Source: Synergistaceae bacterium
GTDB taxonomy: Bacteria > Synergistota > Synergistia > Synergistales > Synergistaceae
Assembly (NCBI GenBank): GCA_012728235.1
Contig: JAAYFL010000029.1
Location: 1 to 39,039 of the forward strand
Direction of reading: 5' to 3'
Length of the DNA: 39,039 nt
Below the pieces are notes generated by a model. It was not told the DNA's origin, did not search any database, and saw only the letters and a list, made by a program, of their open reading frames with translations. A program made the translations under genes and the position numbers. Below, piece after piece: positions 1-39,039 of the stretch; within the stretch, counting starts at the first letter, position 1; every line of letters starts with the position of its first letter.

Positions 1-75
1 GGGCGATCTACATTAACAGTCTTGGTGGGAGCAATATTGGCGGCATTTGTAATATCCCACTTCGGCAGCCTTTAA
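1..75 (+). CDS. C-terminal end of a membrane protein, probably a transporter (partial)
   Basis: Frame 1 is open from the window edge to TAA at 73-75 and encodes 24 residues ending in a hydrophobic helix (key run TVLVGAILAAFVISHFGSL). This looks like the last transmembrane segment of a polytopic transporter. The gene ends 3 bases before the stop of the convergent CitB-type regulator at 79-765. CitB/DctR-type regulators are often linked to carboxylate transporters, so a citrate or dicarboxylate carrier is a reasonable guess, but the fragment is too short to name a family. Confidence 0.45.
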   Translation, partial: GRSTLTVLVGAILAAFVISHFGSL

Positions 76-78
76 TTG

Positions 79-765
79 CTATATTAACAGTATGCTATAG
101 CGCTTTTCAGGACGTCCGATTCGTTTATACGCGTACTTCACTTCAATTCTCCCAATTGCAACGAGAAACTCCAAGTGTCGTCTGGCAGTGGCGGAAGAGA
201 ATCCTAAACTCGAACCTATCTCACGGGAAGAGTATGTATCGAAATGCTTTCTAAGATGTTCTTCTATGTCGTCCAAACGTTCTGGGCTTAGCCCAGGGCC
301 GACCTTACGCTTATTGTTTGTCCAATACCTGTGACTTCCCGGTATAGTATCGTTCAAAATCGAACCGTCTTCACTCATTCCCGTGAGATGGAGTCGGTAC
401 TGTTGATAGTCGTTTAAAGTCTGTTTTAAGGTTTCAAAGCGAAAGGGACTTACAAAATATTTAAAAATATTACGTCTGAGGAGAGCTCTTTCAAGCTCAG
501 AATTTTTACGGTCTAATATAAGGATGTAATCAACTTTAGGATAATCTCTTAAAAGGGCGTCAAGGGTTTCTAGTGAATTGAAATTATTTTGATAAAAATT
601 TAGAATTACTATATCCACTAATCCATCAGAGAGTTCAGCACGCAACTGATTAACACCAGTTACGATTTTTACAAGAGAAAATCCATCTTCCCCTTTAACA
701 AGATCTGCATATAATTTCTGAAGTAACAGGTCTTTTTCCGAAATTACAACTCTTGTGCTTTCCAT
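79..765 (-). CDS. CitB/DcuR-type response regulator with a degenerate receiver domain
   Basis: Predicted cytoplasmic transcription regulator of 229 aa with a receiver-like domain (about 5-125) and a C-terminal winged-helix part (about 180-225, SSREIGSSLGFSSATARRHL). The order and size match the CitB/DpiA/DctR group, whose members usually control di- and tricarboxylate uptake. The start at 765 is chosen over one 16 codons upstream because GGGAG lies about 9 bases before it. Odd points: where the phospho-acceptor aspartate is expected (LLD in relatives) the protein reads VILNFY, giving Asn56. The usual KPF reads SPF (Ser106), and the switch Thr/Ser position reads ILILD. It therefore probably does not respond to phosphorylation in the usual way. 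No sensor kinase is visible in the window. The neighbouring partial transporter may be its target. Confidence 0.75.
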   Translation of the reverse strand: MESTRVVISEKDLLLQKLYADLVKGEDGFSLVKIVTGVNQLRAELSDGLVDIVILNFYQNNFNSLETLDALLRDYPKVDYILILDRKNSELERALLRRNIFKYFVSPFRFETLKQTLNDYQQYRLHLTGMSEDGSILNDTIPGSHRYWTNNKRKVGPGLSPERLDDIEEHLRKHFDTYSSREIGSSLGFSSATARRHLEFLVAIGRIEVKYAYKRIGRPEKRYSILLI

Positions 766-801
766 TTTTTCAAAACTCCCGTACCAAAAGTTTTCAGATG
801 T

Positions 802-838
802 AAAGAAAAGCACACAACTTTGTTCCGTTGTGTGCTTG
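802..838 (-). terminator. Rho-independent terminator after the patatin gene
   Basis: A perfect 11-bp inverted repeat (AAGCACACAAC at 808-818, GTTGTGTGCTT at 827-837) encloses an 8-base loop. Read on the minus strand it is followed by TTTTCTTT, and it lies just downstream of the patatin gene stop at 862. It overlaps the region immediately upstream of the regulator start. Confidence 0.8.
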
Positions 839-861
839 ATTTAAAATATTTTATATAATTT

Positions 862-3156
862 CTACGGTATAGGACCGCTCCACCAGCGTGGAATTCCAAA
901 TGAATAGCCAAAGGTAAATTCTCCATCTTGGTCATAAACCACTATAACTCTCCCTGCGAAATTATTTGTCGGCATAGTAAGTGCAATTCCGGTTTCCCAC
1001 CAACTATCATGGTTTTTCCACTCTTTCAGAACTTGCCCATATCGGCCAAAAAGTTCAACATTTACTCCACCCCACCATGACCTCATCATGTTTCTGGATG
1101 CACCAATGTGGAGCCAGTAGGCCTGATCTCCTACGAGGGGATGTTTGGATAAACTATATAGCTCCTCTCTATTACCCAAAATGGCTGCATAGGCAATGTT
1201 GTCCGCATTGCCGGTCTTTAATCCTCCCTGGAATACCATCTTCCACTCTTGGAATGTGGGCAAATGATATTGGAAAAGGCTGTGTGTCATTGCCACTTCA
1301 TTGAAAGGAGCCCAAACGTCAGAGGTTAGAGACCATCCTTTTGTTGGCAGCACCGGATCGTCCAATGTGTTTATATTAAGCGATAGGTATGGACCGGAGA
1401 AAGTATCTCCCTGACTTATCCTGGAGACTGCATATCCAATGCCGAACCGATTTCTTCTACCGAAGTTTTTATACCATGCGAGCCGTGCAGAATATCTTTC
1501 AAATTCATGTGTACCCAAATCTCTCGTCTCAAAGCCCTCTTCTCTTGCCGAAAGAACGAGCCCAAACTGAGTATCTTGAAAAGTGGGAGGAGTAAAATAA
1601 CGGCCAAGAAGTCCCCATCTGTTCCCTAATCTATATTCTAAAGAACCTACGTCTCCATCCATTAGGATATCCCGTATCTGAGTTTCAATTGAGAACCAAC
1701 CATCGCGGCTTATGTTTCCAACGTACCCATTTATACCAACTTCATATTTTGCCGGGCGTTCTATAAATATTACGATTTCCACGTCAGATCTGCTGACTCG
1801 TTTGGTTCGAGCTTCAACTAGAGAGAAGTCTTCTCTTCTCGAAAGCTCCTTTATGGCTTCTGCCAATTTTTTCATGTCGAGTTTTTCTCCGACCCAAGAG
1901 CCATATTTTGCATAGAGTGCGTTCGCGATGTTTTTGGGAACTCCTTCGAATCTCAGAGCAGAGACCTTTAGATTTCTTCCAGGCTCTTGATCCAAATGTG
2001 GGATGCAGGAATCGGTATCTTCACATTCGCTTAAAAGTCTTTTAATTGCTTCTATTTGCGGCTTTGTCGCCTCGACTCCCCGTTCTATTATTTTGTCGTA
2101 ACCTCCCGAATCAAGCACTCCAAAGTCACTCACTTTGGGAGAGATAACAAGATCTGCTGCAGCAACATTACGCCTTATCTGTTCAACCATAAGAATTTCA
2201 AGAGACTGAGCCGCAACATCAAGCACCGACCTTATGCTCCCACGCTCTCTGCTTATGTCTTCCGGGGAGAGATTCACAGCAACCACGGGGTGGTCAGGGA
2301 ACATTTCTTTTGCGATTAGAACAGGAAGGTTGGCCTTTAACCCTCCGTCTACAAGCAAGGTCTCATCTATCTCCCAGGGTTCAAAAATACCCGGAATAGA
2401 CATTGTCGCTCGTAGTGCAGAAGCCAGGTTTCCCTCGCGCAACACAACTGTATCTCCATTTTGAAGGTTGGTTGCGATGGCAGCGAATGGGATAGGAAGG
2501 TCGTCAAAATCAGCAACAGAAACTCTTGCCGTCATTTCACTGAGATAAGTGTAAAGATTTTTTGCCTGAAGAAGCCCTTGCTTTCCCATGAAGCCCCGAC
2601 TTCTCCTGTCATCTTTCTGAATTAATACTAAGTTGGTTTTACTTGTGGGAGCAGAGTTGTATCCAATGTCTTCAGCTCCTGAAATGCTTCTGTCTGAAAT
2701 AATTTCCATTATGTTGACTTGATTTAAATGCTCTTTTAACTCTGCCGCATTATATCCGGAAGCGTAAAGTCCTCCCATTATTCCCCCCATACTTGTACCA
2801 ACAATGGCGGCAATGGGAATATCGGCTTTTTCCAATTCCTCAAAAACTCCTATGTGGGCGAGGCCCTTGGTTCCACCACCGGAGAGAACTAAGACTATTC
2901 CGTCTTTATGTTGAAAGCCCCATCTTCTATTGTGAGAAGAGAGCAATTTACTCTGACTGGAAACTCTTGAAGGGGTTGACTCTAAGTCTTTTGGAGAAGA
3001 TGGGGATCTTTCAGGAGATTGAAAAGAGAGAATAGAGTTTATTTTAGCACCATTCAATATCTGTCTCTCTGCAAAAGTTACTTCTGCAAAAGCCGAAGAA
3101 ACTAATAGCTTCGCACAGAGAAAAACAAATATCATAAATTTAAAATGCTTGTTCAT
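862..3156 (-). CDS. Patatin-like phospholipase fused to an Omp85-type outer-membrane barrel
   Basis: 764-aa protein of the PlpD-like type VD autotransporter design. Residues 1-24 are a signal peptide (MNKHFKF..LLVSSAFA). A Ser-rich linker leads to a patatin domain of about 88-385. This has the oxyanion-hole motif GGGTKG (93-98), the nucleophile elbow GTSMG (120-124, Ser122) and the catalytic DGG (270-272, Asp270). A POTRA-like domain follows (about 405-475), then an Omp85-like beta-barrel to the C terminus. In known relatives the lipase hydrolyses phospholipids and may be exported through its own barrel. The start at 3156 has AGGGGTGG upstream; a start 8 codons earlier would spoil the signal peptide. 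The gene shows that the host is diderm. It stands alone, with its own terminator. Confidence 0.9.
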   Translation of the reverse strand: MNKHFKFMIFVFLCAKLLVSSAFAEVTFAERQILNGAKINSILSFQSPERSPSSPKDLESTPSRVSSQSKLLSSHNRRWGFQHKDGIVLVLSGGGTKGLAHIGVFEELEKADIPIAAIVGTSMGGIMGGLYASGYNAAELKEHLNQVNIMEIISDRSISGAEDIGYNSAPTSKTNLVLIQKDDRRSRGFMGKQGLLQAKNLYTYLSEMTARVSVADFDDLPIPFAAIATNLQNGDTVVLREGNLASALRATMSIPGIFEPWEIDETLLVDGGLKANLPVLIAKEMFPDHPVVAVNLSPEDISRERGSIRSVLDVAAQSLEILMVEQIRRNVAAADLVISPKVSDFGVLDSGGYDKIIERGVEATKPQIEAIKRLLSECEDTDSCIPHLDQEPGRNLKVSALRFEGVPKNIANALYAKYGSWVGEKLDMKKLAEAIKELSRREDFSLVEARTKRVSRSDVEIVIFIERPAKYEVGINGYVGNISRDGWFSIETQIRDILMDGDVGSLEYRLGNRWGLLGRYFTPPTFQDTQFGLVLSAREEGFETRDLGTHEFERYSARLAWYKNFGRRNRFGIGYAVSRISQGDTFSGPYLSLNINTLDDPVLPTKGWSLTSDVWAPFNEVAMTHSLFQYHLPTFQEWKMVFQGGLKTGNADNIAYAAILGNREELYSLSKHPLVGDQAYWLHIGASRNMMRSWWGGVNVELFGRYGQVLKEWKNHDSWWETGIALTMPTNNFAGRVIVVYDQDGEFTFGYSFGIPRWWSGPIP

Positions 3157-3374
3157 GTAACCACCCCTATTGCAACTCAAGAAGTTTTGTCTGTTCGGTT
3201 TTTATTTTTGATTCGCTTATAAAAAACCACATATTGAGAAGAGAACTCGTATAGTGCAAAAGTTGATTGTGAATAAAACAGTATAATTGTTAATTATAGC
3301 AGAACAGATAATGTTAATATATAATACATTCAACCTTATAACCTAAAAATTGAGACAGGAAAGGGAAAAAATAA

Positions 3375-4958
3375 ATGTGGAAGAAAACGAAGTTAATTAT
3401 TATTTTACTCTTTGCCGCGTTTTTTATAGGTTTTTTGCCTACGATTATTAAGTTTTTAAATGAGACTGTAATCTATTCTGCCGGGAAGGGACTCTCTTTT
3501 CACACTCATATATCAGCTATTATTAAATCTTTCACATATTTTTTGAGGCACTATGCTTGGCACATAATGTTTATATATGCTCTTATCGTCGCATTTATGA
3601 TCTTTATGGAAGGACAAAACCCCGACAGAACAATACTTTGGATGCTTGTCCTAGTATTCATACCAGTTTTTGGGCTAATCATCTACTTTATGATGGGGCC
3701 TGATCCGGAGAGCTATAAGAGAAAAAAAGCCTTTCGCCCAACTCCTCCCTCTATAGATCAGACACCCTTTACCTCGGATAAGCGTTATGCCATAGGAAGA
3801 CTTCTTCACTCGTGTAGCGGAGCTGATCTTTTGCGTTATAACAAAGTTGAAATTCTTATAGATGGAGAGGAAACCTTTAGTTCCATAAAAAAATCCCTTC
3901 GCAAGGCAAAATCCTTTATAAATATGGAATATTTCATTATCAAGGATGATGAGCTTGGAATTGAGATTAGGGACATATTATTGGATGCCGCAAAACGTGG
4001 CGTAAGAGTGAAAGTTTTGTATGATGCCATAGGCAGTTGGAGTCTCACAAAACAGTATGTCGATACACTCATAAATGCTGGAATAGAGTGCCACTCCTTT
4101 ACCCCTGTTTCCTTTGCACGTTTTCGTAGAAAAATGAACTTCCGAAATCATAGGAAAATTATAATAATTGACAATGAGGTGGCTTACACAGGCGGCCTGA
4201 ATATAGGCGATGAGTATCTGGGGAAAGGCCCTCTTGGACATTGGAGAGACACTCATGTGAAACTGGAGGGCGAAGCCGTAGATGAACTTCAAAAAATCTT
4301 CCTGCATGATTGGTGCTTTAGAACAGAAGAAGATTCTCAAAAGATGTATGAAGAATTTTTACGTATTGTGGGTATTATTGAACCTAAAAGAGATTATTCA
4401 CACTTGCCGGCCCTGCCCCTTCAGGTTGTAGCCAGCGGAGCGAGTGATGCGTGGCACACGATTTCACAAGGATATTTCGCTATGATTACAAAAGCAGAAA
4501 ATCGAATTTGGATCACCTCTCCCTATCTGGTGCCCAGCTCTAGCCTTATGACCGCAATGGCAAATGCTGCTCTGTCAGGAGTTGACGTGCGCATTATTGT
4601 CCCCAATAAGAGAGACCATTTTCTTGTCTTTTGGGGAAGCAGAAACAATTTTGCTCCTCTCCTTCGTGCTGGAGTAAGAATATATTTGTACGAAAAGGGT
4701 TTTATGCATGCAAAAACTCTGCTTATGGACGACAGCCTTTGTTCGGTCGGTACTTGCAACATGGACGTTCGTAGCCTTGAAATAAATTTCGAAGCTCAAC
4801 TTTTTATTCATGACAGTAAACTGGCAGAAGAATTTGAATTACAGTTTGAAAGAGACTTTAGTGATTCCAAGGAGCTTGATTTAAACGAGTGGGAGAAACG
4901 CCCTCTTTGGCAAAAAATAATCGAATCCTTCGGAAAACTTTATTCGGCACAAATATAA
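3375..4958 (+). CDS. cls: Cardiolipin synthase (phospholipase D family)
   Basis: 527-aa membrane enzyme that joins two phosphatidylglycerols to cardiolipin and glycerol. The N terminus has hydrophobic segments at about 7-24, 60-78 and 88-107, the last two being the usual Cls hairpin; the extra first helix adds length. Two PLD catalytic motifs are present: HRKIIIID (H259, K261, D266) followed by GGLNIGDEY, and HAKTLLMD (H445, K447, D452) followed by GTCNMDVRS. Length and motif spacing match bacterial ClsA-type enzymes. A purine-rich AGGAAAGGG precedes the ATG. The metallophosphoesterase gene begins 22 bases downstream on the same strand, so the two are probably cotranscribed and may share an envelope-lipid role. 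Confidence 0.93.
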   Translation: MWKKTKLIIILLFAAFFIGFLPTIIKFLNETVIYSAGKGLSFHTHISAIIKSFTYFLRHYAWHIMFIYALIVAFMIFMEGQNPDRTILWMLVLVFIPVFGLIIYFMMGPDPESYKRKKAFRPTPPSIDQTPFTSDKRYAIGRLLHSCSGADLLRYNKVEILIDGEETFSSIKKSLRKAKSFINMEYFIIKDDELGIEIRDILLDAAKRGVRVKVLYDAIGSWSLTKQYVDTLINAGIECHSFTPVSFARFRRKMNFRNHRKIIIIDNEVAYTGGLNIGDEYLGKGPLGHWRDTHVKLEGEAVDELQKIFLHDWCFRTEEDSQKMYEEFLRIVGIIEPKRDYSHLPALPLQVVASGASDAWHTISQGYFAMITKAENRIWITSPYLVPSSSLMTAMANAALSGVDVRIIVPNKRDHFLVFWGSRNNFAPLLRAGVRIYLYEKGFMHAKTLLMDDSLCSVGTCNMDVRSLEINFEAQLFIHDSKLAEEFELQFERDFSDSKELDLNEWEKRPLWQKIIESFGKLYSAQI

Positions 4959-4980
4959 CAAAAATGTTAGAGATGATTGC

Positions 4981-6138
4981 ATGACAAACGATACCTATAA
5001 GAAAAAGTTTTTATTTCAAAATATATTTGGGATTATAGACATTGTTTTAAAATTTGGTCTACATATTTTCCTTTACTGTAAAATAAAATCCGCTTTCCCC
5101 AACCCTCTTATAGCTAAGATTTGGATTGTTTGGGGATTTTTTTTCTTATTAATTGCCCTTATTACAAAGAGAAATTTTGGAGAAAAATTTGAAAAGCTGC
5201 TTTGTTGTTTTGACAGAATTGCGGGGCTCTATATTCTCTATTTATTTATTTTATTCTTAACTTTCTTGCTGCTTGATGCTCTGTGTTCTTTTATAAATGT
5301 AAAGTTTTTGCCTATTGAGATTTTTATTTCAGCTTTAGTTTTAGCTTTAATCATTTTGGTATTTGGAATTATACAGGCCAATATGATTCAAACAGTCTAT
5401 TTAAAAATTTATAGTGAAAAACTTTCACCGGAAGTACCACCCTTAAGAATTGTTCAAATCACAGATTTACATTTAGGGTTTTGGTCAGGAGAGTCTTTCC
5501 TTAAAAAAATTGTAACCAAAATAAATCAATTAAATGCTGACATGGTCGTAGTTACAGGAGATCTGCTGGATGGAGTTAGCAGAGAGCAAAACGTTGATTT
5601 AAGTTTATTTTGTGAATTAAAAACAACTTTTGGCATATATGCCGTCACTGGCAATCATGAACACTATAGGGATAGTGACAGTGCTATTGCACTTATGGAA
5701 TCTGTTGGGATAACTGTTTTGAAAAGCGAATCGATTGAAGTCGGCGGAATAATAATCGTTGGAGTCAATGATACAGACCACACGGTTAAAGCTAATTGGG
5801 GATTAAGCCGCTCTGAAACATTAGTCTTATCTCTTGAACATAAACAAAAAGATAAATTTCTGCTGCTGTTGCGGCATAAACCTATTATAGAATCCGGCAC
5901 AGAAGGGCATTTTGATCTCCAACTATCGGGACATACGCATGGCGGACAGTTTTTCCCCTCTCCCTTTTCACGACATATAATATCGGGGATAAACAAAGGT
6001 TTCAAAAAATTTAAAAAGGGAGAACTCCTTTATGTAAGTAATGGAGTCGGGCATATAGGGCCTCCTTTTCGTTTTTTTGCACCTCCTGAAATAGTGGTTA
6101 TCGATTTGCGTACAAGGGAAGATGAAGCGAGGATTTAA
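4981..6138 (+). CDS. Membrane-anchored metallophosphoesterase (YkuE/YaeI-like)
   Basis: 385-aa protein with several N-terminal hydrophobic helices (about 12-33, 46-62, 82-104, 112-135) and a C-terminal calcineurin-like phosphoesterase domain. Metal-binding motifs appear in family order: DLH (162-164), GDLLD (193-197), GNHE (224-227), a later RHKP, and GHTHGGQ near the end. The HTHGGQ ending is typical of the YkuE/YaeI branch, some members of which act on lipid-linked phosphates such as UDP-diacylglucosamine. The substrate here cannot be told from sequence. The ATG lies 22 bases after cls with only a weak ribosome-binding site, which suggests cotranscription and perhaps translational coupling. 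Confidence 0.85.
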   Translation: MTNDTYKKKFLFQNIFGIIDIVLKFGLHIFLYCKIKSAFPNPLIAKIWIVWGFFFLLIALITKRNFGEKFEKLLCCFDRIAGLYILYLFILFLTFLLLDALCSFINVKFLPIEIFISALVLALIILVFGIIQANMIQTVYLKIYSEKLSPEVPPLRIVQITDLHLGFWSGESFLKKIVTKINQLNADMVVVTGDLLDGVSREQNVDLSLFCELKTTFGIYAVTGNHEHYRDSDSAIALMESVGITVLKSESIEVGGIIIVGVNDTDHTVKANWGLSRSETLVLSLEHKQKDKFLLLLRHKPIIESGTEGHFDLQLSGHTHGGQFFPSPFSRHIISGINKGFKKFKKGELLYVSNGVGHIGPPFRFFAPPEIVVIDLRTREDEARI

Positions 6139-6150
6139 ATTTGGCTAACT

Positions 6151-6179
6151 TTTGTATTTTTTGCCCCTTGTGCTATTCT
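6151..6179 (+). promoter_or_regulatory. Candidate extended -10 promoter for argH
   Basis: TTTGTA at 6151-6156 is followed after 17 bases by TATTCT (6174-6179), with TG at 6171-6172 making an extended -10 element (TGCTATTCT). It lies about 40 bases upstream of the argH start. Similar TGCTAT elements precede other genes in this window. Confidence 0.4.
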
Positions 6180-6219
6180 TATCTTGCAAATTTATATATA
6201 TAAAAGGCAGGTTTTTACT

Positions 6220-7635
6220 ATGTGGAAAGGCCGTTTTGCACAGGATACAAACGAGTCAGTTGTCAACTTCACTCAGTCATTGAATTTAGACTGGAGGATG
6301 GCTCTGGCTGATATAAGAGGCAGTATTGCTCATGTCCGTATGTTGGAACATCAGAACTTGCTTACAGCTGAAGAGAGCAAAATTATAGAAGAGAATCTTC
6401 TTGAAATTGCTGAAGAGATTAAAGAGGGGGTTTTCATTCCCAAAATTTCCCTCGAAGACGTACATATGAACATAGAATCCCGCCTTATTGAAAAGTGCGG
6501 TGCAGTTGGAGCAAAACTTCATATGGGACGCAGCAGAAACGATCAGGTAAATACGACTGTTCGCCTATACCTTCGCAAAGAGCTTGTCTCAATCTGGGAC
6601 GGTCTTTATAAACTTATAAATGTCCTTTTTGAAAAAGCCGAAGAACATGTCGATATTGTCGTGCCGGGTTATACTCATTTACAGCAGGCACAGCCTATTT
6701 CAATGGGACATTTTTGGATGGCACATGCACAAGCTTTTTTACGCGATGCGAAGCGCCTTTTGGATGCTTATGAAAATGTAGATGAGTCGCCTTTGGGATG
6801 TGGTGCACTGGCAGGAAGCACTCTACCTATTAACAGAGAATTTACCTGCGATGATCTTGGCTTTTCTAAAATGACGGCAAATAGCATGGACACAGTAGCT
6901 CACCGCGATCATTTTATGGATGTTCTTTATTTTGCAGCGACTTTCGGAAGCCATGTAAGCAGAATGGCAGAGGATTTAATTATTTATTTTACTACCGAAT
7001 TTGGTTGGATAAAGCTCCCCGATGCATTCTGTACTGGATCAAGCATAATGCCCCAAAAGAAGAATCCTGATGTCTTGGAGATTCTTCGAGGTAAATCGGG
7101 ACAGCTTTACGGAGCACTTTTTGAAATACTTACCATGCTAAAAGGAACTCCCCTCACATACAATAGAGATTTACAAGATGACAAGAGAGCCCTTTTTAGT
7201 ACTCTGGACTGTCTAAATGATATTTTCTCTGTATTGCCTAATCTGATAAAAGAAGTAGAAGTAGATGAAAAAGCAGCCAATAGAGGCTTTGAAGATGGAT
7301 TAATCCTTGCGACTGATGTCGCGGAGTACCTTGTACTACAGGGAGTTCCATTTAGAAATGCACATGAGAAAGTAGGGCATATTGTACGTTACTGCATTGA
7401 AATGAAAAAACCTCTCACTTCCCTAAGCATACAGGAGTGGCAAACGAAAATACCTGAAGTGAAAGAAGATTTGCTGCCCTTGCTAACACCGAGAAAATCA
7501 ATGGAACGCCGCAACACTGTTGGTGGCACCGCACCTCAGCAGGTAAAAAATCAGATTGAAGATGCCAGGGCTAAACTGGCTCTTTACGAGAGAGAGGCAA
7601 AAGAAATTAAGGAGAGACTGCCGAAAGGATATTAA
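6220..7635 (+). CDS. argH: Argininosuccinate lyase
   Basis: Cytoplasmic enzyme that splits argininosuccinate into arginine and fumarate, the last step of arginine synthesis. The 471-aa product starts with the family-typical MWKGRF and has the three conserved regions of the fumarase/aspartase superfamily: MGRSRNDQ (102-109), YTHLQQAQP (151-159) and the signature loop GSSIMPQKKNPD (273-284), which carries the catalytic serine. The in-frame ATG at 6184 is rejected because family members begin at MWKGRF and AAAGGCAGG sits upstream of 6220. argG and other arginine genes are absent from the window, so argH appears to be transcribed alone and ends at a strong bidirectional terminator. Confidence 0.96.
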   Translation: MWKGRFAQDTNESVVNFTQSLNLDWRMALADIRGSIAHVRMLEHQNLLTAEESKIIEENLLEIAEEIKEGVFIPKISLEDVHMNIESRLIEKCGAVGAKLHMGRSRNDQVNTTVRLYLRKELVSIWDGLYKLINVLFEKAEEHVDIVVPGYTHLQQAQPISMGHFWMAHAQAFLRDAKRLLDAYENVDESPLGCGALAGSTLPINREFTCDDLGFSKMTANSMDTVAHRDHFMDVLYFAATFGSHVSRMAEDLIIYFTTEFGWIKLPDAFCTGSSIMPQKKNPDVLEILRGKSGQLYGALFEILTMLKGTPLTYNRDLQDDKRALFSTLDCLNDIFSVLPNLIKEVEVDEKAANRGFEDGLILATDVAEYLVLQGVPFRNAHEKVGHIVRYCIEMKKPLTSLSIQEWQTKIPEVKEDLLPLLTPRKSMERRNTVGGTAPQQVKNQIEDARAKLALYEREAKEIKERLPKGY

Positions 7636-7659
7636 TTTTTTAAAAAATAGTCAATCGCT

Positions 7660-7713
7660 AAAAACAGCTCCGTAAGATAATCTCAGAAGAGAATAACTTA
7701 CGGAGCTGTTTTT
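7660..7713. terminator. Bidirectional terminator between argH and ilvE
   Basis: A perfect 17-bp inverted repeat (5' arm 7660-7676, 3' arm 7697-7713) with a 20-base loop. The outer arms are an A-tract and a T-tract, so it works as an intrinsic terminator for argH (plus) and ilvE (minus), which converge here. Confidence 0.85.
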
Positions 7714-7733
7714 AGTTTATCTGTAAAAATATT

Positions 7734-8801
7734 TTATTTTAGAGTTTCTATCCAGCCAAACGTATCAGGAGCTTTACCCCACTGAATATCTGTTAGAGCA
7801 TTATATATCTTCATTGTAAGTTCGCCTGTCTTATTATCATTAATAACGAAGTTCTCTTCGCCAAAGGTAAGCTCGCCTATAGGAGAGACTACTGCAGCTG
7901 TGCCACAACACCAACATTCTTCCAAGGTCCCGTTTTGGGCTGCTTCTCTCACTTCATCTACACTAATCTTGCGCTCTTCCAAGGGATAGTTCCATGATTT
8001 CAATATTTCTAAGATTGATTTTCTAGTGATTCCCGGCAAGATTGAACCATTAAGTTCAGGGGTCACTACGGTGCCGGCTATTTTGAACATTACGTTCATT
8101 CCGCCACCCTCTTCAATATATTTTCTCTCTTCTGCGTCAAGCCAAAGCACCTGTGCATATCCTTTTGATGCAGCCCTTTCCCCGGCACGCAATGAAGCAG
8201 CATAATTTCCGCCACATTTTGCAAATCCGGTGCCACCCTTTGACGCCCTGACGTCGTCTTTTTCTATCATCATTTTTACAGGGTTTATTCCCTCTTTAAA
8301 GTAGGATCCCACAGGTGAAAGGATAATTGCAAAAACACATTCATGAGGTGTATGTACACCAAGCATTGCATCATTTGCAAACATAAATGGGCGTATATAA
8401 AGAGATGTATAGGGAGCGCTTGGGACCCAGTCCTGTTCAATCTCGATAAGAGTTTTAAGAGCCTTTAGAAAGAAATCTTCGTCTATTTTAGGAAGACACA
8501 TACGTTCTGCAGAAATATTCATTCTTTTAATGTTTTCTATTGGACGAAATAGCTGTACATTGCCCTCTTCTGTGCGATAAGCTTTCATTCCCTCAAAAAT
8601 TTCAGGGGCATAGTGAAGAACTATTGAAGCCGGTGATATTTCGAATGGGCCGAATGGGATAATTCGAGGATCATGCCAACCTTTTTTTACGTCGTAATTC
8701 ATTACAAACATATTGTCTGTAAAGACCTTACCAAAACCGAGCTCTTTTTCGTCAACCTTTGGTTTTGGATTTTCATTCAACATAAGCTTGATTTTTTCCA
8801 T
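7734..8801 (-). CDS. ilvE: Branched-chain amino acid aminotransferase
   Basis: 355-aa PLP enzyme, fold type IV, that transfers amino groups between glutamate and the keto acids of leucine, isoleucine and valine. It is the longer, eukaryote-like BCAT form. Visible landmarks are HYAPEIFEGMKAYR (63-76), RPFMFA (137-142), the PLP-lysine region GFAKCGGNY (K195), QVLWLDA, EEGGGMN and the late ITRKSILE. The start is supported by AGAAGGGTG before the ATG at 8801. It is monocistronic. In an amino-acid-fermenting anaerobe it could equally serve degradation of branched-chain amino acids. Confidence 0.95.
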   Translation of the reverse strand: MEKIKLMLNENPKPKVDEKELGFGKVFTDNMFVMNYDVKKGWHDPRIIPFGPFEISPASIVLHYAPEIFEGMKAYRTEEGNVQLFRPIENIKRMNISAERMCLPKIDEDFFLKALKTLIEIEQDWVPSAPYTSLYIRPFMFANDAMLGVHTPHECVFAIILSPVGSYFKEGINPVKMMIEKDDVRASKGGTGFAKCGGNYAASLRAGERAASKGYAQVLWLDAEERKYIEEGGGMNVMFKIAGTVVTPELNGSILPGITRKSILEILKSWNYPLEERKISVDEVREAAQNGTLEECWCCGTAAVVSPIGELTFGEENFVINDNKTGELTMKIYNALTDIQWGKAPDTFGWIETLK

Positions 8802-8874
8802 TTTACACCCTTCTTTTTCTTTAGAATTTAGTTCTTTGATGTCAGTATTTTATCGGACTGAATTTATGATTTTC

Positions 8875-8903
8875 ATTATATAGTATCCTTGATACATTAT
8901 CCA
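8875..8903 (-). promoter_or_regulatory. Candidate ilvE promoter with a palindrome in its spacer
   Basis: On the minus strand TGGATA (complement of 8898-8903) is separated by 17 bases from TATAAT (complement of 8875-8880). The spacer holds GTATCAAGGATAC, a 5-bp inverted repeat around AAG (8883-8895), which could be an operator. Confidence 0.45.
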
Positions 8904-9030
8904 CAAAATAGAATTTAACGTTTTAACTCACTTATCTTACTGTGTTTCTTTACTGTCTTTAAATATATTGATGGATTATAATCTTAATGTTAAGAATTTA
9001 TGGTTGGATTACATAAAAGGAGAGAGTATT

Positions 9031-10419
9031 ATGCAAAATGTGCCGAAACACATATTTAGAGAGTACGATATCCGAGGACTTGCACAGAGTGAATTGTCTG
9101 ATGAGAACGTAACTCAGATAGGACAAGCATACGGAACTTGGCTGCTCTCCCGTGGCATTGATAAAGCAACGATAGGAATGGACATTCGCCTCTCCTCGCC
9201 TCGAATAAAAACAGCAGCTGCAAATGGCATGAGACGTGCGGGAGTTTCGGTTATCGATATAGGAGTATGTTCTTCTCCTACTTTTTACTGGAGTCTTTAT
9301 CATTTTGAAGTTGACGGCGGCATAATGGTTACAGGAAGCCATAATCCCAAAGAATTTAATGGTCTTAAAATTGCCTTTGAAAAAGGAACTCTTTGGGGAG
9401 ATGACATTCAGGAAATACACAGGATAATAAACGACGACAAAATTGTTGCCGCAAAAGTTCCAGGAACTGTAACAGATATCCCGATTAATGAAGAGTATAT
9501 AGATATGCTCGTATCTAAGATAACTTTGGGAGAGAGAAAACCTAAAGTCGTATGCGATTCTGCCAATGGCACTGGTGGGCTTTACGCTCCAGAATTCTTG
9601 CGACGCATCGGATGTAACGTGGTTGAACTTTATAGCGAACCTGATGAAAATTTTCCCAATCATCATCCCGACCCAACAAAGCGTGAAAATCTCGTTGACT
9701 TAATTAATTGTGTTATAAAAGAAAAAGCGGACTTTGGTGTTGGATTTGACGGAGATTCAGACCGAATCGGGGTTGTTGATGATAAAGGGGAGATTATCTG
9801 GGGAGATAGACTTATGGCACTTTTTTGGAAGGAAATTCTACCCAAAAAACCAGGTTGTATTGGAATTTGTGAAGTCAAAAGCTCCATGGCTCTACCGGAG
9901 ACTATAAAAAAATTAGGCGGTAAACCTATTTGGTGGGCGGCCGGACACTCTTTGATAAAAGCAAAGATGAGAGATGAAAAGGCACTATTTTCAGGCGAAG
10001 TATCGGGACACATGTTCTTTGCAGACGAATATTTTGGCTTTGACGATGCTTTCTATGCTGCAGGGCGCTTATGTAGAATGATTTCTAACAGCGATAAAAA
10101 ACTTTCGGAAATCATGATTGACATCCCTATATACCCATCCACCGTTGAAACCCGTTATGACTGTCCCGATGAAATAAAATTTGACGTGGTGGAGCGAGTA
10201 AAAGATGCGGCATTAAAAGAAGGCTTGGATGCCATTACCGTAGACGGAATTAGAATTAATTATGATTTAGGCTGGGGGCTTGTCAGAGTTTCAAACACAC
10301 AGCCAGTTTTAGTCGCAAGATGCGAGGGTCGGACGAAAGAAGCTCTCGACGAAATATGCCGGGATATAAAGGAAAGACTTATTAAAGCGGGCAGTCCAAA
10401 TTTTAAGTGGGAATACTAA
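9031..10419 (+). CDS. Phosphomannomutase/phosphoglucomutase
   Basis: 462-aa cytoplasmic alpha-D-phosphohexomutase that interconverts hexose 1- and 6-phosphates, feeding nucleotide-sugar and envelope polysaccharide synthesis. Motifs occur in the order expected for the ManB/AlgC group: N-terminal IFREYDIRG (8-16), active-site phosphoserine loop TGSHNP (101-106, Ser103), metal loop DGDSDR (240-245), sugar-binding GEVSGH, and C-terminal phosphate-binding RVSNTQPVLVARCEG. The start at 9031 has AAAAGGAGAGAG upstream and gives the usual N terminus; an in-frame ATG 63 bases earlier would add a non-conserved extension. PMM versus PGM specificity cannot be decided by eye. No sugar genes flank it. Confidence 0.92.
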   Translation: MQNVPKHIFREYDIRGLAQSELSDENVTQIGQAYGTWLLSRGIDKATIGMDIRLSSPRIKTAAANGMRRAGVSVIDIGVCSSPTFYWSLYHFEVDGGIMVTGSHNPKEFNGLKIAFEKGTLWGDDIQEIHRIINDDKIVAAKVPGTVTDIPINEEYIDMLVSKITLGERKPKVVCDSANGTGGLYAPEFLRRIGCNVVELYSEPDENFPNHHPDPTKRENLVDLINCVIKEKADFGVGFDGDSDRIGVVDDKGEIIWGDRLMALFWKEILPKKPGCIGICEVKSSMALPETIKKLGGKPIWWAAGHSLIKAKMRDEKALFSGEVSGHMFFADEYFGFDDAFYAAGRLCRMISNSDKKLSEIMIDIPIYPSTVETRYDCPDEIKFDVVERVKDAALKEGLDAITVDGIRINYDLGWGLVRVSNTQPVLVARCEGRTKEALDEICRDIKERLIKAGSPNFKWEY

Positions 10420-10532
10420 GGAATAAAATTAAGCAATATTATATTATAGGCAATAGTGAGAGTAGAATTTTTACAAAGTTATTAAATATTTAAAAAATAA
10501 AGAATGATACACGTAAAACAGGAGGAAAAAGC

Positions 10533-11225
10533 ATGAAGTGCACAAAAGAGCTAGATGGAATGACTTGTGTTGCAAGAGGCGCAAAACATGGCGCAGCTCC
10601 TATTCCGCAAGAAGGCAAATGGGACGAAGCAAAGGAAGTAAAGGATATTTCAGCTTTTACTCATGGTGTGGGCTGGTGTGCTCCTCAGCAGGGAGCATGC
10701 AAATTGACGCTTAATGTTAAGGAAGGAATCATACAAGAAGCGTTGATCGAAACCATAGGCTGTTCAGGCATGACACACTCAGCAGCAATGGCATCAGAGA
10801 TTCTGCCAGGAAAGACTATTCTTGAAGCTTTAAACTGCGATCTTGTCTGCGACGCTATTAATACGGCTATGAGAGAACTTTTTCTTCAAATAGCATATGG
10901 AAGAAGCCAGAGTGCATTTTCTGAAGATGGACTCCCCTTGGGTGCCGGGCTTGAAGATTTGGGGAACGGCCTTCGTTCACAAATCGGAACAATGTACGGC
11001 TCTCTGCCCAAAGGCCCTCGTTATCTTGAAATGGCTGAAGGATATGTAACGAAAGTTGCATTAGACGAAAATGACGAGATTATCGGATATCAATACGTCA
11101 ATATGGGCAAGATGATGGATGCAATTCGCAAGAACGTCGATCCAAAGGAAGCGCTTGAAAAAAATACCGGCACTTATGGAAGATTCGAAGATGCCGTAAA
11201 AATTATAGATCCAAGAGAAGAGTAG
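10533..11225 (+). CDS. IscU/NifU-like Fe-S scaffold-related protein, partner of the GGGtGRT protein
   Basis: 230-aa protein whose residues about 40-145 resemble the IscU/NifU N-terminal scaffold fold. Cys49 and Cys56 lie in GWCAPQQGACKLTL, matching the first ligand region. Cys77 lies in IGCSGMTHSAAMAS, matching the second (GCxxxxASAS-like). The helix that normally carries the third cysteine reads YGRSQSAFSEDGL, with no cysteine. Extra cysteines occur at 3, 12, 102 and 106. About 85 C-terminal residues (GSLPKGPRYLEMAEGY...) lie outside the scaffold fold. A strong ribosome-binding site (AGGAGG) precedes the ATG. The GGGtGRT gene starts 12 bases downstream, so the two form an operon. The biochemical role is unproven; cluster binding or transfer is inferred from the fold. 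Confidence 0.8.
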   Translation: MKCTKELDGMTCVARGAKHGAAPIPQEGKWDEAKEVKDISAFTHGVGWCAPQQGACKLTLNVKEGIIQEALIETIGCSGMTHSAAMASEILPGKTILEALNCDLVCDAINTAMRELFLQIAYGRSQSAFSEDGLPLGAGLEDLGNGLRSQIGTMYGSLPKGPRYLEMAEGYVTKVALDENDEIIGYQYVNMGKMMDAIRKNVDPKEALEKNTGTYGRFEDAVKIIDPREE

Positions 11226-11237
11226 GAGGGAAAAATC

Positions 11238-12236
11238 TTGATAACTTTTGAAGGCTGCGAACGCAGAATGCACAAGATAGCCCCCTTTCTAAAGGAGCGA
11301 GGATTTAATGATTTAGAAGAAGCACGTTCCCTCTGTCTCTCCAAAGGGGTTGACGTAGAAAAGATTGTCAAGGGAGTTCAGACTATAGCATTTGACAACG
11401 CTGTCTGGGCATACACTTTGGGTGCAGCTCTTGCCATAAAAGCTGATATAGAAACAGCTGCAGAGGCAGCAGAAAAAATCGGAGAGGGACTTCAGGCTTT
11501 TTGCATCCCCAACTCAGTTGCAGAGCTAAGACAGGTTGGATTAGGACATGGAAATCTCGGTGCTATGCTCCTACGCAACGAAACGAAATGTTTCTGCTTT
11601 TTGGCAGGACATGAATCCTTTGCTGCAGCAGAGGGTGCGATAGGAATAGCAAGCACGGCAAATAAAGTGAGAAAAGAACCTCTACAAGTTATTTTGAACG
11701 GACTTGGTAAAAACGCAGCACATATAATCTCTCGTATCAACGGGTTCACACTTGTTGAAACACAATTTAACTACGGCAGTGGCGAACTTAAAGTCGTGGA
11801 GGAAAGAGCTTTTTCTAAAGGAGAGAGAGCCAAGGTACGCTGTTATGGAGCAAATGACGTCTCTGAAGGAGTTGCTATTATGATCAGAGAAGGTGTCGAT
11901 GTTTCTATAACAGGAAATTCAACTAACCCGACACGTTTTCAACATCCTGTAGCCGGTACGTACAAAAAATGGGCTGTAGAAAACGGTAAAAAATATTTCT
12001 CCGTTGCATCAGGAGGCGGAACGGGACGTACCTTACATCCGGACAATATGGCGGCAGGTCCTGCCAGTTACGGACTCACTGATACTATGGGACGCATGCA
12101 TAGTGATGCTCAATTTGCAGGTTCATCGTCAGTACCGGCTCACGTTGAGATGATGGGGCTTATAGGCATGGGGAATAATCCCATGGTTGGAGCAACAGTT
12201 GCCGTTGCTGTGGCAATTGCCCAATCAAAAAAATAA
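11238..12236 (+). CDS. GGGtGRT family protein (function unknown)
   Basis: 332-aa protein that carries the family's name motif, GGGTGRT, at 259-265, followed by LHPDNMAAGPASYGLTDTMGR. The length is about that of the family. The start is TTG at 11238, with AGGAGGG immediately upstream; no nearby ATG fits. Gly- and Ala-rich stretches (GLGHGNLGAM, AAAEGAIGIAST, NPMVGATVAVAVAIAQ) suggest a compact soluble fold with several turns. Cysteines at 7, 33, 89, 118, 120 and 202 could bind metal. It is the second gene of an operon with the IscU-like gene, which suggests the two proteins act together. I know of no established reaction for the family. The operon ends at a 19-bp hairpin. Confidence 0.88.
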   Translation: MITFEGCERRMHKIAPFLKERGFNDLEEARSLCLSKGVDVEKIVKGVQTIAFDNAVWAYTLGAALAIKADIETAAEAAEKIGEGLQAFCIPNSVAELRQVGLGHGNLGAMLLRNETKCFCFLAGHESFAAAEGAIGIASTANKVRKEPLQVILNGLGKNAAHIISRINGFTLVETQFNYGSGELKVVEERAFSKGERAKVRCYGANDVSEGVAIMIREGVDVSITGNSTNPTRFQHPVAGTYKKWAVENGKKYFSVASGGGTGRTLHPDNMAAGPASYGLTDTMGRMHSDAQFAGSSSVPAHVEMMGLIGMGNNPMVGATVAVAVAIAQSKK

Positions 12237-12270
12237 ATATTTTTATCAAATATTAATTTTGTTCAATATA

Positions 12271-12313
12271 AAAGCTGAGCTCGAAAAACAAAATGTTTTT
12301 CGAGCTCAGCTTT
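12271..12313. terminator. Bidirectional terminator between GGGtGRT and purine-salvage genes
   Basis: A perfect 19-bp inverted repeat (12271-12289 and 12295-12313) with a 5-base loop AAAAT. The arms begin and end in A/T tracts. It lies between two convergent genes and can terminate both. Confidence 0.88.
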
Positions 12314-12340
12314 ATTTAATATAGCGTATTAGTTATTTTT

Positions 12341-12889
12341 TTAAAAAGGGAAAACAGGGAGTTTGGCGAGGTAAGTTAAATCTTCACCGTTGTATCCGCC
12401 CTCTTCGAGCAAGACAGCCACTTTTGCAACTACGTTACATTCAGTCAGTTCAAGAAGTCTCTCTACCGATTTCAATGAACCGCCTGTTGAGACAACATCA
12501 TCAACAATACAGACGTTTTTGCCTTTCAAAAGAGTTGCATCAACTCCGTTGATAACGATTTTCTGGGGCTCTTTTGTGGTAATAGATTTAACTTCCGTGT
12601 AAATAGGATTCTCCATATAGCTCTTGATTGATTTTCTTATTACAACATAATTTGTTCCGAGCCTTACGGAGAGTGCGTGTGCCAAAGGAATTCCCTTCGC
12701 CTCTAAGCTTACAATTATCTCTATATCATTTCTTGATTTAAGTTTTTCATATAATGCATCTGCTGTTTTCTCTATAAGCATGGTGTCTCCCAACATTACA
12801 AAAGAAGCAATTTTAAGATTAGGCGCCACCTGTACTTTTTTTAGTTCTCTAGTTAAACCGCAAATATTAAGTGTATAAGTCTCCGTCAT
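12341..12889 (-). CDS. Purine phosphoribosyltransferase (Apt-like)
   Basis: 182-aa type I phosphoribosyltransferase. The PRPP-binding motif VCIVDDVVSTGGSLK is clear, and upstream IIVSLEAKGIPLAHALSVRLG resembles the adenine/xanthine PRTase substrate region. It would make a purine nucleotide from a free base and PRPP in the cytoplasm. It lies 12 bases downstream of the NCS2-type permease on the same strand, so uptake and trapping of a purine base are probably coupled. GAAAGGGAAG precedes the ATG. Adenine versus xanthine or guanine specificity is not resolved. Confidence 0.82.
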   Translation of the reverse strand: MTETYTLNICGLTRELKKVQVAPNLKIASFVMLGDTMLIEKTADALYEKLKSRNDIEIIVSLEAKGIPLAHALSVRLGTNYVVIRKSIKSYMENPIYTEVKSITTKEPQKIVINGVDATLLKGKNVCIVDDVVSTGGSLKSVERLLELTECNVVAKVAVLLEEGGYNGEDLTYLAKLPVFPF

Positions 12890-12901
12890 TATCTTCCCTT
12901 T

Positions 12902-14020
12902 CTATAGTGAAAATATAAGCTTAATTACTACACCAGCCAAAAGTCCGAAGAATGGATTCCACTTTGCAGACACAATCACTGTGGCTCCAACCACCATTCC
13001 CCATGGAGAAAACCCGAATGGTCCTTCAAATAAAGGAGTCGGGACAGCTGCTATCGCACCAAAAATATTGGATGTAAAAGTAACAAATACTCCGAGAACA
13101 AAAAGAAATCCAGCTATAGAAGCGCTGTGGACATATCTTCCTATCGTAGGAAGCAGTTTAAAGAGCAGTATTCCCGCCATAATAAGCATCATTAAGACTG
13201 AAGACCGAACGGGATTTGGTGCTGTTGCTGTTCCTGAAATGATAGATTCTACGGGAGCTCCCCCAAAGAAAGAGGATACGATATCAGCAAGTGAAGAATA
13301 AACTGCAAGGTGATCTATATTGGCATTAACTCCAGCTATGTTTCCTGTTATTTTTCCGAAGCTAATATTCGCCCCGATATTCAAACATGCTATTGCAAGG
13401 CCGCTGATTATGATTGAAGGGTATTTCCAAATCTTCCACTCGATATTGTTCAATGTGAACTTTTCACGACTTGCATCTAGAACTAAGTTGGAAACCTCAA
13501 CTTTGCCCATTTTCATAAGAATGTTATATACAATCGTCGAAATGAATACAGAGATAATAATTGTGTGTGCTAAGTCTTTTGTCATGAACCAAACAACAAG
13601 TGCAACGGCCATAGAGACTGAGCCGGATATCCTTTCTGAATTGAATATGTCAACCGACACATATGCCAACATAATCCCGACTCCTGCCATCATGGATGTG
13701 ACTATCACAGGTCCTATAAAATCAACAATTTTTTCATTTAGTCCGAGTGCGGAGGGAATAAGGAGAAAAACACCGCCCCAGAAAATTAGGCTCAGGCGCT
13801 CTCTGATATCCTTTCCCATTTTCCCCGCGAGGGTGATTGTTTCAGCTTGAAATGAAATTGTGGCGACAGAAGAGAGAAAAAGTGAAGCTGCGGCTCCTAT
13901 GATAAAGGCTATGCTTGTAGGAAACGCCGCGAATCCAAAGCTTAATGCTAAAAGACCTTGGGGAATACCGTTTACCACAACTGCCAGTGAAGCAAGTAAA
14001 TCTGTCAATAGAGACTCCAT
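12902..14020 (-). CDS. NCS2-type purine permease (AzgA/PbuG-like)
   Basis: 372-aa polytopic inner-membrane protein with about 11-13 hydrophobic segments. The conserved region SSFFGGAPVESIISGTATA resembles the substrate-site region of AzgA-type carriers, where a short motif with Phe-Gly and Thr/Ser sits between two half-helices. At 372 aa it is shorter than the roughly 430 aa of typical AzgA/PbuG proteins, the N terminus beginning close to the first helix. A strong GGAGG lies upstream of the ATG. The downstream phosphoribosyltransferase supports uptake of a purine base, probably with a proton. Confidence 0.8.
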   Translation of the reverse strand: MESLLTDLLASLAVVVNGIPQGLLALSFGFAAFPTSIAFIIGAAASLFLSSVATISFQAETITLAGKMGKDIRERLSLIFWGGVFLLIPSALGLNEKIVDFIGPVIVTSMMAGVGIMLAYVSVDIFNSERISGSVSMAVALVVWFMTKDLAHTIIISVFISTIVYNILMKMGKVEVSNLVLDASREKFTLNNIEWKIWKYPSIIISGLAIACLNIGANISFGKITGNIAGVNANIDHLAVYSSLADIVSSFFGGAPVESIISGTATAPNPVRSSVLMMLIMAGILLFKLLPTIGRYVHSASIAGFLFVLGVFVTFTSNIFGAIAAVPTPLFEGPFGFSPWGMVVGATVIVSAKWNPFFGLLAGVVIKLIFSL

Positions 14021-14151
14021 TGCAATTCCTCCTGTTTGTTATAAATAATAGCAACTTAGAACATTATAAAACATTTCTCTTAAAAGAGGGATTGTTCATA
14101 AGTATTCGTTTATTGCCGCTTTTATAACAAACAGAAAGAAGATGCGTTTAT

Positions 14152-15249
14152 TTACAGAGGAGAGTAGGCATAACCCAGTCCTGTGACAAGCTCCTCCATT
14201 ATCTCTCTAACTCTTCCAATTTCTTTAAGTTTTGCAACATTGCTTCCGCAAAAAAAGAGTCCGTTTTCCCAGTCGCCTTTATAAGCGCTCATTAATGCAT
14301 CCGCTATACAGAAAGTCTCTTTTTTCATGCGGCAGATACAGTGTGTAAGACAACCGGTTTTACATGTGGCTTTTTCTAGTACATCGGCAAAATAACGTTT
14401 TATTAGAGGACTGAGAATAGCTCTTCCCGGCAACCCTGCCGGACTTTTTATTAGAACAACATCTTTCTCTTCAGCATCAAGATAAGCTTGTTTGAATCTA
14501 TAAGATACATCAGATTCTTCTGTACCTGCAAACCTCGTCCCCATCTGAACGCCTGATGCTCCCAAATCCATAGAATCTTTTATATCCTGGCTGTCCCAAA
14601 TACCTCCGGCAGAAATAATAGGGATGTTAAGTCCTAAATCTTTTAAAAAGCTTACAAGAGAGGGAATAACGGTTTTTAAGGAGAGCGAACAGTCCATAGC
14701 TTGCTCTTCATCCCTAGCACCTAAATGTCCTCCTGCTGTATTAGGAGTTTCCACAACAAAAGCATCGGGGATGCGATTATAAGATTTCTCCCATTTGCGC
14801 AGTATGATATTTGCGGCTTTTACACTGCTCACTATAGGAACCAAAGCCACATCAGGGTAATCCTTTGTAAGTTCGGGCAATTTGAGTGGCAACCCTGCAC
14901 CTGAAACAATAATGTCTATTCCTGATTCGCAACTGGTTTGCACCATTTCGTCATAATCGCTTAAGGCGCACATACAATTCATAGCCAAAACTCCGCCTTT
15001 AGCTAGTTTTCTCGCCTCTTCGATTGACTTCTTAATCATTACCACATTTTCAGATGCAACGTTTCTTCCGTTGAAGTTAGGGGAGGCCACGGCAAGACCC
15101 ACTGATGCTATCGTTCCTACTCCTCCTGCCGAGGCAACAGCACCGGCCAGTTTGGGACCTGACACCATTACTCCCATGCCACCCTGAACTATGGGATACT
15201 TTGGTTTATGCTTCCCAATTTGCAATGCGTGTTCCTTACTCTCTTTCAT
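14152..15249 (-). CDS. Nitronate monooxygenase-like FMN protein with a Cys-rich C terminus
   Basis: 365-aa TIM-barrel flavoprotein of the nitronate monooxygenase / FabK family. Visible features are the N-terminal PIVQGGMGVMVSG, central VVETPNTAGGHLGA, and the FMN phosphate-binding part PIISAGGIWD...GASGVQMGTRF. These enzymes oxidise alkyl nitronates or, in the FabK branch, reduce enoyl-ACP. No fatty-acid genes are nearby, so the nitronate-type label is the safer one. Near residue 300 there is a cysteine cluster (CKTGCLTHCICRMKKETFC) that could bind zinc or an Fe-S centre. The ATG at 15249 is preferred over the in-frame GTG at 15258 because AAGGA lies 10 bases upstream of it and would touch the GTG. 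Confidence 0.83.
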   Translation of the reverse strand: MKESKEHALQIGKHKPKYPIVQGGMGVMVSGPKLAGAVASAGGVGTIASVGLAVASPNFNGRNVASENVVMIKKSIEEARKLAKGGVLAMNCMCALSDYDEMVQTSCESGIDIIVSGAGLPLKLPELTKDYPDVALVPIVSSVKAANIILRKWEKSYNRIPDAFVVETPNTAGGHLGARDEEQAMDCSLSLKTVIPSLVSFLKDLGLNIPIISAGGIWDSQDIKDSMDLGASGVQMGTRFAGTEESDVSYRFKQAYLDAEEKDVVLIKSPAGLPGRAILSPLIKRYFADVLEKATCKTGCLTHCICRMKKETFCIADALMSAYKGDWENGLFFCGSNVAKLKEIGRVREIMEELVTGLGYAYSPL

Positions 15250-15562
15250 AATAAACACTTCCTTTATGTATATCCTTTTCTAATAATTATCTTATATAGC
15301 AGAATACTGGATATGATATTCCATTATCCACTCTTTTGCAATGTAATTTCAATCATGTGGATTTCGACAAATATCTATATAATATAAAAATGATTCGCAA
15401 TGCTTCCGATTTTCTGTTTTCTTTGAGGAAAAAGCTGGGGGAATTATTATAAAGTTTATAAATTACGGAATAGTCTTTCTAGCTTTTATTTTATTTATAT
15501 TTCTTATAGCCATGTTTTTGTGATTTATCAAAAGTTAATTCTGTGAGAAAGAGGGTGTTGTA
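15250..15562. other. Gene-poor 313-base divergent intergenic region
   Basis: Lies between the divergent nitronate monooxygenase-like gene and msrAB. On the minus strand, TGCTATATA (complement of 15293-15301) is a candidate extended -10 for the flavoprotein gene. On the plus strand TATAAT occurs at 15378-15383 without a good -35. A possible very small membrane peptide at 15449-15523 is listed separately. Nothing else is recognised. Confidence 0.5.
15449..15523 (+). CDS. Possible 24-codon single-helix membrane peptide with a non-AUG start
   Basis: A short frame encodes Lys-Phe-Ile-Asn-Tyr-Gly followed by an unbroken hydrophobic run (IVFLAFILFIFLIAMFL) and TGA. GGGGG at 15437-15441 lies 7 bases before an ATA codon at 15449, with ATT codons at 15443 and 15446 as alternatives. 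There is no ATG, GTG or TTG start. It is listed because two other genes in the window also seem to begin at AUU or AUA. It is very short and AT-rich, so chance is a real explanation. Confidence 0.2.
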   Translation: MKFINYGIVFLAFILFIFLIAMFL

Positions 15563-16555
15563 ATGAATAGTAGAGACATAAACTACGCCAAAAAAGATGG
15601 GGTGGACGTTATATATCTTGCCGGAGGCTGCTTTTGGGGAGTGGAAAAATTTATGACAGCAATTCCCGGTGTTTTAAGAGCAACTTCCGGCTATGTGAAC
15701 GGGAACCCTAATATAGTGCCTACTTATGAAAAGGTTTGTTCAGGCGACACTGGATACAAAGAAGCCGTACGAGTTGAATATAACAAAAACGTTGTCAGTC
15801 TTGACGCTCTGCTTTACTCCTTCTTTAGAATAATTGACCCCACTTTGAAAAATCGACAGGGAAATGACAGAGGCAGTCAATATCAGAGCGGGATATATTA
15901 TAACGACGACAATTCTAAAGCAGTAGTTGAAAAGGTTGTTGCTACAGAGAAGCTCCGTTATAAAAAATTCTCTGTCGAAATAGAGCCTCTATCTATATTC
16001 TACGAAGCGGAGAAATACCATCAAAGCTATTTGATGAAAAATAAGGGCGGGTACTGCCATATAAGCAATGAAAAAGTGGATATGGCTGCCGGCATGATCG
16101 TTGACCCATCAAAATACGATCGTCCACATACAGATGAAATTAGAAAAAAACTAACTGAACTTCAGTTTTCTGTTACTCAAAATGATGCGACAGAACCTCC
16201 CTTTGATAATGATTTTTGGAAGAGCAGTGAGCGTGGAATTTATGTTGACGTTGTCACGGGGGAACCTCTTTTTTCTTCGAGGGGTAAATATGCAGGAAGT
16301 TGCGGTTTGCCATCTTTTAGCGAGCCTATAGATGAAAATGCCCTCGTATATATCAAGGATTATTCCCACGGTATGGTGAGGACGGAAGTTAGAAGCAGGG
16401 TTGGGAATTCGCACTTGGGACACGTTTTCGTTGGAGACCCTGAATCCCCCAACGGAGTACGTTTTTGTATTAATAGTGCTTCATTGAGGTTTATTCCTTA
16501 TGATGACATGGAAGAAGAGGACTACGAGAAGCTAAAAAAGTTTATAGTTCGTTAA
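15563..16555 (+). CDS. msrAB: Bifunctional peptide-methionine sulfoxide reductase MsrA-MsrB
   Basis: 330-aa fusion that repairs oxidised methionine: the S-sulfoxide by the N-terminal MsrA domain and the R-sulfoxide by the C-terminal MsrB domain. MsrA has GGCFWGVEKF (catalytic Cys23) and the later GDTGYKEAVRVEY. MsrB begins near residue 175 and contains SRVGNSHLGHVF and the catalytic FCINSASLRF (Cys302). The MsrB domain lacks the two CxxC zinc pairs; it has KYAGSCGLPSF in place of the common SGCGWPSF. In an anaerobe this would serve oxygen-stress defence. The ATG follows GAAAGAGGGTG. The gene is followed by a strong terminator. Confidence 0.95.
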   Translation: MNSRDINYAKKDGVDVIYLAGGCFWGVEKFMTAIPGVLRATSGYVNGNPNIVPTYEKVCSGDTGYKEAVRVEYNKNVVSLDALLYSFFRIIDPTLKNRQGNDRGSQYQSGIYYNDDNSKAVVEKVVATEKLRYKKFSVEIEPLSIFYEAEKYHQSYLMKNKGGYCHISNEKVDMAAGMIVDPSKYDRPHTDEIRKKLTELQFSVTQNDATEPPFDNDFWKSSERGIYVDVVTGEPLFSSRGKYAGSCGLPSFSEPIDENALVYIKDYSHGMVRTEVRSRVGNSHLGHVFVGDPESPNGVRFCINSASLRFIPYDDMEEEDYEKLKKFIVR

Positions 16556-16577
16556 TCCTTAAAATTTGTTTTTATGA

Positions 16578-16630
16578 AAACAAAATACGCCTCTTCAGTT
16601 CCGTCAAAACTGAGGAGGCGTATTTTGTTT
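16578..16630. terminator. Bidirectional terminator after msrAB
   Basis: Two 23-base arms (16578-16600 and 16608-16630) pair fully apart from one G-U position, with a 7-base loop CCGTCAA. T-rich sequence follows on the plus strand and A-rich sequence precedes it, so it can end msrAB and the convergent 148-aa gene. Confidence 0.88.
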
Positions 16631-16659
16631 CTTTAGAATAGAAAAAGACTTTTCTTGTT

Positions 16660-17106
16660 TTATATAATGAGCTTGCCGCCTCCGGGCCTCTTTGCACCAG
16701 AGACTGCATCTAGCTGTTCGAGGACGTTTGCACTTGCGACTTCAATCTTGGGTTTCTTTGCCTCTTCTTCTTTTACATACTCCTGGACTCTCTTTTCATA
16801 TTCCGCCATAGTATTTTTTATTCCTTCTACGTCACATTTTAACCACTGCAATATACCATCTGTAATCGTCTGATACATCTCTTCTTTAGGCTCGTCCTTT
16901 ATTACTCCAAGCTTTACGAGCATTCCATACTCATCTTTTACGGAAGCAAAAATATCCTCTTCTGTAATGAGCCCCTTCTTGTAAAGAACTCTATAGATTA
17001 TATTTGACTTGGTCTTATTGTTCTCATCGTTTGCTGTAAGGGAATCAACACGTGAAAGCAACATTGATATTATCTCTTCTAGACTTACCTGAACCGGTGT
17101 TGCCAT
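16660..17106 (-). CDS. Conserved-looking hypothetical protein, 148 aa
   Basis: I do not recognise the family. The product is soluble and mostly helical: a start of MATPVQVSLEEIISMLLSRVDSL, a segment VLYKKGLITEEDIFASV that reads like a small helix-turn-helix fold, and a charged coiled-coil-like stretch (EYEKRVQEYVKEEEAKK) near 105-120. The tail is KRPGGGKLII. There is no signal peptide or membrane helix. The ATG is well supported by AGGAGTGA. The gene is divergent from the first yitT gene and converges on msrAB. It is probably transcribed alone from the 17107-17160 region, where TGATAGAAT on the minus strand could be an extended -10. Confidence 0.7.
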   Translation of the reverse strand: MATPVQVSLEEIISMLLSRVDSLTANDENNKTKSNIIYRVLYKKGLITEEDIFASVKDEYGMLVKLGVIKDEPKEEMYQTITDGILQWLKCDVEGIKNTMAEYEKRVQEYVKEEEAKKPKIEVASANVLEQLDAVSGAKRPGGGKLII

Positions 17107-17211
17107 TTCAAATCACTCCTTTTTTTTACTTTACCCTAAGTATTCTATCACAGCAATTTCTAAAAACATCCGAAAAAATACTAGAAAATTCTACTTTCCA
17201 TTATTTTACGA

Positions 17212-17240
17212 TTGATTTTGTTTTAGATAAGAGTTATCTT
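17212..17240 (+). promoter_or_regulatory. Candidate promoter of the first yitT gene
   Basis: TTGATT (17212-17217) and TATCTT (17235-17240) are separated by 17 bases, each matching the sigma-70 consensus at four of six positions. The leader would then contain GGAGG at 17261-17265 just before the non-AUG start. Confidence 0.35.
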
Positions 17241-17273
17241 AGTCTAAATCAACTCTTTTTGGAGGTTTTTATC

Positions 17274-18170
17274 ATAGCAGAAAATAAGTTAAAGCTTTGG
17301 TATAAAAAAGCTTTTTACTTTATAAAAAAAGAATATAATACTTTTTTTCTCTCCACGCTGGGCTCCGTAATTTTTACCATCGGGGTAACCGGTTTCACTA
17401 TCCCGTACCACTTCCCTGATTCAGGGCTTATGGGTATCGCCTTAATTTTTAAATATACTGTTGGACTGCCTCCTTCTATAGTGCATATTGTACTCAATTC
17501 CTTATTACTTCTTTGGGCGAGAAAAGAACTTCCAAAACGATTTGTCGGCTGGACGATATACAACGTACTACTTATCTCTACTCTTTTACAGCTTTTGGGC
17601 TCTATCAATTTTCCCCCTATTAATGACATGCTGCTCGTCGCAGTTGCAGCGGGACTTATAAAGGGGATAGGGCTGGGAATAACATTTTTTTCTGGAGCAA
17701 GTTCGGGTGGATTGGATATTATCGCGTCGGTCTTACGCAAACGGTTGGGCGCTGCTGTGGGCAAATATACGTTCTTTATGAATGTGTTTATTTTAAGCGC
17801 ATCAGTCGGAACTGTCGGATTTGAAAAAGTTCTTTATGGTTTTGTTGCAACATACATCAGTGGGCAAACAATTGATAGAGTTCTCTCTTCGTTTGATCGG
17901 CGAAAACTTGTCTTTATTGTTAGCGAACATGAAAACCGGCATCATATTGTAGATTTCATTTCCTCTGAACTTAGCAGGGGCTCTACTCTTTTCGATACAA
18001 AAGGTGGATATTCTCACGCAGAGAGTTCAACTATGATGTGTCTTTTAACAAGAAGGCAGACAATGGAACTTAAATGTTTTCTGGCCGAAAACTTTCCTCG
18101 CACATTCCTAGTCATCTCAGATGCTTCTGAAGTTCTAGGAAAGGGCTTTAAGCGTTGGAAGAATATATAA
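17274..18170 (+). CDS. YitT family membrane protein, first tandem copy, apparent AUA/AUC start
   Basis: About 298-aa membrane protein with a YitT (DUF161) domain of 5-6 helices and a C-terminal cytoplasmic DUF2179 domain (from about 210). Motifs shared with the next gene include IPYHFPDSGLMGIAL, GLIKGIGLGITFFSGASSGGLDII and the late STLFDTKGGYSHAESSTMMCLLTRRQTMELK. The function of the family is unknown. No ATG, GTG or TTG has a ribosome-binding site. GGAGG at 17261-17265 is followed by ATC (17271) and ATA (17274). Starting at ATA matches the N-terminal length of the paralogue within one residue. An in-frame TTG at 17259 overlaps the GGAGG and has no site of its own, and the ATG at 17052 would add about 74 unrelated residues. 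Confidence 0.85.
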   Translation: MAENKLKLWYKKAFYFIKKEYNTFFLSTLGSVIFTIGVTGFTIPYHFPDSGLMGIALIFKYTVGLPPSIVHIVLNSLLLLWARKELPKRFVGWTIYNVLLISTLLQLLGSINFPPINDMLLVAVAAGLIKGIGLGITFFSGASSGGLDIIASVLRKRLGAAVGKYTFFMNVFILSASVGTVGFEKVLYGFVATYISGQTIDRVLSSFDRRKLVFIVSEHENRHHIVDFISSELSRGSTLFDTKGGYSHAESSTMMCLLTRRQTMELKCFLAENFPRTFLVISDASEVLGKGFKRWKNI

Positions 18171-18244
18171 CGAAAAAGCTTGCATAACAGTTGGAATGAA
18201 TATATCTTCTACTGATTACACGAGCAGAGATTTGGAGTGGGCAT

Positions 18245-19144
18245 ATGTCTAAAAAACATATTTTTAAGAAACATATGGGAAACCTTAAGGTTCACGCGAA
18301 GCTTGAATTTCCGTCATTCCTTATGACAACAATCGGGATAACGATTTACGCTATCGGAGTCATGTGGTTTACTGTGCCATATAATTTCCCTGATTCAGGC
18401 CTAATAGGTATCGCTCTGCTTTTAAAATACACAATAGGTCTGACGCCCTCTATTTTCTATCTCCTCGCAAATGTAGGGTTAATGGCCTGGGGACGGAGAG
18501 AGTTGCCCAAGAGATTCATCTTGTGGACCTCATACAATATTTTTATGTTTTCTTTTCTGCTTGATATACTTGGCAGAGTTCATCTCCCTATGATTGAAAA
18601 TATGTTTTTGGTTGCCATTACAGGTGGAATAATAAAAGGCATAGGAATTGGAATGATATTTCGCTGTGGAACATCTTCCGGCGGGACAGACATTATTATT
18701 GCAGTTATAAGGAAACGTTTTGGAATTGAGATGGGAAGATACAGTTTCTATCTCAACATGATTATTCTTGCTGCTTCTATCAATATAGTTGGTCTTGAAA
18801 AACTCCTATACGGACTGGTTGCAGGCTATGTCGCAGGAGAGACTACAGACAGTGTTCTAACCTCTTTTGACAAGAGGCGCCTTGTCTTCATTGTGGGAAC
18901 AAAAGAGTCAGAGCAGGATATTATTCAGTATATTTCAGACAATCTCAAAAGAGGATCAACTGTTTTCGAAAGCAGGGGCGGATACTCAAATCAAGAAAGC
19001 TCTACTCTAATGTGTCTACTTACACCAAGACAGACTATGGATCTTAAAAGATACATAGCAAGGAATCATTTGCGCTCTTTTGTTGTAGTAGCAGAAGCTT
19101 CTGAAGTTCTGGGAGCTGGTTTCAAAAATTGGGAAAAAATATAA
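18245..19144 (+). CDS. YitT family membrane protein, second tandem copy
   Basis: 299-aa paralogue of the preceding gene, 74 bases downstream. The two align from end to end without large gaps: FTVPYNFPDSGLIGIALL, GIIKGIGIGMIFRCGTSSGGTDIIIAVIRKRFG and, in the C-terminal DUF2179 domain, STVFESRGGYSNQESSTLMCLLTPRQTMDLKRY. It has a normal ATG with TTTGGAGTG upstream. The substrate is unknown. Tandem copies suggest either a hetero-oligomer or divergent specificity after duplication. A cytosolic DUF2179 domain may sense a ligand and control the membrane part; that is inference. Confidence 0.88.
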   Translation: MSKKHIFKKHMGNLKVHAKLEFPSFLMTTIGITIYAIGVMWFTVPYNFPDSGLIGIALLLKYTIGLTPSIFYLLANVGLMAWGRRELPKRFILWTSYNIFMFSFLLDILGRVHLPMIENMFLVAITGGIIKGIGIGMIFRCGTSSGGTDIIIAVIRKRFGIEMGRYSFYLNMIILAASINIVGLEKLLYGLVAGYVAGETTDSVLTSFDKRRLVFIVGTKESEQDIIQYISDNLKRGSTVFESRGGYSNQESSTLMCLLTPRQTMDLKRYIARNHLRSFVVVAEASEVLGAGFKNWEKI

Positions 19145-19198
19145 AAAACATTATATTTATTTTACAATTCACTCTTAACCTTATGGGGAGGCTCTCAA

Positions 19199-19957
19199 AT
19201 GTCAAAAAATAAACCCTTTTCCGATGAACAACTCACTATGTCTGATTACAGATATGAATTAGGAGGCCCTGTTCTAGAACTGTTAAATCCGAAAAGCAAG
19301 GAAAGAATCCTTGACTTAGGATGTGGAGATGGAAAGCTTACTAAAGAGCTCGTTGATTTAGGTTGTAATGTCACAGGAATTGACTCTGACCCGGAAATGA
19401 TTGAGAAAGCAAAAGCTTTGGGAATTGATGCAAGAATCGGGAATGCGGAACAGTTGGTTTTGGATGAAAAATTTGACGCGGTAATGAGCAACGCGTCACT
19501 TCACTGGATGAAAGATCAGTATGGAGTCGTGCAAGGAATTTGGGATGCTCTAAAACCTGGCGGAAGATTTGCCGCTGAATGTGGTGGAGAGGGATGTATC
19601 CGTATTATTCGTGAAGGTCTAAAAATAGCATTGATTAAGAGAGGGTTGGATTATAAAGCGAGAAATCCTTGGAAATACCCTGAACTGGGAACTTTTTCCG
19701 GTATTTTGGAAAATCGTGGATTTAAAATAAACTATATCGCGAGAATTGACAGGCCAACTCCTCTGCCAAAAGGGCTTCGGCATTGGCTTGAAGTCTTTAC
19801 AGCCTCTCATACTAGAGGGTTTTCAGAAGACGAAAAGAATTTTTTTTATAATGACGTAGAAAAATACTGTCGTCCGCTTCTCTACACGGAAAAAGATGGT
19901 TGGATTGCAGACCATGTAAGGTTAAGGATACTGGCGGAAAAACCTTTGGTCTCTTAG
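19199..19957 (+). CDS. Class I SAM-dependent methyltransferase (trans-aconitate methyltransferase-like)
   Basis: 252-aa soluble enzyme with a Rossmann-type methyltransferase core. Motif I is DLGCGDGKLTKEL (about 39-51), the acidic residue after strand 2 is GIDSDPEMI, motif II is FDAVMSNASLHW and motif III is LKPGGRFAAECGG. The SNASLHWM segment and overall length resemble Tam (trans-aconitate methyltransferase) and its relatives, but this group methylates varied small molecules and the substrate is not predictable here. GGGGAGG lies before the ATG. It is 54 bases after the second yitT gene with no obvious terminator between, so it may be in the same transcript. Confidence 0.82.
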   Translation: MSKNKPFSDEQLTMSDYRYELGGPVLELLNPKSKERILDLGCGDGKLTKELVDLGCNVTGIDSDPEMIEKAKALGIDARIGNAEQLVLDEKFDAVMSNASLHWMKDQYGVVQGIWDALKPGGRFAAECGGEGCIRIIREGLKIALIKRGLDYKARNPWKYPELGTFSGILENRGFKINYIARIDRPTPLPKGLRHWLEVFTASHTRGFSEDEKNFFYNDVEKYCRPLLYTEKDGWIADHVRLRILAEKPLVS

Positions 19958-20009
19958 GTTTTGGGATTTTAAGAATTAAAGCAAAGGTATAATTTCCTGC
20001 GGTAAAGCC

Positions 20010-20049
20010 GAAATTTTACTGATGGCCTTAAGAATTTGAAATTTTACTG
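20010..20049 (+). repeat. Short direct repeat in a convergent intergenic gap
   Basis: GAAATTTTACTG occurs at 20010-20021 and again at 20038-20049, just before the stop of the convergent DUF2993-like gene. No terminator hairpin is evident in this gap. Confidence 0.5.
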
Positions 20050-20052
20050 GGG

Positions 20053-20811
20053 TTAATTTTTCGCATACTTCCAAACACGAAGAGAGTCTCCCTGAAGAGG
20101 CTTGGGACGACCAGTAACGACGATTTTATCCTCCGTTACAACAATGTTGTTAATGTTTACGGGGAAAGGAATTTTTTCTCTCTTTATCAAGGGATTAATT
20201 TCTTTTAGAAGCTTTTCTGTCAAATATTCCGACTGTTTCATGCCGTTTACAAAAAATTCGGTATCAACCAAACTAAAATCTCCATTTATAAAACCCAGTT
20301 TAGCTTTTGCCATCATCCGTATGTTGAAAGTAAAGAGAAATTTAGCTGTGTATGTGCCGTTAACAGTGATTTTATCTGATGAAAAGTCTACTTCTAAATT
20401 CGTAAAACCTTTTACATCTTCAACTGCGGTGCTGCAATACCCGTCAACATCTTTTTTTAATAAAACGACTTCCGCTCTGGCCATATGTATTAAATCAGCC
20501 AGCTCATATACGTCTTTTCCCGAAATATTGTGAGGCGGTTCTTTCATCATTGCAAACACAGAAATGCTGTCCACTCTCATTCCCTCTAAGACAACGCCCT
20601 TTGCTTTGGCATACAAGAAACTGCCTCCTTCTGTGGCTTGAACAAGCAAGGATTCAGGTTCAAATTCTTCAACTAATAGCTGCCCAACTCGTTCTTCGAC
20701 TCGAATATCGGCAGATGCAATATTTGGCATACATACTAAAAGCAATAAAAGGAGAAGATAAATTGTTTTTTTGATTGTTTTTATGTCAAAACAAAAAAAG
20801 TCTACAAGCAT
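20053..20811 (-). CDS. Secreted LmeA/DUF2993-like protein
   Basis: 252-aa exported protein. The N terminus has a positively charged start followed by a long hydrophobic run (TIYLLLLLLLVCMPNIASA), a signal peptide with cleavage after about residue 34. The mature part, LLVEEFEPESLLVQATEGGSFLYAKAKGVVLEGMRVDSISV and the late NINNIVVTEDKIVVTGRP, has the alternating pattern of DUF2993 (LmeA) proteins, whose fold is related to lipid-binding tubular domains. A periplasmic lipid-binding role is possible but unproven. The ATG at 20811 is supported by AAGGAG 10 bases upstream. It is transcribed alone, divergent from the accessory region. Family assignment is by pattern only. Confidence 0.6.
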   Translation of the reverse strand: MLVDFFCFDIKTIKKTIYLLLLLLLVCMPNIASADIRVEERVGQLLVEEFEPESLLVQATEGGSFLYAKAKGVVLEGMRVDSISVFAMMKEPPHNISGKDVYELADLIHMARAEVVLLKKDVDGYCSTAVEDVKGFTNLEVDFSSDKITVNGTYTAKFLFTFNIRMMAKAKLGFINGDFSLVDTEFFVNGMKQSEYLTEKLLKEINPLIKREKIPFPVNINNIVVTEDKIVVTGRPKPLQGDSLRVWKYAKN

Positions 20812-21091
20812 CTATATAAAACTCCTTCCAAAATATCGAGTTTCCTATTTTTACCTTGTTATTTTATCATCTCCGACAGAAGAATACATGGGTGATTTTA
20901 CGTTTTTCTAAATACTACTTAGAGAAACACCTAGAAATAGAGCCTTGAAATTATTTTATAACGTAGTTTTTCCAAAAATGGATTATTGCTGATGAAGAGG
21001 AGAACACAAAACCTCTCGATTATAATCGAGAGGTTTTGTAATTTTCTGGTGAGACTCGTTATCTCAATCTATAAAAGACATAATGACCTCA
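20812..21091. other. 280-base gap between the DUF2993-like gene and the DUF6884 fusion gene
   Basis: It contains the upstream region of the DUF2993-like gene (TGATAAAAT on the minus strand near 20870 could be an extended -10), the terminator at 21006-21039 and an 8-base sequence TTCTGGTG (21044-21051) that also occurs at the 3' end of tRNA-Ala. No open frame with a plausible start was seen. Confidence 0.45.
21006..21039. terminator. Perfectly palindromic terminator
   Basis: A perfect 34-base inverted repeat: 17-base arms ACAAAACCTCTCGATTA and its complement, the central bases forming the loop. Downstream T-rich sequence on both sides makes it a bidirectional terminator. It lies 53 bases beyond the stop of the DUF6884 fusion gene. 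Confidence 0.8.
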
Positions 21092-22564
21092 TTATAAATC
21101 GCAATAATTCATAATACCGTACCAATAAACCGAATTACTAGACGCTTTTATCGCCTCTTGGCTTACAGCTTCTCCCTTTTTTCGCCTTAGATATATGGGA
21201 TAAATTTTTAGAAACTGCGAATAATTCAGATACCTATCGGCAGTGAGTGATGAGGGAGGTGTATGCTTTTTTGCACTACTAATAATAATTTTATTTCCAT
21301 CAGAGGTTACAGAAAACCACCTATAATTTTTATTGTTTAAGGGATTTGTATGTAGTTCCAGAGGGGTGCTGCTAAATGTATTGACTATGGTATGCCATAA
21401 CTCACGATATTTTTCTTCGCTAATTCTATTCTCTATTCCCATATTCAGCACCTCTTTACCTTCCTCACATAATGAATTTTCTGTGTTGCACTCAAACGCA
21501 TTCATGCAGTATTTTTTAATGTCTTCAAATTCGTTCTCGGATAAGGGTGTAGCACTAAGTCCTTCCCTAAGCCACATACCGCTCTGTCTAATTTGAATTT
21601 CTGGACTATACTTACCGTACCACTTGGAACTTGTCGTGAAATCTGAGGTGCTATGGAGTGTCGCAATAATGCCTTCCTCTAAACGGAGTCGTTCAGTTTG
21701 TGTGGCAACCGGGAAGCAGACAAAAGTAAAATTCTCTCGAATATATTTGCTGATTTGCTGCTCTAATTTCTTCTGAAATTCAGGATTGTATGTGCTGCCC
21801 ATCTGTGCGACAACTTCGGGTTTGCTAGTATTCTTATTCCATGCTGATAAATATGTGTGATTTCCCTTGTTTAGGATGGCTCGTCCGATGTTCTTACGGA
21901 AGATGCTGCCGTCCTTGTTCTCCCGTACAAAATGATCTTTCAGACGCCCTTTTAACCGACCATCACTGCTATGAGTTCCCACACGGACAATTCTGTCAAA
22001 CTCGTGATACATCTCACCTTTTTCAAAGACGATATAAATTCCGCTGTCAAACGGTATTGTGTCTATGTCATCCCAATGTAGTCGCAGCATAGCGCCAAAC
22101 AATCGGTGTAACTTATAACTCATAGCTGTGCTAGCGTCTGTCGGGCCGGAGAGCAAATGGTTAAGCTTTTTCAACATCTTCCCAATTGAAAGGTTAATTA
22201 GAGGAAGCGTGGCGTGCGGAAGATGCGTTTGCAGCGGTTCGCAATAGTATTTGCTGGCAAGGATGACAAACTCGGTCTGACTTACATCGTATCGTGTCTT
22301 AAGTTGTGCAGCAACCTTGTTACCCCAAGCGACAACTTCCACAGAGGATTTGCCTTTTAGCGTCTCATTATAAGGCGCAATCACATCATTCAAGGCAACG
22401 AGTCCATGCTTTGCGGAAAGGACGTAAATGTCGGAAGAGATACGTTCGGCATAGTTAAGCGATTTTGTAAATATATTGCTTGCACTGTATAGTTCCCGTG
22501 CCTCGCAAGGTGCAGCAAGCTTTGCTTTTGTGCAAGAAATTAAAACGACTGTTTTTCTACTCAC
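21092..22564 (-). CDS. DUF6884 domain fused to a GIY-YIG-like nuclease domain (possible defence gene)
   Basis: 490-aa protein with a GTG start at 22564 preceded by AAAGGAGGGG. Residues 5-140 match the DUF6884 pattern: VVLISCTKAKL, ARELYSASNIFTKSLNYAE, VLSAKHGLV with VIAPYNETL, and ASKYYCEPL. Residues about 173-320 look like a divergent GIY-YIG nuclease: GIYIVF (175-180), then RIVRVGTH in place of YIG, LKGRLKDHF, and a later Glu in RLRLEEGIIATL (E296/E297), the likely metal ligand. The last about 110 residues (YRWFSVTSDGNKIIISS ... ASSNSVYWYGIM) are a further domain I cannot name. The gene sits 3' of tRNA-Ala, appears richer in G and C than its neighbours and has no metabolic partner, all consistent with acquired DNA. 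A restriction or anti-phage role is inference. Confidence 0.7.
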   Translation of the reverse strand: MSRKTVVLISCTKAKLAAPCEARELYSASNIFTKSLNYAERISSDIYVLSAKHGLVALNDVIAPYNETLKGKSSVEVVAWGNKVAAQLKTRYDVSQTEFVILASKYYCEPLQTHLPHATLPLINLSIGKMLKKLNHLLSGPTDASTAMSYKLHRLFGAMLRLHWDDIDTIPFDSGIYIVFEKGEMYHEFDRIVRVGTHSSDGRLKGRLKDHFVRENKDGSIFRKNIGRAILNKGNHTYLSAWNKNTSKPEVVAQMGSTYNPEFQKKLEQQISKYIRENFTFVCFPVATQTERLRLEEGIIATLHSTSDFTTSSKWYGKYSPEIQIRQSGMWLREGLSATPLSENEFEDIKKYCMNAFECNTENSLCEEGKEVLNMGIENRISEEKYRELWHTIVNTFSSTPLELHTNPLNNKNYRWFSVTSDGNKIIISSAKKHTPPSSLTADRYLNYSQFLKIYPIYLRRKKGEAVSQEAIKASSNSVYWYGIMNYCDL

Positions 22565-22576
22565 ATTGCCCCTCCT

Positions 22577-22708
22577 TTAGCTTACAGCGGTCTCTGGCTT
22601 GTAGGTCTCAATATATTTCTTTATGTCCAGCAGAATTACGCTCAATGAAACAAAGCGGCCAAAGCTCTGTATGTGAGCCTTGACCGCCTTGTTATAAAGA
22701 TTTTCCAA
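22577..22708 (-). pseudogene. Possible gene remnant between tRNA-Ala and the DUF6884 fusion gene
   Basis: A frame ending with TAA at 22577 encodes a protein-like C terminus (KAHIQSFGRFVSL..LLDIKKYIETYKPETAVS). The nearest start is a TTG at 22706 without a ribosome-binding site, and further upstream the frame runs into the tRNA gene. It could be the tail of a gene truncated by insertion or deletion, or a short leader peptide coupled to the next gene, whose ribosome-binding site follows 4 bases after the stop. The family is not recognised. Confidence 0.3.
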
Positions 22709-22774
22709 ATATTCTAAAAAAATAAGAAATCCGGACACACTACCAATTGGTATTAGGCTCGGATAATATGATTC

Positions 22775-22850
<76 letters not shown>

Positions 22851-22866
22851 ATAGTGAACATGGGCA

Positions 22867-22895
22867 ATTATACTGATTAGTGTGAGCGCTGTCAA
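22867..22895 (-). promoter_or_regulatory. Consensus sigma-70 promoter of tRNA-Ala
   Basis: On the minus strand TTGACA (complement of 22890-22895) and TATAAT (complement of 22867-22872) are separated by exactly 17 bases, a perfect consensus promoter about 16 bases upstream of the mature tRNA 5' end. Confidence 0.9.
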
Positions 22896-22910
22896 GGTTA
22901 TGATACTGGC

Positions 22911-24131
22911 ATGGATAGAAAAACAGCACTTAGAAAAACCGGAAATACAATATTAATATTGTCAGTTTTCATTTTGACCGTGATTTATTCTTCCACTTCG
23001 TTTGCGATGACAAGAGAAGAGTTTCTGCCAAAAATCTTTCAAATTTTGGAATATACTCTTCCGGACAAAAACCTTACTCAAACAGAAAACGACCTAACTA
23101 CTATGGACGCGGTACGACTCTCTCTGGAAGCGATGGGGTGGGACTTTGTCATCACTGCATATGGACGTGCGACTCTGCTTCCGGAATGGAGCGAGAAAGA
23201 TCCGCTTTATGAAATAGCGAGCAATATGTCTCCGCCTCTTCCCAAACAGCTGCTTGCTTCCTTCGGTAAACCCTTTACAGAAGATAAAATGCCCATACTT
23301 TCTGAATGGATAGCTAATTGTAAAAAAAATGTCTCTTGGAAAGCCTCTTTTAAATCAGATGGCACTGACCTCATACTCAAAAAACGTGGAGTGGGAAATC
23401 CCAATTCTTCGGCTAACGGAGATCTTGAAAAGGGTGTAAATGAACCCCTTTACATTGCCATGTTAGCAATAGATATAATAGAAGTCCCCTCTCAGATTAT
23501 TTCTGCTGTGATGATTGGCTCTGAAAAAGCAACCCTGTCTACAATAGCAAATGAAAATTACAACGTAGTTGGTGCAATTAACGGAGGATACTTTGCAGGA
23601 AGCAAGCCTGTGGGTATATTAAAAACCCAAGGACGTATGGATAATGGAAAGTTTCATCCGAAACGTTCCGCTTTTGGATGGAATAAAGAGGGGCGCGCTG
23701 TGTTTATCGACGGAGAAATGACAGACGATATTTCAAAAAACAAAAGTTATGATATTTATACGGAGATTCTTCAGGCCGGCCCCCTTTTGATTAAAAATGG
23801 ACGAGTTGTTGATAATAGCGAGATGTTAAACGAAAACATATTAAACAAGCGTCACCCTCGCACGCTTGTAGGAACAGATGGCAAAAGAGTCTATTGGGCT
23901 GTCATTGATGGTCGCAACAATATGCATAGTGTAGGAGCAACCATTCAAGAAACCAGAAAAATTTGCCTTAATTTAGGTTTAACTACCGCTTTGAATTTAG
24001 ATGGTGGCGGCTCCAGTTCAATCTGGTGGAGAGACTTTACATTCACGTCTCCAAGCAACAAAAGCGAGGAAGAACGTCCTATTCCATATGCAATACTCAT
24101 GTTTAAGCCTGGAACGCCGGTCAAGGATTAA
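22911..24131 (+). CDS. Secreted phosphodiester glycosidase-like (NAGPA domain) protein
   Basis: 406-aa exported protein. Residues 1-32 form a signal peptide (NTILILSVFILTVIYSSTSFA). Residues about 33-140 are a helical region that faintly resembles S-layer homology repeats. From about 180 there is a NAGPA/DUF2233 domain with its landmarks AINGGYFAG (222-230), QAGPLLIKNG, RHPRTLVGTDG and NLDGGGSSS. In this family the enzyme hydrolyses a sugar phosphodiester; bacterial copies are linked to envelope polysaccharides. The ATG is only 16 bases from the -35 box of the divergent tRNA promoter. The ribosome-binding site is weak (AAGG 13 bases upstream), and TATGAT at 22899-22904 would put transcription start almost on the ATG. 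Confidence 0.85.
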   Translation: MDRKTALRKTGNTILILSVFILTVIYSSTSFAMTREEFLPKIFQILEYTLPDKNLTQTENDLTTMDAVRLSLEAMGWDFVITAYGRATLLPEWSEKDPLYEIASNMSPPLPKQLLASFGKPFTEDKMPILSEWIANCKKNVSWKASFKSDGTDLILKKRGVGNPNSSANGDLEKGVNEPLYIAMLAIDIIEVPSQIISAVMIGSEKATLSTIANENYNVVGAINGGYFAGSKPVGILKTQGRMDNGKFHPKRSAFGWNKEGRAVFIDGEMTDDISKNKSYDIYTEILQAGPLLIKNGRVVDNSEMLNENILNKRHPRTLVGTDGKRVYWAVIDGRNNMHSVGATIQETRKICLNLGLTTALNLDGGGSSSIWWRDFTFTSPSNKSEEERPIPYAILMFKPGTPVKD

Positions 24132-24250
24132 CTGTTATAATAAAGCGGTTTGCTTTTTTTCAAATACAAAAAGATGTAGAATAACCGAAATGAAACAGTT
24201 CTTTTTATAAAAAGCTATAAAAAACATAAAACAGAGTGCGGGTGCTATAT

Positions 24251-25663
24251 ATGACAGAAAAACTTTATGCCTTAGATTTTAGCCACGAAGAATGGAAAGT
24301 ATGGCTCGAAGAGGAGCTTAATCAGCCTAAGTTCCGAGCTGATCAACTTTGCCAATGGCTTTGGCAAAAAAACACTTTTGATACAGAAGAAATGACAAAT
24401 CTCTCCCTGGCACTCAGAGAACAGCTTGAGAAACGCCTGAATTTTTCACTCCCTTACTTGTTAAATATGCAGAAATCACAAATAGACGGGACGAGAAAAT
24501 ATCTTTGGCAACTTACGGACGGAAATACGATTGAGTCTGTATTGCTCAAGCAAAATGATAGATTGACGGCATGCCTCTCCACACAGGTAGGGTGTCCTCT
24601 TGGATGTACTTTCTGTGCGACTGGCCTTTCCGGCTATGTTAGAAATCTTTCTGCGGGAGAAATTGCAGCACAGTTTCTCGCTATGGAAAAGATGTCGGAC
24701 AGAAAAATAAACAACATTGTCTTTATGGGAATGGGAGAACCCTTCCTTAACACAGATGCTTTGCTTAAATCCATCTCCATGCTTAATTCGGAAAAGCAAA
24801 GAAATTTAGGGATAAGACAGATGACCGTCTCTACCTCCGGTATTATTCCAGGCATAAAACAGCTATCTGAATCCGGATTGGGTGTAAAGTTGGCAATCTC
24901 ACTAAATGCTGCAGATGATGAACTGCGCAGCTCCTTGATGCCGATTAATAACACATATCCCGTGTCAGAATTGCGAATGGCCATGGTAGAGTATCAGAAG
25001 AAAACAGGGAATAGGATAACTATCGAATATGCTCTTCTCGGTGGTGTAAATGACGGAGTTGAACATGCCAGAGAGTTGATTCGTTTCTTAAAAGGGATTC
25101 ATGTCTATATAAATCTCATTCCATACAATGATACAGACGGTAGATATGAAAAACCTGAAGCAGAGAGTATTCTCAAGTTTAGAAACGTTTTAACAACAGC
25201 GGGATTCGAAGCAGAATTCCGCCATAGCCTAGGTATGGATATTGCAGCTGCCTGCGGACAATTAAGACGAAAGACTTTAGCAAACGCCCAGCCTGAAGAG
25301 CCCTCAATGCCACGTCCCGTAAAAAACAACGTCCAAACTGCAAGGAAAGTTCCAGCTCCTTTACATAAAAACAGAAAAACAGAATCTTCATCCGATGGGA
25401 AGAAGAGAAGGATAGACAAGCCAGAATCTGATCGCTATAGAAGCGGAAAAATGAAAAGCGCCCGTCCCTCTTACAGAGGACAGAGTGAAAAAGATGGCGA
25501 CACAAAAGAGACAAGAGCATCTTTCGGTGCGAAAACATCAAAAGCTCCTAGTAAATTTGATGCTTCACGAGGGAAAGTAGATAAAAAATATAAGAGTAGA
25601 ACGGTAAGGGACACCAAGAAAACAAAAGAGGAAAGACCTGGCAAGAAAAAAACAGGGAAATAA
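24251..25663 (+). CDS. rlmN: 23S rRNA (adenine-2503-C2)-methyltransferase with a long basic C-terminal tail
   Basis: Radical SAM enzyme that methylates A2503 of 23S rRNA, and tRNA A37 in some bacteria. The 470-aa product has the Fe-S motif CPLGCTFC (C115, C119, C122), the upstream resolving Cys108 and the methyl-carrying Cys335 in GMDIAAACGQL, all at RlmN spacing. After about residue 340 the usual protein would end, but here about 130 residues rich in Lys, Arg, Ser and Pro continue in frame, ending in GKKKTGK. This tail looks disordered and may bind RNA. The start at 24251 is chosen because homologues begin near MTEKLYALDF; an in-frame GTG lies at 24236. Confidence 0.93.
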   Translation: MTEKLYALDFSHEEWKVWLEEELNQPKFRADQLCQWLWQKNTFDTEEMTNLSLALREQLEKRLNFSLPYLLNMQKSQIDGTRKYLWQLTDGNTIESVLLKQNDRLTACLSTQVGCPLGCTFCATGLSGYVRNLSAGEIAAQFLAMEKMSDRKINNIVFMGMGEPFLNTDALLKSISMLNSEKQRNLGIRQMTVSTSGIIPGIKQLSESGLGVKLAISLNAADDELRSSLMPINNTYPVSELRMAMVEYQKKTGNRITIEYALLGGVNDGVEHARELIRFLKGIHVYINLIPYNDTDGRYEKPEAESILKFRNVLTTAGFEAEFRHSLGMDIAAACGQLRRKTLANAQPEEPSMPRPVKNNVQTARKVPAPLHKNRKTESSSDGKKRRIDKPESDRYRSGKMKSARPSYRGQSEKDGDTKETRASFGAKTSKAPSKFDASRGKVDKKYKSRTVRDTKKTKEERPGKKKTGK

Positions 25664-25788
25664 TCTCGAGAATTCAGACAGGCTCTGCAGCGATTAGACG
25701 CATTAGCTCCTTTATCTTTAACCGAGTTTCTATTTTATTTTTTGTTTTACACAAATAAAGAATCAACTATTTTAAGAGGGAGGATATT

Positions 25789-26118
25789 ATGAGATTTCTA
25801 TTTTTTTTATTGATCGGAACTATGATATTCGGCTTTAAATTTCCGGCTTATGTCATGTTATTCGCTCTTCTTGCCATTGTATTGTTTTTTGTAATGATGT
25901 TTAACTTGGCACGAAAGGGAGGCGCTTTTAAAATATATACCAACCGCCCCTTTACTCAATATAAAGACTTTTCCGACAGATCGGGAAGCGCTTCCGAAAG
26001 ATATCACGGAGAGACTGTTATTGATATAGACACTCCAATGCAAACACACGAACCGGATATTTTTGAAGAAGAGGGAGAGATTATAGAGCTGCCTTCTTCT
26101 GCTCTAAGAAAAGAGTAG
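25789..26118 (+). CDS. Small membrane protein of unknown function, 109 aa
   Basis: Two hydrophobic segments close together (about 2-20 and 21-42; FLFFLLIGTMIFGF, YVMLFALLAIVLFFVMMFNL) are followed by a short basic patch (RKGGAFKIYTNRPF) and an acidic cytoplasmic or periplasmic tail (DIFEEEGEIIELPSS). I do not recognise a family. A good AGGGAGG lies before the ATG. It is on the same strand as rlmN, 125 bases downstream, with no clear hairpin between. The tail could be a protein interaction surface, but nothing shows a partner. Confidence 0.7.
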   Translation: MRFLFFLLIGTMIFGFKFPAYVMLFALLAIVLFFVMMFNLARKGGAFKIYTNRPFTQYKDFSDRSGSASERYHGETVIDIDTPMQTHEPDIFEEEGEIIELPSSALRKE

Positions 26119-26225
26119 TTACGTATAATTGAAAAAAACATAAAGAAATTGTAATCTTTTTAAATACTGTCGTGCCACACTACGTTAATTCTATCGCTCT
26201 TTTATAATTTTTTTATTTTCGTGCT

Positions 26226-26468
26226 CTAACACTCCAAAAGCTTTTCCTTCTCTGAGCGCTTGAGCTTTTTGATTTCCATCTCACGAGAGAGCGCTTCTTC
26301 CTTGGTTTCGAAAGACTCTGTATAACACAGCAAAACAGGAGTTCTGCCTCTAGTATATTTTGCTCCGGACCCATTGTTGTGAGCCAGAATACGTTTATCC
26401 ACGTCATATGTCCAACCCGTGTAGAGTGTACTGTCAGAACATCTAACAATATATACATAGGCCGTCAT
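26226..26468 (-). CDS. GIY-YIG domain protein of the UPF0213 (YhbQ) type
   Basis: 80-aa single-domain protein with the GIY-YIG core: VYIVRCSDSTLYTGWT, the conserved Arg in DKRILAHNNG, KYTRGRTPVLLCY, and the terminal Glu region ALSREMEIKKLKR. Members of this small family are predicted structure-selective nucleases; some have been linked to DNA repair. Its ATG overlaps the stop of the upstream secreted-protein frame in ATGA (26465-26468), so its translation is probably coupled to it. A longer reading in another frame (26213-26458) is a shadow. Confidence 0.9.
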   Translation of the reverse strand: MTAYVYIVRCSDSTLYTGWTYDVDKRILAHNNGSGAKYTRGRTPVLLCYTESFETKEEALSREMEIKKLKRSEKEKLLEC

Positions 26469-26818
26469 ATCGAATAGGTTCCTTCCGGCATATTTCTCTC
26501 TCTGTGTTGTTGAGGTGTCGTAAATATGTCCACCCCAAACTGTCTTAATAAGAACTTAATAAAACCTGCAGGAGACAGTTCCCCGCTCTCAATGAGACTA
26601 TTAAACGCTCGTACAATTTTAGAAAATATTAATATATTTTTTGTGAAATCAAAAGGACCGGTAAAGCGAGATATAAAGCTGCCCCAGTCTGTTAATTTCT
26701 CCAAAAAGCTCTCAACCCCCGAGTCTTTTCTCACGAGAGAAACATTTGCAAAAGATGGGGTTGAGCTAAATATAACGCTTATTAAAATCAGAACCGTAAT
26801 AATTTTTTTTATCTTAAT
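26465..26818 (-). CDS. Secreted protein of unknown function with an apparent AUU start, 117 codons
   Basis: The first conventional start in this frame (GTG at 26734) cuts off a perfect signal peptide. Reading upstream, the frame continues through KIKKIITVLILISV and IFSSTPSFA to an ATT codon at 26818, with an in-frame TAG just before it. GGAGAGG (complement of 26825-26831) is 6 bases upstream of this ATT. Signal peptidase would cleave after SFA, leaving about 93 residues (NVSLVRKDSGVESFLEKLTDWGSF...). The mature part is helical and has no cysteine. I do not recognise the family. It follows the radical SAM gene by 67 bases and overlaps the GIY-YIG gene by ATGA. The plus-strand frame at 26526-26885 is a shadow. 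Confidence 0.7.
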   Translation of the reverse strand: MKIKKIITVLILISVIFSSTPSFANVSLVRKDSGVESFLEKLTDWGSFISRFTGPFDFTKNILIFSKIVRAFNSLIESGELSPAGFIKFLLRQFGVDIFTTPQQHRERNMPEGTYSI

Positions 26819-26885
26819 CTACGACCTCTCCACAACCTTTTCATATATTACCACTTATTCTTTTATGTATTTTATTAAAACCTAA

Positions 26886-28184
26886 CTATGCTTTCCGTGA
26901 TGCCAAATCTTTTAGCTCTTGCAGCTCTTCCGGCTCCATATTCTTCGATATCCAAGATGAGTAGACAGAATTATTATGTAGCAGAGGTTCCGTGGCAAGA
27001 GCAGGAATCTCCTTAACAGCATGTGCGAATGTAACTGTTCCCGGAATGGGAGAAAATTCTGCAAGTTTAGGTTTGCCGCCGCAATCTCGGACAAATCTTA
27101 TTGTATCCTTCACTGACTTCAAACTCTGTCCGGGCAAGCCTAAAAGAATATATGTCTCACAGTCATTCGTGCTATAACCAACATTTAAAAGGTTTTTAAC
27201 GGCGCTTTCATACTCATTCCACTTTACTTTATCACTGCCTGTTCTTGCAATTTCTGTGTCGATACTCTCAAGGGACAGTCTTAACGTGACAAAGTTTGTG
27301 CTCTTTAACATTTCCGCACATTTCGCATCTATCTCTCTTACGTGAAGACCGTTAGGAGTATGTAGACGGATAGAAGATTTATAAAAAGCTGAGATTTTTT
27401 CAAAGAGAGGATAAGAATAGGCTTCTTTATTTAATAGAAGTGCATCATCATAAAATGCAAAGTCAGTCGCTCCAAGATTGTTTTGCATCTCTATTTCTCC
27501 GAGTACCTCAGCAATGTTTCGTTTATAAAATGTGGGCCATAAAATATTTGAAGCACAGTATTCACATGAAAGAGGGCAACCGAAAGAGGTCATAGTTACT
27601 CCATATGTTATATTTTCATAAAGATTCATAGCAGGATAGGGAACATCAGGTAGCCAATTGTCTGTGACAATGTAGTCTGCCGCAAGAGTTTCGGTGTGTT
27701 TCGGACATAATTTGGCATAGATTCCTCCAAGAATGATAGGCGTGTCATCAAATATCTCACGAGTGAGATCTATTATTTCTTTTACTCCGCCATACCAGTA
27801 GGTCATAAGAGAGGTCAAAAACACAACGTCCGGTTTGCCAATGGCAAGCAGCTTTTTCCTTATCTCTTCTGTTCCTAATCCAAATCGATGATACCTTCTT
27901 TTTATTCCCTGATATACAGGAGGTTTATTTATCTCCACAGAATCTATTCTCGCTCTGCCATAAGTTTTTATTTGGGATGACCCCTCATGTATTGAATCAA
28001 GAAGAAAAACTTCGTTTCCGTTCCTTTTTAACTTTTCAAGAAGATAGAGTAATCCCATCGGTTTAGACCAAAGATCAGCAAAAGAAAAATCATAAACGGG
28101 AGGATTGATCCCGATTATTTTTTGTCCTGTCAGAGATAATATTTCATTTATACTTTTTTTTACGTTTTGCATAGACCTCACCAT
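26886..28184 (-). CDS. Radical SAM protein with an N-terminal B12-binding-like domain
   Basis: 432-aa protein. Residues about 20-190 resemble the Rossmann-like cobalamin-binding domain of B12-type radical SAM enzymes (PPVYDFSFADLWSKPMGLLYLLEKLKRNGNEVFLLDS, VFLTSLMTYWYGGVKEIIDL, IILGGIYAKLCP), though the DxHxxG cobalamin motif is not visible. The radical SAM motif is CPLSCEYC (C203, C207, C210), followed by FAFYDDALLLNKE and, near 350, LLGLPGQSLKSVKDTIRFV. The substrate is unknown. The start is uncertain: ATG at 28184 has no ribosome-binding site, while ATG at 28172 has GGTGAGG only 3 bases upstream. A hairpin with a T-tract ends 5 bases before the first ATG. It is followed by the secreted protein and the GIY-YIG gene. 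Confidence 0.85.
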   Translation of the reverse strand: MVRSMQNVKKSINEILSLTGQKIIGINPPVYDFSFADLWSKPMGLLYLLEKLKRNGNEVFLLDSIHEGSSQIKTYGRARIDSVEINKPPVYQGIKRRYHRFGLGTEEIRKKLLAIGKPDVVFLTSLMTYWYGGVKEIIDLTREIFDDTPIILGGIYAKLCPKHTETLAADYIVTDNWLPDVPYPAMNLYENITYGVTMTSFGCPLSCEYCASNILWPTFYKRNIAEVLGEIEMQNNLGATDFAFYDDALLLNKEAYSYPLFEKISAFYKSSIRLHTPNGLHVREIDAKCAEMLKSTNFVTLRLSLESIDTEIARTGSDKVKWNEYESAVKNLLNVGYSTNDCETYILLGLPGQSLKSVKDTIRFVRDCGGKPKLAEFSPIPGTVTFAHAVKEIPALATEPLLHNNSVYSSWISKNMEPEELQELKDLASRKA

Positions 28185-28186
28185 TT

Positions 28187-28224
28187 CGTAAAAAAAGACT
28201 GCAGAGAAGATCTCAACAGTCTTT
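28187..28224 (-). terminator. Terminator hairpin after sufB, abutting the radical SAM start
   Basis: AAAGACTG (28194-28201) pairs with CAGTCTTT (28217-28224). Inside, GAGA (28204-28207) pairs with TCTC (28211-28214) after a 2x2 internal loop. On the minus strand TTTTTTT follows. It is a plausible sufB terminator, and because the next ATG is 5 bases beyond the T-tract it could also act as an attenuator. Confidence 0.6.
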
Positions 28225-28240
28225 GTGCTTTAATCTTAAT

Positions 28241-28266
28241 TATGCAGAGAAAGATCTCTTTGCATA
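28241..28266. other. Second hairpin in the sufB-radical SAM gap
   Basis: TATGCA (28241-28246) pairs with TGCATA (28261-28266). GAGA and TCTC form an inner stem after a 2-base bulge, the same GAGA/TCTC core as in the neighbouring hairpin. On the minus strand TATAAT (complement of 28266-28271) overlaps its edge and may be the -10 of the radical SAM gene. Confidence 0.4.
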
Positions 28267-28289
28267 TTATACTTGTTGTCCCAGAAACA

Positions 28290-29207
28290 TTATTTCAGGA
28301 ACCCTTTTAAAATTGTTTCTTCCGCCTCTTCATTTGTTAATCCTAGAGACATTAATTTTGTCATCTGCTCTGAGGCAATTTTGCCAATGGCGGCTTCGTG
28401 AATTAACTCTGCATCAGAAGCAAACGCAGATATCTCAGGGATAGACGAAACTTGTGCCTGATCCATAATAATTGAGTCGCACTGGATATGACCGCGACAT
28501 TTTCCGTAGCCGCACAACTTGAAATGAAAAACTTGCTTTGATTCGTCTTTTGCCACAGAACGAGAGATTATCTGTGCTGAGGCGTCCTCTCCGAGCAAAT
28601 TAATGGTTGTGTTTGATTCGGCTGTTTGATCCAAATCAGTAAGCAGTCTCTCCATCACTACCAAACTAGCATTTTTGTGTAAATGTACCTCTGTATCTCT
28701 TACTGTGTTGTCGACTCCCCTTATCTGAAGCATTTCCAGCTCAACGGTAGCGTCCTCTTCAACTTCTATCACTGTTTTGGGATTTAGGATTTTCATCCCG
28801 GTTCCCTCTCCCTCGCCGTAATGTTTTTCGATATATTTCATTTTCGCGCCCTTGCGTACAAAAAACTCGTGGATCCCATCATGTTGAGCTTTGTTACCGC
28901 ATGAATTGTGTATACCACAGCCAGCAACAATAGTAACATCTGAGTTCTCTCCCACTTCAAAACTGTTGTAAACCGTATCGGTCATGTTTTTTGAGATAAT
29001 AACCGGGATATAAACAGTTTCTCCTTTGGTTTCCGGTTTTATGATTACATCAATTCCCTGTTTGTCTTTCTTAGGGAGAATGTCTATATTTTCAGTTATG
29101 TGACGTTCTATGCCCTCTCCATCTTTTCTGATGTTATATGCACCTTCCGGAAGTTCTTCCAGCCCTGCAATTTGTGAGAGCATGTTTTTATCTATCGCAT
29201 TCAGCAA
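28290..29207 (-). CDS. sufB: SufB/SufD-type Fe-S cluster scaffold (single, SMS-like)
   Basis: 305-aa member of the SufBD family, shorter than E. coli SufB (about 495) and SufD (about 420), so close to the bare beta-helix core plus C-terminal helices. The C-terminal part has the family pattern: GKCRGHIQCDSIIMD (Cys243, aligned by eye with the key SufB cysteine), then ELIHEAAIGKIASEQMTKLMSLGLTNEEAEETILKGFL. CGIHNSCGNKAQHDG (97-111) holds further Cys and His. The start is TTG at 29207, 8 bases after GGAGG and inside the end of sufC, so translation is coupled. With SufC it would assemble clusters in the cytoplasm. No second SufBD, SufS or SufU gene lies here, as in the two-gene SMS (SUF-like minimal system). 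Confidence 0.9.
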   Translation of the reverse strand: MLNAIDKNMLSQIAGLEELPEGAYNIRKDGEGIERHITENIDILPKKDKQGIDVIIKPETKGETVYIPVIISKNMTDTVYNSFEVGENSDVTIVAGCGIHNSCGNKAQHDGIHEFFVRKGAKMKYIEKHYGEGEGTGMKILNPKTVIEVEEDATVELEMLQIRGVDNTVRDTEVHLHKNASLVVMERLLTDLDQTAESNTTINLLGEDASAQIISRSVAKDESKQVFHFKLCGYGKCRGHIQCDSIIMDQAQVSSIPEISAFASDAELIHEAAIGKIASEQMTKLMSLGLTNEEAEETILKGFLK

Positions 29208-29943
29208 CTGTATTCCCTCCTTTGTTGCAAATCTGACGGCAACGACAATCGGAGTCTATTTGGCGAATCTCACCAAGTATTTTTTCTCTATCGGTTATCT
29301 CTGAAACCGTACCGTCTGTTACCATTATGACTTCGTCAGCCAAATCCAGTATTCTCTCTTGATGAGAAACAATCAATATCGTAGTGTTATGTTTTTTATT
29401 CATGATTTCAAATGTTTCTCTCAGTCTTTGCATGCTCCATAAATCTATGCCTGCCTCGGGCTCATCAAATATAGCAAGTTTTAAATCTCTGGCTAAAATA
29501 GTAGCTATTTCTATTCTCTTCACTTCGCCACCGGAAAAGCTCGCGTTAATTTCTCGGTCTATATAATCTTGCGAACAGAGTCCAACATCGTAGAGAAGGT
29601 CACACATTTCAAGCAATCCTATATCGCCTGCCGCCATCTCTAAAAGTTCGCGGACTTTAATCCCCTTAAAACGTGCTGGCTGCTGGAAAGCATAGCCCAC
29701 ACCCATACGTGCTCTCTCATAGAGCTCTTTGTTTGTAATATCAACGCCATCAAGCAAGATTTGGCCAGCCGTAGGTTGATAGATGCCCATTATAGATTTG
29801 GAAATAGCAGATTTACCGCCTCCGTTAGGGCCGGTCATTACATATATTTTTTTGTCTTCAAGAGTGAAGTTTACATTTCTGAGTATTTCGACTTCACCAT
29901 CGTCGCCTTTTAGCGTTAATCCCAGGTTTTTAACTTCTAACAT
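29188..29943 (-). CDS. sufC: SufC ATPase of the Fe-S assembly system
   Basis: 251-aa ABC-type ATPase that powers the SufB scaffold. Motifs: Walker A GPNGGGKS (about 39-46), Q-loop in YAFQQPARFKGI, signature FSGGEVKRIEI, Walker B LAIFDEPEAGID and the switch histidine in ILIVSHQ. SufC-specific features are the EPEAGID sequence after Walker B and absence of membrane segments. AGGGAGAG precedes the ATG at 29943. It overlaps sufB by 20 bases and is the first gene of the two-gene operon. Confidence 0.95.
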   Translation of the reverse strand: MLEVKNLGLTLKGDDGEVEILRNVNFTLEDKKIYVMTGPNGGGKSAISKSIMGIYQPTAGQILLDGVDITNKELYERARMGVGYAFQQPARFKGIKVRELLEMAAGDIGLLEMCDLLYDVGLCSQDYIDREINASFSGGEVKRIEIATILARDLKLAIFDEPEAGIDLWSMQRLRETFEIMNKKHNTTILIVSHQERILDLADEVIMVTDGTVSEITDREKILGEIRQIDSDCRCRQICNKGGNTVAECDR

Positions 29944-30250
29944 TTATATCTCTCCCTAAAACAGCCCTACATCTTCCCGCAACATTTTTATAAAGGGAAA
30001 ACGTCTCTTTTGCTGACATGAGTTCGAAAAAATCGATTTTACATTATATCTTATTATCACAACTATTCATAATAAAAATAATCTTTTTAGACTATGAATT
30101 GTCTATCGGTGAGAATAACAAAATAACAACTGCTGTTCAAGCGTAAAATACCGAAAAACGCTGTTTCTCGCCTTTTGCCAAAATAAGAAAAGAATGTTTT
30201 TAGTATTAACACTTTCCTGCAGTAACGCCACTGTTTAAAGTTCGTTATTA
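29944..30250. other. 307-base gene-free region upstream of sufC
   Basis: It separates sufC (start) from recQ (end); both genes are on the minus strand. On the minus strand TATAAT (complement of 30043-30048) is a candidate sufC -10, about 100 bases upstream of the ATG, but the -35 is poor. No clear recQ terminator, regulator palindrome or small gene was seen. Confidence 0.45.
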
Positions 30251-32089
30251 CTAATAAAGTTTATTTTCTTTCCAACTTTTTATCACTCTGATAAAATCTT
30301 TCCCATATTTTTCGAGCTTTACTTCACCAACACCTGGCATTGCCATAAATTTACTTCTATTTGTGGGCTGTGCTATTGCCATGGCTGTTAGGCTTTTATC
30401 GGAAAATACAAAGAATGGAGGACGCCCTTCTTCTGTCGACAGCTGTTTCCTGAGTGAACGCAATATTTCAAATAGCTCTTCGTCCATCGTCCCTTCCGGA
30501 AGCTTTTCGGACGTGAGAGATGAGTCTTTAAAAATTCTTTTCTCGCCTTTTTGTCTCATTACTAGTTTTGAATCTCCGTTTAGAAAATCAATGCTTTTTT
30601 GATTGAAGGAAAGGACTGGAAACTCTGTGTCTTCTGTCTGCAAGAAGTTTTCGGAAATCAGAAAGTCTACTTTTCTTCGTAAACTTTTTACACTCTCTTC
30701 TTTCATTATTCCCCAGGTTGAAATTTTATCAAATCCCAAAGCCTTAATTTGTGCTTTTTTTGAGCCGCGAAGAACATCTATTAAGATAGAACTGCCGAAA
30801 TTACGGCCTCCGCTGCTTTCTTTCATGCGATAGACGGAAGAAAGTATTTTTTTTGCACTTTCTGTAATATCTACAAGTTCCGCCTCTGATTTACAGTTGC
30901 CGCAAGAACCACAGTTTTCTTTCTCAACTTCCTCTCCGAAGTAGCTCAAAATTGAAGCCCTGAGACATTTTTCTGAATGACAGTAATTTAGCATAACTCT
31001 AAGTTTTTTATAGTCCGCTTTTTTAATGTCAGTATTTTCAATTTGTGATATGAAGTAGCGAGCTGTAGTTATATCTTTAGCTCCAAACAAAAGAATACAG
31101 TCCGCCGGGAGCCCATCTCTTCCTGCCCGGCCTGCTTCTTGATAGTAAGCATCCATGTTAGGGGGCATATTATAGTGAATTACATATCGAACATTTGACT
31201 TATCTATGCCCATGCCAAAAGCGTTTGTCGCAACGATTATCCCTACTTCATCCGATATGAAAGCCTCTTGATTGCTCTTTCTCTCTTCATCACTCAACCC
31301 GGCATGATAGCGAACGGCAGATATCCCTGTGCGACATATCTTGCTACAAACTTCTTCCACATTTTTTCTCGTAGAACAGTAAATTATGCCGGAATGTGAG
31401 CGATGTTTTTTTACATAATTCAGCAGGAAATCTATTTTAATATCCGGATGCTCCACCTGAAAAAAAAGGTTTTCTCTATCGAAACCCGTTGCAATAATTA
31501 ACGGAGATATTAGTCCGAGACGTATCTTGATGTCTTCTTGCACTTCCGGAGTTGCGGTTGCTGTAAACGCAGCTACTACGGGTCGTTTACTCAGAGATGC
31601 TATAACGGGTGCAATATTCAAATATGCTGGCCTAAAATCGTGTCCCCATTGAGAAACACAGTGCGCCTCATCAATAACAAGCAGCTCTACTTTAATAGAG
31701 TGAAAAAAACGAAGAAAACTTTTATTGTTGAAGCGTTCTGGTGCAATATAGAGAAGTTTAACTTTTCCTTCCGCTACTAAATTAAAAGTTGAAACAACAT
31801 CATCCCACTCCATAGTGCTGTTTATGGAGACTGCTGATATGTCATTTTGTACAAGTGCATCAACTTGGTCTTTCATAAGTGAAATGAGAGGAGAAATTAC
31901 TACTGTTGTACTTTTGCTTAAAATAGCAGGAATCTGGTAACAAAGTGACTTCCCGGCTCCAGTTGGCATAACGCCAATTACGTCATCTCCTCTGAGTATG
32001 GCGTCGATAACGGGTTCCTGTCCTCTACGAAAAGATACGTATCCAAACTCATTTTTAAGAATATCTATTGGCAACTTAGATTGTGACAA
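30251..32089 (-). CDS. recQ: ATP-dependent DNA helicase RecQ
   Basis: 612-aa 3'-5' helicase of superfamily 2 used in recombination and repair. Walker A is PTGAGKSL (42-49), the DEAH box is at 140-143, the RecQ aromatic loop follows as CVSQWGHDFRP, motif III is FTATATP, and helicase motif VI is YYQEAGRAGRDG. The zinc domain has CHSEKCLRASILSYFGEE and CGSCGNC. The RQC domain follows, then a C-terminal HRDC domain (KQLSTEEGRPPFFVFSDKSL ... FMAMPGVGEVKLEKYG). It starts with TTG at 32089, preceded by AAGGGATGA; the ATG inside that sequence is in another frame. It is monocistronic. Confidence 0.96.
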   Translation of the reverse strand: MSQSKLPIDILKNEFGYVSFRRGQEPVIDAILRGDDVIGVMPTGAGKSLCYQIPAILSKSTTVVISPLISLMKDQVDALVQNDISAVSINSTMEWDDVVSTFNLVAEGKVKLLYIAPERFNNKSFLRFFHSIKVELLVIDEAHCVSQWGHDFRPAYLNIAPVIASLSKRPVVAAFTATATPEVQEDIKIRLGLISPLIIATGFDRENLFFQVEHPDIKIDFLLNYVKKHRSHSGIIYCSTRKNVEEVCSKICRTGISAVRYHAGLSDEERKSNQEAFISDEVGIIVATNAFGMGIDKSNVRYVIHYNMPPNMDAYYQEAGRAGRDGLPADCILLFGAKDITTARYFISQIENTDIKKADYKKLRVMLNYCHSEKCLRASILSYFGEEVEKENCGSCGNCKSEAELVDITESAKKILSSVYRMKESSGGRNFGSSILIDVLRGSKKAQIKALGFDKISTWGIMKEESVKSLRRKVDFLISENFLQTEDTEFPVLSFNQKSIDFLNGDSKLVMRQKGEKRIFKDSSLTSEKLPEGTMDEELFEILRSLRKQLSTEEGRPPFFVFSDKSLTAMAIAQPTNRSKFMAMPGVGEVKLEKYGKDFIRVIKSWKENKLY

Positions 32090-32147
32090 AATATCATCCC
32101 TTCATAATGCATCCGCAAAACAGTATAACATTTCAAAGGATGAATAG

Positions 32148-32195
32148 AAAAAACTCCACTTTCATTTTTTACGAAGTAGAGTTTTCTTTTTCTTT
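32148..32195. terminator. Terminator after the iron alcohol dehydrogenase gene
   Basis: AAAACTC (32150-32156) and ACTT (32158-32161) pair with AAGT (32074 plus 100, i.e. 32174-32177) and GAGTTTT (32179-32185) around one mismatch. On the minus strand GAGTTTTTTC follows, ending the alcohol dehydrogenase transcript before recQ. T-rich sequence is also present on the plus side. Confidence 0.7.
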
Positions 32196-32232
32196 CCTTG
32201 ATATTAGTGATAAAGCTTGGGAAACAGTGTTG

Positions 32233-33396
32233 CTATAAAGCTGCTTTAAATATGTTTAGAACGTCCTGAGAGTCCAATGGCTTGATATTTCCAATCTTTC
32301 CGTTCGAAACGGCATGTTTTGCCATCTCCTCAAATCTTTCTTCTCCAATGCCTATTTCTCTAAGTGTGGTGGGAATTCCTAGGGATACAAAGAAATCTCT
32401 CGTTTTCTGAATAGCCATACGGGCTATCTTGAAGTTGTAAACGGTGGGGTTAATTCCCCAAACATTTACTCCATATTCAACGAAGTTATCTACGGTATGT
32501 TTATCGAGCACATACTCCATCCAATGAGGCGTTAGAATCGCAAGTCCTACACCATGAGTTATGTCATAAAATGCACTCAGTTCGTGCTGCATTGCGTGTA
32601 CGCTCCACTCTGTCTCTTTCCCCAGACTTAAAAGGCCATTTATTGCAAGACTGGAAGCCCACATCAAGTTGGCTCTGGCCTCATAGTTCTCCGGCTCATC
32701 TATGGCGAGTTTCCCATATTTTATGCAAGTTAAAAGGAGTGCCTCTGACATTCTGTCTTGTAGATATGCACTTTTTGTGGTGCTGAAGTAGACTTCAAAA
32801 ATATGGCTCATTATATCTGCCGTACCGGCTGCAGTTTGTTCTTTAGGCACGGTAAAGGTATAAGTAGGATCAAGAATTGAGAACTTTGGAACCATTTCTT
32901 CGTGAAATGTAGAAAGTTTCTCATTAGTTTCTAAATTTGTTATTACTGCTCCGGCATTCATTTCAGAACCGGTTGCAGATAGGGTCAATACCGTTGCAAT
33001 AGGTAGAACTTTTTTGATTTTTCTGTAGTCAAGAACTATCTCCCACGGGTCTCCCTCGTAATAATAGCCGGCACCAATAACTTTTGCACAATCTATAACG
33101 CTTCCTCCGCCCACTGCGAGGATTAAGTCTATTTTGTTATCCTTACATAGCCTGATTCCGTCTCTTACGCTTGATATTTTCGGGTTGGGTTCAACTGAGG
33201 GAAGTTCGCAAAAATATATGTTGTTCTCTTTTAGAATTTTTACTACTTCCTCATATATCCCCGTTGCTTTTATGCTTCCTCCTCCATATACGAGAAGAAT
33301 TCTGCTCCCATATTTTTTTATTTGTTCTCCCAACACGTTAATCTGATTCTCACCAAAAAATATTTCAGTCGGCACAGAATAATAAAAATTTAACAT
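32233..33396 (-). CDS. Iron-containing alcohol dehydrogenase (butanol dehydrogenase-like)
   Basis: 387-aa group III alcohol dehydrogenase that interconverts aldehydes and alcohols with NAD(P)H. The nucleotide-binding motif is LAVGGGSVIDCAK. Metal ligands appear in GTADIMSHIFE and HAMQHELSAFYDITHGVGLA. Length and sequence pattern match the BDH/YqhD branch. The ATG at 33396 is chosen over one two codons upstream because AGGAGG is 8 bases before it and only 2 before the other. No other fermentation genes flank it. TTGTAA-16-TATAGT on the minus strand is a likely promoter. It probably disposes of reducing equivalents or detoxifies aldehydes. Confidence 0.93.
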   Translation of the reverse strand: MLNFYYSVPTEIFFGENQINVLGEQIKKYGSRILLVYGGGSIKATGIYEEVVKILKENNIYFCELPSVEPNPKISSVRDGIRLCKDNKIDLILAVGGGSVIDCAKVIGAGYYYEGDPWEIVLDYRKIKKVLPIATVLTLSATGSEMNAGAVITNLETNEKLSTFHEEMVPKFSILDPTYTFTVPKEQTAAGTADIMSHIFEVYFSTTKSAYLQDRMSEALLLTCIKYGKLAIDEPENYEARANLMWASSLAINGLLSLGKETEWSVHAMQHELSAFYDITHGVGLAILTPHWMEYVLDKHTVDNFVEYGVNVWGINPTVYNFKIARMAIQKTRDFFVSLGIPTTLREIGIGEERFEEMAKHAVSNGKIGNIKPLDSQDVLNIFKAAL

Positions 33397-33484
33397 GGTC
33401 ATTGCCTCCTCTGCAAAATAGACAATCCTTTTTGTATAAAATGTATGTCGCAGAAAAACTCAATTTATCATATGCGTATTTGGT

Positions 33485-33512
33485 ACTATATTTTTCTCAT
33501 AATACTTTACAA
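33485..33512 (-). promoter_or_regulatory. Candidate promoter of the iron alcohol dehydrogenase gene
   Basis: On the minus strand TTGTAA (complement of 33507-33512) and TATAGT (complement of 33485-33490) are 16 bases apart, about 90 bases upstream of the start codon. Confidence 0.4.
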
Positions 33513-33598
33513 TATAACATATCGTGCCACGGCTATAATATGTAGTTTCCCCGCTTGTATATGAGCGAAAACACTGTTTTAGGCAAAGGATTGTTTTT

Positions 33599-33607
33599 TG
33601 CTATAAT
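33599..33607 (+). promoter_or_regulatory. Extended -10 promoter of the DUF1538 operon
   Basis: TGCTATAAT at 33599-33607 is a perfect extended -10 element; there is no convincing -35, which extended -10 promoters can tolerate. It lies about 98 bases upstream of the TTG start. Confidence 0.5.
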
Positions 33608-33705
33608 CTTTCTATGATTCTATGATTTAATTCGATTTTTTATAAGAACATATTCTTTTTAAAAATTTAATATGAATGAGGGATTGATGAGAGGAGTTAG
33701 ATTGT

Positions 33706-35184
33706 TTGAACGTTATTACAGAGAAAACAAAAGAAGTTTTTTTTGCTGTATTGCCTATAACGCTAATTGTAACTTTTCTTAACTTTACAATTACGCCGCT
33801 TGGAATGCATCTTTACTTAAGATTTTTGATAGGGGCTTTTTTTATAGTTGTAGGGCTCACTGTTTTCCTTTTGGGTGTTGATATGGGGGTAACGCCAATC
33901 GGTACTCGTATGGGAACGGCAGTAGCAAAAAGCAACAGCGTAGCGATAGTTATTATAGCAGGCCTTGTATTGGGTTTTGCTATCTCTGTTGCGGAGCCGG
34001 ATCTTCATATTCTTGCACAACAAGTAAGAATGGTTACGGCAAATAGCATCGGAAAAGCAAGCATCATACTTGTCGTCTCGGTGGGCATCGCATTCGTAAT
34101 GGCATTAGGATTCGTTCGAATAGTATTCAATATTGCATTGAATAAGCTTTTAACCGCCCTCTATTTTATCATCCTGATGTTGGGAATTTTTACCCCCAAA
34201 GAATTTTTAGCGATAGCTTTTGATGCATCCGGTGCCACAACTGGCGCAATAACCACTCCATTTATGCTGGCCCTAGCCTTGGGTATATCGTCTTTAAAAA
34301 AGGACAGCAAATCTTCTGAAGAAGACAGTTTCGGCCTAGTAGCCATTGCATCAGCCGGAGCCATTATTGCAGTCATGGTGATGGGAATACTTTCTAAAAC
34401 AGAAAGCCTAGAAGGTACCCTCCCTGCGACAGACCTTTTGTCATCCTCTCTGATGGGCCCCTTCCTCGAAAACGCCCCTGTTATTTTAGGCGAGGTTATT
34501 TTGGCGCTTCTGCCGGTAACTCTTATTTTCGCAATATTTCAAAAGATTTCATTTAAACTCTCAAAAAGAACTGTAAGCAGAATAGTTTTGGGAATCGTAT
34601 TTTCCCTAATAGGACTTGTTCTCTTTCTGACTGGAGTAAATGGAGGATTTATGGAAGTCGGAAGTATAATAGGAAATAAACTCGCTCTTTTTGATAATAA
34701 ATATTATCTGATAGGTATAGGCTTTATTTTAGGATTCGTTACCATTCTCGCAGAACCGGCTGTTTATGTTCTCACTCAGCAAATTGAAGAGGTCACCAGT
34801 GGTTATGTCAGAAGAAGTTTGGTAATGGGCGCTCTGAGTTTGGGTGTGGGAAGCGCTGTGGCGTTGGCAATGATTAATATTTTAAGTCCGCAAATAGAGC
34901 TTTGGCACTTTTTGCTTCCGGGCTATATCATTTCTATAGCATTGGCATATTATGTTCCGGGACTTTTTGTCGGAATATCTTTTGACTCAGGTGGGGTGGC
35001 ATCTGGTCCCATGACAGCCACTTTCATATTAGCATTCGCTCATGGAGCAGCCAATGCCATTGAAGGTGCAAGTGTTTTAACGGACGGCTTTGGCGTTATT
35101 GCCATGGTTGCTCTCAGTCCTATGATCGCATTACAGATTTTGGGAGTATTCTTTAGAATTAAATCGCCGAGCAGGAGGAGTTAG
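33706..35184 (+). CDS. DUF1538 family membrane protein with two homologous halves
   Basis: 492-aa polytopic inner-membrane protein with about 12-14 hydrophobic segments. It is an internal duplication. AEPDLHILAQQVRMVT in the first half matches AEPAVYVLTQQIEEVT in the second, and FDASGATTGAITTPFMLALALG matches FDSGGVASGPMTATFILAFAHG. Such conserved half-site loops are typical of transporters with inverted or repeated folds, and an ion or small-molecule transport role is likely, but no substrate is established to my knowledge. It starts with TTG at 33706, 8 bases after GAGGAG. The double-PII gene begins 3 bases after its stop, strongly suggesting that the channel is controlled by a PII-like protein. 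Confidence 0.88.
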   Translation: MNVITEKTKEVFFAVLPITLIVTFLNFTITPLGMHLYLRFLIGAFFIVVGLTVFLLGVDMGVTPIGTRMGTAVAKSNSVAIVIIAGLVLGFAISVAEPDLHILAQQVRMVTANSIGKASIILVVSVGIAFVMALGFVRIVFNIALNKLLTALYFIILMLGIFTPKEFLAIAFDASGATTGAITTPFMLALALGISSLKKDSKSSEEDSFGLVAIASAGAIIAVMVMGILSKTESLEGTLPATDLLSSSLMGPFLENAPVILGEVILALLPVTLIFAIFQKISFKLSKRTVSRIVLGIVFSLIGLVLFLTGVNGGFMEVGSIIGNKLALFDNKYYLIGIGFILGFVTILAEPAVYVLTQQIEEVTSGYVRRSLVMGALSLGVGSAVALAMINILSPQIELWHFLLPGYIISIALAYYVPGLFVGISFDSGGVASGPMTATFILAFAHGAANAIEGASVLTDGFGVIAMVALSPMIALQILGVFFRIKSPSRRS

Positions 35185-35187
35185 AAA

Positions 35188-35850
35188 ATGATTAATGATA
35201 ACACGGTTTTCGATCTCATTTGGGTTATTGTTAATTTTGGCAAGGGCAGCAGCGTTTTGCAAACAGCAAAGAAATGTGGCGCTACTGGAGGAACTGTTGT
35301 TCTTGCGAAGGGCACAGCCAACAGCTCTTTTATAAGCTACTTGGGACTAACAGAGATACGCAAAGAGATTGTCCTGATGGCGTGTAATAAAGAAACATCA
35401 AAATGTGTCCTTGAAACCCTTAATGAAAAATTTCAATTTGAAAAGCCAAAACATGGAATAGCCTTCACTACAGCTCTCCATACCGTTATAGGTTCAGTCG
35501 GCTGTATTTTGACAAACTCGAAAAAGCTAGAAAGAGGAGATGAATCAATGTACTGTTCAATAACCGTTATCGTTGAAAAGGGAAAAGCAGAAGATGTAGT
35601 TGACGCGGCGACCGCTGCCGGCTCAAAAGGCGGAACTATTATAAATGCAAGAGGCTCCGGTATTCACGAAACGAGTAAATTATTCTTCATGGATATCGAA
35701 CCGGAAAAAGAAATGGTCTTAATTCTCTCTGAGAAGTGTGATAGCGATGCCATCATCTCTTCAATTCGAGAAAAAATTGACATAAAAGAACCGGGAAAAG
35801 GCATAATCTTTGTTCAAGATGTCAATAAAGTCTACGGATTAGCCAAGTAA
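35188..35850 (+). CDS. Tandem PII-like regulator (two PII domains in one chain)
   Basis: 220-aa protein made of two GlnB-like ferredoxin-fold units. Domain 1 (about 8-112) has IWVIVNFGKGSSVLQTAKKCGATGGTVVLAKG and ends in HGIAFTTALHTVIG. Domain 2 (about 121-218) repeats this as SITVIVEKGKAEDVVDAATAAGSKGGTIINARG and GKGIIFVQDVNKVYG. The signature T-loop tyrosine of classical GlnB is not evident, so the ligand and modification may differ. The gene lies 3 bases after the DUF1538 membrane gene, so it probably gates that protein as GlnK gates AmtB. Between the domains AGAGGAG (35533-35539) is followed by an in-frame ATG at 35548, which could allow domain 2 to be made separately. Confidence 0.85.
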   Translation: MINDNTVFDLIWVIVNFGKGSSVLQTAKKCGATGGTVVLAKGTANSSFISYLGLTEIRKEIVLMACNKETSKCVLETLNEKFQFEKPKHGIAFTTALHTVIGSVGCILTNSKKLERGDESMYCSITVIVEKGKAEDVVDAATAAGSKGGTIINARGSGIHETSKLFFMDIEPEKEMVLILSEKCDSDAIISSIREKIDIKEPGKGIIFVQDVNKVYGLAK

Positions 35851-35932
35851 TACGTAATCTAATGCAAATATAGAAATTGCCGATTGGCTTATTGTTTTCA
35901 ATCTTTTCCATTCTAAAAGTATATTTTTAAAA

Positions 35933-35941
35933 TGGTATAAT
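35933..35941 (+). promoter_or_regulatory. Extended -10 promoter of the split yeeE operon
   Basis: TGGTATAAT at 35933-35941 is an extended -10 element with a perfect TATAAT, about 45 bases upstream of the first YeeE-half gene. No good -35 is present. Confidence 0.45.
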
Positions 35942-35984
35942 AATTGAAGAAAATACTAAACATATAAAGGAGGCAAAAGGAAAA

Positions 35985-36560
35985 ATGAATGAAAATTCCA
36001 ATTGTTGGCTGTGGAAAGCAGTTTTTCTCGGCTTTGTTTTTGCCATATCGGTCCTCGTCATTAAACCGGTAGGGGTATCAACGCAATTTTCAATGGTAGG
36101 AGGAATGATACACAGTGCAGTAGATTCCTCTGTAATCACTGAAAATGCAGAGAGCAAACATGGCTACAGTAGCACAAATGCTTACTACAACAAAAGCGGT
36201 GGATCTCTTGCCAAGAACATAAAGAACCCCTTGAATTTCGCCATGGTGTTTTTACTTGCGATTCCTCTGGGTGGTTTTGTAGCCTGGTCTTTGGATCCAA
36301 AGAAAAAAACAAGCTGTCAGGTGGAGGAGATAAAAGACTCCAAGGGATTTAAAAATTTCTGTAAAAAATATTATATCCGAGAGTTTGTGGGTGGATTTAT
36401 CTTCCTCTTCGGAGCAAGGCTTGCAGACGGATGTACAAGCGGACATATGATGAGCGGCATAATGCAGGGCAGCGTGAGCGGATTCGTTTTTGCGATAGCT
36501 GTCTTTGTTGTAGCTATCCCAGTCGCCTTACTCTTTAAAAAGATGGATTGGGGGGTATAG
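35985..36560 (+). CDS. YeeE/YedE-family sulfur-compound transporter, first half
   Basis: 191-aa membrane protein with a helix at about 10-30, a hydrophilic, Ser- and Asn-rich loop (about 45-80), and three further helices. The family motif is in LADGCTSGHMMSGIMQGSVSG, with the conserved cysteine of the GCTSGH loop that in the full-length thiosulfate transporter YeeE lies on the substrate path. It is half the length of a fused YeeE. A strong AAAGGAGG lies upstream, and the second half begins 2 bases after its stop, so both halves should assemble into one carrier. Substrate could be thiosulfate or another sulfur or selenium compound. Confidence 0.85.
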   Translation: MNENSNCWLWKAVFLGFVFAISVLVIKPVGVSTQFSMVGGMIHSAVDSSVITENAESKHGYSSTNAYYNKSGGSLAKNIKNPLNFAMVFLLAIPLGGFVAWSLDPKKKTSCQVEEIKDSKGFKNFCKKYYIREFVGGFIFLFGARLADGCTSGHMMSGIMQGSVSGFVFAIAVFVVAIPVALLFKKMDWGV

Positions 36561-36562
36561 TT

Positions 36563-37117
36563 ATGAATCTTCTTATCGGTCTAATTACAGGAGCATTATT
36601 TGGTGCAGCATTATATCTTGCCGGCGTTGCATGTCCTCCTAAAATGAGGGCAACTCTAAGATTAGAGGATAATACAATCTTTAAGATTATGCTCTTCGCT
36701 TTAGGGCTCGCCACAGCTTCACTATATGTTTTTGACCTATTCAACATACTAGATTTATCGCATCTAAGCATTAAAACAATGCATTTGGGAGTAATAGTCG
36801 GTGGAATTATATTTGGTGTGGGATTCGGAATGGTCGGCTCCTGCCCCGGCACCGCAGCTGCAGCTATCGGAACCAATATCTACAAACAAGCTATTGTAAT
36901 TGTACTTGGCGGCTTTGCCGGAGCTTTGGTCTATTCACTCGTATACGAGAAAATAGCTGCAACCGGAATTTTCAATGTGTTAAATTACGGCAAACTCACT
37001 CTTTTTAATATCTCTGACAAATTCCCCTCAGTATTTAATATTGGGTATGTCGGTCTCTTGATACTTGGAATCGTGCTGATGGTTATAGGATATTTGATTC
37101 CTGTCAAGAATAAATAA
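36563..37117 (+). CDS. YeeE/YedE-family sulfur-compound transporter, second half
   Basis: 184-aa membrane protein with about five helices. Its conserved half-motif is FGVGFGMVGSCPGTAAAAIG, the counterpart of the GCTSGH loop in the preceding gene. Another cysteine is in LYLAGVACPPKMRATL. The start at 36563 follows GGGGGG and is 2 bases after the preceding stop; an in-frame ATG five codons earlier overlaps that gene and lacks a site. The two genes are a natural split pair rather than a frameshift, since each has its own start, stop and ribosome-binding site. A terminator follows. Confidence 0.85.
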   Translation: MNLLIGLITGALFGAALYLAGVACPPKMRATLRLEDNTIFKIMLFALGLATASLYVFDLFNILDLSHLSIKTMHLGVIVGGIIFGVGFGMVGSCPGTAAAAIGTNIYKQAIVIVLGGFAGALVYSLVYEKIAATGIFNVLNYGKLTLFNISDKFPSVFNIGYVGLLILGIVLMVIGYLIPVKNK

Positions 37118-37154
37118 CAAAAGAGAATCTTAAATAATCAATACTTTTTAGAGG

Positions 37155-37185
37155 TAGGCGGGACATTGTCCCGCCTATTTTTATA
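37155..37185 (+). terminator. Rho-independent terminator after the split yeeE operon
   Basis: TAGGCGGGAC (37155-37164) and GTCCCGCCTA (37168-37177) form a perfect GC-rich 10-bp stem with a 3-base loop, followed by TTTTTATATTT. Confidence 0.92.
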
Positions 37186-37212
37186 TTTACTCTATATAAA
37201 CAATAATTATCA

Positions 37213-37242
37213 TTGCTCCTACAAACACAATTATGCTATCCT
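37213..37242 (+). promoter_or_regulatory. Candidate promoter of the DUF2520-panB operon
   Basis: TTGCTC (37213-37218) and TATCCT (37237-37242) are 18 bases apart, and TG at 37234-37235 makes an extended -10 (TGCTATCCT), about 50 bases upstream of the start codon. Confidence 0.45.
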
Positions 37243-37290
37243 CTATCTTACAACGCTTTTACAATTCTACATAAGGAGACGACGCTCCTG

Positions 37291-38160
37291 TTGAAGAACA
37301 CTTTAAATTTGCGGATTGGCTTTATAGGGGCCGGAAAGGCAGCCGTAACACTCGGTGCTTATTTCCGAGACAAAGGATTGAAAATTTCCGGTTATTCAAG
37401 CCTTAAGCTAAAATCTGCTCAATCTGCGGCAAAAATAACTTCCTCCTTCCCGTTCAAAGATATTGCCAATCTCATTTCTTCTTCTGAAATAATTTTCATT
37501 TCTACTCCAGACAGAGACATTGCAGAAGTATGGCAAAACATAAAAAAATATAATTTAAAAGGCAAAATAATTTGTCATCTCAGCGGCTCCCTTTCATCAT
37601 CTATTTTCTCTGAAGCCGATAAACTGGGAAGCCATGGCTACTCGATACATCCGATGTTTCCCTTCAGTAATAAGGAGGGTGATTTCGAAGGGCTAGAAAA
37701 CGCCACTTTTACTATAGAAGGGACAGCGGGGGGAATAGATGTAATTAAAGAAATCTTTAAAACAACTGACAATAAATGCTGCTTTATAGATAAAAAGCAA
37801 AAAATACAGTATCATGCGGCTAACGTTATGGTCTCAAATCTCATAACAGCGCTTATTAGTATCGGAGTCAAATCTTTAGGCAATCTTTGGGACTCAGAAA
37901 AAGAAGCATTTGAAGCACTACTGCCCCTTATTCAAGGAAATATTTATAACATAAGAAAAAAAGGTTTTATTGATTCACTTACAGGACCTACGGAACGCAA
38001 CGATATAGAAACTATAAAGGAACACATGACAGAGCTAAACGGGGATAAACGCTTAATATATGCTCTGCTTACGAAAGAGTTAATAGAAATTTCAAAGGTG
38101 AAACATCCTGAAAGGGACTATGCAGAGCTTCAGAAACTTCTTGAGAGCTTTGACTGCTAA
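37291..38160 (+). CDS. Rossmann/DUF2520 dehydrogenase, possible ketopantoate reductase
   Basis: 290-aa soluble protein. The N-terminal NAD(P)-binding motif is IGFIGAGKAAVTLGAYF, followed by EIIFISTPDRDIAEVW and HLSGSLSSSIF...GYSIHPMFPF, typical of the Rossmann-like domain paired with DUF2520. The C-terminal half is helical (YHAANVMVSNLITALISIG, DSLTGPTERNDIETIKEH). It lies 27 bases upstream of panB and no panE is in the window, so it may reduce ketopantoate to pantoate, as proposed for PanG-type enzymes; the function is inferred from context. The start is uncertain. TTG at 37291 is 12 bases after AAGGAG, CTG at 37288 is 9 bases after it, and an in-frame frame reaches upstream to 37213 without support. 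Confidence 0.8.
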   Translation: MKNTLNLRIGFIGAGKAAVTLGAYFRDKGLKISGYSSLKLKSAQSAAKITSSFPFKDIANLISSSEIIFISTPDRDIAEVWQNIKKYNLKGKIICHLSGSLSSSIFSEADKLGSHGYSIHPMFPFSNKEGDFEGLENATFTIEGTAGGIDVIKEIFKTTDNKCCFIDKKQKIQYHAANVMVSNLITALISIGVKSLGNLWDSEKEAFEALLPLIQGNIYNIRKKGFIDSLTGPTERNDIETIKEHMTELNGDKRLIYALLTKELIEISKVKHPERDYAELQKLLESFDC

Positions 38161-38187
38161 AACTTTTATTTATGAGAGGATAAAAAC

Positions 38188-39012
38188 ATGAAACAGACAA
38201 CCACAACATTTAAAGAGGCTAAAATTAAAAAAGAAAAACTTGTCGTTATAACGGCTTACGATTATTCTATGGCCAAACTTGCCGATGCTTGCGGAGTAGA
38301 TGCAATCCTTGTAGGAGATTCTCTAGGGATGGTCTGTCTGGGTTATAAGGATACACTTAGGGTCACAATGGCGGATATGATACATCATAGCAAAGCTGCA
38401 TATAATGGTATCAACAATGCTCTTCTGATTACCGATATGCCTTTTATGTCATATTGTGTTTCTATTGAAGAAAGCGTGCGAAATGCAGGACGTCTCGTAC
38501 AAGAAGGCTATGCTGAAGCGGTGAAACTTGAAGGTGGAGCAGATGTAGTTCCACATGTTGCGGCCATAGTAAAAGCACAAATTCCTGTTATGGGACATCT
38601 TGGATTGACTCCTCAGTCTATAAATATTTTTGGGGGCTTCAAAGTACAGGGGCAACAGCTAGAAACAGCACGAAAGCTCATAGATGACGCTAAACGACTT
38701 GAGGATGCAGGAGCTTTTTCTATCACACTAGAGTGCGTCCCTTCAGATCTTGCGCAAAAGATAACAGAGGCAGTATCTATCCCAATAATAGGCATCGGTG
38801 CAGGACCTCACTGTGATGGACAGGTTCTCGTCTACCACGACGTTCTTGGTATGTTCTCAGATTTTAGACCAAAGTTTGTCAAACTATTTGCTGCTACAGG
38901 AGAATCTATTATGACGGGAATAAGCAGATACGTAGAAGAAGTGCGAAAGGGAGACTTCCCGACAAAGGAGCATACTTTTAAAATTGATGCAAATATAATA
39001 GAAAAGTTATAA
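38188..39012 (+). CDS. panB: 3-methyl-2-oxobutanoate hydroxymethyltransferase
   Basis: 274-aa TIM-barrel enzyme that adds a hydroxymethyl group from methylene-tetrahydrofolate to 2-oxoisovalerate, giving ketopantoate, the first committed step of pantothenate and CoA synthesis. Sequence landmarks are [31 protein letters not shown] with the metal-binding Asp, [32 protein letters not shown], and [20 protein letters not shown]. The length is typical of the family. GAGAGGA lies upstream of the ATG. It is the second gene after the DUF2520 dehydrogenase; other pan genes may follow beyond the window edge. Confidence 0.97.
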
Positions 39013-39039
39013 TTCTATTGTAAATAACGACAGCAAAAA

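Follow-up and report, generated by a model that had tools for sequence, protein, structure and literature searches.

What does a DUF1538 membrane protein have to do with a PII protein whose gene begins three bases after its own? The question was raised by a contig of a Synergistaceae bacterium, 39,039 nucleotides long and here called the window as a whole, in which both proteins are internally duplicated. A preliminary description had read the locus as a matched two-fold design, with one PII domain per membrane half, analogous to GlnK on AmtB.

The gene pair and its duplicated products

Both genes lie on the forward strand, at 33706..35184 (492 aa, TTG start) and 35188..35850 (220 aa). The first encodes a cation/H+ antiporter homologue in which two DUF1538 halves are fused (UmpA-UmpB type), with two PF07556 matches, called the antiporter below, and the second, with two PF00543 matches, encodes the proposed regulatory subunit, the tandem PII. 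By the open reading frames of the window, they are separated by 3 bases on the same strand and share one reading frame, with a TAG between them. A Shine-Dalgarno sequence stands about 9 bases 5' of each start (GAGGAG at 33691-33696 for the antiporter and AGGAGG at 35173-35178 for the PII gene, forward strand), and from the position of the latter inside the 3' end of the antiporter gene, translation of the two is likely coupled. An Rfam search of the window and 32 related loci found no riboswitch upstream of the operon. A profile search of the assembly holding the window (1.57 Mb, 96% complete) returned a single DUF1538 gene, the antiporter, and a single PII gene, the tandem one. The closest named relatives of the antiporter come from Synergistaceae assemblies (68-71% identity). 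Adjoining the pair, at 35985-37117, two neighbouring proteins of half size correspond to the C-terminal and N-terminal portions of PF04143 (YedE/YeeE type, sulphur transport), that is, another split transporter.

Both duplications noted in the preliminary description were borne out. The antiporter matched PF07556 with 441.7 bits in total (cut-off, 22.6), one match falling to each half (226 and 228 bits); the halves are 30% identical over 226 positions (E = 8e-30; z = 28.7 versus shuffles), and each carries the AEP and FD motifs once. In the tree, the N half (33757..34392, 226.3 bits) belonged to the A/UmpA lineage and the C half (34516..35151, 228 bits) to the B/UmpB lineage; by the positive-inside rule, the N-terminus of the former is predicted to be cytosolic and the latter to have the opposite membrane orientation. 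Alignment and AlphaFold2 modelling placed AEPDLHILAQQ of the N half (33991..34023; E97 and P98 invariant) in the third transmembrane helix, with a break at residues 95-98, and FDASGATTG (34219..34245; D173 invariant) in the sixth transmembrane segment, while AEPAVYVLTQQ (34750..34782; E350, P351, and Q359 invariant) and FDSGGVASG (34981..35007; D427 invariant) occupy the third and sixth segments of the C half, respectively (all forward strand). In the antiporter model (pLDDT 87, pTM 0.87, nine helices per half), E97 and E350 sit at helix breaks, and D173 and D427 sit in short helices of the second broken segment; plasmid-derived rows were left out of the alignments used for structure prediction. 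Foldseek gave no match of this model in the PDB at E <= 0.001, nor did the antiporter profile match any PDB sequence. The tandem PII matched PF00543 twice, with 68.5 bits in total, in an N domain (35215..35490, 24.3 bits) and a C domain (35557..35838, 49.3 bits), both on the forward strand and 31% identical to each other (E = 4e-15; z = 21.4 versus shuffles).

The substrate of the membrane protein had been called unknown, a statement that has to be revised as far as its class is concerned, since DUF1538 includes UmpAB. UmpA and UmpB of Halomonas zhaodongensis, DUF1538 proteins of seven segments, form a heterodimer with pH-dependent Na+(Li+,K+)/H+ antiport activity and were functional in E. coli from a clone without any PII gene (PMC5484666). 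That report was the only experimental paper on DUF1538 found in the open-access literature. UmpAB and the antiporter share the Pfam family, seven transmembrane segments per half, and paired homologous halves, but UmpAB consists of two separate proteins rather than one fused chain, and its description makes no mention of PII (PMC5484666). With 180.1 and 126.2 bits against the NCBIfam models for UmpA and UmpB (NF041627 and NF041628), the antiporter stayed far under the equivalog cut-offs of 490 and 500 and is, by these models, a UmpAB homologue and not an equivalog; its substrate and exact cation are therefore uncertain, and it is from homology that we infer monovalent cation/H+ transport.

The orientation of the halves was judged from a charge bias, for which Lys and Arg were counted in the loops between predicted membrane crossings. 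Among 52 homologues, the mean count was 19.7 in the predicted inside loops versus 4.5 in the outside ones. The bias was +9.3 for the N halves and -6.3 for the C halves of fused antiporters (61 each), +5.5 (n = 2) and -5.8 (n = 4) for the separate A and B proteins of split pairs, and only +2.2, i.e., nearly unbiased, for ten solo half-size DUF1538 proteins. Taken with the predicted helices, these values suggest that the two halves of the antiporter are probably inverted in the membrane, and they also point to solo, antiparallel-pair, and fused forms being retained side by side in DUF1538. A family with dual-topology proteins, antiparallel pairs, and fused inverted repeats is known in DUF606, and DUF1538 shows the same evolutionary series, from dual topology through an oppositely oriented pair to a fused inverted repeat (PMC3962082). 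The two families are unrelated, however, and in DUF1538 a soluble partner has also been duplicated and fused. With its halves inverted, the antiporter would have a pseudo-two-fold axis lying in the plane of the membrane, and its halves would turn non-equivalent faces to the cytosol, so two like halves with identical cytosolic docking faces are unlikely.

Constancy of the pairing and its history

We then asked how regularly the two genes occur together. The PII gene directly followed the antiporter gene in nearly all of 80 related loci from species-level genomes, which were picked by antiporter similarity and not by the presence of PII, and of 30 Synergistota loci; further loci from Clostridia and from other classes and phyla were added to the survey. 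The genome-wide link between the families that the preliminary description had called for was found, as two clear losses of PII were seen among the roughly 190 DUF1538 loci whose downstream sequence is long enough. The 173 loci with a fused antiporter had a tandem PII (151 loci), a PII domain fused to the antiporter (9), two PII genes (3), a single PII (6), or none (4). Three of the six single cases lie at contig ends (L034, L054, and L124), one has a stop in the first domain (L075), and in two the first domain scores weakly (L132 and L149); two of the four loci without PII also lie at contig ends (L013 and L236), which leaves L164 and L166 as the clear losses. The genome of L164 holds a second DUF1538 gene, with PII. 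On reading the sequence, without a profile, the gene following the antiporter gene of L164 (G164:C23) was instead seen to resemble a CPA-type cation/H+ antiporter.

PII also accompanied 20 of the 21 split A+B loci (single in 15, two genes in 3, tandem in 2), the remaining one having none, while solo half-size DUF1538 genes had one single-domain PII at 9 of 9 loci fetched for the purpose and at another met by chance (L170). On plasmids, searching with the antiporter and with the tandem PII gave the identical nine records. The flanking genes turned out not to be conserved, the commonest family being present at 12 of 97 loci. One locus is peculiar in both proteins, L124 (G257:C41), with a long His/Gly-rich stretch after the first PII domain and a long Gly/Ala/acidic tail on the antiporter. 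Public annotation already shows DUF1538 and PII genes as neighbours; a description of the pair was not found in the open-access literature, a search outside which most subscription journals fall, so that novelty is unproven.

In a tree of concatenated halves, the membrane fusion occurred once. On the two branches adjoining the fused clade, L153 and L188, the pair is still split but two PII genes are already present, and tandem PII evolved a second time among split pairs (L203 and L207). Duplication of the PII gene therefore probably preceded fusion of the membrane halves. A domain tree, in which several deep branches were weakly supported, placed the C-terminal PII domain in a clade with the single-domain PIIs, its nearest relatives, and the N-terminal domain in a clade of its own as a divergent copy. 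Given one membrane fusion in an ancestor that probably had two PII genes, the coincidence of fused antiporter and tandem PII would be largely one inherited event.

Probable physical association and the nature of the PII partner

At nine Clostridia loci (L224-L231 and L171), a PII domain was found at the C-terminus of DUF1538 proteins of about 610-640 aa, at residues ~507-605 (548-639 in L171), with 48-75 bits in the family profile; the Pfam report for these proteins lacks it. The domain is fused at the antiporter end that is predicted to be cytosolic. Six of the nine loci have a tandem PII gene directly upstream, which gives three PII domains per antiporter, and L171 has a separate single PII downstream. 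Three domains is also the count in one PII trimer. As read from the sequences, the nine fusions are the strongest evidence in this analysis for a physical association of antiporter and PII.

For co-folding, the TAG between the genes of the window was read through, which produced one chain of 714 residues with a tether of two residues and no oligomer. The AlphaFold2 model of this chain had a pLDDT of 89.5 and a pTM of 0.85; since the antiporter alone could hardly give more than about 492/714 = 0.69, some confidence in the placement of the PII part is implied, although the two-residue tether itself constrains its position. Covariation analysis of 151 antiporter-PII pairs (mean-field, reduced alphabet; Neff of 105 for 690 columns) was uninformative, with no enrichment of cytosolic loops and with its strongest signals resembling effects of gaps or lineage. 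Pairing, fusion, and the AlphaFold model point together to direct binding of PII to the antiporter. The earlier view of the PII as dedicated to this transporter, like GlnK beside AmtB, has gained from the conservation of the pair across phyla and from the existence of covalent fusions.

The PII part of the model matched GlnK1 and other PII structures with a probability of 1.00 and TM scores by target length of 0.6-0.77. In the alignment with E. coli GlnK, G35, K58, and G89 are retained by most sequences, as are T29, G27, and F92. The T-loop is six residues shorter (residues 44-49 are absent), Y51 is replaced by L in the N domain or F in the C domain, the phosphate contacts are lost (K90 to I, R101 to G, R103 absent), and Q39 is mostly S, N, H, or E; the canonical uridylylation position has been lost along with the phosphate contacts. 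Profile searches of the 96%-complete assembly found no Amt (PF00909), no GlnD, and no second PII, and the genome has a gene for a diadenylate (c-di-AMP) cyclase. On these grounds, the partner is, by sequence, a PII-fold protein but not a canonical nitrogen PII.

These data bear on four other explanations of the pair. Docking of the tandem PII at two equivalent sites, one below each membrane half, as proposed from the example of GlnK on AmtB, would agree with the two PII domains nearly always found with fused antiporters, the one found with solo halves, and the two separate PII genes retained beside three fused antiporters (L122, L123, and L241). We consider such docking unlikely, because the halves appear inverted, with differing cytosolic faces, because two halves share one single-domain PII at 15 split A+B loci and the PII domains number three at six fusion loci, and because the membrane fusion happened once, so that the coincidence is not repeated and the matched two-fold design is not repeated evidence for matched symmetry. 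One PII domain per membrane half therefore does not hold as a rule, and a two-fold symmetry shared by the partners was dismissed as an organising principle, the halves being inverted and the copy numbers unequal. Mere co-transcription of two neighbours without physical contact is the least probable of the explanations, as the pair persists while the flanking genes vary, recurs in solo, split, and fused forms, and at nine loci has the PII domain within the antiporter polypeptide.

The other two concern what the PII senses. An ordinary nitrogen/energy sensor (ATP/ADP/2-oxoglutarate) that ties nitrogen status to ion transport would have the PII fold seen in the model and could use the adenine contacts T29, K58, and B-loop G87/G89, which are mostly kept in C-type and single domains. 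The losses of K90, R101, R103, Q39, and the T-loop tip and a genome without Amt, GlnD, or another PII make such a sensor improbable, and for these reasons nitrogen regulation was dismissed as the leading interpretation. In many Firmicutes, c-di-AMP governs potassium balance, and the PII could sense this nucleotide like the PII-like proteins PstA/DarA, a suggestion with which the cyclase gene in the genome is consistent. PstA is described as a PII-like c-di-AMP receptor (PMC4316997) and potassium uptake in S. aureus as regulated by c-di-AMP (PMC11520302). Sensing of c-di-AMP is nonetheless unlikely, as the pair is also present in two strains of Alphaproteobacteria, and Caulobacter, the control genome of that class in which the cyclase was sought, lacks it.

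Proposed mechanism and known PII-transporter systems

The reading that we favour, and regard as probable, is that the pair constitutes one module, composed of an inverted-repeat monovalent cation/H+ antiporter (DUF1538/UmpAB) and a dedicated cytosolic PII regulatory subunit that gates the antiport. By homology, the antiporter would exchange Na+ (or Li+ or K+) for H+ by alternating access between its two oppositely oriented halves, and the ion site probably includes the invariant Glu of AEP and Asp of FD..G in the broken helices. The tandem PII would dock from the cytosol, close to the C-terminal tail of the antiporter, and a change of its ligand state would adjust or block transport, sparing the ion gradients from needless drain. 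Possible triggers are an adenine nucleotide, bound in an altered manner, c-di-AMP, and ions or pH. Since UmpAB works without a PII of its own operon, PII would be dispensable for transport and, at a guess, more likely restrains or tunes it; we would also guess that its control is mainly inhibitory. E. coli encodes PIIs of its own.

DUF1538 is not the only transporter family beside which we met PII-like genes. At five loci from Clostridia and Synergistota (L172, L174, L175, L176, and L185), a different single-domain PII-like gene (~117-140 aa) adjoins a PF00999-type Na+/H+ exchanger gene, an assignment that gave 108-247 bits at the three of the five loci that were profile-tested. On this count, the PF00999 exchangers are a second, unrelated antiporter family with a putative PII-like partner of its own. 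Some Synergistota genomes (e.g., G145, G162, and G105) have PII matches in open reading frames of 575-625 aa, a length that fits ammonium transporter-PII fusions.

A broader proposal, which we put forward tentatively and as short of probable, is that PII-fold proteins are a general class of dedicated subunits of cation/proton antiporters, recruited separately by DUF1538 and PF00999 and responsive to a signal different from the canonical ATP/2-oxoglutarate state. The DUF1538 series would then run from a solo, probably dual-topology protein with a single PII, through an antiparallel pair with one and then two PII genes, to a fused antiporter with a tandem PII, and finally to a fused antiporter that contains one PII domain itself and has a tandem PII besides; these three PII domains could form one ring per antiporter. 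The known transporter targets of PII belong mainly to nitrogen and carbon metabolism (ammonium, nitrate, urea, bicarbonate), and the near-constant DUF1538-PII pairing and the fusions suggest that PII sensors control ion pumps besides these. If true, such a dedicated PII subunit of a Na+/H+ antiporter would bring ion and pH homeostasis within the reach of PII signalling, and DUF1538 would gain a testable regulatory mechanism. With its solo, antiparallel-pair, and fused forms and a duplicated soluble partner, DUF1538 is also a good test case for the evolution of inverted-repeat transporters.

The pair resembles GlnK-AmtB in that a PII-fold gene adjoins the gene of a membrane transporter to which, in the present case, binding is proposed. 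AmtB, however, is a trimeric ammonium channel, whereas the target here is a predicted inverted-repeat antiporter in a genome without Amt, and the PII is a tandem protein with a shortened T-loop and lost phosphate contacts. SbtB, the PII-like partner of the bicarbonate transporter SbtA, is likewise a regulator outside nitrogen control; that transporter is of another family, and the PII of the window is a tandem protein linked to a cation/H+ antiporter family. SbtB is treated in PMC10991534. According to PMC7726332, which cites Sant'Anna 2009, PII-NG is clustered with CzcABC/RND metal efflux. Among the surveyed loci, PII-like genes of ~98 aa overlap or abut the ends of large RND-like efflux genes at L178, L181, and L186 (possibly also at L182, L184, L187, and L177); they have a weak similarity to DUF190 and resemble the PII-NG/RND linkage. 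PII-NG shares with the PII of the window the clustering of a PII-like gene with a proton-driven cation exporter, but the transporter family is another one, and the short PII-like genes found beside RND genes of these phyla represent a sequence type of their own.
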